64,000 nt of DNA from Butyrivibrio sp. (GTDB lineage Bacteria; Bacillota; Clostridia; Lachnospirales; Lachnospiraceae), in NCBI RefSeq assembly GCF_017433805.1, contig NZ_JAFRGN010000008.1, positions 1 through 64,000 on the forward strand, written 5' to 3'. Position numbers and translations under genes: made by a program. This document shows, one piece after another, positions 1 through 64,000 of the stretch. Below the pieces are notes generated by a model, which ran no database searches, was not told where the DNA came from, and saw nothing but the letters and a program-made list of their open reading frames with translations. Positions within the stretch are counted from its first letter, which is position 1. Every line of letters begins with the position of its first letter.

Positions 1-2
1 CC

Positions 3-1361
3 ACATACCTCCTTGACAGGATTGCTGAAAAGACAGGCATCGCTGCTGATCTCGGAAAGTGCTATGACTCATTGGCACCACAGATACTCTCCATAGCTTA
101 CTACCTCGTTATTGAGGAAGGGTTGCCATTATACCGTTTCACTAAATGGGGCAGCACCCACAGGCATCCTTATGGCAAGGATATTCCTTCTCAAAGGAGT
201 AGCGAACTTTTCGGACTGATCACTGAAGAATCCAAGATGGATTACTTCAAGTACCAGGCAAAACGCCATTCCTGCGATGAATACCTCGCTTTTGATACAA
301 CATCTATCTCTTCATACTCGACATTGATAAAGCAAGCCAAGTATGGAAAGAACAAAGAAGGTGATTCCCTTCCGCAGATAAATCTTGCTCTGCTGTATGG
401 AGAGGAATCAATGCTCCCTGTTTACTACAGGAAACTGGCAGGTAACATCACTGATGTTAAGACTATTGAGAACCTCGTTAAGGATGTGGATTTCCTTAAA
501 CTTGAAAAGCTCAAGCTTGTCATGGACAGAGGCTTTTACAGCGAGAAGAACATAAATGACCTGATGAAGCATCATCATAAGTTTCTCATCGGGGCCAGAC
601 TATCACTTAACCTTGTAAGCAACCGCCTTAACAAGATCCGTGATGATTTTGTTACCCGCTTTAACTATAATTCTGAGCTAAAGCTCTATGTTATGTCATT
701 CACAGAAGAATGGGAGTACACTGAGGAAAAGCCTCGTTCAGGTGAAGTCATTACTGACAAACGCCGTATATATCTCCATTTCTACTACAATGACCAGAAA
801 GCTACTGATGACAAGGTACGGTTCAATGCGATGCTTGACCGCCTTGAAAACAACCTGGTAAATGGCACTCCTGATCCGGAAGATACAAAGCTGTATCAGA
901 AGTACTTTACAATACATGAGACACCAGTAAGAGGAAAAGTTTACTCATTCAACGAGGATGCTATACGTAAGGCTGAGCGCAACTATGGTTACTTTGCGCT
1001 TATGACCAATGGCATCAAAGACCCTGTCGAAGCGCTGCGTATATACAGGCTGAAGGATCTTATTGAGAAGTCCTTTGGCAACCTCAAAGAGCGCCTTTCC
1101 ATGCGAAGGATGTCTGTCGCATCCGAGGAAAACTTTGAAGGCAAACTCTTTGTACAGTTCATTGCACTGCAACTGATGTCTTATATCAAAAAACAGATGG
1201 ATGAAAATGGTCTGTTCAGCGATTACACCATGCAATCACTGCTTGACGAACTGGATGTTATTGAATACTATCAGCAGCCCGGCAAGGCCCATCACCTGTC
1301 TGAGATAACAAATAAACAACGTAAGCTCTATGAGCTTATGGAAGTACCTGTCCCGACATGA
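3..1361 (+). CDS. IS4-superfamily (IS1634-like) DDE transposase, 5' end outside window
   Basis: The reading frame is open to the left edge of the window, so the true start lies upstream; the first start-like codon inside is a TTG at 72. The protein has DDE features of the IS4 superfamily: a first Asp in FDTTSISSYS, a second Asp in LVMDRGFYSE, and a late YRLKDLIEKSFGNLKERL segment that fits the Y-x2-R/K-x3-E-x6-K signature around the catalytic Glu. It would cut and rejoin the ends of its own element. No clear terminal inverted repeat is visible downstream of the stop, so the right end of the element is not mapped. The remaining frame is intact to its stop. IS1634 versus a neighbouring IS4 group cannot be settled without a database search. 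Confidence 0.85.
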   Translation, partial: TYLLDRIAEKTGIAADLGKCYDSLAPQILSIAYYLVIEEGLPLYRFTKWGSTHRHPYGKDIPSQRSSELFGLITEESKMDYFKYQAKRHSCDEYLAFDTTSISSYSTLIKQAKYGKNKEGDSLPQINLALLYGEESMLPVYYRKLAGNITDVKTIENLVKDVDFLKLEKLKLVMDRGFYSEKNINDLMKHHHKFLIGARLSLNLVSNRLNKIRDDFVTRFNYNSELKLYVMSFTEEWEYTEEKPRSGEVITDKRRIYLHFYYNDQKATDDKVRFNAMLDRLENNLVNGTPDPEDTKLYQKYFTIHETPVRGKVYSFNEDAIRKAERNYGYFALMTNGIKDPVEALRIYRLKDLIEKSFGNLKERLSMRRMSVASEENFEGKLFVQFIALQLMSYIKKQMDENGLFSDYTMQSLLDELDVIEYYQQPGKAHHLSEITNKQRKLYELMEVPVPT

Positions 1362-1439
1362 TCCTTGGTATAAAAAGACGGGACTTTAGGATTAACACAG
1401 AACTTTAGCTTTGTTTGGAAACTTTCTATAAACAAATAA

Positions 1440-1486
1440 ACGCCGTAACCATCGACATTTGCGTCTGGTTACAGCGTCATTTTTTG
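1440..1486. terminator. hairpin, probable terminator after the transposase
   Basis: A 12-bp stem (1440-1451 with 1466-1477, one G-U type mismatch) is followed on the plus strand by CATTTTTTG and on the minus strand by a T-rich stretch. It could end the transposase transcript and the convergent minus-strand Rpn gene. Confidence 0.6.
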
Positions 1487-1585
1487 TGATTATTAACAAA
1501 ATATAAAACGATTATAAACTCATTTCGGTATCAGATTATAAACGTGAAATTATGTATCTGAATGGTGGGGAAAAGTGAAATTTTG

Positions 1586-1786
1586 TCACTTAGCTTCCGC
1601 TTTAAGATACTTCTTGCCCTGTGCCTTTGTCAGGTTGTACTGGGCACAGATTTGCTCAAGGATGGTTTTATCATCATGATTAAGCTTTCTAAGGATAGTG
1701 ACCGTTCCAGCAACACCTTTATCAATGCCCCTTTGTTCTGCCTTCTCAAAATCTTTTGCAAAAATTTCTCTAAAAACGTCACCCAT
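1586..1786 (-). other. possible intragenic C-terminal small protein of the Rpn gene
   Basis: Internal in-frame ATG at 1786 preceded by GAGGGAG with 8-nt spacing. It would give a 66-residue protein equal to the C terminus of the longer product. This matches the layout described for E. coli Rpn genes, where a short internally started protein counteracts the nuclease. Expression is not shown by the sequence. Confidence 0.4.
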
Positions 1787-2470
1787 ATCTTTATCTCCCT
1801 CTAGCTTTTCAAATAGCTCTTTATTGGCTTTGGCACTTACTTTCAAGACAGCACTGGCATTTTTTCTATCGCCCTGATTTTCATACTGCCTTACCTCTTC
1901 AATAAAAGATCTGACATCCTCTTCTGCTGGGCTTATAGTTAAAATCTTCATCGCTCCCAGTTCTTTATCATCCAATTCTCTGGTAATAACAATACTTATT
2001 GGAATATCTATTATTCCACTTACCTGATATACACCTGGATAAAGTCTGCTAACAACATATCCTTCATTATTTAGCTGCTCAAACAATTTTACTGGCTTTC
2101 TGGCGCGATATATTGAAACAGTAATATCCTGTGCCTTTATTTCATCGACTTTTGAACCGAGACTCTTGTAGATTCCAGCATATCCAATCACCTTCCACAG
2201 GGTATCAATGTTCAATTCGTCTCGTGGATTCTTGTACTCGATTATATTATGCTTGCGAAAATCTCTACCTATGGCGTTATCGATGACTACGCCATCAGTC
2301 TTTTTCACGACAAGAAAATCGATTCTCAACGGTTCCTTGGAAAGAGAATGCTCTCTTTCAATTTCAATATCCGCAGAATAATTACGAAGGCTTAATTGTA
2401 AGCTCCCCTCAAAAGCAGAATGCCAATCCAGCCTCTGTTCATCAGCTGTTTCATTGTATTCTCTTTTCAT
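1586..2470 (-). CDS. Rpn-like PD-(D/E)XK nuclease family protein
   Basis: A 294-residue protein with a PD-(D/E)XK-type core in its first half: RIDFLVVKK supplies the Asp and IEYKN the E-x-K of the metal site, each after a beta strand. These proteins are often annotated as Rpn family recombination-promoting nucleases or putative transposases; E. coli Rpn proteins are DNA endonucleases, some acting against phage. The C-terminal third is helical and charged. Inside the frame, GAGGGAG (complement of 1795-1801) lies 8 nt before an in-frame ATG (1784-1786) and could start a separate 66-residue C-terminal protein (ending KYLKAEAK). The neighbouring transposase and three further Rpn genes within 7 kb make this an accessory cluster. 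The assignment rests on motif and context only. Confidence 0.72.
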   Translation of the reverse strand: MKREYNETADEQRLDWHSAFEGSLQLSLRNYSADIEIEREHSLSKEPLRIDFLVVKKTDGVVIDNAIGRDFRKHNIIEYKNPRDELNIDTLWKVIGYAGIYKSLGSKVDEIKAQDITVSIYRARKPVKLFEQLNNEGYVVSRLYPGVYQVSGIIDIPISIVITRELDDKELGAMKILTISPAEEDVRSFIEEVRQYENQGDRKNASAVLKVSAKANKELFEKLEGDKDMGDVFREIFAKDFEKAEQRGIDKGVAGTVTILRKLNHDDKTILEQICAQYNLTKAQGKKYLKAEAK

Positions 2471-2731
2471 TTTCAGTATAACACCTCCCTATTTTATCAA
2501 CAATGATTTACTGTTAATCGCCTGCTCAAGAATTTGTTGCATTATCCCTAACGTTCTAGCGGGCTATTATTTGGAAATCCCCACTCATGCCTAGATTCAT
2601 TCCGATATCGCAGCGCATTAGACGCGCTGCCTGCATGACTGGTTGCTCTGAATGAGCAAGTAAAGAGAGATTATCACTACTGATGAGTGATGTAAATAGG
2701 TTGGATGTAATCTTAAAGGAATCTTAAGAAC

Positions 2732-3151
2732 TTAACGATTTTTGAGACACTTTTTCTTTATTACTCTGCACAGAGTTACAATGCCAATCCCCAGCAAAAA
2801 ACCAATCGCATCAAAAGCCAGGTCTGTGGCACCAAACTCTCTTGTAGGAAGAAAAATCTTAAGTGTTTCATCTGCTAAAGCAACTGCAAAACATATTCCG
2901 GCTGCTTTCCAAAACTTAGGAACAGCGAAGCTCACAATACCTCCTAGCAAAAAATAAAGTGGCAAATGAAGTAGTGTCCTAAACCAATGCATATCAATCG
3001 TCCATCGTCCAGAAGCATTCGGAAATAATGCCAGGAAGATATTCTGCATTCCATACGATAGCCTGATCGTATCTTCTGGTGACTGCAATGTCAGAAAAAC
3101 TATTAAAGCAAGAACTATTATTATAGGAAATAAGCGTTTGATAATAAACAC
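2732..3151 (-). CDS. VanZ-like integral membrane protein
   Basis: A 139-residue protein with four predicted membrane segments. The sequence FRTLLHLPLYFLLGG, followed by a DE-x2-K, then R and D residues and a glycine-rich last helix, is the VanZ-family pattern. VanZ of enterococci modestly raises teicoplanin resistance; most homologues have no known role. The start is odd: the only standard start codon in frame is a GTG that directly abuts the GAGG ribosome-binding site, so an ATT two codons later (spacing about 6) may be used instead. A TGA stops the frame just upstream. A short dyad TCACAC/GTGTGA (3171-3190) lies in the promoter region. Confidence 0.75.
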   Translation of the reverse strand: MFIIKRLFPIIIVLALIVFLTLQSPEDTIRLSYGMQNIFLALFPNASGRWTIDMHWFRTLLHLPLYFLLGGIVSFAVPKFWKAAGICFAVALADETLKIFLPTREFGATDLAFDAIGFLLGIGIVTLCRVIKKKCLKNR

Positions 3152-3276
3152 CCTCTTTCAATCAGCATTGTCACACCCATACTCGTGTGAAACATAACAA
3201 TACTATCATAATTATATATTCTGCACAAAACTTCATCCAAACTCCCCCTCATTTTCGCTAGTGCTTAAGAAAACAT

Positions 3277-3302
3277 TAAGAAATTTCGACGGTAAATCTT
3301 AA
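3277..3302 (+). repeat. 26-bp element shared upstream of two Rpn genes (copy 1)
   Basis: These 26 bases occur again, identically, at 7927-7952. Each copy lies 120-170 bp before a plus-strand Rpn gene. The copies start TAAGAAATTT, have CGACGG in the middle and end AATCTTAA. This could be a common promoter or operator element, or a remnant of a shared insertion unit. Confidence 0.7.
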
Positions 3303-3444
3303 GAATTTGGTTGTAAGATAAATCTTGGCTCAGGTTTCCAGAAGTCGATTCTAAGACTTCTGACATGAAGTCATGATTCTCGGTGCTTCGCCAGAGATTC
3401 CACTTTGCTACATGCAAAACTATAAAACACAGAAAGGTATATTT

Positions 3445-4557
3445 ATGTCTATTCAAAACACAAATCTTAAAGATTACTTCCCTATGATTAGGGAAAGATC
3501 TGTAATCCAAAATGAAATCACCCAGTCGCCAATCATGGCTTCTATATTTAGCAATTGGGAAAAAGAAAAGCAAGATCTCTTTTTGGATATTTGCAGCGGT
3601 GCACGAGGCGCCAAAATGCTCTACGACTGCTTCTTTAAAGAAATCCTAAGTCCAGAGCATGTTCCGGAAAGATTATCTTCACTACTAAGTGAGCTACTTG
3701 GTAAAAAAGTCACCGTCAAACAAGTGCTCCCCAACGACAGCGAGCGCATCGCTGATGAGCTGTCACTTGTCATTACAGACATCGTAGTCGAACTGGAAGA
3801 TGGAACTATTGCCAATGTCGAAGTGCAAAAAATCGGTTATGCTTTCCCCGGTGAAAGAGCCTCCTGCTACACAGCAGATCTTCTCCTTCGCCAGTACAAA
3901 AGAGTTCGCGATGAGCGCAGGGATAAGTTTTCCTACAAAGATTTTGCTCCCGTGTACACAATCATTATCATGGAAAAGAGCCCGCATATTTTTAGTGAAT
4001 TCCCAGATGAATATAAACATTATATTTACGGAACTTCCGATACCGGCATCAAGCTCAATCTCCTTGAAAATATTATCTTCGTAAATGTTGATATTTTCCT
4101 CAACAAACTTCATAATGATGGTATAAATACTAAGCTTGAAGCATGGCTTACATTCCTGGGATGCGATGAACCAGCGTACATAGTCGAACTCATCAAGAAA
4201 TACCCTGAATTCAAGCCATTGTATTCTCATCTGTACGACATGTGCAGAAACATTGAAGGGGTGATGAATATGTTCTCTAAAGAGCTGCAACTCATGGATC
4301 GTAATACAGTTAAATACATGATTGATGAATACCAGGAAAAGCTTGATACGGTAAAAGAGGAGCTTAATTCCACTACTGAACAGCTAAATTCCACTACCGA
4401 ACAGCTAAATTCCACTACTGAACAGCTTAATTCCACCAAGGAACAACTAGATACCGCCCAAACTACCATCACCGAAAAAGATGATCAAATTGCTGATCTC
4501 AACAGTGTCATTGCCAAGCTCCAGAAAGAACTTGATGATTTGAAAAATACGAAATAA
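3445..4557 (+). CDS. Rpn-family PD-(D/E)XK nuclease with C-terminal heptad repeats
   Basis: Start chosen at the ATG at 3445 because AGAAAGG (3431-3437) sits 7 nt before it; the frame is open further upstream without a better signal. The 370-residue protein begins with the family pattern (YFPMIRERSVIQNEI, then LFLDICSGARGAKMLYDCFFK). The Asp of LVITDIVVEL and the VEVQ strand supply the PD-(D/E)XK-type residues, with Gln in place of the usual Lys, as is common in this family. The last 75 residues form a coiled coil made of EQLNSTT heptads encoded by 21-bp tandem repeats. An internal GAAGGGG (4255-4261) and in-frame ATG at 4270 could start a 95-residue C-terminal protein. A DNA nuclease or phage-defence role is inferred from the family. 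Confidence 0.8.
   Translation: MSIQNTNLKDYFPMIRERSVIQNEITQSPIMASIFSNWEKEKQDLFLDICSGARGAKMLYDCFFKEILSPEHVPERLSSLLSELLGKKVTVKQVLPNDSERIADELSLVITDIVVELEDGTIANVEVQKIGYAFPGERASCYTADLLLRQYKRVRDERRDKFSYKDFAPVYTIIIMEKSPHIFSEFPDEYKHYIYGTSDTGIKLNLLENIIFVNVDIFLNKLHNDGINTKLEAWLTFLGCDEPAYIVELIKKYPEFKPLYSHLYDMCRNIEGVMNMFSKELQLMDRNTVKYMIDEYQEKLDTVKEELNSTTEQLNSTTEQLNSTTEQLNSTKEQLDTAQTTITEKDDQIADLNSVIAKLQKELDDLKNTK
4270..4557 (+). other. possible intragenic C-terminal small protein of the Rpn gene
   Basis: GAAGGGG at 4255-4261 lies 8 nt before an in-frame ATG at 4270 (a second ATG is at 4264). The product, starting MFSKELQLMDRN, would be mostly the repeat coiled coil. Same layout as the other Rpn genes here; expression is unproven. 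Confidence 0.35.
4357..4461 (+). repeat. 21-bp tandem repeats encoding heptads
   Basis: Four close copies and a fifth degenerate copy of a 21-bp unit (starts at 4357, 4378, 4399, 4420, 4441) encode EELNSTT, EQLNSTT, EQLNSTT, EQLNSTK, EQLDTAQ. The unit length keeps the frame and the coiled-coil register, so copy number could change without breaking the gene. Confidence 0.9.
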
Positions 4558-4560
4558 AAC

Positions 4561-4611
4561 AAAAGCATCCCTCAGAACGGTCTACCGGCCGAACTGAGCG
4601 GATGCTCTTTT
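4561..4611. terminator. bidirectional terminator between Rpn gene and glmS
   Basis: AAAAGCATCC-CTCAG (4561-4575) pairs with CTGAG-GGATGCTCTTTT (4594-4611). It has A-rich and T-rich flanks on both sides and sits between the convergent gene ends. Confidence 0.85.
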
Positions 4612-4615
4612 ATTT

Positions 4616-6484
4616 TTATTCTACTGTTACGCTCTTTGCAAGGTTCCTTGGCTTATCTACATCAAGGCCTCTTGCTACAGATACGTAATATCCTAGAAGC
4701 TGAAGTGGAACTACAGCAAGGGAGCCAATGAAATGCTCATCCATCTTTGGTACGTATGTAACAAAATCAGCGATGTCTTCTATGTCATATCTTCCATAAG
4801 GTGCCAAAGCCATAAGGTATGCTCCTCGAGACTTACACTCTACCATGTTGGAAACAGTCTTCTCATAAAGCTTGTCCTGGCATAACAATCCAATAACCAA
4901 TGTTCAAGGCTCGATAAGACTGATAGTTCCGTGCTTAAGCTCGCCTGCAGCATAAGCTTCAGAATGTATGTAAGAGATTTCTTTAAGCTTAAGGCTTCCC
5001 TCAAGACCAATCGCATAATCTATTCCACGTCCAATGAAAAAGACATCCTTTGAGTTGGCAATCTTAGCAGCGAACCACTGAAGTCTTTCCTTGTCATCAA
5101 GGACCTTCTGGATGCAATCAGGAATTCTCGAAACTTCTGAAAGATAATTATCATAAGTAGCTTTATCAATCTCTTCTCGAACCAAAGCAAACTCAAGCGC
5201 CAGGAGATATGCAACTACAAGCTGACAGCTATAAGCCTTAGTTGTAGCAACAGAAATCTCAGGGCCAGCAACAGTGTAAATTACATAGTCTGCCTCTCTG
5301 GCAATTGATGATCCAACTACATTTACGATTGCAAGCGTCTTGTTGCCTCTGCTCTTTGCTTCACGCAGAGCTGCAAGTGTATCTGCAGTTTCTCCGGACT
5401 GAGAAATCACAATAACAAGATTATTAGGATCAAGAAGTGGCTTTCTATATCTGAATTCAGAAGCGAGCTCTACTCTTACAGGAACCTTGGCAAGATCCTC
5501 AATAACATACTGCGCCGCCATTCCTACATGCCATGCACTTCCACATGCAACGATTGTCATTCCGGTAAAAGACCTGATTACATCTTCTTCGATACCTACC
5601 TTAACAAGGTCAAGTCTTCCATTAGTCACAAGAGATCCAATAGTATTGCGGATTGCAACTGGCTGCTCATGAATCTCTTTCATCATGAAGTGCTCAAAGC
5701 CGCCTCTTTCAGCTGATTCAGCAGAGAACTTAATCTCCACAAGCTCTTTTTCTATAAGATCACCGTTAAGATCATAGAATTCAGCCTTGCCTGGAAGAAG
5801 TCTACCCATCTCATTGTTGCCGATGTAGTATACATTCTTGGTATGATTGAGGATTGCAGGAACATCAGATGCTACATAGGTCTCGCCTTCGTTAACTCCA
5901 ATGATCATAGGACTGTCTTTTCTTGCCACATAAATCTCATCAGGATAATCAGCGAACATTACCTCTAAAGCATATGAGCCACGAACTCTCACCATAGTCT
6001 TAGCAAGAGCATCAATAGGGCCAACCTTATATTTCTTGTAATAATAGTCGATCAGCTTAATAGCAACCTCTGTATCTGTGTCGCTATAGAACTCATAACC
6101 ATTCTTAATGAGCTTTTCTTTTAACTCCTGATAATTTTCGATGATTCCGTTATGTACACCTACAACCTCTGATAAAACTGTTCCGGATGCAGAGCCTGTA
6201 CAGTTACCGGACACATGCGGATGTGCGTTAATCTGTGAAGGACCACCGTGTGTTGCCCATCTGGTATGCCCTATACCGCAGCATCCATGAACACTCTTGC
6301 CGTTGTCTGTCTTCTCCTCAAGATTCTTGAGTCTTCCTACAGCCTTAACAACCTCAGCCTTATCCTCTCCATCTCTTACAGCAATACCTGCTGAGTCATA
6401 TCCTCTATATTCAAGTTTCTTTAATCCATCAAGTAGTATTGGTGCAGCTTGGCGTTTGCCAATATATCCAACTATTCCACACAT
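4616..6484 (-). pseudogene. glmS: glucosamine-fructose-6-phosphate aminotransferase, interrupted by in-frame TGA
   Basis: The two parts (4904-6484 and 4616-4900) are in the same frame, split only by a TGA at 4904-4906. Together they give a normal-length GlmS of about 621 residues. MCGIVGYIGK carries the Cys2 nucleophile of the class-II glutamine amidotransferase domain; the two SIS domains follow, with VISQSGETADTLAAL and the late LKLKEISYIHSEAYAAGELKHG segment. GlmS makes glucosamine-6-phosphate, the first step to UDP-GlcNAc and peptidoglycan. The stop falls after SLIEP where homologues have Gly (GGA to TGA would explain it); the lost 95 residues belong to the second SIS domain. Because GlmS is normally essential, a sequence error or a second copy elsewhere is likely. 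No glmS ribozyme is visible upstream. Confidence 0.9.
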
Positions 6485-6529
6485 AGTATGATTTCCTCTC
6501 TATATAAATCCATATTGTACTGACTTTAA

Positions 6530-6558
6530 ATAATAAATCTTTCGCGGAATATTATCAA
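6530..6558 (-). promoter_or_regulatory. glmS promoter
   Basis: On the minus strand TTGATA (complement of 6553-6558) is followed, after exactly 17 bp, by TATTAT (complement of 6530-6535). The expected start of transcription is about 40 bp before the glmS ATG. Confidence 0.65.
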
Positions 6559-6576
6559 TAATTCTTTTTTGTTCGC

Positions 6577-6626
6577 ACCGCACAATTTGTGGTAATTCAA
6601 TTGATTTTTACCGCAAATTATGTGGC
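6577..6626. promoter_or_regulatory. two tandem quasi-palindromes upstream of glmS promoter
   Basis: ACCGCACAATTTGTGGT (6577-6593) and ACCGCAAATTATGTGGC (6610-6626) share the pattern ACCGCA-N5-TGTGGY. They start 33 bp apart, about three helix turns, and lie upstream of the -35 box. They look like a pair of binding sites for an activator or other regulator. Confidence 0.5.
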
Positions 6627-6666
6627 TGCTTATTATCTACCCCTTCGATCAGTTTTTATAACAAAA

Positions 6667-6705
6667 ACTCCTAATACAAAAGCTTTCATCCTCTGTATTA
6701 GGAGT
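6667..6705 (-). terminator. terminator of the 6741-7736 Rpn gene
   Basis: A perfect 12-bp stem, ACTCCTAATACA (6667-6678) with TGTATTAGGAGT (6694-6705). On the minus strand it is followed by TTTTTGTTATAA. Confidence 0.85.
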
Positions 6706-6740
6706 TAATTCTTAAATCAAATATAGTATTTATCCAGTTA

Positions 6741-7736
6741 TTACTTCATCTGTTTCTTAAGCTTTTCCAGCTCAGCCTTTAGAGATGCATTCTCATCTTC
6801 TAATTCCATATTCTTATCAGCTAATTCCGTATTCTTATCAGTTAATTTCTTACGTTCAGCTTCGCCTTCCTTAAGTCCCTCGGCTCTGCCCTCAGCCTTA
6901 CCCTCATGAAAAACTTTTATGTCAGGTAAATCCAGTACCTTACCACCCATAATACCACCTACCTTATCCTGCACTTTGTCATGCTTCATCGTAAGCTTAT
7001 AAACAACTTTATGCGTTAACCTAATGATAACATTGTGGGATAACGCTGACAAGTTGCCTTTCTCAAGCTCCTCATCAAGTCTATCCATTATGTTTCTGAA
7101 TACATCAGCAAGGTCTTCTGTTCTCTCTGCATCTTCATTAATTGACTTAAATTCACTTTCATAATTGAAAATATAAAATGGAATCATAAGATACAAATGG
7201 TTCTCAAAGATACTGTCAATCGAAAAGTCAGAAATCTTAATAATTTTAATGTCATAGCTTACTTCACCCTTAGGAGTCTCGATTATGACTTCTGCTCTAT
7301 CAGGTGATGACAGTGACTTTCTCAGTAAAAGCAACCCTGCATAAGGAAATCTCACTCTCAGAATATTCCCTTCACTCTTACTCTCATCCAGAGCAGTCTG
7401 AGAATCATATTCAAACATCCTTACAAGGATCGAATTATCATAAGGCTTGCTCTCACACTCAAAATGATAAGTCTTGCTGACATCGTTCTGCGTGATCTTG
7501 AAATGCGAATCAGTGATTCTCTTCTCATCTGACTGATCAGCATGTTCGATATAATGCTCATTTCTCAGCCTGGTGATCTTGGCATTTTTATCATAATTCT
7601 CATTATAAAAATAGTTCACAAATGGAATTACAATATCATCACATTCCGTCTCCATAGTTCTGTAAGCATCATCATAAGCGAACTCAGAATAAAGCGGTGA
7701 TGCCTTTTTGTCTTTGTTTTCTTCTTGCATATACAT
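6741..7736 (-). CDS. Rpn-family PD-(D/E)XK nuclease-like protein
   Basis: A 331-residue protein of the same broad family as its neighbours but diverged in sequence. The FECESKPYDNSILVRMFEYD segment (about residues 110-130) holds the E-x-K like motif, preceded by strand-forming ITDSHFKI. A charged C terminus follows: HEGKAEGRAEGLKEGEAERK, then a coiled coil ending LKAELEKLKKQMK. The repeated EGxAEG stretch is typical of this group. An in-frame ATG at 6950 (GG-IMGGKV) has only a weak GGTGG signal, so an internal start here is doubtful. It is transcribed towards glmS and ends at its own terminator. A nuclease or phage-defence role is inferred from the family. Confidence 0.7.
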   Translation of the reverse strand: MYMQEENKDKKASPLYSEFAYDDAYRTMETECDDIVIPFVNYFYNENYDKNAKITRLRNEHYIEHADQSDEKRITDSHFKITQNDVSKTYHFECESKPYDNSILVRMFEYDSQTALDESKSEGNILRVRFPYAGLLLLRKSLSSPDRAEVIIETPKGEVSYDIKIIKISDFSIDSIFENHLYLMIPFYIFNYESEFKSINEDAERTEDLADVFRNIMDRLDEELEKGNLSALSHNVIIRLTHKVVYKLTMKHDKVQDKVGGIMGGKVLDLPDIKVFHEGKAEGRAEGLKEGEAERKKLTDKNTELADKNMELEDENASLKAELEKLKKQMK

Positions 7737-7821
7737 ATGCCTCCTTCAAAAAATCCTAATTCTCCATCATTGAAATTGGCATCAGCAAGAACTGCTCAGC
7801 CTCTCCAGATTGGAAAAAGAA

Positions 7822-7852
7822 CTGTGAAAGATTTTCACAGCCTGGTTATAAT
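7822..7852 (+). promoter_or_regulatory. dyad and -10-like box in the Rpn intergenic region
   Basis: CTGTGAAA-GAT-TTTCACAG (7822-7840) is a perfect dyad followed by TATAAT at 7847-7852. The -35 region is weak. Any transcript would run straight into the terminator at 7885, so a very short RNA or a remnant promoter is possible. Confidence 0.35.
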
Positions 7853-7884
7853 AGCATATGTAAATTTTAAATGCAAGAACTAAT

Positions 7885-7909
7885 CCCTGCTCATTTGAGC
7901 AGGGTTTTT
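7885..7909 (+). terminator. orphan terminator before the 8074 Rpn gene
   Basis: CCCTGCTCA-TT-TGAGCAGGG followed by TTTTT. No plus-strand gene lies upstream of it. Nearly the same sequence ends the next gene at 8911-8934. Confidence 0.85.
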
Positions 7910-7926
7910 CTATCTACATAAAATCA

Positions 7927-7952
7927 TAAGAAATTTCGACGGTAAATCTTAA
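7927..7952 (+). repeat. 26-bp element shared upstream of two Rpn genes (copy 2)
   Basis: Identical to 3277-3302. It lies 121 bp before the Rpn gene that starts at 8074. Confidence 0.7.
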
Positions 7953-8073
7953 TAATTTCCGGTTAACATAGTCTATAGCTCATTTCTGAGCATCATAAAA
8001 TTTCAGTTACATTCTTTTCTTCCGGCCTCTGAGCCATTTCCCAAAGATAGTAACAAACAGAAAGGATTTACTA

Positions 8074-8895
8074 ATGTGCCAAGAATCAAAAATCATTAAC
8101 GAATTTACCGGCAAGGACTATCTGAATGCCACCGGCCAAGTCGAGGTCGGAATGACCAACGACTACATGTTCAGGATCGTCTTTCAGCAAAACAAATTCG
8201 CGCTAAAAGGCCTTCTCTCATCTGTACTCCACTTAAAACCGAATTCGATCACAGATATAGAGATAAAAAATGTTGTTCAGCCCGGCGTAAGTATCGCTGA
8301 CAAGGAATACAGAATGGACATCCTCCTAACTCTGAATAATGGCATTGTCATAAACATCGAAATGCAACTGAACAACTATGGTAACTGGCAGTTCAGGTCT
8401 GTAGCTTACATCTGCCGTGAATACGATAACATCAACCGCGGAGAAGATTACAAAAACGTTCTTCCAGTGTATCACATAGGTTTCCTTAACTTTACACTTT
8501 TCGAAGATCATCCGGAATTCTGTGCGGCTTATCAGCTGCGAAATGCCAAGGACAATTACCTTTATACTGACAGGCTCAATCTGATTGTGATAGAATTAAG
8601 CCATGAAGAGTTAGCTACACAAGATGATATCGACTATGGCATAACTGAATGGGTTCGCCTCTTCAAACCCAAAACCTGGGAGGAACTAAAAATGGTTGCA
8701 CAGAATAATGAATGCATGTCTTCTGCTATTGAATCTCTCTACCTCTCAAACACAGATGAGAACATCCGCAAAGTTGCCAGAGATCGTGAAGATTTTCTCC
8801 GTTATCAGGCCAAAAGAGAAGAAACAATAAAAGAGCTTACAGATGAAAATGCTCGTCTCCGTAAGCTTTTAGAGGACAATGGCATTAAGCCATAA
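8074..8895 (+). CDS. Rpn-family PD-(D/E)XK nuclease family protein
   Basis: The 273-residue product starts at an ATG with AGAAAGGA 7 nt upstream. The family opening MTNDYMFRIVFQQNKFALKGLL is followed by MDILLTLNNGIVINIEMQ, which gives the D-x(n)-E-x-Q metal-site pattern, and YYxR-like PVYHIGFLNFTLF. The C terminus is a short coiled coil (KELTDENARLRKLLED). Within the frame, GGGAGGA (8678-8684) lies exactly 7 nt before an in-frame ATG at 8692, a better ribosome-binding site than that of many genes here. It would start a 67-residue protein beginning MVAQNNECMSS. The gene lies between two near-identical terminator hairpins and after a shared 26-bp element. Confidence 0.82.
   Translation: MCQESKIINEFTGKDYLNATGQVEVGMTNDYMFRIVFQQNKFALKGLLSSVLHLKPNSITDIEIKNVVQPGVSIADKEYRMDILLTLNNGIVINIEMQLNNYGNWQFRSVAYICREYDNINRGEDYKNVLPVYHIGFLNFTLFEDHPEFCAAYQLRNAKDNYLYTDRLNLIVIELSHEELATQDDIDYGITEWVRLFKPKTWEELKMVAQNNECMSSAIESLYLSNTDENIRKVARDREDFLRYQAKREETIKELTDENARLRKLLEDNGIKP
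8692..8895 (+). other. possible intragenic C-terminal small protein of the Rpn gene
   Basis: GGGAGGA, 7-nt spacer, in-frame ATG at 8692. The encoded 67 residues cover the helical C terminus after the nuclease domain. Of the four Rpn genes this has the strongest internal translation signal. Confidence 0.5.
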
Positions 8896-8910
8896 CTTGC
8901 TATATAACTA

Positions 8911-8941
8911 ATCCCTGCTCTTTTGAGCAGGGATATCTTTT
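8911..8941 (+). terminator. terminator of the 8074 Rpn gene
   Basis: ATCCCTGCTC-TTTT-GAGCAGGGAT followed by ATCTTTTT. It shares AACTAATCCCTGCTC and TTTGAGCAGGG with the orphan hairpin at 7885. Confidence 0.85.
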
Positions 8942-8950
8942 TATAATAAA

Positions 8951-10155
8951 TCAACCGCTTATAGCAAGACCTCTGAAACCATCAGCTTGCTTCTGACCAT
9001 TCTCATCATCTGCAAATACTACTTTTATTTCATTCTTAACATCAACAACATCACCATCTAGCCAATTATTTACAACCATAATATGTCGCTGACTAAAATC
9101 ATAATCGAAACTAACTTCTGGAGCAGCATATTCTTCTCCATCGATAATAATCTTGCAACTATTTGCCCCGGATATAAAATCATAATCTATACCAAGAATA
9201 TCTCCTTGAAGAGATGTATTAAACGTAAAAGTATTATTATCACGAGTAAATTGCTCAGAACCTATCCACTGGAATTCATCAAACTCTGCAACTCTATCAT
9301 TCACAGGAGAAATATCATTAGGATCAAATCCATATGACTCAGCAACAAGATCATTAATAGTATTCATTGTTGTCTCACAGTATACTTTATATCCATCATC
9401 ATTAGGATGTACTGCATCTGCTGTAAGCGATTCATAATTCTTTTGAAGCGGTGCAATAGTATCCACCACAGGAATACTATAACGAGAAGCAATATCTTGT
9501 ATTGTTTGCATCTTCAAAGTATATTCCTTCTGGCTAGATTCGAGTATTGCCAAAAGAGAAGCTTTAGGATAACGGTTTTTATCAGCACGTATCATAGCTT
9601 CATAATATAAGCTAATGTTCTCTTCTATATCATTCTGTCCATAACACAAAACAACAAGATCATAATCAACATTATCATCTAATGCCATAGTCCTAACATA
9701 CCCAGCATATGATGCATTACCCCCATAGAAACATTTGTAAGATTTACCAAGACTCCAAATGATTCATTGATCTCATTTTGTAAAAGAGTACTCCACATAT
9801 GGTCAGCATCAGATGCACCTGCGCCTTCCCCAATAGAGTCACCAACAACAAGAACATTTACATCAAACCCATCCACTAATTTCTGGTAAAATGAATCCAC
9901 TTCTTTCTTCTCTTGCAATTCTAATTCTAATCGTTGTTGCTCTTCTTTCTGCGCCAATTGCTTCTCATGCTCTTGTTGTAATAAAACCTTTATGCTGGCT
10001 TCACGCTGCAGTTCTTGAATATGGCTATAATATAGAAGAACACCAAGAATTATTGTAAGAATCACAGATAATATAATTAGTATATAGCTAATACCCCCCG
10101 ATTTTATTACGCTTATACATGCAGATTTTTTCCTTTCTACGTTTACTTTTTTCAA
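8951..10155 (-). pseudogene. membrane-anchored SGNH/GDSL hydrolase with frameshift
   Basis: Two frames (9679-10155 and 8951-9688) join into one protein. The first has a membrane helix near residues 24-44, a coiled-coil stretch (about 47-85) and the GDS block VLVVGDSIGEGAGASD. The second has the block III motif CYGQND and the DAVHPNDDGY block with the catalytic Asp-His. One more G in the G5 run (complement of 9720-9724) would restore NVSMGGNASYAGYVRTMALDD. This is either a sequence error, phase variation at a homopolymer, or decay. The start is uncertain (TTG at 10155, no good ribosome-binding site). As last gene of the polysaccharide operon it may acylate or deacylate the polymer outside the cell. 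Confidence 0.8.
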
Positions 10156-10191
10156 CTACACGTTGGTGTCTGTCACCAATGTGCGCTCACA

Positions 10192-11715
10192 CTAATTATC
10201 GCGGAGTCTTGCATTTAATAAGCCATAAATGAAACGAAATTCCTCTGTTCTTCCAAATAGCAACACACTTATTAGGAAGAAAACACTTCCCGAAACTAAG
10301 CCCCCTAAAATGCATCTATATACTAAGTTATCAGTTGGCAATAACTTAGTAGCCACAAGACTAACAACTATACTAATGATAAGTCCACAAATGTATGCGA
10401 CCTGTTTCTTTAAATATATGTATCCATATTCATTATTGTAATAACTTCTAAATACAATAATACCGTTTACAATCCACAGAACAGACTGGCTTAGCACTGT
10501 TGCCAAAAGAACCCCTTCACATCCAATTGTCAATACTCCCAATAAAGAAAATGCAATGTTTACAAAAGCTCCAATAGACATAGCAATTTTACTAAGTTTA
10601 AACTCCCCTAATCCTATAAGATATTCATTTAATGGACCATAAACACAACCTATGTAATAATCTCCAGCTAAGAGCAATGAAATAGAATACTACATCACAA
10701 CAGCATCACTTTTTGCCCATATTTGAACAAAAGAATCAGAAATGGTAGTGAAAGCACATGTAGATATTCCAGCAATTAAATATCTTATAAATGTATATCT
10801 CAATAACGTTCTAAACGATGAAGATTTTGTTGCGTCAGAATTCAAATAGTTTCCTATTAATGGCTGAATTGTAGACATTGTACTGTTGACAATACCTTTC
10901 ATAGCACTTGATATGTACTTGTAGTTAGACAAAATGCCTACAATACCTGTTCCAAGTACTATAGAAATGATCATGTTATCAGTACCACTATAGATATATC
11001 CCGCAATTTTCCCCCCTAATACTTCCTTTGTATCATTTAAAATAACACGTAAATCAGCTTTGTCACATTTTTCTTTAGAATCAATATAGGAATATGTTCT
11101 AAATGAATATATTTTCAAGACTATATTGGCTATAATAATTTGAAAAATATTCAAAACTAAATAAAATAAATAACTGTGTAGTAACACTATTACAAATACT
11201 TTCAAAGCTGAAAAAATAACTGTAGCTATCATATCAACTAATAAACAAAGATGTTTCTTTTGATCAGCATTTAGCAGTATTCTTTGATAAGCTAATATAT
11301 ACGAACTTATTGAACAAATCAACTGAAGCACATATGCAAAATATATCTGCTCCCATGTAATAGATATATTCTTTACTATATAGGGAAGAAAGAAGAAAAT
11401 TATAATTCCCAATACTGTAATGACAGCTGCTATAATATGATAAATCATCCTATATGATGCCATAAGCACACTTACGCGCTTTTTATCATCATCTATTATA
11501 GGTTTATACAACCTAAAAAGCATAGCAGATGTAAGTCCCATTTCTGCAAGTGATAACATGCTTACAATATCAATTAGCACACTATCTAATCCCAATAGTT
11601 CCATTCCCAAATATCTTATAGCAAATGTTCTAACTACAAATTTAGCCACAAGATTTACTAACTGTGAAGCAACCCCTATTCCAGCTCCTTTAACAGCTAT
11701 TGTTTTTCGATCCAT
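10192..11715 (-). pseudogene. Wzx-type polysaccharide flippase, interrupted by in-frame TAG
   Basis: Two segments in one frame (10690-11715 and 10192-10677) are separated by a TAG at 10690-10692. Combined length of about 506 residues suits a MATE/MVF-type flippase. Opening MDRKTIAVKGAGIGVASQLVNLVAKFVVRTFAIRYLG and twelve or so hydrophobic segments fit the O-antigen/teichoic-acid exporter family, which moves lipid-linked repeat units across the membrane. Readthrough would give AVVM-x-YSISLLLAGDYYIG, and a CAG-to-TAG change is the simplest cause. Without the last third, function is unlikely. Sequence error, true decay or suppression are the options; no other flippase is in the operon. Confidence 0.85.
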
Positions 11716-11729
11716 TTAATTTTTTTCCC

Positions 11730-12557
11730 TTATCTTAATGCATATATTAATCTCTTAGGCAAAACAGCATTAAGCCATTGCCTAAAAGCCACTGTTTTGT
11801 TAACTTCTCTTGACCTATGTAATACAATAATAACAGGATACTCGTCTTCTATGTGATTTGGTATTGAAAACATAGCATTTTCTCTCATATATTTTTCAGG
11901 TATTCGTCCATATTGAGAAGGATCACGGTGAGCAGTAATACCTTCTAACTTGCATAGCACGCTCAAAATAGACTGATCCTCCCTATGGGCAATACAATCC
12001 CCTGTATCAACATATAAACTATCAGGACAAATTAGCTCATAATTGCAGCAATACTCAAGCCATCTCTTTATAAAGCATATAGCCCTGTCTGTTTTTTTTA
12101 CACATATAAATGTTCCTTGAATCTGATTGCTCTCAATAATATTTTTATTTGCCTGAACCCCCATACCTTCCAACATTGATTTCTTACTCCAATTTTTTTC
12201 TATCAGGGGAATATCACTTACCCAAATATCTGAATTTTTCATACTGTCTAATATTTTTTTACATGGTCTAATAAAATATGCGGCTGAATCACAATAAAAA
12301 ATATAGTCCCCGATATTTACTTGGTCCAATGTTTTAAGAATAAAATAAGGTTTCCATAACCACAATCCAGCACCTCTTGGTTTTTCTAGTATTTCTTTAT
12401 GCGAATTATAAAAACTAACATCAATATCTTCAGGATGATACTCTATAACTTTATCAAATAACCCTATTTTTTTACCTGTCCATGAATTAAAATGCTGTGC
12501 CTTAGCATATGCATCATTAGCATAATTGATTAATATTGTCCTATTATTTTTATACAT
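11730..12557 (-). CDS. putative glycosyltransferase
   Basis: The 275-residue product starts MYKNNRTILINYANDAYAK with GGAAGG upstream. PRGAGLWLWKPYFILKTL followed by GDYIFYCDSAAYF resembles nucleotide-sugar-binding folds (a D-x-D-like CDS-A after two hydrophobic strands) seen in capsule-cluster glycosyltransferases. The family is not one I can name with confidence. A second acidic segment, YVDTGDCIAHREDQSIL, may bind acceptor or donor. It sits inside the polysaccharide operon, 15 nt upstream of the flippase gene and 18 nt after the polymerase gene, so a sugar-transfer role is inferred mainly from context. No membrane segment is evident. Confidence 0.6.
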   Translation of the reverse strand: MYKNNRTILINYANDAYAKAQHFNSWTGKKIGLFDKVIEYHPEDIDVSFYNSHKEILEKPRGAGLWLWKPYFILKTLDQVNIGDYIFYCDSAAYFIRPCKKILDSMKNSDIWVSDIPLIEKNWSKKSMLEGMGVQANKNIIESNQIQGTFICVKKTDRAICFIKRWLEYCCNYELICPDSLYVDTGDCIAHREDQSILSVLCKLEGITAHRDPSQYGRIPEKYMRENAMFSIPNHIEDEYPVIIVLHRSREVNKTVAFRQWLNAVLPKRLIYALR

Positions 12558-12575
12558 TACTATTACCTTCCAAAA

Positions 12576-13814
12576 TCAAATAATTGAACTTTTATTGTTA
12601 TTATCAATTGAGTAGTTCTTTAAAAAAAGAACCATCCCTACTGTAAATGCAGCACTAATAGTATAGATGAATGAAGGATTATAAAACATAAACATTACTA
12701 TACTTATTGCTGCAGACAAAACGCTATAATCACATGTGACATTTTTATTAACGTGAATCAATTGCAAACAACAAATGATCAGAATAAATAAACCTATAAT
12801 TCCAAGATCCTTTAAAACCCATAAAGCAGCACTATCAACAATATAAGTATCACCTTGAAGAGCAATATAATGAGCACAAGTTCCTCTGCCAATAATAAAA
12901 TAAACCGGATTCATACTATCTGAAATAATACTTTCAAACTGGAAAAGCCTTCCTTTAGCACTACCATCATTGTGCAATTCATTTAATTGGACTATATTCC
13001 CATCGCGCAACCTATATTCAACATAATAATCAATATATTTTTTGAATATATCAACATTCGTAACTAATTTGTAAACAAGAAGAAGCACGGCGAATCCTGC
13101 CACAAACACTATAATCCTGTTTGCTAACCTATTTTTTTTTAAATGAACTCCTCGGTTCTTTATAATCATAATAATGCTAGTTAACATGCAACTTAATGCA
13201 ATAGTTATTAACTGCGTTCTCTCCTGTGAAAAGAATGATGCAACCAATAAAATAAGGCAACAAAAACCATTTACATATTTATAAACATATTTTTTGTTGC
13301 TAAAAATCTCAAAAAACTTAAAACAAAATAGAATTACTGTTAGTATTCCATTTGCCCTATAAAACATAAACCATTTGTATTGCTTATATAAAAAAAGCGC
13401 ATTAATAATTGTATTAGCCGCAACAATTAACGATATTACTGATAACAACTCGCTCACATATCGCTTTATGTACTTATTGAATAAGAAAAATGTCGTTGGA
13501 ATATATAATATAACGCGAATCAATCTAATACACTCACTAATTTTTCCTCCATTCAGTACCCCAAATGGAATCATTATTATCCATAATAATAATAATACGA
13601 TCCACCATTTTAATTCGGTATTAACATTAAATCTATATCCATTGCTAATAACATTTAAGATATAAATAGCTGTCACATAAAAAATGACGAAATCCGAAAT
13701 GCAAATTTTCATTTCTCCTAAACTTATTCCTATTTCAGAAGAAAAAAATGGCAAAACTACTAAAATACTAAAAAGATAAACAGTTAATGTTTTGTATTCA
13801 CCTTTAATTCTCAT
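12576..13814 (-). CDS. Wzy-like O-antigen/capsule polymerase
   Basis: A 412-residue very hydrophobic protein with about ten membrane helices and one long outside loop (about residues 240-310: DIFKKYIDYYVEYRLRDG and GRLFQFESIISDSM). This is the usual layout of Wzy/O-antigen ligase-type proteins; the FSQERTQLITIALS segment resembles their conserved loop. It would polymerise flipped repeat units on the outer side of the membrane. Sequence is low in GC with many A/T runs, like the genes around it. Start ATG at 13814 follows GGAG. Family sequence identity is always low, so the call rests on topology and position between transferase and flippase genes. Confidence 0.7.
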   Translation of the reverse strand: MRIKGEYKTLTVYLFSILVVLPFFSSEIGISLGEMKICISDFVIFYVTAIYILNVISNGYRFNVNTELKWWIVLLLLWIIMIPFGVLNGGKISECIRLIRVILYIPTTFFLFNKYIKRYVSELLSVISLIVAANTIINALFLYKQYKWFMFYRANGILTVILFCFKFFEIFSNKKYVYKYVNGFCCLILLVASFFSQERTQLITIALSCMLTSIIMIIKNRGVHLKKNRLANRIIVFVAGFAVLLLVYKLVTNVDIFKKYIDYYVEYRLRDGNIVQLNELHNDGSAKGRLFQFESIISDSMNPVYFIIGRGTCAHYIALQGDTYIVDSAALWVLKDLGIIGLFILIICCLQLIHVNKNVTCDYSVLSAAISIVMFMFYNPSFIYTISAAFTVGMVLFLKNYSIDNNNKSSII

Positions 13815-13842
13815 TAATACTCCATATAGCGTCGAAAGCGCG

Positions 13843-14883
13843 TTATTTTTTTCGCGTAAATAATCTTCGCATTTTTATCATAAAATCTCTTATTGGTATA
13901 AATTTTCGGCATTGCCAATAAAAGGCATTTCCAATAATTTGTTTTCTCTCATATCTTTTTCCCCAATATAGTAAATTTCTTCGATATGATGCCTCTTTGC
14001 TTTGAGAAAAAATATTCAAAAGGAACTCCTCAAAAGTTTTCTGAACATTACTTACATAATTCGAATCTGCAAATGCTGGTGTGGCGAGCATTTTTTTATA
14101 TTCATTTTCATTTTGATCCAATTCGATTATCTTTGAAACAATTTCTTGAATAACATTATCATCACCGTCAGCCTTAAGTCCAAAATCATGGCAATTAATG
14201 AAACTTCCTGCATTAAATTCTTTAGTAATATCAGGATTTCCCCAATATATAGGAACTGATCCAGCTGCAAATGCATGAACTATTTTTTCCGTCGTATATC
14301 CAGGAGTAGTCGAATTTTCAAAAGCTATTACAAACCTGTGTTTTTTTTGGAATTCTAACTTGCTTACTACGGGTCCCCCTATATTATTTCTATACCTTCC
14401 ACCTGAATTGACTTTTTTGTAATTAGAAAGAGCATCAAATATTTTCTCCCTACATATAGCGGCATCTCCGTTGGAATATACAAAAGAACAAAAATCAGTT
14501 TTTGTATAGTCTTGTGATACTTCTTGCTTATGCTGTGCACGAATAAGATCAGAAGCGTAGTCATCTCCACTATACGCCTTAAAACCATCGACCATGTATA
14601 AAGGATATCTACAGTAACGGTCACCAAAATCCATATAATGAAAACCAATTGCATAATCGCAAATATTAAAATCTGGTACTATGTTCTCGGCAGTATAGAA
14701 TATTCTTACACAGTTATATTTCAAGTAATCACTTGAATTAACAGAATATATCAGATAATCCGGATTATCAGATAATTCAACTGTATAATACTTCTTAAGG
14801 ATATTACTAATAAAATTGTTCTGCGGATCAAATTTACCACCCATTCCAGAAAACTTTATCTTAATAGTTTTTTTTTGTTTCAT
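13843..14883 (-). CDS. GT10-family (fucosyltransferase-like) glycosyltransferase
   Basis: The 346-residue protein has the GT10 alpha-1,3/4-fucosyltransferase core: FVIAFENSTTPGYTTEKI, HAFAAGSVPIYWGNPDI and FNAGSFINCHDF at about residues 180-240. The GYTTEKI segment binds the GDP-sugar. The first half is the acceptor domain (FSGMGGKFDPQNN). The basic C terminus may aid membrane association. GT10 enzymes add fucose in an alpha linkage from GDP-fucose, so the polymer probably carries fucose or a related deoxyhexose, although donor choice cannot be read from sequence. Start ATG has GGTGAGG 8 nt upstream. Same operon as its neighbours. Confidence 0.82.
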   Translation of the reverse strand: MKQKKTIKIKFSGMGGKFDPQNNFISNILKKYYTVELSDNPDYLIYSVNSSDYLKYNCVRIFYTAENIVPDFNICDYAIGFHYMDFGDRYCRYPLYMVDGFKAYSGDDYASDLIRAQHKQEVSQDYTKTDFCSFVYSNGDAAICREKIFDALSNYKKVNSGGRYRNNIGGPVVSKLEFQKKHRFVIAFENSTTPGYTTEKIVHAFAAGSVPIYWGNPDITKEFNAGSFINCHDFGLKADGDDNVIQEIVSKIIELDQNENEYKKMLATPAFADSNYVSNVQKTFEEFLLNIFSQSKEASYRRNLLYWGKRYERKQIIGNAFYWQCRKFIPIRDFMIKMRRLFTRKK

Positions 14884-14903
14884 TAAAGATGCCTCACCTA
14901 TAA

Positions 14904-16061
14904 TTAAATTATTACATCTCGTATACTTTGATATGCAATCCGAGAGTATAGAAATGTATCCTTTTTGCTACCTAGAGCAGCTTCCATCATCATTTTCTTC
15001 ATATCACTATCGTATATAAATGCCTCTAATTTGTTGTATATCTCATCTACACTATCATAGTATAAGAACTGAACATTCCCACCTATATCAACATGTGAAG
15101 TTCCATCCCAATATTTAACAATCATTGGTTTCCCTTGTGCCACTGTCTGCTCCCAAAGCACTGAATGTCTCCCAGGATATACTACCAAATCTGATGCAGC
15201 TATATAACTATACAGTTCTTCTGAATTATGCCACCCAATATAAATGATTCTATCTGATAATAACGAATTAAACTTTTCCTTTAATTTATCTTCAACTGAC
15301 CCAAAAACAAGTAATTTAATATGTTTTTCATCTAATCGGTTAATCGCTTCCATTAACAACAATGTTTGGTATTTAGCTGAATCTATTTTCCCACCTGTCA
15401 ATATAACAAAGTCATTATCGCTTATTCTTAGCTCATCTTTTACATTCCTTATCTTGTCACATGCAGCATATACAAGATCATCATCTGCTCCCATTACCAA
15501 TAATTCACATCTGTCACGAGATATACCATACATATCAACCAAAAAATCAACTCTAGCAGGCAATACACCATAAAATCTTATAGCATATTTATCTAATGCA
15601 TGGGCTGTATAGCGCCAAATAATTTTATGGAGTATATACTTAGAATGCCAATTGGTTGCACTGTTCGAAAAATCTGAATGATTATCAACATACAACTTAA
15701 CTTGCTTGTGATTCTTACAATATCTTGCAATCTCTAGTGAATCTAAAAAACAAACTCCATGGCAAAAGATTACATCCGGTTTTTCTTGGCATAAAGTCTG
15801 ATACACACCCTTGAATCTCTTAAATTTTCTAGAAAGCTGATCTTTTCCTTCAATGTCTAAACGAATCATTTTTATGCCATCAGAATTAATATAATCACTA
15901 TCTGATGTCTTACACAACTTACCATTACTTCCCCAAATCCACTTAGATGCTACAAAAGAAACTTCCATTCCTAGTCTTTTATGGTACTTGGGAAGAAGAT
16001 TATCTTGATATGAAAGCCCATCCGTTACAGGCCCAGTCAAACATATATGAACAATTTTCAT
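14904..16061 (-). CDS. GT4-family glycosyltransferase
   Basis: The 385-residue protein opens MKIVHICLTGPVTDGLSYQDN and has a GT-B fold signature: DVIFCHGVCFLDSLEIARYC in the N-terminal Rossmann domain, and FVILTGGKIDSAKYQTLLLMEAI with YIAASDLVVYPGRHSVLWEQTVAQGKPMIV in the C-terminal half. The last segment contains the E-x(7)-E-like region of retaining GT4 enzymes (here S-VLWEQ-VA). It would transfer a sugar from an NDP donor during repeat-unit assembly in the cytoplasm. Start has AGAGGT 7 nt upstream. Confidence 0.78.
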   Translation of the reverse strand: MKIVHICLTGPVTDGLSYQDNLLPKYHKRLGMEVSFVASKWIWGSNGKLCKTSDSDYINSDGIKMIRLDIEGKDQLSRKFKRFKGVYQTLCQEKPDVIFCHGVCFLDSLEIARYCKNHKQVKLYVDNHSDFSNSATNWHSKYILHKIIWRYTAHALDKYAIRFYGVLPARVDFLVDMYGISRDRCELLVMGADDDLVYAACDKIRNVKDELRISDNDFVILTGGKIDSAKYQTLLLMEAINRLDEKHIKLLVFGSVEDKLKEKFNSLLSDRIIYIGWHNSEELYSYIAASDLVVYPGRHSVLWEQTVAQGKPMIVKYWDGTSHVDIGGNVQFLYYDSVDEIYNKLEAFIYDSDMKKMMMEAALGSKKDTFLYSRIAYQSIRDVII

Positions 16062-16087
16062 AGAAACTACCTCTTCTGTAGAATAAC

Positions 16088-17236
16088 CTAATTATTTATA
16101 ATAGCCTTGAACATTTTTTCATATCCACTATTATCAATTCTTGCATTACTTGCACTAATAGCATATGCATGTGCACATCCTACACAATCATTAAATTCTT
16201 TTTCATTCATAACAGAGTAATAATGAATTGCTTTTAAAAATGCACTTTCATCCCCAAGTGGTAGTACAAATCCGGCATTATATGCTTCCAAATTTTGCCA
16301 AGGCGTTAGGTCACTGATAACACATGGACAGCCGCCTGACAAAGCTTCTTGAATAGCATGTCCAAAATTTTCTCCTTTTGTTTGAAGTAAAAAAATATGA
16401 TATTGTTTAAAAATATCGACTACCTTTTCTGATTCAGCAACACCTTTATATGTCCATTTAACATTTTCTGGTAGCTTATTTAATTCCTCCAAACATACAT
16501 TCCATTCGTCTGAATCTTCGTTTGTGCCATATATTGATAATTCAATATCATCGTGACACTTCTGTAACATTTTAATTGACCCAATTAAATTTTTGTGGTG
16601 ATTTATCCTTGACAGCCATATTACTTTTAACTGATTAACTTCTTTCTTTTTATATATATCAGCTTCATCTACTACTCTAGGCAAATCTTCCGCAATATAA
16701 ATTCTAGATTTATCTGCCCTAATTTCTCTTTTTAAGTCTGATACTTCCATATCTGAAGTACATGACCAATAGAGGTTATCTACCAGTCCAAATAAATTTA
16801 TAATAGTAGTAAAAGTCTTTTTTTTCACATATTTCCTATGAAACTCAAGTGGTGAGAACAATCCCATCGGTGCTATAACTACTGGAGCTTTTATAAGGCC
16901 TATTTTTTTTAGCAACATTGCTTTTAAGGCATAATCGCTAAAACATCCACATAAATAAACAATATCCACATCCGAGGCCAGTCTTCTTATAATATTAACT
17001 TTGAATCCACCTGGCTTTACATAATAAACATGCGCCTTCCCTACATCATTCCAATTAGCCTCTTTAATCCCTTCATATTGACAATCATCACCATGATCAC
17101 GATCCAATGTCAGAATTTCAAAATCATATTTATCTCCATAATAATCCGATAAATTTTTAATTGACCTTACTGGTCCTCCATCTTTGTATCCAGGGAGATA
17201 TCGTCCCATAATTATCAAAATTTTTAATTTTGACAT
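16088..17236 (-). CDS. GT4-family glycosyltransferase
   Basis: The 382-residue product shows the GT4 pattern: GRYLPGYKDGGPVRSIKNLSDY at the start, VIWLSRINHHKNLIGSIKML at the domain junction, and FLLQTKGENFGHAIQEALSGGCPCVISD near the C terminus with the conserved E-x(7)-E donor site (GENFGHAIQEALS). The Gly-rich GGPVRS loop near residue 20 is typical of the WcaI/CapM-like subgroup. A retaining transfer of hexose to the growing repeat unit is the expected reaction. It is 26 nt upstream of the next GT4 gene with matching low GC, so co-transcribed. Confidence 0.82.
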   Translation of the reverse strand: MSKLKILIIMGRYLPGYKDGGPVRSIKNLSDYYGDKYDFEILTLDRDHGDDCQYEGIKEANWNDVGKAHVYYVKPGGFKVNIIRRLASDVDIVYLCGCFSDYALKAMLLKKIGLIKAPVVIAPMGLFSPLEFHRKYVKKKTFTTIINLFGLVDNLYWSCTSDMEVSDLKREIRADKSRIYIAEDLPRVVDEADIYKKKEVNQLKVIWLSRINHHKNLIGSIKMLQKCHDDIELSIYGTNEDSDEWNVCLEELNKLPENVKWTYKGVAESEKVVDIFKQYHIFLLQTKGENFGHAIQEALSGGCPCVISDLTPWQNLEAYNAGFVLPLGDESAFLKAIHYYSVMNEKEFNDCVGCAHAYAISASNARIDNSGYEKMFKAIINN

Positions 17237-17293
17237 TTAATTACCTCTTCTAATTCTTAGTATATGCATTCTACAAAGCATCAATTTACTTGA

Positions 17294-18190
17294 TCATACT
17301 CGTAAATCTCTTTGTTCCTTTACCACGAAATTATATTTTTCACATTCAAACAACTTTGCATCAACAAGAAATCTATACCAATATGCTTGCAAAAAATGAA
17401 ATATCCTTCCCTCAGGGCCATCCAAAAATCCTAACTTAAAATAGTAACGGTATATAAAATAAAGATGTGCTCTAAAGAACTTGGGCAACTTATAATAACC
17501 GCCATCCTTTACTATTCGTTTCATTTTTGCTTGCTCACTAGAGCCACCAGCTTCAACATATGATTGTCCAGATAACCTTAACTGATGATCCATCACTTCT
17601 TTATTACTATACCAATTATGCTTAGCCGTCCACCATTCCAAGTTTTTTTGATTATTATCTATTAAATCATGCTTAAATGTAGTTATTCTCCCTTCAGAAA
17701 GAACTATATGCTCATCCATTATTTTCATTTCGCATGAAGCTTTTCCAGTTCTAAATATTCTGAGCAAATACTCTGGATATCTACCACCATGTTTAATCCA
17801 GCGTCCCATAAAAATAGTTCTTCTCCTAATAACTACCCCATTTATAGGTGCCTCTAATTTGCATAGCTTTTCTTGAATTTCTTCTGCAAGATCTTCCATT
17901 ATTTCTTCGTCGGCATCTATTCGCATGGTCCATTCAGTATCAATAAAAGTATTTGAAAAAGCCCAATTTAGTTGGTCTGCATGTGATGTAAACTCATGCA
18001 AATAGAAATCTAAAGAAGATCCAAACGCCTTTAATTCTTCATTCAATGAATCACATACACTTTTGGTCTCATCTGTGGATCCACTGTCCACTACTACAAA
18101 ACGTTTTGCTATCCCTCTGAACGATTCAACGCATTTTCGTATATTTTTTTCTTCATTTTTTGTAATAATAACTACGGTTAAATCAGTCAT
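17294..18190 (-). CDS. GT2-family glycosyltransferase
   Basis: The 298-residue GT-A protein begins MTDLTVVIITKNEEKNIRKCVESF, then VVDSGSTDET and the D-x-D type RIDADEEI. These are GT2 hallmarks of the WaaE/KdtX-like subgroup, with the later HGGRYPEYLLRIFRTGK. Inverting transfer from an NDP-sugar in the cytoplasm is expected. The C terminus has aromatic and basic residues (FRAHLYFIYRYYFKLGFLDG) that fit membrane contact. The gene follows the acetyltransferase gene by 22 nt in the same operon. Confidence 0.85.
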   Translation of the reverse strand: MTDLTVVIITKNEEKNIRKCVESFRGIAKRFVVVDSGSTDETKSVCDSLNEELKAFGSSLDFYLHEFTSHADQLNWAFSNTFIDTEWTMRIDADEEIMEDLAEEIQEKLCKLEAPINGVVIRRRTIFMGRWIKHGGRYPEYLLRIFRTGKASCEMKIMDEHIVLSEGRITTFKHDLIDNNQKNLEWWTAKHNWYSNKEVMDHQLRLSGQSYVEAGGSSEQAKMKRIVKDGGYYKLPKFFRAHLYFIYRYYFKLGFLDGPEGRIFHFLQAYWYRFLVDAKLFECEKYNFVVKEQRDLRV

Positions 18191-18212
18191 TTTAGCCTTA
18201 CTCCTACACTGT

Positions 18213-18788
18213 TTAATTCAGTGTTTTTATAACTTTTGCAGGATTTCCAACAATAACACTATTATCTTTAAACTTTCCTGCAACAACAGCTCCAGCACCA
18301 ACTACACAACCATCACCTAGTACTGTGCCTTTTAGAATGATGGAATTACATCCAATAAAACAGTTCCTACCAATTGAGATTTCTTTAGCAGGAACCATAT
18401 CTGAATTACCACCATTTTCATCATTGAGAAGCATATTTCTCTCTTCGAATTCTATTGGATGAAAATCATTATCAAGAATCTTAACGTTTCCCCCAATAGC
18501 TGTATTATCGCCAATTGCTATTCCTTTGCGAGCGTAAATCGTAGCTCCAGATATTCCTACATTATTACCTATTCTAATATAGGCTCCAGGTCTACGAGTA
18601 ACGATAATGGTTCGGCTATATAGTCCTACAAGATTAGATAGAAAAGATGATTTAATAGTACATCCATCTCCTATTGAAATCTCTGCACCCTTTTTATTGA
18701 ATATTACCGGAACGCCTTTAAGCAGTAATTTCTTTCCGTAATTCACTTTCTGCAGGCGCAGTAGAAGTTTGAAGTAATTGCTGTTCAT
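18213..18788 (-). CDS. hexapeptide-repeat acyltransferase (WbbJ/LbH type)
   Basis: The 191-residue protein has left-handed beta-helix hexapeptide repeats from about residue 35 to the end (GDGCTIKSS, NNVGISGATIYARKGIAIGDNTAIGGNVKILDNDFHP, ISIGRNCFIGCNSIILKGTVLGDGCVVGAGAVVAG). DNDFHP and the GNPAKVIK ending fit the maltose/galactoside O-acetyltransferase branch that uses acetyl-CoA. It probably O-acetylates a sugar of the polymer. The ATG at 18788 overlaps the end of the upstream GT4 gene by 71 bp in another frame. The N-terminal helix looks genuine, so the overlap is probably real. Confidence 0.82.
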   Translation of the reverse strand: MNSNYFKLLLRLQKVNYGKKLLLKGVPVIFNKKGAEISIGDGCTIKSSFLSNLVGLYSRTIIVTRRPGAYIRIGNNVGISGATIYARKGIAIGDNTAIGGNVKILDNDFHPIEFEERNMLLNDENGGNSDMVPAKEISIGRNCFIGCNSIILKGTVLGDGCVVGAGAVVAGKFKDNSVIVGNPAKVIKTLN

Positions 18789-20106
18789 TATTTAACATCG
18801 CTTTCTTGTATTTGTTGATTGATAGGTTCTTGGTAAGATTTCCTAAAAGGTATTCATGAGCTTTTCTTCCCATTTCAGCAAGTTCAGAGCTATCTGCATT
18901 GTCTATGAACCAGTTGACAATCTCCTCTATTGTATCGTAATCTCCTGGTTCTGCAATCTTGCCACAACCAATTTCATTAATAAGCATTTCTATCTCAGCG
19001 CCCTTCTCAAGAACACCGATTACTGGCTTGCCAACACCTGCAATGCCATAAAACTTAGATGGACAAGATACTCCCTTTATACCCTTGGCACTTACACACC
19101 AGTGAACATCAGCAGCATTTAATGAATAGATAAGCTTATCTTTGTCCTGATAAGGTATGAACACGATATTATTAAGAGAATGTTCTACCTTGTATTCCTC
19201 TAATTTCTTGAGCATAGCACCAGCGCCAACGAAGGCAAAAACAACTTCTCTTCCATCTGGTGTCTTAGCTCCGTTAAACTTAGCCATTACTTCAATAAGT
19301 CCATCAAGATCATAGTAAAGTCCAATATTACCTGAATACATGATGACAAATTTATCTTTTAAACCATAAGTCTCGTTAAACTCTTCAACACCCTCACTAT
19401 CAGCTGCAAGAGGATGTATTTCCTTCTCATCAACCCAGTTGTTGATAATCGTATGGTTAGGAACGGACTTCTTACCAAACCTCTGTACCAAGGTCTGTTC
19501 CAGATCTCGACCTACTGTTACTACAAGATCTGATTTAACACAGCTTCTGTTGTCCATCCACTTAGCGATATCCAAGATAAATTTGAACTTAACATATCCG
19601 GTAGCTATTACCTGCTCAGGGTTAAAGTCTTGTATGCAATATACGAACAAAGGAGAAGAACCATTGGAAGCTTTTAATTTCTTTTTACCATATACGCCAA
19701 GCATTCCACCGAGAATTGGAGGCTGTGAAATAGTAAATATGTAGTCCTGTTCACCAACTAATTTAGTAGCTTTGCGCGCTCCAAAATAATATGCCAGAAG
19801 ATTCTTGATGCGAGATACCTTAGAAGTCTTGGTAAACTCTGGAACTGCTATTCTGATAACCTTAACGCCATTTATCTCTTCATAGTAAAATTTTTTCTCC
19901 TGATATTCGGGGCTTATCTTACCACCATATGATGGTACAGTGCAAATAACTGTTACATCAAAGACATCAAGCATACCCTCTGCCATATCCTGTAACAGCT
20001 GCCCTGTAGAAGCAACATCAGGTGCATAATAATGCGCATAGATCAGTAGCTTCTTCTTATTTTCCTTTCCCACAACTTTCTCCTCCCTGAAACACATAGT
20101 TTGCAT
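18718..20106 (-). CDS. WcaI/WbuB-like GT4 glycosyltransferase
   Basis: A 462-residue protein; an internal ATG or other codon near residue 15 (before NKKKLLIYAHYYAPDVASTGQLLQD) may be the true start. The N-terminal GQLLQDMAEGM loop, IQDFNPEQ (about residue 165) and MYSGNIGLYYDLDGLIEVM at the domain junction identify the WbuB/WcaI group, many of which transfer N-acetylaminosugars. CPSKFYGIAGVGKPVIGV holds the E/K-x-G-rich donor region. The tail (AMLNNEQQLLQTSTAPAESELRKEI) is extra and overlaps the next gene. GC content is closer to the upstream cps genes than to the AT-rich genes that follow, suggesting it marks the edge of the variable segment. Confidence 0.8.
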   Translation of the reverse strand: MQTMCFREEKVVGKENKKKLLIYAHYYAPDVASTGQLLQDMAEGMLDVFDVTVICTVPSYGGKISPEYQEKKFYYEEINGVKVIRIAVPEFTKTSKVSRIKNLLAYYFGARKATKLVGEQDYIFTISQPPILGGMLGVYGKKKLKASNGSSPLFVYCIQDFNPEQVIATGYVKFKFILDIAKWMDNRSCVKSDLVVTVGRDLEQTLVQRFGKKSVPNHTIINNWVDEKEIHPLAADSEGVEEFNETYGLKDKFVIMYSGNIGLYYDLDGLIEVMAKFNGAKTPDGREVVFAFVGAGAMLKKLEEYKVEHSLNNIVFIPYQDKDKLIYSLNAADVHWCVSAKGIKGVSCPSKFYGIAGVGKPVIGVLEKGAEIEMLINEIGCGKIAEPGDYDTIEEIVNWFIDNADSSELAEMGRKAHEYLLGNLTKNLSINKYKKAMLNNEQQLLQTSTAPAESELRKEITA

Positions 20107-20152
20107 AATATCGACAATATTTTTCTTGAATAGTTTGTAAAACTCCTATTTT

Positions 20153-20189
20153 TGCGTACAAAAATCACAGCGTACACAAAATGTACGTT
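20153..20189. repeat. inverted repeat between cpsD and the first glycosyltransferase gene
   Basis: TGCGTACA (20153-20160) and TGTACGTT (20182-20189) are inverted arms spanning 37 bp. A tight inner dyad, CGTACA-CAAAA-TGTACG, occupies 20171-20187. It lies in the 143-bp gap of the operon and may be an operator or processing site. Confidence 0.4.
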
Positions 20190-20249
20190 AATGCGTTAAT
20201 TTCTATTTAGGTCTATACATGGATAAATTCTATAGAATAATCACCGATG

Positions 20250-20975
20250 TCACTGTTCGTTCTGGCCATATCCGTAACCGTAGCCATAGCCATAGCCGTA
20301 ACCATAGCCACGCTTATAATAGCCATAACCTTTATTAGACTTATCAACTTTATTAAGAACTACACCTAGAATTCTTGCTCCGGATGCAGATAACTTATCT
20401 CTAACCTTCTGAATCAGTCTGTAATCTACATTACCAGCCTCAACTACAAGAATCGCACCATCAACAAAAGCACTTATTATTGCTGCATCGCCAACAGATG
20501 CAAGCGGCGGTGAATCAATGATCACGATGTCATACTCTTCACGAAGTTCTTTTAGAATGCTCTCGAATTTGCCTGAAGCAATGAGTTCAGTTGGGCTGTT
20601 ACTTACAGGTCCAGATGGTATTACATCAAACTCAATATCATCTTCTCTGTCGTAATTCCTATAAATAATGTCGTCGAGGTCACACTGGCCCGTAAGGAAA
20701 TGTGTAAGTCCATACTTGGGCTTACCCTCAACAACTCGGCTGTTAAAGATAGATTTACGAAGGTCACAGTCAATATAAAGTGTCTTCTTGCCAAGCTCAG
20801 CAAAAGATCTGACCGTCTCAAGAGCTATTGTGCTCTTACCTTCATTAGGTGTGCAGCTTGTAAAAAGAAGTGTCTTAAGATTCTCACCGCTAAAGCTGAT
20901 ACCTGTTCTAAGATTCTTAATTTCCTCTGCCATGGCAAAAGGAAGATATTTTTTCTCAAGTGTAATTTCTAACAT
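20250..20975 (-). CDS. cpsD: CpsD/CapB-type bacterial tyrosine kinase
   Basis: The 241-residue BY-kinase has Walker A TSCTPNEGKSTIALET (residues 38-53), Walker A' LYIDCDLRKS and Walker B DIVIIDSPP. The Y-rich tail KRGYGYGYGYGYGYGYGYGQNEQ-like stretch is the autophosphorylation cluster, here an almost pure Gly-Tyr run encoded by a short DNA repeat. Such kinases need the Wzz/CpsC membrane partner (24383-25141 here) for activation and are reset by the CpsB phosphatase (next gene upstream). The phosphorylation cycle sets polymer length and export. Start ATG has GAGGAG 9 nt upstream. Confidence 0.93.
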   Translation of the reverse strand: MLEITLEKKYLPFAMAEEIKNLRTGISFSGENLKTLLFTSCTPNEGKSTIALETVRSFAELGKKTLYIDCDLRKSIFNSRVVEGKPKYGLTHFLTGQCDLDDIIYRNYDREDDIEFDVIPSGPVSNSPTELIASGKFESILKELREEYDIVIIDSPPLASVGDAAIISAFVDGAILVVEAGNVDYRLIQKVRDKLSASGARILGVVLNKVDKSNKGYGYYKRGYGYGYGYGYGYGYGQNEQ

Positions 20976-21002
20976 GTAAACTAGCTCCTCACAATTGTTT
21001 AC

Positions 21003-21803
21003 TTATTCACCATAGATCAACGAGTTCGCATTATCACGAAGTAGTCTATCTGCGGTAGTTACGCCATATTTCTTTCTTAGAAAGGCATAACATTTTTTTA
21101 TATTTGGCGGGCGTCTCTTGAGATCATGACAATCAGAAGAAACTACATCTGCCAATTTGTTATCAACAAGAGCCTTGGCAGTATCACCTGCTCTGGTACC
21201 TGCTCTTGCAATAAGTGACTCACAATTTACCTGAACTAAAGCTCCCTGGTCTCTCAACTTGTAAACAATCGTAGGTCTATCCTGCACTGCAGGGCACCTC
21301 TCGGCATGCGCGATTATAGGTGTAAGTCCTGCCTGCGAAGCTTTCTGGATAAATATTTCAAATTCACTATCCTGCATTCTGTCTGAAGAAAATTCCAGCA
21401 AAATGCATTTCTTCTGTCCAAATGGAAGTATCTCTTCCCCTGGGATGTAACTTATATCTTCATAAACTATCTCTTCCTGCCCGCTTACGTATCCATCAAG
21501 CAGAATAGATAGTCTCTTGTCGCAGTGATATTCACGGCTAAGGTAAAGCTTTATATCACTCATCTCTGTAGTTTGTAGCCATTCCTGCAACTCATCAAAA
21601 TGTCTTTTTACTTTAGAAATGGGTGTATCAAACATCCCATTTCTAAAGTGAGCTGTCGTAACAATCGTGCGTACTCCCTGGGAGTACTGCTCTGCTATAA
21701 GGCCCCTTGCTTCTTCATAGTCCGAAGTGCCATCGTCTACATAGGGCACAATATGACTATGAAGATCAGCCAGTCCAATTACTGTTTTATGAAAATCAAT
21801 CAT
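21003..21803 (-). CDS. cpsB: CpsB/CapC-type PHP-domain tyrosine phosphatase
   Basis: The 266-residue PHP protein carries LADLHSHIVPYVDDGTSDYEEA (first metal-binding H-x-H with later Asp), TTAHFRNGMF, LSREYH and PIIAHAERCP, and a late SDCHDLKRRPPN. All the metal ligands of the CpsB family are present. It removes phosphate from the CpsD tyrosine tail. The gene overlaps the preceding surface-protein gene by 8 bp and ends 27 nt before cpsD, so the three are translated together. Confidence 0.92.
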   Translation of the reverse strand: MIDFHKTVIGLADLHSHIVPYVDDGTSDYEEARGLIAEQYSQGVRTIVTTAHFRNGMFDTPISKVKRHFDELQEWLQTTEMSDIKLYLSREYHCDKRLSILLDGYVSGQEEIVYEDISYIPGEEILPFGQKKCILLEFSSDRMQDSEFEIFIQKASQAGLTPIIAHAERCPAVQDRPTIVYKLRDQGALVQVNCESLIARAGTRAGDTAKALVDNKLADVVSSDCHDLKRRPPNIKKCYAFLRKKYGVTTADRLLRDNANSLIYGE

Positions 21804-22473
21804 GGAAGAATTTCTTCTGAAGAGCTACTGCAGAGATAGCAATAACACCTGCACCTGCAATAACGATAAGCCAAAAATTATCACCAGTTCTAGGAGATGT
21901 CTTACGACCAGCACCGAGTACAGATCCGTTCAAAGTGCTCTTCTTGGCAACAATAGCAACAGGTGAAAGTGCTGAGAATGCACCAACAATCTTGCCCTCA
22001 ACAACTGTACCAGGAACGATCTTCCAACCATCCTTGCCATAGTGCAGAACATAAACCTGTGACTTAGCTGTAATAGCAGGGAAGCTAAATGAAATGTAAA
22101 GAGGATTCTTCTCTGACATCTCAACGCCTTCCTTGGCATTTACATCCATAGAATCAAGAATTGTAAGCTCCTTAGCTGTAACAGTTGTGCCTGTGTACTC
22201 GCTTATAAGCTTAGCAAACAGCTCAAGATCAGAAAGAGCTGCAAGTGCATTCTTATCAGTAATATCAGCAATTGTAATACCCTGAGCATTAGCAGTATTT
22301 CTTCTTGCACCGAGGACCTGAGCATCAAAATTGATTGCTTCTTCCATAGTTCTGCCTGCCCCGCCAAGCTCTGTTGTTGTTGTCCTACTTACGGCCTGTG
22401 CATCAACAGAAAAGAGCACATTTGCCATCATTACTACTGCCATAGCAGCACTTACTAATAACTTCTTTTTCAT
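21796..22473 (-). CDS. sortase-anchored surface protein (SPRTG motif)
   Basis: The 225-residue protein has a Sec signal peptide (MKKKLLVSAAMAVVMMANVLFSVDAQA) and a C-terminal wall-sorting signal: SPRTGDN, a hydrophobic helix (WLIVIAGAGVIAISAVAL) and a basic tail QKKFFHD. SPxTG-type motifs are recognised by class B sortases in some Clostridia, and a class B sortase is encoded two genes upstream. The middle part, LYISFSFPAITAKSQVYVLHYGKDGWKIVPGTV, is a small beta domain I do not recognise. It is probably attached to the wall or to the polymer itself. Start ATG follows GGGAGAAGGAT. Confidence 0.8.
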   Translation of the reverse strand: MKKKLLVSAAMAVVMMANVLFSVDAQAVSRTTTTELGGAGRTMEEAINFDAQVLGARRNTANAQGITIADITDKNALAALSDLELFAKLISEYTGTTVTAKELTILDSMDVNAKEGVEMSEKNPLYISFSFPAITAKSQVYVLHYGKDGWKIVPGTVVEGKIVGAFSALSPVAIVAKKSTLNGSVLGAGRKTSPRTGDNFWLIVIAGAGVIAISAVALQKKFFHD

Positions 22474-22521
22474 ATCCTTCTCCCTTTTTATATAAGAAAT
22501 TTATAATTATCACTAATATCC

Positions 22522-23535
22522 TCAAGACCTGGTATAGAACAGATCAAGTATCAATTCAGTGAGCTTATCTTCGTCAACATAAAACTCATCATGAAGTGCG
22601 CCTTCCACATTTTCTCCAGGGAGACTACGTACTTCTCCTGAATACTCATAACGTGTCATGTGGTCTATGCTATCAGCATCTATATCCTGGTAGAGATAAT
22701 CGCCTGCAGCATCCTCCATGGTTTCTACAACGGAACTTCCCTGACTCTTAATAGTCTGGAACATTGCAAGCATGAATTGTGTCTGCCTTGACATTCTGGA
22801 AATATTACTACCTCTTGTCTTTACATCTCTGTTGTGAACAAATGCCTTGGCTGCTGCTCCATCTAGGTGAATTGTTGTCCCCTTCTTGTAGGTCGGATCA
22901 AAGTCAGTTTCATCAGATGTTAATGTCATTGACACTCCTCCGATAGAATCAACTATGGGCTCTATTCCATCTATGGTAAGCGAAATAACACTTCCGATCC
23001 GCCTTCTACCAAGCAAATCTGATATTTTTTCTCTTGTGAGGTTACTGGCCTTCTGTGGAGTATTGCCGTAGGAATACTGCATTGTTAGCTGTTCAGTTCC
23101 CTTTGCAAGGAAGTTTCCATCATTATCATAAATATCAACATCTACCATGGTGTCTCTATTTATCTCAAGAGGTGTAATTATATGATTATCATTATCTATT
23201 ACAAACAAAATGATGGTGTCACTTCTACCACCTTCTGTGATTCCAACGCCTTCTCTCTCCTGACTACTGCTGTCTATTCCAAGAAACAAAACAGTGTCTA
23301 TATGAGAGTTCATCTCGTAGCGTGCACCTTCATAAACAATACTTCCATCGAAACTGTCTCTCTCATAAAGCCTACTGGCACCTGCTACAGAAGCTTCCTC
23401 AGTCGAATAAGAAGATGCCCTCCTGACACTGTCAGCCTGAATATTGTTGGCGTAGGTTTCACCAATCATCGCGGCTGCCAGCGCAAGAATCACAACACCT
23501 GATGCAATTAAGATCTTATTTCTGTTATTCATCAT
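22522..23535 (-). CDS. LytR-CpsA-Psr (LCP) family glycopolymer ligase
   Basis: The 337-residue protein has one N-terminal membrane helix (residues 8-27) and an extracellular LCP domain: IDTVLFLGIDSSS, GRSDTIILFVIDNDNHIITPLEINRDTMVD and the later AFVHNRDVKTRGSNISRMSRQTQFM. The conserved Arg and Asp residues of the polyprenyl-phosphate pocket are visible. LCP enzymes move wall polymers from the lipid carrier onto peptidoglycan. Its start overlaps the sortase stop (ATGA), so the two are coupled. Confidence 0.9.
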   Translation of the reverse strand: MMNNRNKILIASGVVILALAAAMIGETYANNIQADSVRRASSYSTEEASVAGASRLYERDSFDGSIVYEGARYEMNSHIDTVLFLGIDSSSQEREGVGITEGGRSDTIILFVIDNDNHIITPLEINRDTMVDVDIYDNDGNFLAKGTEQLTMQYSYGNTPQKASNLTREKISDLLGRRRIGSVISLTIDGIEPIVDSIGGVSMTLTSDETDFDPTYKKGTTIHLDGAAAKAFVHNRDVKTRGSNISRMSRQTQFMLAMFQTIKSQGSSVVETMEDAAGDYLYQDIDADSIDHMTRYEYSGEVRSLPGENVEGALHDEFYVDEDKLTELILDLFYTRS

Positions 23536-24386
23536 TTAGTCTTAACATCCACTCCATCAATCTGCTTCAGAACACCAACAACGAGGAATCTATTACTTCT
23601 AAGTTTCTTATCACAGGTACTAAGTACGATAAGTTTCTTATCAGCGCCAACCTTCTCATCATCTAAAATGATGCTCCTCTTAGGCACTATGTCCGTACCA
23701 AGAGATTTAATGAAAGCTGATCTGTCGGTCTTGACCGTATCATCATAGTAGTATGGTATATATGCATCACTGTACATGACCGCAGCAAAAATTTTATAGG
23801 TCAACACATGATCAGCTGTTGTAACTGTTATTTCTCTATGTTCATTAAGGAATTTCTTATCCTCAAACTTATGGAGTCCAGCAAACATTGAACCATCATT
23901 CATGTTGTGACCATAAACAACTGTGATATAGTCCTGCATGGTCTTGGAGTCACAAACCTCAATAAATGGACATCCATGAGAGGATTTAAGTCCTTCCGGT
24001 CCATGCTTGAGATAATAGGTATCATCTGTTGGATGCTGAGCTATAGGGTAATCAATAACTGTTCCAGGAACATTTATCCAGGCAAAAATATCTGGATTAG
24101 CCTTCTGAAGATTCTTGACATCTACCGTAGTCTTACTAGCTTTCTCAACAGCAGCTGCCTTGACCTTGGCAGTATTGCTAGCTGCATTATCTTCTGTTAT
24201 AACTACATCCTGCTGTGTTTCTACAGCAGTTTTCTCATCAACTGTCTCTCCGTAAGCAAGTGTCGAAACTCTTTTGACAGCCTCTTTATTATTCCTATAG
24301 TCCGTGTATGCATAACTCCCTATGCCAACACCAACAATTAACACAATAACCGCTAAACACAAAAAGTATTTACTCTTATTGTTCAT
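23532..24386 (-). CDS. srtB: class B sortase
   Basis: The 284-residue protein has an N-terminal anchor (residues 7-27), a linker, and the sortase domain from about residue 95: NPDIFAWINVPGTVIDYPIAQ, VVYGHNMNDGSMF (catalytic His), LIVLSTCDKKL (catalytic Cys in the LSTC form) and SNRFLVVGVL (catalytic Arg). The domain features are those of class B. The likely client is the SPRTG protein two genes downstream. It begins inside the stop codon of the Wzz gene (ATGA overlap). Confidence 0.93.
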   Translation of the reverse strand: MNNKSKYFLCLAVIVLIVGVGIGSYAYTDYRNNKEAVKRVSTLAYGETVDEKTAVETQQDVVITEDNAASNTAKVKAAAVEKASKTTVDVKNLQKANPDIFAWINVPGTVIDYPIAQHPTDDTYYLKHGPEGLKSSHGCPFIEVCDSKTMQDYITVVYGHNMNDGSMFAGLHKFEDKKFLNEHREITVTTADHVLTYKIFAAVMYSDAYIPYYYDDTVKTDRSAFIKSLGTDIVPKRSIILDDEKVGADKKLIVLSTCDKKLRSNRFLVVGVLKQIDGVDVKTK

Positions 24387-25141
24387 GACTTTTTCTTCTT
24401 GGCTTTCTTCTTTTTAGGTGACTTGGATTCATGTCCTTCAGAAATGCTCTTCTCATATGGAACAGCAGCAAGTGTACCCAGCCCGAGATACTTTCTGACA
24501 TCATCCTCTGTTCTAACGGACATATCGCTAAAATGCATAACAAGAATAATTGTTATTGCAATTAGTACTCCAACCATTCCGCCCATCATTGTATTCTTCT
24601 TTTTGCTAGGGCTGATTGGGACAACCGCTGGCACAGCTTCCTCAACAGATGATGGCTTAGTTGTATCTGTAACCTCGGCAACTCGAGCTGCAAGGTTCTC
24701 AGCAAGACTATTAGCTATATCGCAGGCAAGCTGTGGATCCTGATTCTTAACAGTAATCTTGATAATTCTGGAATCTGTAGGATTATCTACTGATACTGTT
24801 CTAAGAAGGGACTCATAATCCGTATCAAGCTGCAGATCAGATATAACCCTCTCAAGTACTGGTCTACTCTTACCCAATATCTCGAAATCTACTGTAAGCT
24901 GTTTACCTATCTGGAGATCTATTGCAGAAGTAACTGTTGTTGTCTTAGAAAAAATATAGATCATAGATGAAGACTGATATAAAGGCTTGACCAAGAACAA
25001 AGTGTATAATAATGCAATTACCGCTCCTATAAGCCCACTTGCAATTATTACCCAGAGCCTACGTCTCAGAACGAAAAAAAGTTCCGCAAGATCAATCTCG
25101 TCATCTGTCTCTACAGCGCTAATAGCGTTTGTTTCAATCAT
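24383..25141 (-). CDS. cpsC: Wzz/CpsC-type chain-length regulator and kinase activator
   Basis: Start set at the ATG at 25141 (MIETNAIS) because GGAG lies 10 nt upstream; the frame is open 21 nt further. The 252-residue protein has two membrane helices (about residues 32-52 and 180-200) flanking an extracellular domain with the Wzz pattern LFFVLRRRLWVIIASGLIGA, YQSSSMIYIFSK and the Pro-rich PAVVPISPSKKKN before the second helix. The cytoplasmic tail is strongly basic (SPKKKKAKKKKS). In Firmicutes this protein supplies the activating segment for the separate CpsD kinase. First gene of the polysaccharide operon. Confidence 0.9.
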   Translation of the reverse strand: MIETNAISAVETDDEIDLAELFFVLRRRLWVIIASGLIGAVIALLYTLFLVKPLYQSSSMIYIFSKTTTVTSAIDLQIGKQLTVDFEILGKSRPVLERVISDLQLDTDYESLLRTVSVDNPTDSRIIKITVKNQDPQLACDIANSLAENLAARVAEVTDTTKPSSVEEAVPAVVPISPSKKKNTMMGGMVGVLIAITIILVMHFSDMSVRTEDDVRKYLGLGTLAAVPYEKSISEGHESKSPKKKKAKKKKS

Positions 25142-25159
25142 AAAAAACACACTCCAATA

Positions 25160-25300
25160 CAAAATTTCATCACAATAATCATAATATGAAATAAATTTTT
25201 TTCAAGCATTATTTTATAGATTTTTTATAATTTTTTTATTGTTTTTTTCTTTTTATCGCATTTATATAAATGTGATATTAATAACATTATCGCATTATTA
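25160..25300 (-). promoter_or_regulatory. promoter and operator-like repeats of the polysaccharide operon
   Basis: On the minus strand TTGAAA, 16 bp, TATGAT lies about 35-65 bp before the cpsC start. Further upstream TATCGCA (25254-25260), TGTGATA (25271-25277) and TATCGCA (25288-25294) form alternating half-sites 17 bp apart. The first two build a 22-bp near-palindrome at 25255-25276. The rest of the 400-bp gap is AT-rich with no gene. Confidence 0.5.
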
Positions 25301-25426
25301 TAATTGTTCCCTCTGTATATCTGTATTTTTTAGCATTTTAAAACAATTATATTTATGCAATAACATTCATTTTTATTCTTATAAGCCGCATTAATACATT
25401 GTCTTCTATCATTTTCCTACAATAAA

Positions 25427-25466
25427 AGAGCCATCTAATGGTTAAAATCAACCATCCAATGGCTCT
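25427..25466 (-). terminator. terminator of the peptide-export operon
   Basis: AGAGCCAT...TGGTT (25427-25443) pairs with AACCA...ATGGCTCT (25450-25466). On the minus strand it is followed by TTTTATT. Confidence 0.8.
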
Positions 25467-25546
25467 GTAATTTATAATTTTTCGAACATTTTCAAAATAT
25501 CGAGAAGTTATCAGACAATTTAACAATCACGCACAGCGCCCACGTT

Positions 25547-27724
25547 TCACAGCTGCTGCCTCTTTACAAGTTCGGCAAAATAGCCATTCCTATTAATAAG
25601 TTCCTCATAACCTCCCTCTTCTACTATCTTCCCGTCATCTATAACCAGGATTCTGTCGCAGTTCTTAATAGTAGAGAGCCTATGCGCTATGACAATGCGC
25701 GTACATTTCAGCTTATCAAGGGATTCAGAAACTTTTTTCTGAGTAATATTATCAAGAGCGCTGGTCGCTTCATCAAACATGAGGATCTTAGGCTTTGGTG
25801 CAACAGCTCTTGCGATCATGAGTCTCTGCTTCTGGCCACCGGAGATTCCGCCCTGGCCCTCAGAAACATAAGTATTCATACCCATCGGCATGTTCCTGAT
25901 ATCATCAGCAATTCCTGCAATCTCTGCAGCTTCCCAGGCATCATCTACCGTTAGAAGGGGATCTGTTATTACTATATTAGAATAAACATCCCCCTGGAAA
26001 AGAGATCCGTTCTGGGTTACAGTACCAATCTTTCTGCGAAGGCTGGTCATATCTATCTTATTAATGTCTCTTCCATCGTAGTAGATTGCGCCCTTGGTTG
26101 GTGTTTCAAAGCCAAGCATCAACCTGAGCAGAGTACTCTTTCCGCAGCCCGTCTTACCAACGATCGCCACGTACTCTCCCGCCTTGATTCTGGTCGTAAT
26201 TCCTTTCAGTATCTCAGGACCATTGTCGTCATATCTGAACTTTACGTTAGACAGCTCAATATTTCCATTAACTCTGTTTACAACAACCTTTCCCTCGCTG
26301 GACTCAGGAATCTCATTAAGTATCGGCTCTGCCAGTTTGAGGATTGGTTTAACATTGGCAGTCTGAACAGCCACAGTTGAAATAGAAGCAAAAGCTCCGC
26401 CCAGAAGTCCATAGGCTGTACTAAACGCCAAATATTCAGAAGCTGTAACTCCTGTCTTAACCGCTATGAAATATATAACCATAGTTCCGATTATTCCAAT
26501 GGCCATGTTTATGGTCTTATTAAGCTTAATGATAAATGGCGGGCTATAGAGAAGATTAGCGCTCTCATTAAAAGAGTTTGCCCATTTTGCAAAAGCTCTT
26601 TTCTCCGCTCCGGCAAGCTTGATCTTCTGAATACCATTTATAAAGGCATAAGTGATACCATCTTCCTCGGCATCATACTGTCGAACCTTCTGGGTTATTC
26701 CGGTCTGAATAATAATAGTGATAATAGAAAACAAAAGTGACACTATATTTATGATAAGCGCAGGTGCCACAAGGCCTGGTGCAAAGGTGCCAATTTCAAA
26801 CAGATATGCAAAGGACAACAGAATTCCAAGTGTCACAGATATCATATCGTTTACGATCAGGTCGCAGAGTTCTGTCACAGAATTGATCCTTGCAGCCAGT
26901 TCTCCGGAAGTGTATTTCCTGAAAAACCTGGCAGGCAGATTCAGCACCCTGTTCATAACTGCTGCCTCAACACATATTCCCGTCTTGAGCTCAACTCTCT
27001 CCATGATGAGATCCGAACTTGCTTCTATCAGAAACTCCGAAAATCCAAGCGCCAACAGGAAGACACCAGTTCCAAACAGCATAGAGTAGCTGTGCATATC
27101 AACTACATATCCGGACACGACCTCTACAATGGCAGTTGTCATAAGTCCGATCACAGTTACAATCGCCATCAAAAGGATATATCCCAGAATATCTGACATA
27201 TCTATGCAATTACGCAGATATGCGATCAGATCATGAATTCCCAGTTTCTTATTAGGAAGTGGCTTGTAGAAGCAAATCGCCTCTGGCTCGATATTTCCGA
27301 TAGTCTTCTTATTTATTGCAACTCTTTTCCCAAGCTTATAATCATAGTAGTAATATCCCTTAACACGTCCAGGTAAAAGAGCTACCACAGTGCCATCGGA
27401 TTTTAATTTCCCGATCATTGGCCCGTAGGCTTCCCCAGTCCACTCGTGGTCCAGTTTAACCTCTCTGAACATAATGCCAAAAGGCCTAAGGGTATTGGCC
27501 AGATCGATATCTTCACCCAGGTCGTTAAAAGAATCATCTGCGGGCTTGAAGCCAAAGTATTTAATTATGTCTTCGATGGCAGCTTTGGTGACAACGCGGC
27601 TGTCAGTGATGTCCTTGGCTGCTTTCACGCCAATAACAGAGGAAGCCATATTAAAAATGGAATCCTCAAAAACATCCTGATCGCTTTTCATCCTCTGCCT
27701 GATCTGCTCGTCAAACCAACCCAC
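25547..27724 (-). CDS. NHLM-type bacteriocin-system ABC transporter, permease/ATPase without peptidase
   Basis: The 725-residue protein (GTG start, AGAGGA upstream) has an N-terminal accessory domain of about 165 residues with no visible C39 Cys-His-Asp set. Six membrane helices follow (about 180-440), then an ATPase domain with Walker A VGKTGCGKSTLLRL, Q-loop VTQNGSLFQGD, signature GGISGGQKQRLMIARA, Walker B ILMFDEATSALD and HRLSTIKNCD. The segment GEAYGPMIGKLKSDGTVVALLPGRVKGYYYYD is typical of the second ABC protein of NHLM systems. Those systems usually pair it with a C39-bearing ABC protein, which is the next gene upstream. It probably acts as a heteromeric or parallel exporter of the leader peptides. 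Last gene of the operon. Confidence 0.9.
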   Translation of the reverse strand: MGWFDEQIRQRMKSDQDVFEDSIFNMASSVIGVKAAKDITDSRVVTKAAIEDIIKYFGFKPADDSFNDLGEDIDLANTLRPFGIMFREVKLDHEWTGEAYGPMIGKLKSDGTVVALLPGRVKGYYYYDYKLGKRVAINKKTIGNIEPEAICFYKPLPNKKLGIHDLIAYLRNCIDMSDILGYILLMAIVTVIGLMTTAIVEVVSGYVVDMHSYSMLFGTGVFLLALGFSEFLIEASSDLIMERVELKTGICVEAAVMNRVLNLPARFFRKYTSGELAARINSVTELCDLIVNDMISVTLGILLSFAYLFEIGTFAPGLVAPALIINIVSLLFSIITIIIQTGITQKVRQYDAEEDGITYAFINGIQKIKLAGAEKRAFAKWANSFNESANLLYSPPFIIKLNKTINMAIGIIGTMVIYFIAVKTGVTASEYLAFSTAYGLLGGAFASISTVAVQTANVKPILKLAEPILNEIPESSEGKVVVNRVNGNIELSNVKFRYDDNGPEILKGITTRIKAGEYVAIVGKTGCGKSTLLRLMLGFETPTKGAIYYDGRDINKIDMTSLRRKIGTVTQNGSLFQGDVYSNIVITDPLLTVDDAWEAAEIAGIADDIRNMPMGMNTYVSEGQGGISGGQKQRLMIARAVAPKPKILMFDEATSALDNITQKKVSESLDKLKCTRIVIAHRLSTIKNCDRILVIDDGKIVEEGGYEELINRNGYFAELVKRQQL

Positions 27725-27799
27725 TACTTCTTTTTCCTCTTATTAATATATTACTGTTACGCAACACTCACAAAAATCCACCTCAAGCATCGCCCAATC

Positions 27800-29977
27800 T
27801 CACTCATTCGTAACCAGTTCTTTATAATAGCTTCCCGATGCCATAAGCTGCTCATGAGTACCCTGCTCTGCGATCCTGCCTTCCTGCAATACTACAATAT
27901 TGTCGCAGTCTCTTATAGTAGAAAGTCTGTGTGCTATTACAATACAGGTAATACCTCTCTTCTTGATAGCCTCGATGACTTTCATTTCAGTCACAGCATC
28001 AAGGGCACTTGTGGCCTCATCCAGCATAATGATAGAAGGATCCTGGGCAAGAACTCTTGCAATCTCAAGACGCTGCTTCTGTCCTCCCGAGAAGTTACCA
28101 CCATTTTCTGAAACCTCTGCCTTGTAGCCGGCAGCTCTTTCCATGATCTCATCGTGAATTCCCGCATCTCTTGCAGCAAGGATCACCTCGAAATCTTCGA
28201 TACTGTTATCCCAGAGCTTGATATTCTGATCTATGGTATCCTCGAAAAGAGTAATTTCCTGATCAACCACCGCAACAGAGCCGGTAAAGACATTCCTGTC
28301 TATCTCATTTATCTTTTTATCACCAAAAGTAATCTCTCCGCTCCAAGGCTTATATAGTCCTGAAATAAGCTTAGACAAAGTACTCTTACCACAGCCAGAA
28401 GCTCCAACAATAGCTACCTTACTGCCCGCCTTAATATCAAGGCTGAAATCCTCTATTACAGGAGCAGCAAGTCTGCTGTAGCCAAAGGTCACATTTTCCA
28501 GATGAATATCACCTTTGAGTTTCTGATACTCTGAGTCTTCCGAAAGACTCACGCTATCAAACAGCTCATCATCCGGATATTGCATTACATCTTCGTATCT
28601 CTCCATCTTGGAGCGCATCTCTTCAATCGCCTGTCCGGCACCAATGATTCCCATAGCTGGTGCAGTAAAATACCCCAGATACATCTGGAAGCTCATGACC
28701 ATACCCAGAGTAAACTTACCTCTCATCACAAGGCCAACACCCAGGATCAGTACAATATAGCCTGCCAGAGTATTGATAAGAGCCGGGATACTTCCAAGCC
28801 AGATATTTATATGTCCGTACTCAATCTTTTCCTTGTTAACTGCTGCCTGATAACCAGCCCACTTCTTGAAAAAGCCAGCCTCTGCGCCGCTACTCTTTAT
28901 AGTCTCGATCATCATTACGCCTGAAAGCGTTGTAGACTCGAGCTTGGCCACATCGCGAAGGCTCTGGCGCGTAATATTGATTCTCTTTTGAGCTATTACC
29001 CTGCCCATAAAGCTGTTAATGATAATCGTCACGATACCAACTGCTGATAAAAGCGGACTATATCTGAGCATGAATACCAGATAAAAGATCATCAACACAA
29101 TATTCAAAAGAAGTGGTGCCACTGTTTCTACCAGCGTCTTAGGAATACCAGAGTTTTTTCTCTGAAGGATATCTCCAGATAATCTCTGGCTAAAAAAGTT
29201 CATGGGAAGATGCAGTACCTTCCACACATAGGTACTGTGAGTCATGATCTCAAGTTTTCCATTTATCCTGAGGGAATAGATATCAGACACAGCGCTGCTG
29301 ACAATATTGAAAAAAGCAACAAAAGAGAACAGCACTATAAACGGCATCAGCAGTTCTTTGTTCTCACCTGATAAGAGTCTGTCCATGAAGAATCTGTTGA
29401 AGGCCGGATTAAGCGTGTTAAAAAGATATGCTACGAATGTAGAAAAAAGAACAAATACAATAGCAAGTGACGCTCCCTTTAACCTGAGCTTAACATAGTC
29501 AATTGCTCTGGTTCTCCTGCCACTTGGCTCAAAGTTCTCCCCCGGTTCAAAGCACAGCACAACCCCTGTAAAGCCTTCGTCAAACTCCTCCATAGACAGT
29601 TTAACAAGGCCCCTTGCAGGGTCATTTATATAGGCGTATCCGCCTCTGAATCCATTAAGTACAACAAAATGGTTGAATTCCCAGTGAATTATGCACGGAA
29701 AAGAACCGCTTTTAACTAGAATTTCTGGTTCAAAGCGGTATCCAGTAGCCGTAAGGCCATAGCTTCTTGCGGCCTTCAGTATATTCCTTGCATTGGAGCC
29801 ATCTCTGGATACCCCACAGTCAAACCTGACCTTCTCAAGAGGTATCCACTTTCCGTAGTAAGCAAGGATCATGTCCAGGCATGCAGCGCCGCATTCTAAT
29901 GCTTCCATCTGCATGACCACAGGCACACTGACTTTTTTACCTACGGAAGGCTTCCTTATAGTTTTATTGGCGCTCAT
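27800..29977 (-). CDS. C39-peptidase ABC exporter of NHLM type
   Basis: The start is set at the ATG at 29977, since GAGG lies 8 nt upstream; a GTG at 29986 is possible. The C39 peptidase is complete: QMEALECGAACLDMILAYYG (oxyanion Gln and catalytic Cys), IIHWEFNHFVVLNG (His) and YINDPARG (Asp). Six membrane helices follow (about 165-430) and an ATPase with Walker A VGASGCGKSTLSKL, signature NFSGGQKQRLEIARVLA and Walker B IIMLDEATSALD. It should cut the two small precursors after their Gly-Gly and export the cores. It lies 20 nt downstream of the mini-adaptor gene. Confidence 0.94.
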   Translation of the reverse strand: MSANKTIRKPSVGKKVSVPVVMQMEALECGAACLDMILAYYGKWIPLEKVRFDCGVSRDGSNARNILKAARSYGLTATGYRFEPEILVKSGSFPCIIHWEFNHFVVLNGFRGGYAYINDPARGLVKLSMEEFDEGFTGVVLCFEPGENFEPSGRRTRAIDYVKLRLKGASLAIVFVLFSTFVAYLFNTLNPAFNRFFMDRLLSGENKELLMPFIVLFSFVAFFNIVSSAVSDIYSLRINGKLEIMTHSTYVWKVLHLPMNFFSQRLSGDILQRKNSGIPKTLVETVAPLLLNIVLMIFYLVFMLRYSPLLSAVGIVTIIINSFMGRVIAQKRINITRQSLRDVAKLESTTLSGVMMIETIKSSGAEAGFFKKWAGYQAAVNKEKIEYGHINIWLGSIPALINTLAGYIVLILGVGLVMRGKFTLGMVMSFQMYLGYFTAPAMGIIGAGQAIEEMRSKMERYEDVMQYPDDELFDSVSLSEDSEYQKLKGDIHLENVTFGYSRLAAPVIEDFSLDIKAGSKVAIVGASGCGKSTLSKLISGLYKPWSGEITFGDKKINEIDRNVFTGSVAVVDQEITLFEDTIDQNIKLWDNSIEDFEVILAARDAGIHDEIMERAAGYKAEVSENGGNFSGGQKQRLEIARVLAQDPSIIMLDEATSALDAVTEMKVIEAIKKRGITCIVIAHRLSTIRDCDNIVVLQEGRIAEQGTHEQLMASGSYYKELVTNE

Positions 29978-29996
29978 GTACGCCACCTCAGTTTCC

Positions 29997-30419
29997 TTAG
30001 TTAAAGAGCATACTGATCATCTTGGTCTGCTTGTAACTAGCCTTAGCATCATAGTCTCCATCTGGGAAATCTGTCTGTGAGACAGAAATTACATGTCCTG
30101 CTTCATCTCTTCCCACAGAATCTATCGGCATGCGAACGCCGCCGATAATGACATCCATATCGTCTTTGACATTTGAAGCCACGCTCTGGTCCTCATAGGT
30201 AACTGTCAAAATGCCATTCTTAACTACTCCATCACCATAAGCATAGCTGTTAATGGTCATGAAATAGCTCCAAATATAGAGGCCGATCACACCTATCATT
30301 ATCCCGATCAGGACAGCCCACATAGCAGGCGTAGTCACGCGAAGATACTCATCCAGATTATCTGGCGATGATAGCTTCTTAACGCTCTTTTCTCTAAATA
30401 TTTTGTTTTCCATAGGCAC
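29997..30419 (-). CDS. very short HlyD-like secretion adaptor of NHLM type
   Basis: The 140-residue protein (GTG at 30419 or ATG at 30413) opens KSVKKLSSPDNLDEYLRVTT, then a membrane helix (about residues 33-55). This opening is the hallmark of the HlyD-like secretion protein of NHLM systems. Those proteins usually carry a long coiled-coil hairpin and lipoyl halves; here only about 85 outside residues remain (GDGVVKNGILTVTYEDQ, then RDEAGHVISVSQTDFPDGDYDAKASY). The frame is clean at both ends, so this looks like a compact design rather than a broken gene. It could bridge the ABC exporters to the thin Gram-positive wall. Confidence 0.75.
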   Translation of the reverse strand: MPMENKIFREKSVKKLSSPDNLDEYLRVTTPAMWAVLIGIMIGVIGLYIWSYFMTINSYAYGDGVVKNGILTVTYEDQSVASNVKDDMDVIIGGVRMPIDSVGRDEAGHVISVSQTDFPDGDYDAKASYKQTKMISMLFN

Positions 30420-30422
30420 GCA

Positions 30423-31046
30423 TTATTTGCCAGTTAGAAGCGCCTTGATAGTCAGTTCTACCTGGTCCATCTTAACCCCAACTACAACATCATTGGCAAG
30501 ACTAGCAACGATGGACTTCTCAAGCTCATCCCATGCATGTCCTGCAGCAATATCATCCGCTCTTGCCTCGTCCAGAGCATCTCTGTACTGATCAAGACTC
30601 CATACAAACATTGAATCAGACGGATTTCCGCCAAGTGCAGCGTAGTCAACATATCCGCCGCCGTAAACCTGCTGAAGCTTCATAATATTCTCATAATTGA
30701 GAATACCATTTTCGATGATCTCACCAATCTTACCCATGAAGCCCTTTGCAAGCGCATTTCCGCCAGACTTGGACACTGACAGAAGCTCTTTTTTCTTATC
30801 AACATCCATATCAGTCTTGGCTACAAGCTTGATCTCGCAGCTGTCCTCTTTTTTCTCCATCCACAAAAGAGCGTGGTACTCACCAGTCATTGCCCCCAGC
30901 ATTCCAAGTGTCTCTTCCATGAGAAGTCTCATGTGAAGTGAATCCTTGGCGCCAAGTTCAAAGTCCTCAAGGTAATTATCAATCTTTCCAAGCGCATCAT
31001 AGAGCTTGAAATTCTTATTAGTGATCAGTATCTTCTCAGATTCCAT
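30423..31046 (-). CDS. unknown protein of the peptide-export operon
   Basis: The 207-residue protein starts with GGGGAG 7 nt before the ATG and has no signal peptide or membrane helix. The N-terminal part (HMRLLMEETLGMLGAMTGEYHALLWMEKKEDSCEIKLVAKTDMD) weakly resembles the HATPase fold of RsbW-like anti-sigma kinases, but the G1/G2 glycine motifs are not visible. The C-terminal half is helical. Position directly after the STAS gene suggests a role in the partner-switching module. I cannot name the family. Confidence 0.55.
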   Translation of the reverse strand: MESEKILITNKNFKLYDALGKIDNYLEDFELGAKDSLHMRLLMEETLGMLGAMTGEYHALLWMEKKEDSCEIKLVAKTDMDVDKKKELLSVSKSGGNALAKGFMGKIGEIIENGILNYENIMKLQQVYGGGYVDYAALGGNPSDSMFVWSLDQYRDALDEARADDIAAGHAWDELEKSIVASLANDVVVGVKMDQVELTIKALLTGK

Positions 31047-31088
31047 AATTTGTCTCCCCGCATAAAAAAATTATTCTTGTTAAGCTTA

Positions 31089-31388
31089 TTACTCGATAGT
31101 CAGAATATCTGAGAAACCAGTAACCTCAAAGATTTCCTTAACTTCTTCTGTAGCATTTCTGACAACCATTGTGCCCTGCTTGTTCATTGTCTTCTGAGCT
31201 GACAAAAGAACACGAAGTCCTGCAGATGAAATGTACTCAAGCTTAGAAAGATCAAATACAAGATTCTCAACACCGCCAAGACTTGCTGTAAGCTGTGTCT
31301 CAAGATCTGGTGCAGTCATAGTATCAAGTCTTCCCTCAAGACTGATGTTAAGATCCTTTTCTGCTAAAGTTTTTGTAATGTTCAACAT
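31089..31388 (-). CDS. STAS-domain anti-sigma factor antagonist (RsbV/SpoIIAA-like)
   Basis: The start at 31388 (MLNITKTLAEKDL) is set by AGGAGG with 8-nt spacing; the frame is open 7 codons upstream. The 99-residue STAS domain has LEGRLDTMTAPDLETQL and FDLSKLEYISSAGLRVLLSAQKTM. The second Ser of ISSAGLRVL is the expected phosphorylation site. Phosphorylation by an RsbW-like kinase and removal by a PP2C phosphatase would set whether it binds the kinase. Both partners are encoded within 4.5 kb (32362-32766 and 33441-35552). Confidence 0.93.
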   Translation of the reverse strand: MLNITKTLAEKDLNISLEGRLDTMTAPDLETQLTASLGGVENLVFDLSKLEYISSAGLRVLLSAQKTMNKQGTMVVRNATEEVKEIFEVTGFSDILTIE

Positions 31389-31472
31389 GTGTTTTCCCTC
31401 CTGTAACACTTTTTAGATTAGTTAAAAAATCTATATTATTCCGCCCAGTTTCTGGATGGATTAATACCACAA

Positions 31473-31823
31473 TTATTTTTCCAGTTCATACTCCTCAGGA
31501 TATGGCTCTATTCCCAAAGCGTATCTCACCTGCTTTTCTATTTCCGGCTCGGTAAGCGTTGGTGCAAATGCATCAACATCCTCCATAAGCCCTATACCTG
31601 CGAACTTCTCACTATCAATGCAGCTGATAACTATAAAGGGCTCGTCATGCTCCTCGAACTCCAAGGTGCCTGTTCTGTAGTAATTGCCCTCATACAAAAA
31701 AGCTCGTCTTTCGTCGAATTCCTCGCGATTTTTCTCGTTAATTTCAAGGGGCTTTGCGCCATATTTTTCAAACATAGCTTCCACATACTGTAGTTTCTTT
31801 TCAATTTCTTCCTGTGATACCAT
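31473..31823 (-). CDS. small acidic protein of unknown function
   Basis: A 116-residue soluble acidic protein with AGAAAGGGGG before the ATG. Visible are a helical N terminus (EEIEKKLQYVEAMFEKYG), a central strand region (RTGTLEFEEHDEPFIVISCIDSEKFAGIG) and a C terminus rich in Glu and Pro. No motif I recognise. It sits between the HAD and STAS genes of the peptide operon and may be an immunity, chaperone or signalling protein; none of these is supported by sequence. Confidence 0.6.
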   Translation of the reverse strand: MVSQEEIEKKLQYVEAMFEKYGAKPLEINEKNREEFDERRAFLYEGNYYRTGTLEFEEHDEPFIVISCIDSEKFAGIGLMEDVDAFAPTLTEPEIEKQVRYALGIEPYPEEYELEK

Positions 31824-31867
31824 GTTTCTTCCCCCTTTCTGATCATTCTTGTTTACTGTTTTCTCTT

Positions 31868-32341
31868 TTAACCTTCCTCAAGCTTTCTGATTCTCTCTGC
31901 TTCAGCCAGCACCTTATCTGTCCAGTGTTCGTCTGGCTCGCAGATTCTCAAAACTCTGAAGCCATATCTTTTACCATTTTCTATGATCGCATCCTCGTCA
32001 TCCACGTGAAGTGAGATGCGATAGAAGGTGGGCATTTTCTGTGGAAGAGTCTCTGCCTTGGATCCTTGCACTTCCGCCCTGTGCCTGTAGCCATTTACTA
32101 TGTCGTTAAAATGAATTCCATATCTTTTGAAAAGAGATTTAATATACACATCCGTACGAAAAGAGGAGGTGTATACCCATACTTCAAAGCCTCTTCTCTG
32201 AAGCTCATTTATCAGATATACAGTTCCCTTTCTGAGCCTCTCGGGAAACATCTTATTGAGCGGAAATCTCAGTTCCGGCTCTGTTTCCATATAGTCGGGA
32301 CTCACAAACAGGACTTCGTCCAGGTCAAAAGAGATTTTCAT
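31868..32341 (-). CDS. small HAD-superfamily protein
   Basis: The 157-residue protein starts MKISFDLDEVLF, which carries the D-x-D catalytic motif I. VWVYTSSFRTDVYIKSLF follows as motif II (Thr/Ser after a strand), and HVDDEDAIIENGKRYGF as motif IV. This is close to small nucleotidase-like HAD proteins. A role in the peptide operon is unknown: it might dephosphorylate a signalling partner or a metabolite. GAGGT with 7-nt spacing sets the start; the gene ends 44 nt before the next. Confidence 0.78.
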   Translation of the reverse strand: MKISFDLDEVLFVSPDYMETEPELRFPLNKMFPERLRKGTVYLINELQRRGFEVWVYTSSFRTDVYIKSLFKRYGIHFNDIVNGYRHRAEVQGSKAETLPQKMPTFYRISLHVDDEDAIIENGKRYGFRVLRICEPDEHWTDKVLAEAERIRKLEEG

Positions 32342-32361
32342 TTAGCATACCTCGAATCAGA

Positions 32362-32766
32362 CTACAGCTTCTTAATCAGGGTGAGAATGTTCTTGCCATC
32401 CTCATGTTTGTACTGCACATCATCCATACTCTTCTTGACCATGTATATTCCAAGGCCGCCGATACCCCTTTCCTCTGCAGAAAGCGTAATGTCCGGATCT
32501 TCCTTGGCAAGAGGATCATACGGAGTTCCGCTATCCATGAAGGTGATAGACACCTGGCCAGCAGTGTCAGTATCCAAAAGAATTTCCGCCTGGCCGATAG
32601 CATCCCCGTAGGCGTAGCTTGCTATGTTGATATAGATTTCTTCTACAGCAACACTGATCTGCATCATCGCTTTCATTGGGCACTCTATTTTTTCAAGATT
32701 CGCCTCAACGAATTCATTGACTTTCAGCAGGTTTTCTTTAGTTGCTTCCACAGTGAGTTTTTCCAT
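32362..32766 (-). CDS. RsbW/SpoIIAB-like serine kinase anti-sigma factor
   Basis: The 134-residue GHKL ATPase has an N box VAVEEIYINIASYAYG, a G1 box TFMDSGTPYDPL and a G2 box RGIGGLGIYMVKKSMDDVQY. These are the ATP-binding residues of RsbW-like kinases. It should phosphorylate the STAS protein (31089-31388) and, when free, bind and inhibit a sigma factor or another target. No sigma-factor gene is in the window, so the output is unknown. Start follows AAGGGAG. It is preceded by an intercistronic hairpin. Confidence 0.92.
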   Translation of the reverse strand: MEKLTVEATKENLLKVNEFVEANLEKIECPMKAMMQISVAVEEIYINIASYAYGDAIGQAEILLDTDTAGQVSITFMDSGTPYDPLAKEDPDITLSAEERGIGGLGIYMVKKSMDDVQYKHEDGKNILTLIKKL

Positions 32767-32793
32767 AACGCTCCCTTGTTATATACGCGCGAA

Positions 32794-32822
32794 GACACTT
32801 GCAGCTCTATACTGCAAGTGTC
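32794..32822 (-). promoter_or_regulatory. intercistronic hairpin after the precursor genes
   Basis: A perfect 11-bp stem, GACACTTGCAG with CTGCAAGTGTC, loop of 7. No T-run follows on the minus strand, so it is more likely an RNA-stability or partial-termination element. It would let the small peptide genes be expressed above the signalling and export genes. Confidence 0.65.
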
Positions 32823-32832
32823 GGAGAATTTA

Positions 32833-33039
32833 TCATATCTGCGACATGTTACCGCATTCTTTACATTTCCCCCTCGTTCCTGAGTACACAATAAATGTTG
32901 TCGTCTTATTGCAGAACGGGCACTTAGCCTGTGCCGTTTTCTCCTCCGTATTCGATGCTGTACTGCCTCTTCCTCTTGCGTTCCCGCCAGTTACATTCTC
33001 AAGTTCGTTTTCATCAATAGACATAATCTTCTCATCCAT
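32833..33039 (-). CDS. double-glycine leader peptide precursor with zinc-ribbon-like core
   Basis: Start set at the ATG at 33039 (MDEKIMSIDENELENVTGG) since TAAGG lies 8 nt before it; GTG 33048 and ATG 33045 are too close to it. The 19-residue leader has the ELxxVxGG form cut by C39 peptidases. The 49-residue core is basic and has four Cys as CPFC and CKEC, 15 residues apart, the spacing of a zinc ribbon. Function could be a bacteriocin, a signal or a metal-binding effector. No modifying enzyme (radical SAM, LanM, YcaO) is encoded nearby. Confidence 0.85.
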   Translation of the reverse strand: MDEKIMSIDENELENVTGGNARGRGSTASNTEEKTAQAKCPFCNKTTTFIVYSGTRGKCKECGNMSQI

Positions 33040-33061
33040 AGGCATCACCTTATTTATGACT

Positions 33062-33292
33062 TTACTTATTCATTTTTGAAAGATACTTAACTGCAGATGG
33101 CTTATAATCAGCTGCCTCCCAGTCTTCAAAAATTTCTGCTCTCATATTTCCGGTATATTTTTTCTCCATATTAAGAGCATCCCAGGCTGCCTCAAACTCT
33201 TCCTTCTTGATTTTAAACATTCCCTTTTCATCAGTATGTGCGTTAGTTCCACCAATCACCTTCTCAAGTTCTTTATCATTTAAAGTGTTCAT
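33062..33292 (-). CDS. double-glycine leader peptide precursor, cysteine-free core
   Basis: The 76-residue product has a short leader MNTLNDKELEKVIGG matching the C39 double-glycine consensus. The 61-residue core has no Cys and is charged, helical and aromatic (KKEEFEAAWDALNMEKKY, then FEDWEAADYKPSAVKYL). Its ribosome-binding site AGGAGG (8-nt spacing) is the strongest in the operon. It is the first gene after the promoter, as expected for the most abundant peptide. I do not recognise the core. Confidence 0.85.
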   Translation of the reverse strand: MNTLNDKELEKVIGGTNAHTDEKGMFKIKKEEFEAAWDALNMEKKYTGNMRAEIFEDWEAADYKPSAVKYLSKMNK

Positions 33293-33365
33293 TGGTCTGT
33301 CCTCCTCTATCCCTTTGATATATCTTTATACGAAGGTCACTGATTAGTGGCACAAAAGAATTATA

Positions 33366-33395
33366 AATATATTATAAAGTAAATTTGTCAGTCAA
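33366..33395 (-). promoter_or_regulatory. promoter of the peptide operon
   Basis: TTGACT (complement of 33390-33395), 18-bp spacer, TATATT (complement of 33366-33371). It lies about 75 bp before the first precursor start and looks like a vegetative sigma-A promoter. Confidence 0.55.
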
Positions 33396-33440
33396 TTTCT
33401 TAAATTATTCTAATATTTTCACGGATTTCCAGCCCTTGCA

Positions 33441-35552
33441 TCACTTGAACTCAACGCACATCATGGTCAGATCATCGAACTGTTCCGCATCTCCCACAAA
33501 CTCGCTGACTGCATCCCTTACATTTGTAAGAATCTGCTCAGGGCCTGCATTCATATCCTTATTCAGAGCCTGAAGCATACGTTCAGGGCCAAACATCTTA
33601 ACATCAGCATTAGTAGCCTCCGGAACTCCATCTGTATAAACGAACAGCTTGTCGCCATGCTCTAGCTGTATCTCGTATTCCTTGTACTTAATTCCTTCCA
33701 TTCCGCCTATTACGAAGCCGTGCTTATCCTTGAATATCTCAAAAGAGCCATCGGCGCGCTTGATTGCCGGATACTCATGGCCAGCATTGGCGCATGACAG
33801 TCTTCCTGTAGAAATCTCCAGAATTCCAAACCACACAGTTACAAACATCTCTGTTTGGTTGGAGCTTGAAAGAGCTTCATTAGTCTTGTTCAAGGTCTCA
33901 GCAGCAGACTGCCCCAGCATTGCACAGCTCTGAAGAATCACCTTGGATATCATCATGAAAAGAGCTGCCGGAATACCTTTGCCTGAAACATCAGCCATTA
34001 CAAGTCCCAGATGGTCATCATCAATAAGGAAGAAGTCATAGAAATCGCCTCCTACCTCCCTTGCCGGATCCATCATGGCGTAGATGTCAAACTCAGGTCT
34101 GTCAGGAAATGGCGGAAAATCGTGTGGTAGCATACTAGCCTGTATCTGGGTTGCCAGGTTAAGCTCCGCTCCAATCCTCTCTTTTTCTGCAGTTGCACGC
34201 TGAATGTCAGAAATGTAAGTCTTCATTCTGTCAGTCATCTGGCCAAAAGAGGTGGCAAGCTCCTGAATCTCATCGCCGGTATTCTCATTCCACTCAAAGT
34301 CCAGATTCTCACCTTCGAGGTTATGAACCTTATCTGTTAAAAGAGTGATTGGCTTAACCAGATGTTTACTGAGGATATTGGAAGCTATAACAGTAATGAT
34401 CGCCATAGCCACTATCATTCCAAACATTCTGACAAGAGCTCTTTTTATCAATTTCTGAATTGCAGAATATTCGTCGTTATGGCTTTCCTTAAGAGTTGCC
34501 AATAGCTTTTCATTTGGAGCCAGCACTGTCTTTTCAGGAATTATAGAAACCAGTGACCAACCAACTAGCTCAACTGGTGAATAAGCAAGGTAGCATTTAA
34601 CGCCATCTATATCTAACAGTTCAAGTCCACTCTCTCCACTGGCAGCTTTGTGACCAAAGTCTGATAGTCCCTTATCATTTTCTTCTACAAGAACACTCTG
34701 GGGACTAAGCTGGCCTTCTTTCCTTGATGAGAATATAACCTTACCATTTCCATCGATGATGCAGGAATCACCTTCATCGCCGATTTTGGCGTTCATCATC
34801 ATGTTCTCAACACCCTGAAGATAGAGGCCTGCTCCAGCTACGCCAACAAACTCTTTTCCCTTATAGATAGGAACTCCGCACATAATGGCCTGTTTGCCAG
34901 TGTCATAGTCTTCCTGAATATCTGTAAAGACAACGCTCTTCTCAGCCTTAGCCTTCACATACCAGGGGCGAAGTCTGGGATCCAGATACACGTAGTTGCC
35001 GTTTTCATCCCATCTTTCCTTGATGACAGGGCCTGCAAGAAGGACTATTCCTGTCTCTGTTCCGATATATGATGCTCCAAGCTCGTCATACTGGTTGTAC
35101 ATTGCAGTCAGATTGCCCTGAAGGCTTCCTATCATTGACAGTTCTTCAAGGATAGACTCATCCTCTGGATCTACACCCTCTGCATATACGAACTGGCCTT
35201 TCATTTTGCCAATTTCTGATTTATCTGGAATTGAAACTGTAGATTTTCCGTATTTCTCCGGATTGGTATAAATGTCCGTTGCTGCATCAGCGTTGATTGT
35301 TACTGTTCCTGCAAAGTCTGCGAACATTTCATTAAGAATATAGGCGCATCCAAGTGCTGTCGCACTAAGTCTCTCTGTTATCTGAGTACGTAGTGCCTCA
35401 TCAGAGTATTCCTCCACCTGTCCACCTGTCTTTTCAGAATTACTAAGTGTGATATCTCTGATATTGATCAGCATCTGCATGGTAATGACGCCAAATAAGA
35501 TCAAAAGAATTGAAGAAATGACCAGCATTATCTTCATGATTTTTTTCTTCAT
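33441..35552 (-). CDS. dCache-HAMP-PP2C (RsbU/SpoIIE-like) sensor phosphatase
   Basis: The start is at ATG 35552, with GAGGGG 8 nt upstream. The 703-residue protein has an N-terminal helix (residues 6-28), a large outside dCache sensor (about 40-330; RLRPWYVKAKAEKSVVFTD and GKQAIMCGVPIYKGKEFVGVAGA), a second helix, HAMP (about 385-440) and a SpoIIE-type PP2C domain. The latter has REVGGDFYDFFLIDDDHLGLVMADVSGKGIPAALFM and the late DDLTMM metal ligands. It would sense an extracellular small molecule and dephosphorylate the STAS protein of the following operon. It has its own start region; the peptide-operon promoter lies after its stop. Confidence 0.93.
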   Translation of the reverse strand: MKKKIMKIMLVISSILLILFGVITMQMLINIRDITLSNSEKTGGQVEEYSDEALRTQITERLSATALGCAYILNEMFADFAGTVTINADAATDIYTNPEKYGKSTVSIPDKSEIGKMKGQFVYAEGVDPEDESILEELSMIGSLQGNLTAMYNQYDELGASYIGTETGIVLLAGPVIKERWDENGNYVYLDPRLRPWYVKAKAEKSVVFTDIQEDYDTGKQAIMCGVPIYKGKEFVGVAGAGLYLQGVENMMMNAKIGDEGDSCIIDGNGKVIFSSRKEGQLSPQSVLVEENDKGLSDFGHKAASGESGLELLDIDGVKCYLAYSPVELVGWSLVSIIPEKTVLAPNEKLLATLKESHNDEYSAIQKLIKRALVRMFGMIVAMAIITVIASNILSKHLVKPITLLTDKVHNLEGENLDFEWNENTGDEIQELATSFGQMTDRMKTYISDIQRATAEKERIGAELNLATQIQASMLPHDFPPFPDRPEFDIYAMMDPAREVGGDFYDFFLIDDDHLGLVMADVSGKGIPAALFMMISKVILQSCAMLGQSAAETLNKTNEALSSSNQTEMFVTVWFGILEISTGRLSCANAGHEYPAIKRADGSFEIFKDKHGFVIGGMEGIKYKEYEIQLEHGDKLFVYTDGVPEATNADVKMFGPERMLQALNKDMNAGPEQILTNVRDAVSEFVGDAEQFDDLTMMCVEFK

Positions 35553-35633
35553 CAAATAGTCCCCTCATATTATTTGAATTAGAAATAACTATATTACATA
35601 TAATTTTATCGAATATTATATATTTTTACAATG

Positions 35634-35670
35634 AAAAAAGCCCTTCACGCGGGCATTGCCCACGCAAAGG
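35634..35670 (-). terminator. terminator of the chemoreceptor gene
   Basis: On the minus strand a GC-rich hairpin (35641-35670, GCGTGGGC-AAT-GCCCGCG core) is followed by TTTTTT. Confidence 0.9.
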
Positions 35671-35688
35671 ACTCTACAAACGCCTCTA

Positions 35689-37404
35689 TTACTCGCTGAT
35701 TGTGAACTGTCCAATGAGACTGTTGAGGGATTCTGACTGTTCGGAGAGTTCCTGTGATACAGCGCTGGACTCCTCGGCTGTAGCAGAGTTACTCTGCACA
35801 ACATTAGAAATCATATCAATTCCCTTATCAATCTCATCCATACTCTGTGCCTGCTGCTCTGCAAGGTCGCCAGTCTGAATGATCATCTCTGTGATCTCCT
35901 CAACACTGTGCTGCATTGCGTCAAGAGCTTCTGTTGTCTCAGCTACTACAGAGTTACCATTGTTGATCTCATCCATGGTATCTGCAATGAGCTGATGTGT
36001 ATTCTTGGCAGCTTCACTACTCTGATCTGCCAGCTTACCGATCTGATCAGCAACAACTGCAAAGCCTTTTCCTGTTTCACCTGCTCTTGCAGCTTCGATA
36101 GAAGCGTTAAGTGCAAGGAGTGATGTCTGCTTGGCAATTGCTTCGATAGAGTTAGTAACCTGCTCAATCTCAGCTGAAGCCTCTGTGATTCTTGTCATGG
36201 CATCAGTAACAAGATGCATCTTTCTGGCACTGGTCTCAGCGTTATCTCTAACCTCTGTTGCCATTGTCTTACTCTTCTCGGCAACCTCAGCAAGCTGTTT
36301 GGTCTGCTCTGTAACTGAATTAACAGATGCTGTAAGCTCCTCAACTGCTGCTGCCTGATCTGTTGAACCTTCTGCCAGGTCGTTAGCACCCTGTGACATG
36401 TTGATGGCACCCTGTGATACCTGCTGTGATGAATTACGAACTTCCAGAAGTGTACTACTGAGGTTCTCTGCGATATCATTAAGAGCATTTCTGATAGTAG
36501 CATAGTCACCGATGTAGAGCTTCTCGTTTCTTGAGCCAGCAGAGAAATCTCCGCCTGACATACGCTTAAGAGTCTCATCAATATCTTTTACGATGTCCTC
36601 AATGACATCTGTCGAATAAGTGATATCATCAGCAAGCTTGCCAAGCTCGTCCTCGGAATCGGTTTTTATCTTAACTTCCAGCTTACCCTTTGCCATATCA
36701 TCTGCAGCCTTGGAGATTTCCTGAATCGGTCCAAGAATACTGCCAACAAGCGCTCCTCTTGCCTTAACCATGTAGAGAATCGCATTTATAACTATCAAAA
36801 GAGATATGACTGTCATTATCAGAACAGTAACAATAGCGAGAGTATAAGCAGACTTAGCCTGAGCCTTGGCTGAAATACCAATCTCCTTGAAGTCCTTAAC
36901 AACTACCTTGATGGCTTCATTAATGTTGGCAACATAGAAATCATAGATTTCATCTTTGCTGTAACCAGCTCTGGACATTTCTTCCAACTTATCGTCAGCA
37001 GTGTCGATGTCCTTAATATGCTGATATACAGTAGTGAGGTCACCCTTATAAACCTTGGAAAGAGTATCAAGACCATCATTTAATTCCTGGAGCTTTTCCT
37101 CTACTCCTGCATACTGAGCATTTCTGTCATCATCATCATGTGCAGAAAGAGCCCACAGATAATACTTGGCAAGAGCCTGTATTGTGATTCTGATCTCGCC
37201 CTGCTGAGTATTCTGTTCATAATAGACGTTGTAGATATTATGCAGATTGAAAATAGCCAGGAAATCAATCAGGACAATTGCAGCAAAAATCATGATCAGG
37301 TTAGTCCTGAAATTGCCAAACACCTTTTTGAACTTGTCAGCTACAGGTAGTTTTCTAAATGACTCCTTGCTAAAAGAATCTTTTTTCTTAGCTGCGTCTG
37401 CCAT
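35689..37404 (-). CDS. methyl-accepting chemotaxis protein
   Basis: The start at 37404 (MADAAKKKDSF) is set by AAGGAGG with 5-nt spacing; an ATG 11 codons upstream lacks such a site. The 571-residue protein has two membrane helices (about residues 30-50 and 185-208) around a four-helix-bundle sensor region, then HAMP and a signalling domain. The tip SLLALNASIEAARAGETGKGFAVVADQIGKLA binds CheA/CheW. Ligand is not predictable. It is separated from the SpoIIE-like gene by a strong terminator, so shared regulation with the peptide system is not shown. Confidence 0.94.
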   Translation of the reverse strand: MADAAKKKDSFSKESFRKLPVADKFKKVFGNFRTNLIMIFAAIVLIDFLAIFNLHNIYNVYYEQNTQQGEIRITIQALAKYYLWALSAHDDDDRNAQYAGVEEKLQELNDGLDTLSKVYKGDLTTVYQHIKDIDTADDKLEEMSRAGYSKDEIYDFYVANINEAIKVVVKDFKEIGISAKAQAKSAYTLAIVTVLIMTVISLLIVINAILYMVKARGALVGSILGPIQEISKAADDMAKGKLEVKIKTDSEDELGKLADDITYSTDVIEDIVKDIDETLKRMSGGDFSAGSRNEKLYIGDYATIRNALNDIAENLSSTLLEVRNSSQQVSQGAINMSQGANDLAEGSTDQAAAVEELTASVNSVTEQTKQLAEVAEKSKTMATEVRDNAETSARKMHLVTDAMTRITEASAEIEQVTNSIEAIAKQTSLLALNASIEAARAGETGKGFAVVADQIGKLADQSSEAAKNTHQLIADTMDEINNGNSVVAETTEALDAMQHSVEEITEMIIQTGDLAEQQAQSMDEIDKGIDMISNVVQSNSATAEESSAVSQELSEQSESLNSLIGQFTISE

Positions 37405-37615
37405 ATTATCCTCCTTAGACATAAAATTATCAGCCACAGGATTAAGTTTTCCTATAGCAATCTTTTATGAAATCTTGCGCTATTACAAATGTTATATCGT
37501 CTACTTATACATTATATTTTATGCAATTTTCCAATAAAATGTCATAAATATGTATAAATTTATATAAAATTTTGAGAAATAAGTATTGCTTATGTCATGC
37601 ATAAAAAATATTGAT

Positions 37616-37644
37616 TTTACTTATGGATGCTAACTTGATATTAT
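37616..37644 (+). promoter_or_regulatory. purA promoter
   Basis: TTTACT (37616-37621), 17 bp, TATTAT (37639-37644). The transcript leader before purA would be about 50 nt. Confidence 0.6.
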
Positions 37645-37703
37645 TGTTATGGTCAGTAAATAGTGACCCGTAAATTTTTTTGATATCAGAGAGGGAAATG
37701 AAA

Positions 37704-38999
37704 ATGGTAAAAGCAGTAGTAGGAGCTAACTGGGGAGATGAAGGAAAGGGTAAGATCACAGATACTCTGTCAGATCAGGCAGACGTTGTTATCCGCTTTC
37801 AGGGTGGTGCCAATGCAGGCCACACAATAGTTAATGATTATGGCAAATTTGCACTCCACACAATGCCATCTGGTGTATTCCATCAGAACATTATGAACAT
37901 CATTGGTAACGGAGTTGCATTCGATATTACTAAGTTCATGAACGAACTTAATGAGATCACATCTAAGGGAGTTCCTGCTCCACAGATCATGATCTCTGAC
38001 AGAGTACAGGTTATGATGCCTTATCACGTACTCTTCGATACACTTGAGGAAGCAAGACTTGCTGGTAAGAGCTTTGGTTCTACCAAGTCAGGTATCGCTC
38101 CTTTCTATTCAGACAAATACTCCAAGATTGGCTGGCAGATCAATGAGTTCTTTCAGGATGACGCAGCTATCAAGGAGAAGATTGCACGTGTTGCAGAGAT
38201 CAAGGACGTTCTCCTTGTAAACTTATATCATTCAGATCCTATCGATCAGGAAGCTCTTTTCAACCAGATCGTTGAATGGAGAGAGCAGATTAAGCCTTAC
38301 ATCGGCAATGTAGCTCTTTATCTTGATAAGGCTATCAAGGAAGGCAAGACAATCCTCCTCGAGGGTCAGCTTGGAACAATGAAGGATCCAGACCACGGTA
38401 TCTATCCTATGGTTACATCCTCATCACCTCTTGCAGCTTATGGTGCAATCGGTGCAGGTATTCCTCCTTATGAGATCAAGCAGGTTGTTACAGTATCCAA
38501 GGCTTATTCTTCTGCTGTTGGTGCTGGTGCATTTGTTTCAGAGCTCTTTGGAGATGAAGCTGAGGAGCTTCGTAGACGTGGTGGTGACGGCGGCGAGTAC
38601 GGTGCAACTACAGGAAGACCCAGACGTGTTGGCTGGTATGACTGCGTAGCTAGTAAGTACGGCTGCAGACTTCAGGGCACAACAGATGTAGCTTTCACAG
38701 TACTTGATGTACTTGGCTATCTTGATGAGATTCCAGTTTGTGTTGGCTATGACATCGACGGCGAGGTTACAACAGAATTCCCTGTAACTCACCTTCTCGA
38801 CAAGGCTAAGCCAGTTTACAAGACTCTTCCAGGTTGGAAGTGCGAGATCCGTGGTATCAAGAAGTACGAAGATCTCCCAGAGAACTGCCGTAACTACATC
38901 GAGTTCATCGAGGAGCAGATTGGTTACCCTATCACAATGGTAAGTAACGGCCCAGCTCGTTCAGATATTATCTACAGAGAGAGCAAGCTTTCTAAATAA
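37704..38999 (+). CDS. purA: adenylosuccinate synthetase
   Basis: ATG at 37704 is preferred over 37698 because GAGAGGG lies 8 nt upstream of it. The 431-residue protein is full length. VKAVVGANWGDEGKGKITD holds the GTP-binding P-loop-like motif with catalytic Asp. GGANAGHTIV carries the catalytic His; STKSGIAPFYSDK (IMP site) and TTGRPRRVGWYD follow. It joins IMP and aspartate with GTP to form adenylosuccinate, the first step from IMP to AMP. Single-gene unit with its own promoter and terminator. Confidence 0.97.
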   Translation: MVKAVVGANWGDEGKGKITDTLSDQADVVIRFQGGANAGHTIVNDYGKFALHTMPSGVFHQNIMNIIGNGVAFDITKFMNELNEITSKGVPAPQIMISDRVQVMMPYHVLFDTLEEARLAGKSFGSTKSGIAPFYSDKYSKIGWQINEFFQDDAAIKEKIARVAEIKDVLLVNLYHSDPIDQEALFNQIVEWREQIKPYIGNVALYLDKAIKEGKTILLEGQLGTMKDPDHGIYPMVTSSSPLAAYGAIGAGIPPYEIKQVVTVSKAYSSAVGAGAFVSELFGDEAEELRRRGGDGGEYGATTGRPRRVGWYDCVASKYGCRLQGTTDVAFTVLDVLGYLDEIPVCVGYDIDGEVTTEFPVTHLLDKAKPVYKTLPGWKCEIRGIKKYEDLPENCRNYIEFIEEQIGYPITMVSNGPARSDIIYRESKLSK

Positions 39000-39017
39000 T
39001 ATATTTGGAATAATAAA

Positions 39018-39056
39018 TGGAGAAGCAGATTCAGGTTCTGCTTCTCCATATTTTTT
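39018..39056. terminator. purA terminator, probably bidirectional
   Basis: TGGAGAAGCAGA (39018-39029) pairs with TCTGCTTCTCCA (39037-39048), followed by TATTTTTTAT. It lies between the convergent ends of purA and the GGDEF gene. Confidence 0.9.
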
Positions 39057-40899
39057 ATCTCTTATAGAATGTAATGTAATTGCCACGCTTTTGCTTACTC
39101 TCATACATCGCTGAATCAGCCTGTTTGTAGTAATCAGCAAAGGACTGACCATCATTCGGCCTACAGAAGGTTGCTCCAACGCTTATCTCCATCTTCCAGT
39201 CAGGCGCTTCCGGCACATGTATCTGTTCTGAATTCATGAAAAGACGATCTGCAACGATAAGACCAATATCCACTGTATCAACTCCTGACGCAAATACCAT
39301 GAACTCATCTCCGCCAAGTCTGAATACGATATCAGAATCTCTGAAGGTCTCTGTAAGGCAATCTGCCATTGCGATAATCACCTTATCTCCAACATCATGG
39401 CCGTATGTATCATTGACCTTTTTAAAGTGATCAGCATCGACAATAAGGAGCATTCCCTTTCTTCCAGCTTCAAAGGCCTCGTAGAGTCGTATCTCGCCTC
39501 CGTTTCTGTTGAGTATCTTGGTAAGGGAATCCGTCTCAGCTTTTTTACGAAGCGCTTCCTGTCGTCTTCTATCTTCATCAATAGACTCTGTAGCCCAGAT
39601 TACACGGGTTACATTGCCTTCCTCATCTCTTTCTCCTGCAATGAAATACATTCGAGTCCAATGATTATCAATATCAAGGAAATCGTGAGATATAGATTTA
39701 TTGTCTTTTAATCTTTCTCCAAGAGTTGGGAAATTCATAAACTCTGCCAGCATGGCTCTGGAAGATTCCACCGCAATGCCTTCAGCTATCTCATCAACTC
39801 GTTCAAGCGAATATGGTTTAGCTGAAAGAATCTGAGTTAACCTTTCACTGACCCACATCTTATTAAGCTTAAGCTCTTTTAAATCCAGTATAGAAAGAGA
39901 AAGGTAAATATCTGCAATTGCAGCCAGCTCGCCTTCAAGCTGACTTCTTTCTCTGTGTTTTTTCTTATAAAGATGAATAGCTGCCCAGAATGAAATAAAT
40001 ACTATAGTAAGGACAAATATAGAATGAGCATATATAAATCCAATGGCTCCAAACAGCCTGCCCTCATCGAATACAAACACTGTATACCAGTCGTTATTAA
40101 TACGTTTACTAAAAATAAATTTCTTATTGCGTCCTTTTCCTACAGAAAAGATGTTATTATGGGCTGCAGATACTCCTTTGAAAATGTCCACGTACTCATC
40201 GTTGATCTCCCTGGCATAATTTTTGCCAATCTGGCTCTCATCCGAATGTGCAACGACAAGTCCGTCCGCATCCAGCACCAACACTGCTTCCAGCTCTTTA
40301 TATTTGACAAGATCCGCATCTTTTTCCTGAATACTATCCAGGTAAAAGTCCATAGAAATAACGCTTTCTTTATCACTCAGGAGCCTACTGACAGACATCA
40401 TGACCATTCCTGTCTGCACATTGACATAAGGCTCTACATAAGTAATATCCCCGTCAGCCTTTACAGCATCTATGTACCAAGGCCTGCTCGTAGCAACATA
40501 GTCACCTGGCGGAAGCCAGCCTGATCCATCAATGTACTCTCCTCGTATATAGCCATATATTCCAGTAGCATTACTCTCAATTATCTCTGAATAAACATCC
40601 GTTTCCTTAACCAGATAGTTTTTGATGTCTTCATTGGTGGCGCCTTCTTCCATCATAGTCTCAACGCCCTGAGACGAGAAAATTACAGCATCCCTTGGAA
40701 AAGAAAGATAGTACTCTATCTCCTGGGACAAAGTAAGAACTTCAGAATTCCACATGTTAATAGTACTTTGCCTTGTAACGATGTAGAGTCTGACAAAAAG
40801 AGCAAATATCACGAATGTACCTGCTACAGCAATGAATATTATGACCAGATAATCTTTATCTATGTCTGGCTTTTTATTTTTTTGAGGGTATTTATCCAT
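39055..40899 (-). CDS. dCache-GGDEF diguanylate cyclase
   Basis: The 614-residue protein has an N-terminal helix (about 20-42), an outside dCache sensor (SRPWYIDAVKADGDITYVEPY and GMVMMSVSR), a second helix near residue 290, a linker of about 100 residues and a GGDEF domain. The active-site motif FRLGGDEFMVF is intact, and RDSD five residues before GGDEF is a classical I-site for product inhibition. It should make cyclic di-GMP from two GTP in response to an external ligand. Single gene, convergent with purA. Confidence 0.95.
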   Translation of the reverse strand: MDKYPQKNKKPDIDKDYLVIIFIAVAGTFVIFALFVRLYIVTRQSTINMWNSEVLTLSQEIEYYLSFPRDAVIFSSQGVETMMEEGATNEDIKNYLVKETDVYSEIIESNATGIYGYIRGEYIDGSGWLPPGDYVATSRPWYIDAVKADGDITYVEPYVNVQTGMVMMSVSRLLSDKESVISMDFYLDSIQEKDADLVKYKELEAVLVLDADGLVVAHSDESQIGKNYAREINDEYVDIFKGVSAAHNNIFSVGKGRNKKFIFSKRINNDWYTVFVFDEGRLFGAIGFIYAHSIFVLTIVFISFWAAIHLYKKKHRERSQLEGELAAIADIYLSLSILDLKELKLNKMWVSERLTQILSAKPYSLERVDEIAEGIAVESSRAMLAEFMNFPTLGERLKDNKSISHDFLDIDNHWTRMYFIAGERDEEGNVTRVIWATESIDEDRRRQEALRKKAETDSLTKILNRNGGEIRLYEAFEAGRKGMLLIVDADHFKKVNDTYGHDVGDKVIIAMADCLTETFRDSDIVFRLGGDEFMVFASGVDTVDIGLIVADRLFMNSEQIHVPEAPDWKMEISVGATFCRPNDGQSFADYYKQADSAMYESKQKRGNYITFYKR

Positions 40900-41164
40900 T
40901 TATCACCTATGATTTCTCTAGAAAATTCCCCATTTATCAGCCATGTATATGAACCCAAATTCGCGAAAATATTATAACATATCGATAATAATGAATCAAA
41001 ATAATGTACAATTCAAAATATTCTTTTTCACTAAAAATCATACAATCACTAATTGCAATGACGGCTGTTGAATAATATAATAAAATGTGAAATATTTTAA
41101 TTGTATTTAAAGTTTTAGATTTTCCTAAAACATTTTTCTCTAAATTGTATGACGGGGAGTTATT

Positions 41165-42082
41165 ATGCTACACATTAAAAATCTTGACGAGGGATTAGAG
41201 CTCTTTAAGGCTCTGGGATCTGATATCAGAATCGAAATTATCAATATACTTCTGAAAGAAAGCGGAATGAACATGAATGAGCTGGCCAAAAAGCTCAAGA
41301 TTACTAACGGTGCTCTGACAAGCCATATCCGTAAGCTCGAGGAATGTGGAATCGTCACTGTTTCTGCTGAAGGCTCCGGTCATGGTAACCAGAAATTCTG
41401 CTCTGTAAATCTTGATAAGATTCTGATTGATATTCAGGATGCTCCTGTACCCACCAACGTTTACAGCGCTGAGATCAAGGTTGGTCATTTCAATGACTAC
41501 GAGGTATACCCTACCTGTGGCCTTGCTTCCAGCAAGAATCTAATTGGCGAAGTAGACGACACCAGATACTTTGCCCATCAGGACCGCTTTGATGCAGATA
41601 TACTGTGGTTTACAAGAGGCTATGTCGAGTATGGCATTCCTAACTTTATCCCTGTTGGCCAGCAGATTGACGAAATCTGTATTTCAGCTGAGCTTAGCTC
41701 TGAGGCCCCAGGAGTCAATAATGTATGGCCTTCAGATATTTATTTTTCCCTCAATGGAACAGAGCTTGGAACCTGGACTTCACCTGGGGATTTTGGCGAT
41801 GTTAAAGGTATCTTTACCCCCGATTGGTGGTTTCCTAATTGGAACCAATATGGTATGCTCAAAATGCTGGTGATAGGTCACAAAGGCACATTTATCGACG
41901 GCATTATGATCTCCAAGGTTACGATTGACGACCTTGCTCTCACATCCAAGAGCAGTCTGAAGCTAAGACTTGAAGTTCCTGAGAATGCCAAGAATGTGGG
42001 TGGCCTTACAATTTTTGGAAAAGGATTTGGCAATTACAATCAGGACATCAATGTTAAGATTGCCTATAGCCCCATAGAATAA
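41165..42082 (+). CDS. ArsR-type transcriptional regulator with C-terminal ligand-binding-like domain
   Basis: The 305-residue product has an N-terminal winged helix (residues 1-80: LELFKALGSDIRIEIINILLKE, then MNELAKKLKITNGALTSHIRKLEECGIV). A beta-rich domain of about 200 residues follows (RFDADILWFTRGYVEYGIPNF, PSDIYFSLNGTELGTWTSPGDFG, TPDWWFPNWNQYGML) that looks like a carbohydrate-binding fold. No Cys metal site of classical ArsR sensors is seen. Its stop is directly followed by the ATG of the GTPase-RNase gene, so the two are translationally coupled. Confidence 0.85.
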   Translation: MLHIKNLDEGLELFKALGSDIRIEIINILLKESGMNMNELAKKLKITNGALTSHIRKLEECGIVTVSAEGSGHGNQKFCSVNLDKILIDIQDAPVPTNVYSAEIKVGHFNDYEVYPTCGLASSKNLIGEVDDTRYFAHQDRFDADILWFTRGYVEYGIPNFIPVGQQIDEICISAELSSEAPGVNNVWPSDIYFSLNGTELGTWTSPGDFGDVKGIFTPDWWFPNWNQYGMLKMLVIGHKGTFIDGIMISKVTIDDLALTSKSSLKLRLEVPENAKNVGGLTIFGKGFGNYNQDINVKIAYSPIE

Positions 42083-44851
42083 ATGAGCAGGTATATTACA
42101 ATAGGAATTCTGGCACATGTAGATGCCGGTAAAACAACACTTTCAGAGGCGCTTTTGTACACCTCTGGAGCAATCAGGAAACTTGGCCGCGTGGATCACA
42201 AGGATGCTTTTCTTGACAGCTATGAGCTTGAGAGATCACGCGGCATTACTATATTCTCCAAACAGGCAGTTTTTCAGCACGGCGATATTTCTTTTACCCT
42301 GCTGGATACTCCTGGTCACGCCGACTTCTCCCCTGAAATGGAGAGAACTCTTCAGGTCCTTGATATGGCCATTCTGGTCATCAGTGCTGCTGATGGCGTA
42401 ACCAGCCAGGCAAGGCTCCTATGGAAGCTCCTTGATCACTACAAGGTTCCCACAATCATTTTCGTTAATAAGATGGATCAGCCAGGCGCAGACAAGGCTC
42501 AGATTCTTGCTGGGTTAAAAGAAAATCTCAGCAGCCACTGCGTTGATTTTGGTATGGACTCAGAAAATCTGGATGCTTCTGATTTGGATGTATCTGCAAA
42601 AGAAAGACTATGTTCATTTATCCAGAATCCCGAGATACAGGAAGAGCTTGCTGTATGCGATGATGAGCTGCTTGCAGAATTCCTGGAAGGCCATGTCGTT
42701 ACTAGTGATGAGGTCAGAAGTCTTGTGAATTCCCGCAAGTGTTATCCATGTCTTTTCGGCTCTGCCCTTAAGCCCTATGGGGTAAAAGAGCTGCTGGATA
42801 TGTTAAGTAAATTTGCAGATGCTACCAATAACGTCAACGATAGTTTCTCTGCCCGTGTATATAAGATAAGCCGTGACTCCCAGGGAAACAGACTGACACA
42901 TATGAAGCTTCTGAGCGGAAGTCTCAAGGTAAGAGACGTGATTCAGGATGAGAAGATAGATCAGATCCGCCTTTTTTCAGGAGACAAATTTGAATCGCTT
43001 CCTGAAGCAACAGCTGGAATGATTGTTGCAGTGTCAGGCCTATCTGGAACAAGAGCCGGAGAAGGCCTTGGCACGCTTGCCGGCGCAGTATCTACAGAGG
43101 TTATTCAGCCTATTTTATCATGCGCTCTCATCCTTCCAGAGGAAGTCGACACTATTTCTTTTTATAAGAAGATTAAGGTCTTGGAAGAGGAAGAACCTAT
43201 GCTCCTTGTATCTCTCCACGAGACAACAGGCGAGATCATGGTGCAGATCATGGGCGATGTTCAGAAAGAGATTCTCCATCACCTGATTCAGACTCGCTTT
43301 GGAATAGATGTCAGATTCGGTCAGGGACAGATCGTATATAAAGAGACAATTGCAGGCCCCGTCGAGGGTGTCGGCCACTTTGAGCCCCTAAGGCACTACG
43401 CCGAGGTACACCTTCTTCTTGAGCCAACTGAACCAGGAAGCGGTATTTCTTTTGACAACAAATGCTCTACCGATCAGCTCAATCTCAACTGGCAGAGGCT
43501 CATATTGACTCACCTCCAGGAGAAGAAGCACGTGGGTGTCCTCACTGGCTCTGAGATTACAGATATGAGGATCACTCTTTTAACAGGAAGAGCTCATGAA
43601 AAGCACACAGAAGGCGGTGATTTCAGACAAGCCACCTACAGAGCAGTCAGACAGGGACTTATGGAGGCTCAGTCTGTTCTGCTTGAGCCTATGTTTGATT
43701 TTAGAATCGAAGTTCCACAGGAGAACGTTGGCCGCGTCCTTACTGATATCCAGAAAATGAACGGCACTGTGGGCCTTCCAGATATAGAAAACGGCAAATC
43801 CGTAGTAACAGGCACTGTTCCAGCAGCGTGCCTCTATGACTATGCCCAGGAGCTCAAGAGCTATACCCATGGCGAGGGCGTGTTGTCCACAACGCTTAGT
43901 GGCTATGCACCATGTCATAACACCGAGGAAGTTCTCGAGGCGCGAGGCTACTATCCAGAGCTTGATACAGCTAATCCAGCATCCTCAGTATTCTGCTCTC
44001 ACGGCGCAGGAACTATTATTCCTTGGGATGAAGTGCGCTCTCACATGCACCTAGAAAGCGCCTGGTCTCCTGACAAGGGAATAACCGTAGGCACTGACCT
44101 TACCGACAACATCGACATGGAGGCCCTCAAAAAGCTCCAAGCCAAGAGCACTCGTAAGACTACTGATAACAGAACCTTTGATGAGATAGAAAGAGACCTT
44201 CGTTTTGCTGAAAACGAGCTCAAAGATATATTCGAGAGAACCTACGGAACCATCAAGCCAAGATACGTAGAAAACGAGGAAGACAGAAAGCGCTATGCGC
44301 GCCAGGATGCAGAAAGAGCAAGACAGGAAGCCATCGCTCAGGGGTTGATCAATCCAGAAGAGGCTCCGGAAGTTACTCTTTCAAATAAAAAGCTAAATAG
44401 TAAGAAGGAACAACGCCTTGCTGAGCGTCAGAAGGAATACCTTCTGGTTGATGGCTACAACGTCATCTATGCAAGCGATGAGCTTAAGAGCCTTGCTACC
44501 ACTGACCTGAAGGCTGCAAGAGATGCTCTTATAGATAAGCTTGTTAATTTCCAGGGCTACCGAAGAGAACAGGTAATCCTCGTATTTGACGCCTACAGAG
44601 TCCGCGGAGGCACAGAACACCTCGAAGATCACGCCGGGCTATCTGTTATCTACACCAAGGAAGCAGAAACTGCCGATCAGTACATAGAAAAGGCCGCCCA
44701 CGAAATCGGCAAGAAATACCGCGTAACTGTCGCCACTTCCGATGCCATCGAACAGGTCATCGTCATGAGTAGTGGCGCCATCAGACTCTCCGCAAGAGAA
44801 TTCTGGGAAGAAGTAGCACACACCGAAGGGCAGATTAGGGAACACTTTTGA
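42083..44851 (+). CDS. TetM/EF-G-like ribosome GTPase fused to YacP/Rae1-type NYN endoribonuclease
   Basis: A 922-residue fusion. Residues 1-650 are a TetM-class translational GTPase: AHVDAGKTTLSEAL (G1), RGITI (switch I), DTPGHADF (G3), VNKMD (G4), then domains II-V. A charged linker (about 700-785) joins to a NYN/PIN-like domain, KEYLLVDGYNVIYASDEL, ILVFDAYRVRGG, YTKEAETADQYIEKAA and VATSDAIEQVI, which aligns along its length with Bacillus YacP/Rae1. All conserved acidic residues are present. Rae1 cuts mRNA in the ribosomal A site; TetM-type GTPases bind the A-site side. The fusion probably acts on stalled or drug-bound ribosomes. True tetracycline resistance is uncertain. Confidence 0.93.
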   Translation: MSRYITIGILAHVDAGKTTLSEALLYTSGAIRKLGRVDHKDAFLDSYELERSRGITIFSKQAVFQHGDISFTLLDTPGHADFSPEMERTLQVLDMAILVISAADGVTSQARLLWKLLDHYKVPTIIFVNKMDQPGADKAQILAGLKENLSSHCVDFGMDSENLDASDLDVSAKERLCSFIQNPEIQEELAVCDDELLAEFLEGHVVTSDEVRSLVNSRKCYPCLFGSALKPYGVKELLDMLSKFADATNNVNDSFSARVYKISRDSQGNRLTHMKLLSGSLKVRDVIQDEKIDQIRLFSGDKFESLPEATAGMIVAVSGLSGTRAGEGLGTLAGAVSTEVIQPILSCALILPEEVDTISFYKKIKVLEEEEPMLLVSLHETTGEIMVQIMGDVQKEILHHLIQTRFGIDVRFGQGQIVYKETIAGPVEGVGHFEPLRHYAEVHLLLEPTEPGSGISFDNKCSTDQLNLNWQRLILTHLQEKKHVGVLTGSEITDMRITLLTGRAHEKHTEGGDFRQATYRAVRQGLMEAQSVLLEPMFDFRIEVPQENVGRVLTDIQKMNGTVGLPDIENGKSVVTGTVPAACLYDYAQELKSYTHGEGVLSTTLSGYAPCHNTEEVLEARGYYPELDTANPASSVFCSHGAGTIIPWDEVRSHMHLESAWSPDKGITVGTDLTDNIDMEALKKLQAKSTRKTTDNRTFDEIERDLRFAENELKDIFERTYGTIKPRYVENEEDRKRYARQDAERARQEAIAQGLINPEEAPEVTLSNKKLNSKKEQRLAERQKEYLLVDGYNVIYASDELKSLATTDLKAARDALIDKLVNFQGYRREQVILVFDAYRVRGGTEHLEDHAGLSVIYTKEAETADQYIEKAAHEIGKKYRVTVATSDAIEQVIVMSSGAIRLSAREFWEEVAHTEGQIREHF

Positions 44852-45294
44852 GCATGAATTCAAAACTCGCTGTTGTTATAAATCGAATATGGGCAGATTT
44901 CCGCAAAAACTGGCAGTTTATCGTGATAGTCCTAGGCTGGTGGATAGCAATGAATCTTATCTTCCACCACACCTGCCCAGTTGTACTGCTATGTGGCTAT
45001 CCCTGCCCAGGATGCGGGATCACAAGGGCTTTTTTCTCGTTCTTTACCCTTCATCCCATCAGGGCGTTTCAGTATAATCCAACTTATCCTCTTTGGTTAC
45101 TGGTTATACTTGCTGCTATATGGGTTCGATACATCAAGGGCCAGAGCCTAAAACGGCTCTACTACCCTCTTCTTTTTACTGCTGTGATTACGCTAGCCGT
45201 CTATATTTATAGAATTGTATTTCTTTTCCCTGGAACCGAGCCCATGGTTTATGTTCCTGGGAATCTCTTTGAACTTATCCGCTCTGCACTTTAA
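44848..45294 (+). CDS. DUF2752-family membrane protein
   Basis: The 148-residue protein has three membrane helices and the DUF2752 signature CGYPCPGCGITRAFFSFFTLHPIRAFQYNP. Function of the family is unknown. Start is TTG at 44848 (AGGG 7 nt upstream, overlapping the GTPase stop) or ATG at 44854; the overlap suggests coupling. Third and last gene of the ArsR operon. No terminator directly follows; the repeat array begins 8 nt later. Confidence 0.82.
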   Translation: MSMNSKLAVVINRIWADFRKNWQFIVIVLGWWIAMNLIFHHTCPVVLLCGYPCPGCGITRAFFSFFTLHPIRAFQYNPTYPLWLLVILAAIWVRYIKGQSLKRLYYPLLFTAVITLAVYIYRIVFLFPGTEPMVYVPGNLFELIRSAL

Positions 45295-45302
45295 CTAGTT
45301 AT

Positions 45303-45574
45303 TTAGCCGCAATCTGGGAATTAGCCACAATTCGGCTAAGCATTTTGGGCCTACTTTTTGCCTTGTTTAGCCGCATATGTTATATTCTATGAGTTTCGGC
45401 TAATGCCTGCAGCATACATCATTAGCCGCAAATACTTAAATTACAATTTTCGGCTAATATTGTTTTCGCCATCGTTAGCCGAAATAAGCTAAAAATGGCC
45501 TCTGCGGTTAATTCACCCACCAAACATAGCAAAATGTTTTAGCCGCAACTATCAATAATCTCAAATGCGGCTAA
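45303..45574. repeat. array of five inverted-repeat elements (TTAGCCG ... CGGCTAA)
   Basis: Five elements of 36-37 nt lie at 45303-45339, 45367-45403, 45422-45457, 45475-45511 and 45539-45574. Each starts TTAGCCG and ends CGGCTAA (CGGTTAA in the fourth), with 22-23 unconserved nt between. Element starts are 64, 55, 53 and 64 bp apart, with 17-27-nt gaps. The array lies between two convergent genes and contains no open frame of note. It is not a CRISPR: the interiors differ and only the arms are kept. Confidence 0.88.
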
Positions 45575-45586
45575 TAATCACCCCAA

Positions 45587-45654
45587 AAGCTTCACAAACA
45601 TAAAAGCTTCACAAACATAAATGCTTCAAAAACATAAATGCTTCAAAAACAAAA
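45587..45654. repeat. four 17-bp tandem repeats
   Basis: Copies at 45587, 45604, 45621 and 45638 of the unit A(A/T)GCTTCA(C/A)AAACATAA. They directly follow the inverted-repeat array and run into the terminator. Confidence 0.88.
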
Positions 45655-45691
45655 AACCTGGCATCTGAGGTCATACCTCAAATGCCAGGTT
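45655..45691 (-). terminator. terminator of the DUF1858 gene
   Basis: AACCTGGCAT and TGAGGT pair with ACCTCA and ATGCCAGGTT around a CAT loop. On the minus strand a TTTTTTG run follows. Confidence 0.88.
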
Positions 45692-45765
45692 CAACAATTC
45701 TCATATTAAATCATTCACATAAGAATCCTTACGCGAAAGCCTGCGCAACAAATATTTACACAATA

Positions 45766-46056
45766 TTACGCATTGTGCTCGAGAAGGTAGTCGTTAAGAG
45801 CATCAACGATCTCTTCGCCGTCAATTCCGTGAACAGCGCATGCCTCAGCAAGTGACTCCATCTGAGAAGCCGGGCAGTGGATACATCCCATTCCGCACTC
45901 CATAAGGAACTGTGCAGCAAGAGGATGCTTAACAATAAGATCACCTACAAGCATATCTGCAGTAACGAGAGTGCCCTCGTTCTTAAGTTCTTCACTCATC
46001 TTATATTCCTCACTTTCTGTATCATTACCAAAGAATAAATCCTTTAAAAATCCCAT
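45766..46056 (-). CDS. DUF1858-domain protein
   Basis: The 96-residue protein has, from about residue 30, the DUF1858 pattern VTADMLVGDLIVKHPLAAQF, ECGMGCIHCPASQMESLAEAC and ALNDYL. The C-x4-C-x2-C cluster is thought to be a redox or metal site; family members often go with hybrid-cluster or other redox proteins. Two starts are possible: 46056 (AAAGGA, 7-nt spacing) and 45999 (GAGG, 8-nt spacing, MSEELKNEG). The extra 19 residues have no clear role. It follows the GH36 gene by 57 nt. Confidence 0.85.
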   Translation of the reverse strand: MGFLKDLFFGNDTESEEYKMSEELKNEGTLVTADMLVGDLIVKHPLAAQFLMECGMGCIHCPASQMESLAEACAVHGIDGEEIVDALNDYLLEHNA

Positions 46057-46113
46057 AAATGTTTCCTTTAAAGATAAACTTTAAATTGCACAAAATGTAT
46101 TTTACTCTCTTGC

Positions 46114-48558
46114 TTATGGATTTGCAAGTATGTTTTCAAACGTGTATAGTCTGGAATCTCCGGTTCTCATGATACGAGTATCCTGGTTATAACCAGTTCC
46201 AGCGAAGTTAGGATTAAGAGCAAGACCATGATTATTAAGAGCTGCTCCTGTAGCGACAGCCTTCTGCTCTTCGCCGTTTAAATGTACAACCTTGTCCATG
46301 ATGTTGTGGATGATACCATCCTGTTTAACATGAACAGGTGCGATTGTATTAACAAGGCTTCCAAAATCCTTGAGATTAAGCGGAACAACGCGGTTTGTTA
46401 CATTGTAGAGCTTATCCTCAGAAAGACCCTTACACTTGATCTTGCGATAATCATTATTAGGTCTTGAGCCCTTCTCTACAGCAAATGCGACAGCTCTATT
46501 CGCATCCTTGCTGACAATCATATATCCATAATCAGGGAGTCTATAGTAATCACCGAACTGGAAAACCTCTCTCCACTTCTTGTAGAACTCTACCTGACCA
46601 GCAATAACCTTCTTGTCTGAATCAGACATCTCGCAAAGATTAAGCTCATAGCCAAAGCATCCAGGGCATGCAATCTCAAATCTTGTCTCAAGAGGCACTG
46701 TATTAAGTGTCTGATGGTTAGGACATGCAGAAACATGCGCGCCAACTGTACTTGCAGGGTATCCATAGCTATAGCCTCTCTGGATATCAAGTCTGCAGAA
46801 AGCATCAGTATCATCGCTTCCCCAAATCTGAGGGAAGTAACTGAGGATACCAAGATCAAATCTATTACCACCAGCAGAACAGCCCTCGAAAAGAATCTCT
46901 GGGAAGCTCTCTGTGAGTTCCTTCATAATACGATAAAGGCCGATGTAGTATCTGTGCTGGAATTCGCCCTGTCTGTCAGCAGGAAGTGAAGCTGAGAATC
47001 TGTCTGAGAAGATTCTGTTCATATCCCACTTAACGTAAGCTACATTACCTGCGGAAAAGACCTTCTTCATGGCGTCAATCACATAATCCTGAACCTCTTC
47101 TCTGGAAAGATCAAGGTTCATCTGATTACGTCCTGTTGAATGTGGCTTACCAGGAACAGCTACAGCCCAATCAGGATGTGCTCTGTACAGATCACTATCC
47201 TCGTTGACCATTTCAGGCTCAACCCAAAGGCCAAACATAAGGCCAAGGTCATTTATCTTATCAGCAAGCTCCTTGATTCCTCCAGGGAGCTTTTTCTTAT
47301 TCTCATACCAGTCGCCAAGTGAAGATGTCTCATCATTACGCTTGCCAAACAAGCCATCATCCATTACAAATAGCTCAATACAGCACTTCTTGGCCTCTTT
47401 GGCAAGAGATACAAGTGAGTTCTGAGTAATATCAAAGTATGAAGCCTCCCAGCTGTTGATAAGGATTGGTCTAGCCCTATCTCTCCAAGAGCCTCTTACG
47501 ATATGCTTACGAACAAAATCCTGCATACGAATGCTCATGCCATTATAGCCCTGAGAAGAGTATGCCATAACAGCCTCTGGGGCCTCAAATTTGCTACCAG
47601 GAGTAAGAAGCCAGTTAAATCCTACCGGCTGAATTCCGCACACGAATCTGCTCATATTCTTGGCATTTGAAGAAAGAGCTTCGTAGTGGTTACCACTATA
47701 CACAAGGTTAAAGCCATAGCATTCGCCGTGGTTCTCATCTGTATCGAGGTCACTTACGATTACAAAGGGATTGGATCTGGAACCTGATTCGCCTGCTGCA
47801 AGCTCCTCGCATACTACCTTGCCACCTGTGCATACGCTCTCATGAATTCCCATCTCATCTGCCCATCTGCCATGGAAGGATGTGAATTTAAGAGAAGGAG
47901 TATCGAAATCAATCTGTGTACTAAGGATTCTGTCGATTCTAACATCCTTGTCACTTTCGTTGTGAAGCACTGCACTTCTCGTAATGACATCACTGTCAGT
48001 AAATACGGAGTAGATCATTTCAAGGCTTGTGCCATATCCAGGATCCTTCAAGGTGATAATAAGCTGCTGAGTCTTATCTCTCTTAGCAGCGCTATCACTT
48101 GAAACATCTGCATCGTCATAAGATGACGGAAGTGTCTTAAGTGCCTTTTTGCCATCTGTGACCTTCATACTATAGTACTGGAAATCCACAGTAGTATTGC
48201 CATCAGCATAAGTGAGCTCAACGAATGGCTCTCTGATGTCACCCTTACCAAAAGAGGACATCTCAAGGCCAAGCATCTCAAGGAAAGTATCCTTGTGCTC
48301 AGCTGAGTAAATGTTCATATTACCGCCGCCGTGGTAATGCTTGGGCCCAATGGCATCAGCTATAGCCACAAGACCGTCCTTGCCATTTTTGAAGGCCTGC
48401 TCAAGGTCTCCTGCCTCAACTGCCTTCTGATAGCACTCCTTGGAAATTATAGAGCTGCCAAAATGGATATGCTCTAAATGTCCTGAATTAGTTCTTCTAA
48501 ATAAATAAGATGTATTCGCTGTCTGCAGCAAAAAGATGTTACCATCTGCGTAAATCAA
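46114..48558 (-). CDS. GH36 alpha-galactosidase
   Basis: The 814-residue cytoplasmic enzyme has a TTG start with TTTGGAGG 9 nt upstream. The N-terminal beta-sandwich is followed by a TIM barrel with FVMDDGLFGKR, YVKWDMNR (nucleophile Asp) and SDDTDAFCRLDIQRGYS (acid/base Asp). CSAGGNRFD is also typical of the family. It would free galactose from raffinose-type sugars and galactomannan oligomers. No signal peptide, so substrates must be imported; no transporter is adjacent. It lies between the tetR-like and DUF1858 genes on the same strand. Confidence 0.95.
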   Translation of the reverse strand: MIYADGNIFLLQTANTSYLFRRTNSGHLEHIHFGSSIISKECYQKAVEAGDLEQAFKNGKDGLVAIADAIGPKHYHGGGNMNIYSAEHKDTFLEMLGLEMSSFGKGDIREPFVELTYADGNTTVDFQYYSMKVTDGKKALKTLPSSYDDADVSSDSAAKRDKTQQLIITLKDPGYGTSLEMIYSVFTDSDVITRSAVLHNESDKDVRIDRILSTQIDFDTPSLKFTSFHGRWADEMGIHESVCTGGKVVCEELAAGESGSRSNPFVIVSDLDTDENHGECYGFNLVYSGNHYEALSSNAKNMSRFVCGIQPVGFNWLLTPGSKFEAPEAVMAYSSQGYNGMSIRMQDFVRKHIVRGSWRDRARPILINSWEASYFDITQNSLVSLAKEAKKCCIELFVMDDGLFGKRNDETSSLGDWYENKKKLPGGIKELADKINDLGLMFGLWVEPEMVNEDSDLYRAHPDWAVAVPGKPHSTGRNQMNLDLSREEVQDYVIDAMKKVFSAGNVAYVKWDMNRIFSDRFSASLPADRQGEFQHRYYIGLYRIMKELTESFPEILFEGCSAGGNRFDLGILSYFPQIWGSDDTDAFCRLDIQRGYSYGYPASTVGAHVSACPNHQTLNTVPLETRFEIACPGCFGYELNLCEMSDSDKKVIAGQVEFYKKWREVFQFGDYYRLPDYGYMIVSKDANRAVAFAVEKGSRPNNDYRKIKCKGLSEDKLYNVTNRVVPLNLKDFGSLVNTIAPVHVKQDGIIHNIMDKVVHLNGEEQKAVATGAALNNHGLALNPNFAGTGYNQDTRIMRTGDSRLYTFENILANP

Positions 48559-48640
48559 TTTCTAAAACCTCCAAATAAAACTTCTACAAAAATGTCGAAC
48601 CAGGCTCTCACAAAGCCTGATCACCCATCCAATCTGAATG

Positions 48641-49201
48641 TCACGCCTTGATTCCATTGATGATGACATTGATCATCATATTAAGAGAATCCTCATAGCT
48701 GTACTCTGTGCGAGCAAGCTCCTCAGAACTAAGGAACTTCTCGATAGCGCCCTCAACCATAAGCTTGATGAGCTGAATAGGAACTCTTTTGATAAGTCCC
48801 TGATCCATAGCCTGATTAAGAAGCTTTTCTGTCTCACCCCAGTCGCTCTCTACCCTCTCGGCTACCTTCATGTAAACCTTAGGATATTTCTCTTTTAACT
48901 GATAAACTCTTCTAAAGTCGATATTCTTGTAGTTATCAGGAAGACAAACAATAAGCTTGGAAATCTTGTCAACAAGATCAAGAGACTCGTCTGCTACAAT
49001 CTCAGCCTCCTTCTTCTTGATGGCAGAAAAACCATAATCAACAGTGGCAAAGAACAGCTCGTCCTTGTCGTCAAACTCCTTGTATATAGTCTTCTTACTG
49101 ATATGAAGCTCTCTGGAAATATCATCCATTGTGAACTTCATTCCTTTCTCATTGAACTGGTCTATAACCGCGTCCATTATCTGCTTTCTTGTCTCTTCCA
49201 T
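48641..49201 (-). CDS. TetR-family transcriptional regulator
   Basis: The 186-residue protein has an N-terminal helix-turn-helix (residues 1-50: EETRKQIMDAVIDQFNEKG, then MDDISRELHISKKTIYKEF) and an all-helical ligand domain. GGAGGG before the ATG. It is 83 nt upstream of the GH36 gene in the same direction, so it may be co-transcribed and autoregulated. Ligand not predictable. Confidence 0.9.
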   Translation of the reverse strand: MEETRKQIMDAVIDQFNEKGMKFTMDDISRELHISKKTIYKEFDDKDELFFATVDYGFSAIKKKEAEIVADESLDLVDKISKLIVCLPDNYKNIDFRRVYQLKEKYPKVYMKVAERVESDWGETEKLLNQAMDQGLIKRVPIQLIKLMVEGAIEKFLSSEELARTEYSYEDSLNMMINVIINGIKA

Positions 49202-49283
49202 GTAACCCTCCTTGTGTTTGCATTCCCCTCGCCATGTTTACGCAAGTGTTATTCTTTCCTTACCCCAACTACAAATTTCTTTA

Positions 49284-50732
49284 TCACATTTCTGCGAGTA
49301 CCTTAACAAGATACTCCCAAACATTCGCTGTTGATTTAACTGAAAGCTTCTCCCCTGTTGAGTGAATGTCCTTCATATCTGGTCCGATTGAGATACAGTC
49401 GAGATTCTCAATCTTCTCACTGAGGATTCCACACTCAAGACCTGCATGGATAGCCTGAAGCTGTGGTGCCTTGCCATACATGTTCTGGTAAACCTTGACC
49501 ATGTGGTCGCGAAGCTCTGAGTGCTGTCTGTACTTCCAGCCTGGGTACTCTCCGCTTACTGAAATCTCTGCGCCGAAAACCTCTCCGATAGTAAGAAGCT
49601 TATTTATCAGTACCTTCTTGGAAGACTCTACGCTACTACGAACTGACTGCTCGAGAGTAACAACATCGCCCTCTGTCTTGATGATTCCAAGGTTGAGTGA
49701 TGTCTCTACAAGGCCAGCTACCATTGCACTCATAGCCTGTACTCCATCTGGCATTACTGTTATCATCTTGGCAAGTTTTTCTGTAGACTTGGAATCAAAC
49801 GCCTTAACGCTGGCATTTCCCTCTTCCTTGGCAAAAGAAATCTCTAAGCCTTCATCCTTACCTTCAAGCTCTCCCTTAACCTCCTGAAGAACTCTATTTA
49901 CAATGCTCTCTGCCTTATCTGCAGCGCTTCCGTCTACAACAAAAGACAAACTTGCTGTTGAAGGAATAGCGTTATCTGCAACACCGCCCTCGATACTGAT
50001 GAGGCTTACAGGCATCTCTTTAGAAACTTCAGCAAGTACTCTGCCTGCGATGTGGTTGGCATTTCCTCTTCCGCACTTGATCATCTCACCTGAGTGACCA
50101 CCAAGAAGCCCTGAAATAGCTACGCTGCACTTAGCACCATTAACCTCAGCCTGTGCCATAGGAAGCTTGGAATAAACTCTTGCTCCGCCAGCACAACTTG
50201 TAATGAATACGCCTTCCTCTTCGTTGTCGATATTGATCATTCTCTTGCCAGCAAGTCCAGAAAGATCAATAGCTGCTGCTCCAAACATTCCAGTCTCTTC
50301 GTTAGTTGTGATCACAACCTCAAGTGGTGGATGAGGGATCTCTTTTGAATCAAGAAGTGCAAGGCAGTAAGCCACAGCGATACCATCATCACCGCCAAGG
50401 CTTGTACCCTCTGCCCATACATACTCGCCATCTGTCGCTATACGAAGTCCATCTGTCTTCATATCGATGTCGCAGCTATCTTCCTTAACTGCAACCATAT
50501 CCATATGGCCCTGAAGAATAACTGGCTCTTTATCCTCATAGCCTGCTGTTCCTGGAGCCTTGATGATTACGTTGAGCTCTGAGTCCTGAGTAACCTCATA
50601 GCCTCTTTCCTTGGCAAAAGAAACAAGATAGTCGCTTATCTTCTGAAGATTTCCTGAGCCGTGTGGGATATTGCAAAGCTCCTCAAAAAAATGAAATACT
50701 TCCTTGGGCTGTAAATTATCAAATACTGCCAT
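49284..50732 (-). CDS. pepD: aminoacyl-histidine dipeptidase (M20 family)
   Basis: The 482-residue M20C peptidase has the metal-site blocks LQGHMDMVAV, LGGDDGIAVAYCLALL, TTNEETGMFGAAAID and, near the end, the HAGLECGIL His. A dimerisation domain lies in the middle (GGHSGEMIKCGRGNA). It hydrolyses Xaa-His and other dipeptides with two zinc ions in the cytoplasm. Start ATG follows GAGGTG. Length matches the family. Confidence 0.93.
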   Translation of the reverse strand: MAVFDNLQPKEVFHFFEELCNIPHGSGNLQKISDYLVSFAKERGYEVTQDSELNVIIKAPGTAGYEDKEPVILQGHMDMVAVKEDSCDIDMKTDGLRIATDGEYVWAEGTSLGGDDGIAVAYCLALLDSKEIPHPPLEVVITTNEETGMFGAAAIDLSGLAGKRMINIDNEEEGVFITSCAGGARVYSKLPMAQAEVNGAKCSVAISGLLGGHSGEMIKCGRGNANHIAGRVLAEVSKEMPVSLISIEGGVADNAIPSTASLSFVVDGSAADKAESIVNRVLQEVKGELEGKDEGLEISFAKEEGNASVKAFDSKSTEKLAKMITVMPDGVQAMSAMVAGLVETSLNLGIIKTEGDVVTLEQSVRSSVESSKKVLINKLLTIGEVFGAEISVSGEYPGWKYRQHSELRDHMVKVYQNMYGKAPQLQAIHAGLECGILSEKIENLDCISIGPDMKDIHSTGEKLSVKSTANVWEYLVKVLAEM

Positions 50733-50860
50733 ATATATTCACCTCGTTGATATAAAAACTATTAGTAAATCAATAATTATCTTCCTGCAAAATAAAAAAT
50801 GCAGATGCATCATATACTCGATACCCCTACATTTTATCCTATAAAAACTATTAATACAAT

Positions 50861-50897
50861 AAAAGTTTCCAGAATAAATTTCATTCTGGAAACTTTT
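50861..50897. terminator. terminator of the infC-rpmI-rplT operon
   Basis: AAAAGTTTCCAGAAT (50861-50875) pairs with ATTCTGGAAACTTTT (50883-50897), with A/T runs on both sides. Confidence 0.92.
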
Positions 50898-50928
50898 TAT
50901 TTCTTACAAAAATCTCTATCAAAAATGA

Positions 50929-51285
50929 TTAAGCGATCTTCTCTTTTGCAAGCTCTGCAAGTGTCTTGAATCCGTCTGGATCGTTAACTGCAAGCTCAGC
51001 AAGCATCTTTCTGTTGATGTCTACGCCTGCAAGCTTAAGACCATGCATCATGTTGCTGTATGAAAGACCGTTGATTCTAGCTGCAGCGTTGATACGTGTG
51101 ATCCAAAGAGATCTCATGTCTCTCTTCTTCTGCTTACGACCAGCGAAAGCTGATGTAAGTGCTCTCATAACTGACTGCTTAGCAACTCTATACTGCTTAG
51201 ATCTAGCTCCTCTATAGCCCTTTGCAAGCTTTAATACTCTATTGTGCTTCTTCTTGGCATTTAATGCGCCTTTAACTCTTGCCAT
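50929..51285 (-). CDS. rplT: ribosomal protein L20
   Basis: The 118-residue basic protein begins [23 protein letters not shown] and contains [21 protein letters not shown] and [18 protein letters not shown], diagnostic for bL20. It assembles early on 23S rRNA and, in Firmicutes, represses its own operon by binding the leader. Start has AGGAGG. Last gene of the operon. Confidence 0.98.
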
Positions 51286-51348
51286 TGTAAAATCCTCCTA
51301 AATTAATCTAATACTACTGGTACTACCGAAAACCTAACGCGAAACTAA

Positions 51349-51549
51349 TTAAGCGTAAGGAAGAATGCTCTTCATTGCCTTTACATTAGTAGCGTCAACG
51401 AGTCCAGCATGTCTAAGATTTCTCTTTCTCATTGTGGACTTCTTTGTTAAGATGTGGCGCTTGTACGCTTTGTTTCTCATGAGCTTGCCTGTGCCTGTAA
51501 CCTTGAATCTCTTGGCAGCAGCTCTCTTTGTTTTCATCTTTTGCTGCAT
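51349..51549 (-). CDS. rpmI: ribosomal protein L35
   Basis: The 66-residue basic protein ([20 protein letters not shown] and [16 protein letters not shown]) is bL35. AGGAGG lies before the ATG. It lies between infC and rplT, the conserved bacterial order. Confidence 0.98.
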
Positions 51550-51668
51550 AACTAAATCCTCCTGTGAATCTAAATAATTTTCTCTGCTATATGATATCGG
51601 ATTGCCAGGATTATTAAGTGCAATCCAGAAATAGCATATATATTTTCAACCAACGAATTGGTGAAAAA

Positions 51669-52178
51669 TCAGTTCTTCTTCTCGGTAAGGAACATTGTCA
51701 TGCTACGTCCCTCAACCTTAGGCTGTTTCTCGATAACAGCGATATCTGAAAGTGCCTCAGCAAAGTCTGTAAGGATATGTACGCTTGCTCCCATGTGAGC
51801 CATCTCACGTCCGCGGAAACGAAGTGTTACCTTAACTCTATTTCCTTTCTCAAGGAATTTCTTAGCCGCATTAACCTTTGTGTTCAGATCGTTGGTATCA
51901 ATGTTAGGTGAAAGTCTGATTTCCTTAATCTCAACAGTCTTCTGTTTCTTCTTGGCTTCCTTCTCTTTGCGAAGCTGCTCATACTTGAACTTACCGTAGT
52001 CAACAACTCTGCAAACAGGTGGCTTAGCTGTAGGAGCAATCATAACAAGGTCAACGCCCTCTTCATCAGCTACGTTTCTAGCATCCTGAATGGACATTAC
52101 TCCAAGCTGCTCGCCGTCGATACCGATAACTCTTACCTCTTTAGCTCTGATCTGATCGTTAATAAATAATTCGCTAAT
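51669..52178 (-). CDS. infC: translation initiation factor IF-3 (ATT start)
   Basis: The 169-residue protein starts at ATT (complement of 52176-52178): GGAGG lies 9 nt upstream, and ISELFINDQIRAKEVRVIG is the true IF-3 N terminus. The open frame further upstream passes through the terminator T-run and cannot be coding. The N domain (to about 75), Lys-rich linker (KEKEAKKKQKTVEIKEIRLSP) and C domain (KVTLRFRGREMAHMG) are complete. The AUU start lets IF-3 limit its own synthesis, as known in E. coli. Confidence 0.95.
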   Translation of the reverse strand: MSELFINDQIRAKEVRVIGIDGEQLGVMSIQDARNVADEEGVDLVMIAPTAKPPVCRVVDYGKFKYEQLRKEKEAKKKQKTVEIKEIRLSPNIDTNDLNTKVNAAKKFLEKGNRVKVTLRFRGREMAHMGASVHILTDFAEALSDIAVIEKQPKVEGRSMTMFLTEKKN

Positions 52179-52218
52179 GGCTTTATACCTCCAAACAATA
52201 AAAAGAAAAAATAAAAAA

Positions 52219-52345
52219 GTGGATACACTTGCAAATGTATCCACATAGAATCATAATCAAACACAAACTTGTTGTATTTAAAAAAGATATTAACGCCTGC
52301 TAGCTACGCCGCAGGGTGAGAGTGGATACTCTGCTTGGTTATCAA
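52219..52345 (-). ncRNA. L20-type leader with transcription attenuator
   Basis: Downstream of the promoter the minus-strand leader contains an element with GAGTATCCACTCTCACC and a CCTGC...GCAGG hairpin (52286-52315). It resembles the Firmicute infC-rpmI-rplT leader bound by L20. A terminator hairpin (GTGGATACA / TGTATCCAC, 52219-52244) follows with a long T-run. GTATCCAC at 52322-52329 is identical to the 3' arm of the terminator, so it can pair with the 5' arm instead and act as antiterminator. Confidence 0.75.
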
Positions 52346-52355
52346 ATACTGTGAT

Positions 52356-52384
52356 AATATAACACGACAGTATTGTTTTGTCAA
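52356..52384 (-). promoter_or_regulatory. infC operon promoter
   Basis: TTGACA (complement of 52379-52384), exactly 17 bp, TATATT (complement of 52356-52361). Consensus-like. Confidence 0.85.
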
Positions 52385-52437
52385 CACCTCAATGCTATAA
52401 TTACTTTTCGTATGAAAAAACTACATTAGGGGTGTAT

Positions 52438-52535
52438 TTGACAATAAAAAAAGACTTTTATGTACCACAATTTTGTTTTCACTTTTTCTGATGAGCGGAT
52501 GTGGCAAGAACACAGGCACATTCAGCCAGGGCTGA
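52438..52535 (+). pseudogene. small lipoprotein gene with frameshift near its start
   Basis: From the second codon group the plus strand reads KKRLLCTTILFSLFLMSGCG, a lipoprotein signal with lipobox LMSGC, then KNTGTFSQG and a TGA at 52533-52535. The TTG start at 52438 (AGGGG upstream) is out of frame by one base in a run of seven A. An eighth A would give MTIKKRLL. A terminator follows directly, so the unit looks like a real short gene, or the remains of one, for a tiny lipopeptide of about 32 residues. Could also be the cut-off end of a longer lipoprotein gene. Confidence 0.5.
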
Positions 52536-52543
52536 TCACTTAA

Positions 52544-53053
52544 ACATACGAGGATACTTGTTTATACAGGTATCCTCTTTTTTATTGCTTCATTTTTGAT
52601 GATTACTGGACTGTAGACGGTAAGATCATCACTTTTCCTTACAGTAATCATGAAGAATTCACCATGTCTAACACGCTTCCTACGGTCTATGGAGATCAGA
52701 TTCTTGTTCTTCGCTGCTACTATGACCACTTTACAGTATCAATTGATGGCACAGAGATTCTTGAAGACCGCCCAAACAAATTGTTTGGCCACGAAACAAA
52801 CGTTGGTAAAAAAGAAATCTGGATACCTCTTTCTGCTGATTTTACCGGAAAGACTATATCCATCAAACTCAATATGCAAAAAGCCCTATATGGCTCTGAG
52901 CTTACAGAAGGCTTTATAACAACGCGCTCTGGCTATGGAATAATGCAGATGAAGAGCAATGTTCCCTCTATTGTTCTGTTCGTATTGTTCACAGTCACTG
53001 GTATTTGCGAAGTCATAGTATCTGCCTTCTTTATAGTATTAAAGCCCGCATAG
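52544..53053 (+). pseudogene. membrane sensor fragment without a proper start
   Basis: The frame is open from 52544 but has no ATG until 52664. The residues before that ATG (FDDYWTVDGKIITFPY) clearly belong to the same domain as those after it (MSNTLPTVYGDQILVLRCYYD), so the 5' end is missing. The domain, ending in EIWIPLSADFTGKTISI, and one membrane helix (VPSIVLFVLFTVTGICEVIV) look like the outside part of Lachnospiraceae signalling proteins that normally continue into further helices and a GGDEF domain. Here the frame ends right after the first helix, with the stop inside a terminator. I read it as a truncated remnant. Confidence 0.55.
52550..52583 (+). terminator. terminator after the small lipoprotein
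   Basis: GAGGATAC (52550-52557) pairs with GTATCCTC (52570-52577), followed by TTTTTT. Confidence 0.88.
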
Positions 53054-53071
53054 TAATCATGCGGGCTTTTT
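53042..53071 (+). terminator. terminator overlapping the end of the sensor fragment
   Basis: AGCCCGCA and TGCGGGCT around a 9-nt loop, followed by TTTTT. The TAG stop of the fragment lies in the loop. Confidence 0.9.
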
Positions 53072-53085
53072 GTATGTTTAGATAT

Positions 53086-53616
53086 TTATGCTTTATTAGC
53101 CAGTGGCCTGAAGATTGTCATCCTTCCAGTCCAACCAATTATCCTGGCAACGATAACTCCAAGGATTACTCCGCAGCTATCAATGAGAACATCTCTTTTC
53201 TGAGGGCTTCGCCCAGCTACAAAGGATTGGTGATATTCATCTAGTCCAGCGAAAGCTATACAAAAGCCTCCTGCCAGAATCACAAGCCACAAGCCTCTGA
53301 TTCCATATACATAAAGCGGAAAAGCTACTGTAATCGCCAGCACAAAATACTCAGTAAAATGCGCTGTCTTTCTGATGTAGTACTGTGACTTCTCAGAAAG
53401 CTGCTCAATTCTCTGCAAACTCCAGCCCTTGTCAAAGGTCTCATTGGCAACTGAGAAGACTTTAACTCCAACCTGAAAGCTTAGTTCCGAGCTTGCATCT
53501 GCATCCTGCCCAGAGAAAGTAAATATCAGAAACATCATCATGATTGCAGGTACAAAAGATAAAGGCTTAAGTACGAATCGCAATGTTTGTTTAATATATA
53601 AAAGAAAATACTTCAT
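53086..53616 (-). CDS. VanZ-like membrane protein
   Basis: The 176-residue protein has four membrane helices and the VanZ pattern: FTFSGQDADASSELS, YYIRKTAHFTEYFVLA and LDEYHQSFVAGRSPQKRDVLIDSCGVILG. This second VanZ paralogue in the window is closer to the canonical family than the one at 2732. Function unknown beyond weak glycopeptide-resistance links. Single gene, convergent with the sensor fragment. Confidence 0.88.
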   Translation of the reverse strand: MKYFLLYIKQTLRFVLKPLSFVPAIMMMFLIFTFSGQDADASSELSFQVGVKVFSVANETFDKGWSLQRIEQLSEKSQYYIRKTAHFTEYFVLAITVAFPLYVYGIRGLWLVILAGGFCIAFAGLDEYHQSFVAGRSPQKRDVLIDSCGVILGVIVARIIGWTGRMTIFRPLANKA

Positions 53617-53648
53617 ATAATAACTATCTAATCCTTATTACTGCCTGA

Positions 53649-54308
53649 TTATTTCTTACTATTTTTCATCGACTTACTTGAAGTCTTTTTGCCCTTATCC
53701 TTATCAGACTTCTTCTCTGTCTTGCCCGATTTCTTGCCCTTAGCAGGCTTCTTGGCAACACTGTAGCCGAACTTACCAAGCTTCTCGCCAAGCATAAAAT
53801 ACTCACCGTGAGAATAAGCAACAAGCTTAGCCTTACCAAGGTCAAGTCTTCCCTTGTCGTCCATGAGCTTTTCATCAACAGAAACGCTCACAACCTCTGC
53901 AATAAACATATCGTGAGTTCCAAGCTCTACTATCTGCTTGACCTTACACTCGATATTTACTGGAGCTTCTGTGATTCCAGGAGCTGATATCTTCTGTGAA
54001 GGAAGGGGAGTCAGCTTCATCTCTTTGAATTTATCATAGTCGCGACCTGAGCGAACTCCGCACCAGTCAGCTGCATATGCAATGTTCTTACTGGTGAGAT
54101 TAACTACAAACTCGCCTGTTTCCTTGAGAATATCGTAGGAGTATCTCTCTTTTCTCACAGAAATAGAAAGCATGGCAGGATCACTACAAATAGTGCCTGC
54201 CCATGCTACTGTTATTATGTTAGGTTTCTCGCCCTCTCTCTGGCAGCTCACCATTACTGGTGGTGCTGGATAGAGCATATTTCCAGGGCGCCATACTTCT
54301 TTAGACAT
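53649..54308 (-). CDS. flavin reductase-like FMN-binding protein with Lys-rich tail
   Basis: Residues 1-175 are a flavin-reductase split barrel: VWRPGNMLYPAPPVMVSCQ, IITVAWAGTICSDPAMLSISVR, NLTSKNIAYAADWCGVRSGRDYDKF and GTHDMFIAEVVSVSV. It binds FMN and probably uses NAD(P)H to reduce flavin or another substrate. The last 40 residues are nearly all Lys, Ser and Gly, a disordered basic tail that is not part of the family and could bind nucleic acid or membranes. Start follows AGAGGT. Confidence 0.9.
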   Translation of the reverse strand: MSKEVWRPGNMLYPAPPVMVSCQREGEKPNIITVAWAGTICSDPAMLSISVRKERYSYDILKETGEFVVNLTSKNIAYAADWCGVRSGRDYDKFKEMKLTPLPSQKISAPGITEAPVNIECKVKQIVELGTHDMFIAEVVSVSVDEKLMDDKGRLDLGKAKLVAYSHGEYFMLGEKLGKFGYSVAKKPAKGKKSGKTEKKSDKDKGKKTSSKSMKNSKK

Positions 54309-54340
54309 TAAACTACCTCTTTTACCTGGTCAAAAGATAA

Positions 54341-56146
54341 TCAGAGATCTTTAACAACCTGCTCCATCTCAGTGATAGCTTCGCCAAATACAGCAAGTGC
54401 TGCATCGATAGGTGCCTTAGTTGTAAGATCAACACCAGCAATCTTGAGAAGGCTTACTGGATCCTGTGTGCATCCGCTTGAAAGGAACTTCTTGTACTGC
54501 TCTACTGCTGGAGCACCCTCCTTGAGGATTCTGTCAGCGATAGCAACTGCAGCTGCAAAGCTAGTAGCGTACTGATATACATAGAAGTTGTAATAGAAAT
54601 GAGGAATTCTGCACCACTCCCATCCAATCTGTGCATCTGAAATCATATCTGCGCCAAAATACTGCTTGTTAAGGTCAAGGTATACGTCATAAAGTGACTC
54701 TGCTGTAAGAGGAGTTCCTGCCTCTGCCATCTCGCAGGTCTTGCGCTCGAACTCTTCGAACATTGTCTGACGGAACATTGTGCCCTTGAAGCTGTCAAGG
54801 AAGTGGTTGATGATAAATGCCTTCTCCTGCGCGCTTTCTGCATGATCCTTCATGTAGTGATAAAGAAGTACTTCGTTAGTTGTAGATGCAACCTCAGCTA
54901 CAAAAATCTTGTAATTAGCATCAACGATTGTCTGAGCCTTGTTGGAGTACCATGTATGCATTGAGTGGCCCATCTCGTGAACAAGTGTAAATACATCATC
55001 AAGAGTATCGTTGTAGTTAAGGAGCATGTAAGGATGTACATCATAAACGCCTGAAGAATAAGCGCCGCCTCTCTTACCCTCGTTCTCTACTACGTCGATC
55101 CATCTGTTCTCATATGCCTCTTTTACCACATCAAGATAGTCCTCGCCGAGAGGTGCAAGAGCCTTAAGAGAGAGCTCTTTGGCCTCCTCATAGGAAACCT
55201 TCATGTCGTAGTCAGCGAGCATTGGAACGTATACGTCGTACATGTGGAGCTCGTCTACACCAAGGAGCTTCTTACGAAGTGAAACATACTGGTGCATCTT
55301 GCTCATGTTGTCGTGAATTGACTCAAATAAGCTGTCGCAAACAGCAGGTGAAACGTCGTTGCCATCTACTGCTGCCTCGAATGCTGAATTGTACTTGCGG
55401 GCCTTAGCCTCGAAGATACGGCTCTTAACTTCGCCGTCGTACATAGCAGCCCAAGTATTCTTGAACTCCTCATATCTGCCATAGAAAGCCTCAAAGCTTG
55501 CCTTTCTAAGGTCTCTGTCCTTGGACATCTGTGTTGGAACAAATCTTCCGTTTGAAAGCTGAACCTCTTCGCCCTTGGAATCCTTAACTGAAGGGAACTT
55601 GAGGTCTGCGTTTGAAAGCATTCCGTACGCCTTCTGTGATGCACCCTGCATCTCGCCAGCGCTTGCAAGAAGCTGCTCCATCTCACTTGAGAGCATGTGA
55701 TCTTTAAGTCTTCTGATCTCGCCGATCATTCTCTTATATCTGCCAAGGTCTGGTGTCTGAGCATAGAACTTCTCAAGCTCCTCATCAGAAATAGCCAGAA
55801 CTTCTGGGCTGATGTAAGCTGACTTCTCAGCAGAGTACATGTAAGCAGACATTGCTCTCTGCTTCATTCCCTGATACTTGCCATTGGCTGTATCCTGGTC
55901 TTCTCTCATGTGCGCATAACCGTGAACTCTGTCGATGTAGAGGTTAAGCTCCTCATCAAGCTTCATTACAGCAAGAAGGTTCTCGCTGCTGTCAGCAAGC
56001 TTACCTGCATAAGCTGCAATCTTGTCTGAAAGCTCATTGATCTTATTAAGCTCTTCCTCCCACTTCTGTTCATCATCATAAATATCCTCAAGTCTCCATT
56101 TGAGCTCAAGGGCTACTTCGTCACGCTTAGGTAATCTGTCCTGCAT
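54341..56146 (-). CDS. pepF: oligoendopeptidase F (M3B family)
   Basis: The 601-residue protein begins LPKRDEVALELKWRLEDIYDDEQKW, typical of PepF. The zinc site FTLVHEMGHSMHTWYS (HExxH) lies near residue 390, with the third ligand in VAEVASTTNEVLL. It cuts short oligopeptides in the cytoplasm. Start follows AGAGAGG. Length is normal. Confidence 0.96.
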   Translation of the reverse strand: MQDRLPKRDEVALELKWRLEDIYDDEQKWEEELNKINELSDKIAAYAGKLADSSENLLAVMKLDEELNLYIDRVHGYAHMREDQDTANGKYQGMKQRAMSAYMYSAEKSAYISPEVLAISDEELEKFYAQTPDLGRYKRMIGEIRRLKDHMLSSEMEQLLASAGEMQGASQKAYGMLSNADLKFPSVKDSKGEEVQLSNGRFVPTQMSKDRDLRKASFEAFYGRYEEFKNTWAAMYDGEVKSRIFEAKARKYNSAFEAAVDGNDVSPAVCDSLFESIHDNMSKMHQYVSLRKKLLGVDELHMYDVYVPMLADYDMKVSYEEAKELSLKALAPLGEDYLDVVKEAYENRWIDVVENEGKRGGAYSSGVYDVHPYMLLNYNDTLDDVFTLVHEMGHSMHTWYSNKAQTIVDANYKIFVAEVASTTNEVLLYHYMKDHAESAQEKAFIINHFLDSFKGTMFRQTMFEEFERKTCEMAEAGTPLTAESLYDVYLDLNKQYFGADMISDAQIGWEWCRIPHFYYNFYVYQYATSFAAAVAIADRILKEGAPAVEQYKKFLSSGCTQDPVSLLKIAGVDLTTKAPIDAALAVFGEAITEMEQVVKDL

Positions 56147-56189
56147 TTGTTATACCTCTCTTTTCCTGTATTAGCCAATTAAGTGGATA

Positions 56190-56987
56190 TCAATCTGGTA
56201 ATATCCTGCGAATATCTCCATCCTCTACTATGAGGGGCATGAACTTCGAGCCCTTTATTCCAAGCTCAGTAAGCTCCTCATCGATCTTCTTGTCTGAATA
56301 GTCGTAGGTGTTCAAAAATACGCTGTTTATGCCATTTGCAAACGCAACACCGACGTCGCTACAAAGATCATTTCCTATCATAACACACTTCTCAGAAATA
56401 AGGCTATTATCCTTTATCAGCTTTTCCAGAAATTCTCTCTGAGGCTTCTTGATGCCCTTATCTGACGAGATAAAAATGTCGTCAAAATAGTCTGTGAGCC
56501 CCGCTACCTCCAGCTCTTTCTCCGTAAAGGCGCGCTGCGCATTAGACAAAAGAAATATGCCCTTGCCTGATTTCTTGAGTTTATCCATTGTTTCAATTAC
56601 GCCCTCGTAAACTACAAGCTTATCGCGGGAAACCTCTCTGAAATACACGCATAGCTGGCGGATTTCTGGAGAGTTTGCAAATGCTATAGGATCACAGGTA
56701 ACAATATCTGATTCGTCTTCTGGCCCCTCAAGGATCAGTCTCACCCACACATCTTCAATCCTGATTTCAGGCCATCTTGCTCCATTTTTCTTCTGAAGCT
56801 TATTCTCTTCATCCTTGCAGATTTCGAGATATCTTTTCCTAAGAGACTTGGAAGTGTACTTAGAGCCGTATTCCTTTTCCAGGTACAGCGCCATCTTCTC
56901 CCACAGCTCTGGCTGCTCCTCATCAGTATGTATGTCGATGAGAGTTCCATATAAATCAAAAATATAGTTGTCGAATTCTTTTTTCAT
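56190..56987 (-). CDS. HAD-superfamily hydrolase
   Basis: The 265-residue protein starts MKKEFDNYIFDLYGTLIDIHTDE, HAD motif I with D-x-x-G-T. GIFLLSNAQRAF is motif II, KKPQREFL holds the motif III Lys, and MIGNDLCSDVGVAFANGI is motif IV. The cap domain is of subfamily I type. A sugar- or nucleotide-phosphate phosphatase is likely; substrate unknown. It lies 43 nt upstream of pepF on the same strand. Confidence 0.9.
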   Translation of the reverse strand: MKKEFDNYIFDLYGTLIDIHTDEEQPELWEKMALYLEKEYGSKYTSKSLRKRYLEICKDEENKLQKKNGARWPEIRIEDVWVRLILEGPEDESDIVTCDPIAFANSPEIRQLCVYFREVSRDKLVVYEGVIETMDKLKKSGKGIFLLSNAQRAFTEKELEVAGLTDYFDDIFISSDKGIKKPQREFLEKLIKDNSLISEKCVMIGNDLCSDVGVAFANGINSVFLNTYDYSDKKIDEELTELGIKGSKFMPLIVEDGDIRRILPD

Positions 56988-57062
56988 AAACTCCTCGAAA
57001 TGTAACTGTACTCATACAGTATATCTTAAACTATCACATCATCTTACTGACATGATACTCAA

Positions 57063-58916
57063 TCACTCGATCACAACAATTCCATAAGACGGAATTGTAA
57101 GTGTTGTTCCCTCAAGAGTGCTCGCCTCTTCACCCACATTGATCTGATATGCAAGCGTTGGTTTGTTTCCTGTTCCGCTCCACTTGGAGAGGTCAATAGC
57201 CTTGGACTCTTTGTCATTATTGATGAGCACCAGAATTGGCTCGTATTCAGCATCTGCGCCAGACTCGCCAATTACCGGATTCTCTGGTGTCATAGTCCTG
57301 ACGAATGCTCCAAGATAATCATCAGAAAGCTCCTCTACAGGAACAGTCTTGCCCCTTGCAATAACAGGGAAAGTATTTCTAAGGCGGATTGCCTTCTTGT
57401 AATAGTTATAGATCGAGTAAGGATCCTCTGCCTGCTCCTGAAGGGATGGATAAGTCATGTCGAACTTCTCCATATCCTTAGGGCCATCACACATGCCGGT
57501 TAAATCACCAGAATCAGCGCTCACCCACTGCATAGGCGCACGCTTATTCTCATCCTTACCAGAGCCTTTCATTCCGAGCTCCTCGCCGTAGTAAACAAAG
57601 GCATTTCCGCCCATGAGGAGGTTAAGTGCTCCAGCCATCTTGACCATGTTCTCAGAGCCTCTTCCCACGAAGTAGCCTGCTGCCCTTGCCATATCGTGGT
57701 TGGTAAAAAATGGCGCATCTATGTAGTCCTCGCGCACTTCCTCAAGCTCTTTTTCCGCATTGGCGGTAGCCTCAGCATAAGCTCGAGGAGATTTCTTACC
57801 TCTTGCTACAGTCGCGATCACGCTCTCACTTCCAGATAATTCGAAGGCAAAAAAGCTGTCTATGCCGCTTGCATAGTACTTGGAATATCTGGAAAGATTG
57901 GTCCAGGCTTCGCCAACCATGTAAGCATCGGCTTTCTGGCCCTTAACCGTGTCATTGAGCCATGTCATGAACTCGATGCTGCTGGTGTCGTTATCAGTGT
58001 AATAAGAAGTAACTGCATCAAGCCTGAAGCCGTCAACGCCTCTGTCGATCCAGAACTGTGTAATGTCTGAAATTTCCTCTTTTACCATGTCATTATCAAG
58101 GTTCAGATCAGGCATTCCAGACCAGAATCGTGCTTCATAGTACCAGTCGGTGCCCGCAACCTTCTCATAGCCGCTCTGATTAGTCTTGGTGAAATTGTAG
58201 TAATAAAGATATGGGCACTTGTCGACCAAATCCTCAATTGGATCACCCTGCGCATCATCACTCGCGCCAGTATACAGCTCAGTGATCTCAGGGTGATCCC
58301 TTAAATACCTGGTAGCATCCTTAAACCACTGATGTTCACTGGAAGTGTGATTCAGCACAAGGTCAATGATGAGTCTCACGCCCCTGTCGTGGCACGCAGC
58401 AAGGAGCTTATCAAAATCCTCAAGCGTTCCGTAGACAGGATCAATATCCTTGTAATCAGTAATATCGTATTTGTGGTAGGTTGGCGATGGAGAAATTGGC
58501 ATGAGCCAAATCTCATTACAGCCAAGATCAGTGAAGGTCTCGTCATCCCCATCATTGACGTAATCGAGCTTATCAATCACGCCCTGCAGGTCACCGATTC
58601 CATCACCGTCACTATCGTAAAAAGAGTATACGAAAATCTCATAGGTTGTGCGATATTTATCATCTATGATGTTAAGGGCAGGCAGCCCCTCGCTGATTTT
58701 AGCAGCAATATCACTTGCTGTCTGCGGATTTTCTTTTTGCACATCACTCTCAGTGTCTTGCTGGTCAGTTGTTGTAGCTTCTTCCACACTTACTGATGCC
58801 TGTGTATCAGCCGTATTAACAGCTTCTTCCGTCTTCTGGCCGCATGCAGTCACCTGCAGCATAAGAGCTGCTGCCATTCCCAATGATAAAATCCTAGTTA
58901 TATTCTTGTTCTTCAT
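57063..58916 (-). CDS. GH13 alpha-amylase-family lipoprotein
   Basis: The start at 58916 (MKNKNITRILSLGMAAALML) is set by AAGGA with 7-nt spacing. The signal has a lipobox QVTACG, so the enzyme is lipid-anchored outside the cell. A Thr/Glu-rich linker (about 25-65) is followed by the barrel: DSDGDGIGDLQGV, GVRLIIDLVLNHTS, GVDGFRLDAV (nucleophile Asp), MVGEAW (acid Glu) and FFTNHDMARA (stabilising Asp). It acts on starch-type alpha-glucans or oligosaccharides. A LacI-type operator lies in its promoter region. Confidence 0.95.
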   Translation of the reverse strand: MKNKNITRILSLGMAAALMLQVTACGQKTEEAVNTADTQASVSVEEATTTDQQDTESDVQKENPQTASDIAAKISEGLPALNIIDDKYRTTYEIFVYSFYDSDGDGIGDLQGVIDKLDYVNDGDDETFTDLGCNEIWLMPISPSPTYHKYDITDYKDIDPVYGTLEDFDKLLAACHDRGVRLIIDLVLNHTSSEHQWFKDATRYLRDHPEITELYTGASDDAQGDPIEDLVDKCPYLYYYNFTKTNQSGYEKVAGTDWYYEARFWSGMPDLNLDNDMVKEEISDITQFWIDRGVDGFRLDAVTSYYTDNDTSSIEFMTWLNDTVKGQKADAYMVGEAWTNLSRYSKYYASGIDSFFAFELSGSESVIATVARGKKSPRAYAEATANAEKELEEVREDYIDAPFFTNHDMARAAGYFVGRGSENMVKMAGALNLLMGGNAFVYYGEELGMKGSGKDENKRAPMQWVSADSGDLTGMCDGPKDMEKFDMTYPSLQEQAEDPYSIYNYYKKAIRLRNTFPVIARGKTVPVEELSDDYLGAFVRTMTPENPVIGESGADAEYEPILVLINNDKESKAIDLSKWSGTGNKPTLAYQINVGEEASTLEGTTLTIPSYGIVVIE

Positions 58917-58987
58917 AATGTATTCCTTCTTGCTTTCTATCAGCATGCATCGCTAAATCTATGCATCTGCATATCAATTCACAAAAA

Positions 58988-59024
58988 AGTATAACATAAA
59001 GAGGTATAGGAAGAAAACGTTTTC
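58988..59024 (-). promoter_or_regulatory. amylase promoter region with LacI-type palindrome
   Basis: The minus-strand -10 TATACT (complement of 58988-58993) has a weak -35 TTTCTT 17 bp upstream. That box overlaps the perfect palindrome GAAAACGTTTTC (59013-59024), which has the central CG of LacI/CcpA-family operators. Overlap with -35 fits repression. Confidence 0.6.
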
Positions 59025-59075
59025 CCCGCCTTTATTTCCAATATCCTATACCCAAATATCCTGCGACACATTATT

Positions 59076-59240
59076 TTGCATCAAAATTCAATAAGTTACC
59101 CAGAATAGATGCAATTTTATAGGTGCTGCAAGTAGTAATTACATCGATAATACAAAAAGAATTATTTTTCGATGCATACAGCAAGAATGAGCCCTTGAAA
59201 TGTGCATCAATTTCAGGCAAACCAGATAAACTCGATGCAA
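59076..59240. repeat. array of three inverted-repeat elements with exact 63-bp period
   Basis: Three 39-nt elements lie at 59076-59114, 59139-59177 and 59202-59240. Each has a 7-nt arm close to TTGCATC, exactly 25 unconserved nt and a 7-nt arm close to GATGCAA. Arms: TTGCATC/GATGCAA, TTACATC/GATGCAT, GTGCATC/GATGCAA. The spacers are 24 nt each. Two more TGCATC hexamers occur at 58946 and 58962, nearer the amylase gene. No gene is visible in this 367-bp gap. Confidence 0.85.
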
Positions 59241-59270
59241 GGATATGGATTTCTACTTTAAATTAAAATA

Positions 59271-59296
59271 CCCCCGGCGCATTGTTGCACCGAGGG
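59271..59296 (-). terminator. terminator of the four-repeat secreted protein gene
   Basis: CCCCCGGCGCA pairs with TGCACCGAGGG (two G-U pairs), followed on the minus strand by TATTTTAATTT. Confidence 0.8.
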
Positions 59297-59313
59297 CCCA
59301 AATTAGTCATATT

Positions 59314-60360
59314 TTACTGAATAGCAATTGCGTGATTGTACTCATCACTGCCGCGCTCGATTGTAACCTGAACTGTCTTGTCCTTGAGAAGCACTGGGCA
59401 TCTGGAGAAGTTTGTAGCTGCATCAAGTCTGATCTGCATTGTGCCGCCTGTTGTGTTGAGGTACAGTGTATTCTCTGTTGTTGACTCATCTACTGTACCA
59501 GTTACTGTAGCCTTGGTAGAAGCATCAAGTGAAACCTCAGAAGCAGCCTTGGAAGAATTGTTAACGATTCTGGAAGTGTGATTCCATGCATCGCTTCCTC
59601 TGTAGAAGCTAACTGTTACATTCTGGCCTGGCATCAGGACTCTGCATCCGCTTGCATCTGTAGCAAGATCCATTACAAATTCCATTGTGCCGCCTGTTGT
59701 TGAAAGATACAGCATAGAAGCTGTTGTTCCTTTATCTACTGTTCCTGTTACTGTATTACCAGAAGTACCTGTTGATGTAACTGTTGTAGTTGTTGATGTT
59801 GTAGTAGTTACTGGTGAAGCTACATCTGTGATAGAAAGAGCATGCATGTAAGCATCTGAGCCTCTTGCTACAACTACCTGAACCTGCTTACCGATGATAA
59901 GCATTGTTGTTCCGCTGAGGTCTGTGTCAGCATCCATCTTGATCTGCATTGTTCCGTTATCAATTACCAGATACAGGAGCTCTTCTGATGTTCCCTTAGC
60001 AATACGTCCCTTGACTGTTGCCTTGGTACTCATATCAATTGAAGATTTACCAACCTGAGTTGTTCCTGAAAGCTTGGAAACGTGCCAGTACTCATCGCTT
60101 CCCACGTAGCAGGTAGCTACAACTGAGTTGCCTGGAAGAATTACCTTGGTTCCTGTAACAGCTACATTGGAATCAATCTTGATCTCCATTGTTCCGCCGC
60201 TGGTGTTAAGGTAAAGCATATCGGCATTGGTCTTGTCTGAAACTGTTCCTGAGAAAGTTGTCTCCGCAGCAGTGATTCTTGCTGGGCAAAGATTAAAGCT
60301 TACAATTGAAACGCACACCATAAGAACTACGGTTAAAAGCGTTTTGATTCTTTTATTCAT
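59314..60360 (-). CDS. secreted protein with four tandem beta repeats
   Basis: The 348-residue protein has a signal peptide (to about residue 32, ending in ITAAE) and four repeats of about 65-75 residues. Each follows the pattern GTV-x-KGT-x-MLYLNT-x-GGTM-x-IK-x-D...G-x-V-x-V...RGSD-x-Y-x-H. Repeats 2 and 3 are joined by a Thr/Ser-rich linker (about 175-195). The repeat looks like a small OB- or lipoyl-like beta barrel. No enzymatic motif is visible; adhesion or carbohydrate binding is possible. Start follows GGGGATTC-type signal. Family not recognised. Confidence 0.75.
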   Translation of the reverse strand: MNKRIKTLLTVVLMVCVSIVSFNLCPARITAAETTFSGTVSDKTNADMLYLNTSGGTMEIKIDSNVAVTGTKVILPGNSVVATCYVGSDEYWHVSKLSGTTQVGKSSIDMSTKATVKGRIAKGTSEELLYLVIDNGTMQIKMDADTDLSGTTMLIIGKQVQVVVARGSDAYMHALSITDVASPVTTTTSTTTTVTSTGTSGNTVTGTVDKGTTASMLYLSTTGGTMEFVMDLATDASGCRVLMPGQNVTVSFYRGSDAWNHTSRIVNNSSKAASEVSLDASTKATVTGTVDESTTENTLYLNTTGGTMQIRLDAATNFSRCPVLLKDKTVQVTIERGSDEYNHAIAIQ

Positions 60361-60441
60361 ACGAATCCCCCTAAAACATATACTAGATATTCTACTTTTT
60401 CAGATACAATTATACATCATCTAGTACAATACGTATAGGGG

Positions 60442-61119
60442 CTATAGAATTTCTACTATTTTTCCGTCTTTTATCCTGATAACTCGGTCAGCCATTCTGG
60501 CCACTTCTTCGCTTCTGGTGGTTACTACAACGGTGGCAATACCTTCATTCACAAACTTTTCTATCAGACTTAAAACCTCTCTGCAGGCAGCAAAATCAAG
60601 CGAATAGGTTGGTTCATCCGCCAGTATGATCTTAGTCTTTTTAACAAGTGCCTTGGCTATGGACACTTTTTTCCTCTGACTACTACTCATCGTAGATGGA
60701 AAAGCTCCGGCTTTCTCGCTCATCCCCACCTTATCTATGGCATAAGCCGGATCATATGGAGTTTCGCATACTTCCGCCGTATTCTGAACATTACCTAAGG
60801 CCGTACGATTGGGCTTAAGTTTAAAAAACTGTGAAATAAAGCCCACTTCATCCCTTCGGTAAGCCTCTAGTTCTTTTTCCGTGAATTGAGCAAGATTCTT
60901 GCCATCATAGATGATCTCACCCGATAAAATCTTATCTACTCCGCCAATGGCATTTAGTATCGAAGTTTTACCGCTTCTTTCCTCGCCAATAATGACAACC
61001 AGCTCATTTTCATAGATGTCAAAACTGATATCCTCAAGGATATGCTCGCCCTTCTTGCCTGAGCTGCTGTCCTTGGTAACATTTCGAAGCGACATTATAA
61101 CTTTTCTACTTTTTTCCAT
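60442..61119 (-). CDS. orphan ABC transporter ATPase with degenerate signature
   Basis: The start at 61119 (MEKSRKVIMSLRNV) is set by AAAAGGAGG with 6-nt spacing. The 225-residue ATPase resembles the LolD/MacB group: FDIYENELVVIIGEERSGKTSILNAIGG (Walker A), RRDEVGFISQFFKLKP (Q-loop), KIILADEPTYSLDF (Walker B) and VVTTRSEEVARMADRVI. The signature reads MSSSQRKKVSIAKAL instead of LSGGQ, which usually weakens hydrolysis. No permease gene is adjacent. Confidence 0.85.
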   Translation of the reverse strand: MEKSRKVIMSLRNVTKDSSSGKKGEHILEDISFDIYENELVVIIGEERSGKTSILNAIGGVDKILSGEIIYDGKNLAQFTEKELEAYRRDEVGFISQFFKLKPNRTALGNVQNTAEVCETPYDPAYAIDKVGMSEKAGAFPSTMSSSQRKKVSIAKALVKKTKIILADEPTYSLDFAACREVLSLIEKFVNEGIATVVVTTRSEEVARMADRVIRIKDGKIVEIL

Positions 61120-61264
61120 AGGCGGCCTCCTTTTTTGAGTGAGTCCGTAGTTACAAATGTTGGTGCAAAACATATTATACTATGCTATTATAATCCCTTC
61201 AAATAAGGATTTATTCCAATGTTTTTATTGCTTTAAAGTGCTTAAATGTATGGTAAAAAAATTC

Positions 61265-61293
61265 TTTACAAGCATTTTCCTATATGCTATAGT
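61265..61293 (+). promoter_or_regulatory. tRNA promoter
   Basis: TTTACA (61265-61270), exactly 17 bp, TATAGT (61288-61293). Transcription would start about 35 nt before the tRNA. Confidence 0.7.
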
Positions 61294-61333
61294 ATCCTTT
61301 GTCGGTGCTATTAGTGCTGATACAAATGAATAA

Positions 61334-61405
61334 AGGGGAATCATACACTGGCTAGTATGCAGGTCTCCAAAACCGCTCATGCGGGTTCGAATCCTGCTTC
61401 CCCTG
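61334..61405 (+). tRNA. tRNA-Trp (anticodon CCA) with bulged anticodon stem
   Basis: The acceptor stem AGGGGAA/TTCCCCT (7 bp), D stem ATAC/GTAT and T arm GCGGG-TTCGAAT-CCTGC are well formed. The anticodon loop is CTCCAAA, anticodon CCA. The anticodon stem pairs only if one A is bulged: GC-A-GGT against ACCGC, with position 26 absent. CCA is not encoded. A promoter upstream and a strong terminator downstream suggest it is expressed. Confidence 0.82.
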
Positions 61406-61410
61406 CTTTT

Positions 61411-61445
61411 AAAAGCCCACAGATTACTGATCCGTGGGCTTTTTT
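61411..61445 (+). terminator. tRNA terminator
   Basis: AAAAGCCCAC pairs with GTGGGCT followed by TTTTTT (61411-61445). Confidence 0.92.
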
Positions 61446-61455
61446 GTGGCCAAAC

Positions 61456-61488
61456 GAAACCCTCAATGTCAGAGACATTGAGGGTTTC
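61456..61488. terminator. perfect 15-bp hairpin after the M13 peptidase gene
   Basis: GAAACCCTCAATGTC and GACATTGAGGGTTTC around an AGA loop. T-run is poor on the minus strand (GTTTGG) and better on the plus strand. It probably ends the M13 gene or insulates it from the tRNA unit. Confidence 0.7.
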
Positions 61489-61514
61489 TTATTATCTAAT
61501 CAATTACAACCACA

Positions 61515-63674
61515 TCACCAGATTACCAGCCTGTCTTCAGGAGCGAGGTACATTCCATCACCCTCTTTGATATCGTAGGTGTCATAGAATTCTTCAAACT
61601 GCTGAACTGGCACGTTGGTTCTGGAATAGTTAAGCGGATGTGCATCCTGTGTAAGGACTGATAATTCGTTACTGTATACCTCAAGACTGGCATTCATCTG
61701 AGCGTATTTGGTAAAAAATTTGTCGTAGTCAAAATTATCAATCTTGGAAGCCATACGCAGTGCACACTGAAGGCCTGTCATATCGGCTACCATTTCGGTA
61801 TCAATATTGGAACCTATGAAATGATAATCTCCAAAAGCAACAATAGTATCGAGATAGTCATCCATCTTCTGCACACGCTTATCGAATTCCTCTTTGTCCT
61901 TTTCCGTCCACCAATCCCTATAAACGCCCTCTGCATCGAACTGAGCGCCATTACTGTCAAAAGCGTGGGATACTTCATGTCCAACCCAGAATGCGCCGAT
62001 TGAAGCATACAATTCCTCGATGCTCATGTCGCTTGAGTAGAAAGGCTCACCCATCATGCCTATGATCATGTTGATAGTATTCTCGGATGGGGAATAGAAA
62101 GCGTTGCACTCCAGAATGTTAAAGCCTTCAGCCCACATTTCCTTATCAAGCTTTTTGCCAAGAAGGCTCTTATTATATTCAATTTCATATATGCCAATTT
62201 TCTTAGCTGCTTCCACCAATGAGCAATCTGTTATATCTATCTTGGAGGTATCTCTGAATTTGTCAGGATAGGCTGCGTGGATAGTAATCTTATCAAGTTT
62301 TTCTATAGCGTAGTTTTTGACCTCATCTGAAGCCCAGGTGTTCTCAGATAGTAGTTCTCTGTAGGTATCGATCACTTCCTGGCAGAGGCTTTCCATCCTT
62401 TTCTTATCTTCCTCAGAACCGTACCTGGCTATATAAACCTTCTGCATAGCTGCTGGGAACGCGCCTACTACCTTGTTATAAGCCATCTCTTCATCAGAAA
62501 CTGTTCCACTTGTACCAAAATAGGAATTGTATAACTCATTGCTCTTGTCGTAGGTCTCACGGTCAAGATAGCCCGCATGATCAAGCACATAACGAACCAA
62601 CATAAGTGATTTCAATCCCTCTACATTTTCCTCAATATATATTTTATCTAGTAGCTTCAAGTAATCCGGAGTTGTGACGAGGTAAATTCCATTGTACTTA
62701 TATCCAGTCACAGTAAACAGCTTTTCAAGAGGAAAAACCTCTGATAAAGCCATCGCTTCGGTAAAAGACATTTCGTTGTTGATCTTGTCGTAGAAATCTT
62801 CGTTATACTGGTCAGCTGTGGTATATATTTTTTCTGAAAGCTTGGTCTCAAGGCCGATAGCAGCATCAAAGCAGTCCCCAGCATCTGCCTCTGACATTCC
62901 AAACTTGCCTGCTATAAATGTGAAAAGATCTTTTCTGTAATTGTAGATCATATCGCCAAGTTCAGATCTCTCGGAATACTCAGCAGAATCTCTCAGCAAA
63001 AGATCCGGTGTATCAATTATAGCCAAATATGTTTCCGGATCATTAAGTCCGGTTGTTACTCCATAACCAACAAAGTCATAAAAGGTAAAAAGAGTATCTT
63101 CATCAGTTATTATAGAAGTGACATCATCTATGGTCTGCACACCAAGGAGCTTATCGAAATTATCCTGTAATTCCGATACTCCCTTTTCATTTCTCGTATC
63201 CCAATCAAGTACAAGTTTATTATAGGTGCGAATAAGGTCAGCATCGTGGCCTTCTATGGATTCATCCTTTAGAAGCTCCATGCACTTATTCTTGACCTCA
63301 AGACCGCACTCAGTATAGTGAGACCATGAGCTATAGCCGGCAGGAATCTCATTTTCCAATATCCAATCTTTGTTGGCGTAGAGATGGAAATCATCCTTGG
63401 GATTTGTTTCTGTATCTGCAGAAATATTAGCTTTTATATCAGACTCAATCCAGGGTGATCCGCCAGTGGTATCCGACCCCTCTTCAGATGCTGGTGTTTC
63501 TTCGGATGCCGGTACCTCTTCAGATACCGAAGTCTCTTCGGATGCTGATGCCTCTTCGGCTGCCGGTGCCTCTTCAGATACAGGCGTCTCCGCAGCAGGA
63601 GCAGTCTTACCACAGCCTGTAAATACGCATAGCATAGCAACAGATAATAGTGCAGATAATAGCTTTTTCTTCAT
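61515..63674 (-). CDS. M13-family (neprilysin-like) zinc metallopeptidase lipoprotein
   Basis: The 719-residue protein has a lipoprotein signal with lipobox VFTGCG. A Glu/Pro/Ser-rich linker with repeated SEE(A/V/T)PASEE units (about residues 25-75) would span the wall. The M13 domain has NPKDDFHLYANKDWI near the start, NAFYSPSENTINMIIGMM, the zinc motif VGHEVSHAFDSNGAQFD and the third ligand in DTEMVADMTGLQCAL. It cuts peptides outside the cell. Start follows AGAGGGG. Confidence 0.95.
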   Translation of the reverse strand: MKKKLLSALLSVAMLCVFTGCGKTAPAAETPVSEEAPAAEEASASEETSVSEEVPASEETPASEEGSDTTGGSPWIESDIKANISADTETNPKDDFHLYANKDWILENEIPAGYSSWSHYTECGLEVKNKCMELLKDESIEGHDADLIRTYNKLVLDWDTRNEKGVSELQDNFDKLLGVQTIDDVTSIITDEDTLFTFYDFVGYGVTTGLNDPETYLAIIDTPDLLLRDSAEYSERSELGDMIYNYRKDLFTFIAGKFGMSEADAGDCFDAAIGLETKLSEKIYTTADQYNEDFYDKINNEMSFTEAMALSEVFPLEKLFTVTGYKYNGIYLVTTPDYLKLLDKIYIEENVEGLKSLMLVRYVLDHAGYLDRETYDKSNELYNSYFGTSGTVSDEEMAYNKVVGAFPAAMQKVYIARYGSEEDKKRMESLCQEVIDTYRELLSENTWASDEVKNYAIEKLDKITIHAAYPDKFRDTSKIDITDCSLVEAAKKIGIYEIEYNKSLLGKKLDKEMWAEGFNILECNAFYSPSENTINMIIGMMGEPFYSSDMSIEELYASIGAFWVGHEVSHAFDSNGAQFDAEGVYRDWWTEKDKEEFDKRVQKMDDYLDTIVAFGDYHFIGSNIDTEMVADMTGLQCALRMASKIDNFDYDKFFTKYAQMNASLEVYSNELSVLTQDAHPLNYSRTNVPVQQFEEFYDTYDIKEGDGMYLAPEDRLVIW

Positions 63675-63704
63675 AAATATACCCCTCTTTTATAACTAAA
63701 AAAC

Positions 63705-64000
63705 TCACTCAAGTTCTTTTATATAAAATCTGGTCATTCCTGAATGTACTACGCTCTTAGGTCTATCAATCTCCCTGTAGCCACATTTCTCATAAACATG
63801 GATCGCTGCAGCAAGATTGTCGTGGGTTTCCAGATATATCTTTTTATATCCCATCTCGGAAGCCTTGTGCTCGATGAACGCGATCAGATAATAGCTAAAT
63901 CCTGAGCCTTTAACACTGTCTGCAAGGTAGAGCTTCTGAAGTTCGCAGCAGTTTTCAAAGAACTCGCATTCAGCTAGTCCGATTCCGCCGATCAGCTTAT
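63705..64000 (-). CDS. GNAT-family N-acetyltransferase, N-terminal part outside window
   Basis: The minus-strand frame is open to the right edge. The 97 residues seen are the C-terminal half of a GNAT domain: KLIGGIGLAECEFFENCCELQKLYLADSVKGSGFSYYLIAF (acetyl-CoA loop VKGSG) and YLETHDNLAAAIHVYEKCGYREI. It ends FYIKELE. The acceptor cannot be told. It is 30 nt upstream of the M13 gene, so they may be co-transcribed. Confidence 0.88.
   Translation of the reverse strand, partial: KLIGGIGLAECEFFENCCELQKLYLADSVKGSGFSYYLIAFIEHKASEMGYKKIYLETHDNLAAAIHVYEKCGYREIDRPKSVVHSGMTRFYIKELE

Follow-up and report, generated by a model that had tools for sequence, protein, structure and literature searches.

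A rumen Butyrivibrio operon that appears to link peptide export with a phosphorylation switch and an unlinked sigma factor

Partner switching in the RsbU-RsbV-RsbW system of Bacillus involves a PP2C phosphatase, a STAS antagonist and a HATPase kinase that are encoded together, with the sigma factor SigB as output. In the EcfG-NepR-PhyR general stress response partner switching acts on an ECF sigma factor via a PhyR/NepR pair. The streptococcal com/blp systems rely on histidine kinases and response regulators, and several GG-leader peptides encoded at scattered sites share a single exporter and a single regulator. In NHLM/NHLP export two ABC proteins, one with a C39 peptidase, act with a HlyD-like protein, and one exporter may serve many precursors; the paper describing this system (Haft 2010, PMC2887384) nowhere uses the word sigma. 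Among the titles and abstract openings that we searched (subscription journals and preprints lay outside the scope), no paper combined either RsbW/STAS switching or an ECF sigma factor with NHLM export or with GG-leader peptides. PMC13289728 contains none of the terms NHLM, NHLP and sigma, PMC8256260 does not contain ECF, and PMC3999984 mentions EcfG-NepR-PhyR.

The window, the whole 64,000-nt stretch of Butyrivibrio DNA that was analysed, carries eleven minus-strand ORFs that follow one another as PP2C, GG1, GG2, RsbW-like kinase, HAD, U116, STAS, U207, mini-HlyD, C39 ABC and ABC2. This content, strand and order are as described in the original prediction, every gene of which is present. The features are as follows:

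33441..35555, minus: dCache-HAMP-PP2C (SpoIIE/RsbU-type) phosphatase, membrane sensor (Pfam and motifs)
33325..33355, minus: putative ECF-type promoter of the operon (conserved block and genus-wide co-occurrence with the sigma gene)
33062..33292, minus: GG1, GG-leader precursor 1 (TIGR01847 above cut-off)
32833..33048, minus: GG2, GG-leader precursor 2 (sequence and relatives)
32362..32766, minus: RsbW-like serine kinase, candidate anti-sigma factor (Pfam HATPase_c_2, 85.1 bits)
31868..32341, minus: HAD-like protein (FDLDEV), accessory (weak HAD match)
31473..31823, minus: U116, pairs with the HAD gene (without a recognised family)
31089..31409, minus: STAS anti-sigma-factor antagonist, RsbV/SpoIIAA type (TIGR00377 and ISSAG site)
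30423..31046, minus: U207, STAS-associated protein (co-occurrence with STAS)
29997..30419, minus: mini HlyD-like membrane adaptor (N-terminus of TIGR03794)
27800..29986, minus: C39 peptidase-ABC exporter, NHLM ABC1 (TIGR03796 above cut-off)
25547..27724, minus: ABC2, second ABC exporter subunit of NHLM type, lacking a peptidase (TIGR03797 and Pfam)

GG1 consists of MNTLNDKELEKVIGG followed by a 61-residue core without Cys, scores 19.0 against the bacteriocin-leader model TIGR01847 (cut-off 15.7) and has family members in loci L071-L074 and L158. The core of GG2 carries a zinc-ribbon-like CPFC...CKEC pattern, suggesting that it may bind zinc, and its relatives are found in L071-L074, L099, L207 and L239. 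The locus thus has the class II bacteriocin arrangement of a GG-leader precursor with a C39 exporter, GG1 being above the leader cut-off and GG2 (14.1) below it. Neither precursor matched a nitrile-hydratase or Nif11 leader model of NCBIfam up to E = 1, no peptide-modifying enzyme was recognised in the operon, and no immunity family is among the listed Pfam and NCBIfam matches of its proteins. The C39 ABC protein scores 868.4 bits against TIGR03796 (cut-off 853.3) and 118.8 bits against Pfam Peptidase_C39, the only C39 match in its genome at E <= 0.001. ABC2, with Pfam ABC_tran and ABC_membrane and no C39, covers positions 30-685 of 686 of TIGR03797 at 677.6 bits, slightly under the cut-off of 709.4. 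The pair resembles the NHLM/NHLP type. The mini-HlyD matches only positions 1-57 of 421 of TIGR03794 (35 bits, cut-off 156.2) and is therefore not a full-length HlyD protein.

The switch is a PP2C, STAS and HATPase kinase module of the RsbUVW kind with intact motifs: GGDFYD, DVSGKG, TDG and FDDLTM in the phosphatase, VEEIYIN, DSG and GGLGIYM in the kinase, and ISSAG in the STAS protein, all of which we take to be typical of active proteins. E43/N47, D78/G80 and GGLG of the kinase are conserved in a 26-sequence alignment. The STAS protein scores 60.6 bits against Pfam STAS and 73.8 bits against TIGR00377, above its cut-off of 53.45. The phosphatase, encoded upstream of the ECF-like promoter, matches Pfam SpoIIE/PP2C (167.6 bits), dCache_1 (74.5) and HAMP (26.6). 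Domain scans of ten PP2C proteins recognised dCache in three (L161, L210, L212) and in none of the other seven, which include the fairly close L162, L164 and L165; the sensor part varies among relatives, which therefore need not all respond to one fixed ligand. The HAD match is weak (16.1 bits, Pfam cut-off 26.4), and the HAD gene is accompanied by U116 in relatives too (L076-L078 and L145). U116, U207 and the mini-HlyD have no Pfam family up to E = 1, and the sole NCBIfam match of U116 is below cut-off.

U207 keeps company with STAS, whose gene lies in the same stretch at 56 of 79 U207 loci. It is present in all 23 genus genomes with a close sigma orthologue (below) and in 37 of the 56 others. 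Across 54 members we found no credible Pfam family, and HATPase was absent from the 12 families matched by any of them at E <= 0.1, which places U207 outside the GHKL proteins as recognised here; the best solved-structure relative, at E 0.22, is not convincing. The U207 profile matches RsbW weakly, over 69 N-terminal columns (probability 32%), and U207 is possibly a kinase-dead RsbW relative.

The claim that precursors, exporter and switch form one unit is supported by comparison. Gene order is identical in the nearest relatives (L071, L072), and in L073 the PP2C gene is placed differently and a sigma gene follows ABC2. In other Lachnospiraceae the switch, sigma and peptide genes occur in altered arrangements, joined by exporter genes in L040 and L352; examples are PP2C-RsbW-STAS-sigma-two zinc-ribbon GG peptides-U207 (L207) and U207-leader peptide-sigma-zinc-ribbon GG peptides (L239). 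A check set beforehand, that gene order be lost in relatives or the switch prove unrelated to the operon, did not go against the original prediction. Moreover, in 79 genus genomes, which hold 100 RsbW-like matches and 69 C39 ABC genes, 19 of the former have one of the latter no more than 5 kb away where the footprint expectation is 0.3, so this grouping is not due to chance, even if a binomial P overstates it since the genomes are related. At least one of RsbW, STAS and U207 occurs in 30 of 61 NHLM loci, in several gene orders; the remaining 31 have none of the three in the stretch examined, some loci being cut by contig ends.

It had also been stated that no sigma factor is present. This holds for the operon, whose ORFs match no sigma family in Pfam or NCBIfam, and an ECF sigma profile found no match in the whole window; it does not hold for the genome, which carries an ECF orthologue on another contig (G000:C9:15473-15958) with 86% identity to the L073 protein. 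The orthologue is short (163 aa), with Sigma70_r2 (63.6 bits) and Sigma70_r4 (51.6 bits) both above cut-off and no match to region 3 up to E = 0.05, as befits an ECF (group IV) factor; this is not a SigB operon, which would contain a SigB-type sigma gene. Homologous loci contain the sigma gene itself: after ABC2 in L073, L075 and L144, before U207-STAS in L076-L079, and beside C39ABC-ABC2-U207-STAS-RsbW in L118 and L125. The kinase's target, previously left open, thus has a candidate both in the same genome and inside homologous loci.

Close sigma orthologues occur in 23 of the 79 genus genomes, as defined by a 240-bit cut within the gap between 243.7 and 136.1; the ECF matches in L081-L083, L087, L095, L098, L099, L116 and L120 are more distant and fall outside the 23. 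A sigma label at L195 (27 bits, 202 aa) marks a longer, different protein, not counted as an orthologue. A C39 exporter (E <= 1e-100) is present in 23/23 of these genomes versus 26/56 others, and RsbW in 22/23, the exception being G331, whose genome is 85% complete. In a sample of 299 genomes from across the family, 42 have NHLM ABC2 (E <= 1e-120), and all seven sigma genomes (E <= 1e-30) belong to these 42 (P = 7e-7). As the genomes are related, these co-occurrence counts are not independent.

Just upstream of GG1 lies an ECF-like promoter motif, TTTTGCCA-N13-TTCGTATAAA, also written TGCCA-N13-TTCGTATA, whose operon copy is TTGTGCCA-N13-TTCGTATAAA (33325-33355, minus). When five genomes are aligned, no other block ahead of GG1 is as well conserved, and the motif, which includes a CGTATA box, is laid out like a pair of -35 and -10 elements. 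Each of the 23 sigma genomes contains 3-12 copies of the motif core (mean 7.1; 163 in total), against a mean of 0.39 in the other 56 (22 in total), whilst the reversed motif gave 5 and 20 sites, respectively. GG-leader ORFs, recognised by a custom regular expression, follow 39 of 83 sites in sigma genomes (30/74 once nine motif-defining sites are dropped) against 29 of 4000 random positions and 0 of 10 sites in genomes without the sigma; no such ORF was recognised downstream of the other 44 of the 83. The 83 are about half of the 163, the ten are 10 of the 13 outside G329 and G360, and an earlier version of the expression gave 27/87 with both kinds of genome pooled. Duplicate sites were counted once (L270 = L258, L276 = L242, L281 = L272, L284 = L269; L309 is part of L308). 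Because of this promoter evidence, the predicted control of peptide production is supported.

The window's own genome has eight motif sites with at most 2 mismatches, four of which precede GG/AAG-leader peptides (operon, C25, C38, C41) and two lipoprotein-like genes. One 3-mismatch site, on G000:C6 (L339), lies ahead of a secreted protein but is separated from it by a terminator-like hairpin, judged by eye, and was for that reason rejected; four further 3-mismatch sites were not counted, the reversed control giving three matches at this setting. The motif precedes a peptide-sigma gene pair in L076, L079 and L145. In this genome the 220 nt preceding the sigma gene showed no motif, and a search for autoregulation of that gene in the window clade gave no sign of it. 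The exact motif is lacking in G327, G351 and G354, whose sigma is divergent (119-136 bits). In other genera a motif-like site precedes a leader peptide adjoining the sigma gene in L040, and none was found at the sigma or peptide genes of L350-L352 and L354.

Taken together, it is probable that the PP2C/STAS/RsbW switch, perhaps with U207, controls the ECF sigma and through it both dispersed GG-leader peptide genes and the exporter operon. A signal reaching the dCache domain of the membrane phosphatase would change STAS dephosphorylation; dephosphorylated STAS would capture the RsbW-like kinase and/or U207, thereby releasing the sigma encoded elsewhere. The freed sigma would transcribe a dispersed regulon from the TTTTGCCA-N13-TTCGTATAAA promoters. 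Genes for GG-leader peptides would belong to it, as would some for lipoprotein-like and small proteins; so would the operon itself, which would contribute its two peptides, its exporter and, as feedback, the switch proteins. The GG leaders would then be cut off by the C39 ABC protein, and the peptides would leave through this protein, its ABC partner and the mini-HlyD. The sigma, which co-occurs with the motif, would be the factor that recognises it. A tentative and unlikely extension is an intercellular signalling loop, in which a serine-phosphorylation partner switch with a kinase-dead U207 controls the sigma, the regulon is a secretome of GG-leader microproteins encoded at scattered sites, zinc-ribbon proteins among them, and at least one of the exported peptides is sensed by the PP2C receptor.

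RsbW, STAS and U207 are also present in genomes without the close sigma (RsbW and U207 in many of the genus) and may therefore serve other targets. It is thus conceivable, if unlikely, that sigma and motif define the GG-peptide regulon and that STAS-RsbW-PP2C, like partner switches without a sigma output, has a different target, such as U207, the exporter or surface processes. To our knowledge, moreover, RsbW-type kinases bind sigma-B/F-type factors rather than ECF factors. A review of STAS-only proteins describes outputs with unknown targets (PMC8256260), and a study of Rhodobacter RbaVW found no cognate sigma (PMC3999984). However, sigma, STAS, RsbW and PP2C share one stretch in L040, L207 and L352, with U207 too in the first two; sigma, U207, STAS and RsbW are together in L118 and L125; and not one of the close-sigma genomes of the genus lacks U207.

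The motif might instead belong to a different regulator, or to a second ECF sigma that occurs together with the first. G329, G360 and G300 do have motif sites (5, 4 and 3) without a close sigma orthologue, their best profile matches being 69.9, 47.2 and 59.1 bits, and on contig C39 of G329 a motif site (31776) is followed, some 0.5 kb further downstream, by a different ECF-like gene (32332). Neither of two sites examined in G329 and G360 has a GG-leader ORF downstream. We regard this alternative as improbable, given the 23/23 co-occurrence with one specific sigma, the promoter-like layout and the motif's position before peptide-sigma gene pairs. Least credible of all is an ordinary class II bacteriocin locus that a stress-response cassette adjoins by chance or shared mobility: bacteriocin systems typically have GG leaders and a C39 exporter, but the association recurs in many gene orders and unlinked peptide genes have a genome-wide promoter in common. 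Control of the ECF sigma by the switch remains our preferred reading.

In summary, a peptide export pump appears to be coupled to a phosphorylation switch and an unlinked sigma in rumen Butyrivibrio. For one rumen member of the Lachnospiraceae this proposes a testable target of a partner-switching module, namely an ECF sigma whose promoter can be read and whose regulon is one of peptide export. The promoter signature can serve to find unlinked GG-leader peptides that would escape gene-cluster mining, and the zinc-ribbon-like microproteins predicted to be exported are a class worth study. As in Bacillus RsbUVW/SigB, PP2C, STAS and HATPase kinase genes lie together and a sigma is the likely output; unlike there, the sigma is ECF-type and unlinked, U207 goes with STAS, and exported peptides would be the product. 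The operon shares with NHLM/NHLP systems the two ABC proteins, one with a C39 peptidase, and a HlyD-like protein, but its precursors lack a nitrile-hydratase/Nif11 leader match, its HlyD is cut to the N-terminus and it has no recognised modifying enzyme. Like streptococcal com/blp, one exporter and one regulator would serve scattered GG-leader peptides, here with an ECF sigma and apparently a serine-phosphorylation switch rather than histidine kinase and response regulators. Finally, partner switching on an ECF sigma would be common to Butyrivibrio and EcfG-NepR-PhyR, with STAS/RsbW/PP2C in the former and the PhyR/NepR pair in the latter.

The original prediction placed a double-glycine (GG) peptide exporter and a partner-switching module together on one strand, and its gene content and order were found as stated, with eleven genes in all.

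Features of the window (L, stretch of genome around a match; G, genome; C, contig)
35555 to 25547, minus strand: operon of PP2C, GG1 and GG2 (GG-leader precursors), RsbW-like kinase, HAD, U116, STAS, U207, mini-HlyD, C39 ABC and second ABC (ABC2) genes
33325-33355, minus strand: ECF-like promoter motif, just upstream of GG1
33366-33395, minus strand: conserved element TTGACTGACAAATWTA..TATAAT, upstream of that promoter
35689-37437, minus strand: chemoreceptor-like protein (by eye), upstream of the PP2C gene
39055-40899, minus strand: sensor-GGDEF-like protein (by eye), upstream of the PP2C gene

The PP2C protein has a dCache-HAMP-SpoIIE make-up, and it, the RsbW-like kinase and the STAS protein keep motifs that we take to be those typical of active proteins. 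The sensor part of PP2C varies among relatives, so strains may respond to different input signals. The C39 ABC protein, which carries the one C39 domain found in the window's genome (G000), scores above the cut-off of its model, ABC2 scores just below its own, and only the N-terminus is left of the HlyD-like protein; judged by sequence, the exporter is NHLM-like.

Conservation of gene order, on which the prediction also depended, holds among the nearest relatives: L071 and L072 share the window's order, and L073 has the same gene set with PP2C at another place. Relatives of the C39 ABC protein (E ≤ 1e-100) gave 69 matches in 49 of the 79 genomes of the genus, which named relatives (L161, L162) place as Butyrivibrio, and 61 loci (the window and 60 others) were compared, leaving out 8 weaker or partial matches. 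RsbW occurs at 19/61 of these loci, STAS at 27/61, PP2C at 20/61 and U207 at 15/61. At least one of RsbW, STAS and U207 is present at 30 (29 without long proteins bearing such domains), and all three are absent from 31/61, some of the stretches ending at contig ends. Across the genus, a C39 ABC gene lies within 5 kb of 19/100 RsbW-like matches vs 0.3 expected. Since gene orders vary widely, we infer that the grouping is not a single inherited block. Members of the cluster of the chemoreceptor-like protein stand at 8/61 exporter loci. L127, L128 and L129 are NHLM-type C39 exporter loci, each with three similar proteins of 374-512 aa; the one read, L127:4433-5866, contains CNLNCIHC, which has the CxxxCxxC pattern of radical-SAM enzymes and points to a different, possibly modifying, setting of the exporter.

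Clustering of the genes neighbouring the exporter loci brought out a short ECF-type sigma factor, close orthologues of which occur in 23 of the 79 genomes. Its gene lies directly 3′ of ABC2 in L073, L075 and L144 (L144 being a different contig of L074's genome), adjoins the exporter in L118 and L125, and precedes U207-STAS in L076-L079, itself preceded by HAD-U116 in L076-L078. The original statement that no sigma factor is present thus holds for the operon but not for the genome, where an orthologue with 86% identity to the L073 protein lies on another contig (G000:C9:15473-15958), its flank resembling that in L073 (genes for a LysR-like protein and one of 297 aa). The distance from ABC2 to the sigma gene is about 13 kb in G309 and about 27 kb in G303, and the intervening genes, in the part fetched, are exopolysaccharide-like by eye; we infer that such genes came between the two in the window's clade. 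A divergent sigma branch (44-45% identity to the window genome's) is found in G327:C3 (L156), G351:C41 (L158) and G354:C452 (L157). In L156 it adjoins GG1/GG2-like ORFs; in L158 its neighbour is a GG1-like ORF, and an upstream site there has the same CGTATAAA box with a different -35. Large secreted-looking proteins with a common region ...LTCYTP/YDP..N.G..Y.. recurrently adjoin the sigma/U207/STAS cluster (L118:6807-9659, L125:6832-9603, L145:8283-10997), and the window's genome has a shorter relative (L339).

The motif TTTTGCCA-N13-TTCGTATAAA, or a near form, stands upstream of precursor GG1 in the window, of its counterpart in L071-L074, and of the sigma-adjacent leader-peptide gene in L076, L079, L145 and L146. 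With TGCCRN13TTCGTATA as the search pattern over all 79 genomes, the 23 sigma genomes have 163 sites, at least 3 in each, and the other 56 have 22, the reversed control giving 5 and 20. Exceptions are G329 (5 sites), G360 (4) and G300 (3), whose ECF proteins are distant only. The TTGACTGACAAATWTA..TATAAT element, possibly a second promoter or operator, is present in L071, displaced in L072 and partly retained in L073.

We checked whether each of 95 distinct sites has, within 160 nt downstream, a short ORF that encodes a GG/AA-type leader. Such an ORF follows 39/83 sites in sigma genomes, or 30/74 once the nine sites used to read the motif are removed, 0/10 in genomes without the sigma factor and 0/2 in G329/G360, against a background of 29/4000 random positions in the fetched loci. 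By eye, the cores fall into several families.

Peptide cores after the motif (by eye)
Zinc-ribbon-like: L251, L252, L272, L310, L314, L318
GG1-like: L249, L325
Asn/Ala-rich repeats: L321, L323
Short tails behind a long conserved leader (AAG family): e.g. L253, L273

Motif sites in the window's genome (8, at up to 2 mismatches)
This operon
C25: before a zinc-ribbon GG peptide
C38: before an AAG-leader peptide
C41: before another GG peptide
C7 and C24: before lipoprotein-like genes
C62: before a 51-aa ORF
C60: one further site

Other sites precede lipoprotein-like ORFs (e.g. L258, L271, L280, L287) or further small ORFs. One small non-GG family, ending ...RFADELSIAN or ...RYADRFAMAH (L254, L268, L308, L275), stands behind motif sites in several genomes. 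Among them are the window's own (C62) as well as G329 and G360, both without the close sigma factor.

The association extends beyond the genus. Among 299 family genomes a sigma match (E ≤ 1e-30) occurs in 7, all 7 among the 42 with NHLM ABC2 (E ≤ 1e-120; P = 7e-7). The two genes lie within 8 kb in 4/7 (G012, G041, G157, G233); in G000, G079 and G190 the listed ABC2 genes are on contigs other than sigma's. A single stretch, L040, combines the switch genes RsbW, PP2C and STAS with a leader peptide, sigma, U207 and ABC2, and L352 combines the same three switch genes with sigma, a leader-like ORF and all three exporter genes. L207 reads PP2C-RsbW-STAS-sigma-two zinc-ribbon GG peptides-U207, and L239 has a U207-leader peptide-sigma-zinc-ribbon set. 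A motif-like site (GCCA-N15-GCGTATA type) precedes the leader peptide in L040; none was seen at the leader peptide or sigma genes of L350-L352 and L354.

Gene neighbourhood and co-occurrence suggest, as the best explanation, that the partner switch controls the sigma factor, which would act at the putative motif. By analogy, we lean slightly towards RsbW, ahead of U207, as the candidate holder of the sigma factor. One sigma genome, G331 (85% complete), gave no RsbW match. U207 is present in 23/23 sigma genomes and 37/56 others, and 56 of 79 U207 loci (the best 79 of at least 560 relatives) also have a recognisable STAS gene within the stretch. Some proteins of about 400 aa carry the U207 domain twice. 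The N-terminus of U207 gives a weak alignment to RsbW, and no HATPase family matched it. We think that U207 may either bind STAS as a kinase-dead partner or itself serve as the anti-sigma factor.

Lastly, titles and abstract openings, with subscription journals and preprints outside the search, gave no report that joins NHLM export with partner switching, places an ECF sigma factor under the control of such a switch, or describes this GG-peptide promoter. Partner switching is itself known, and NHLM export is already described (PMC2887384).
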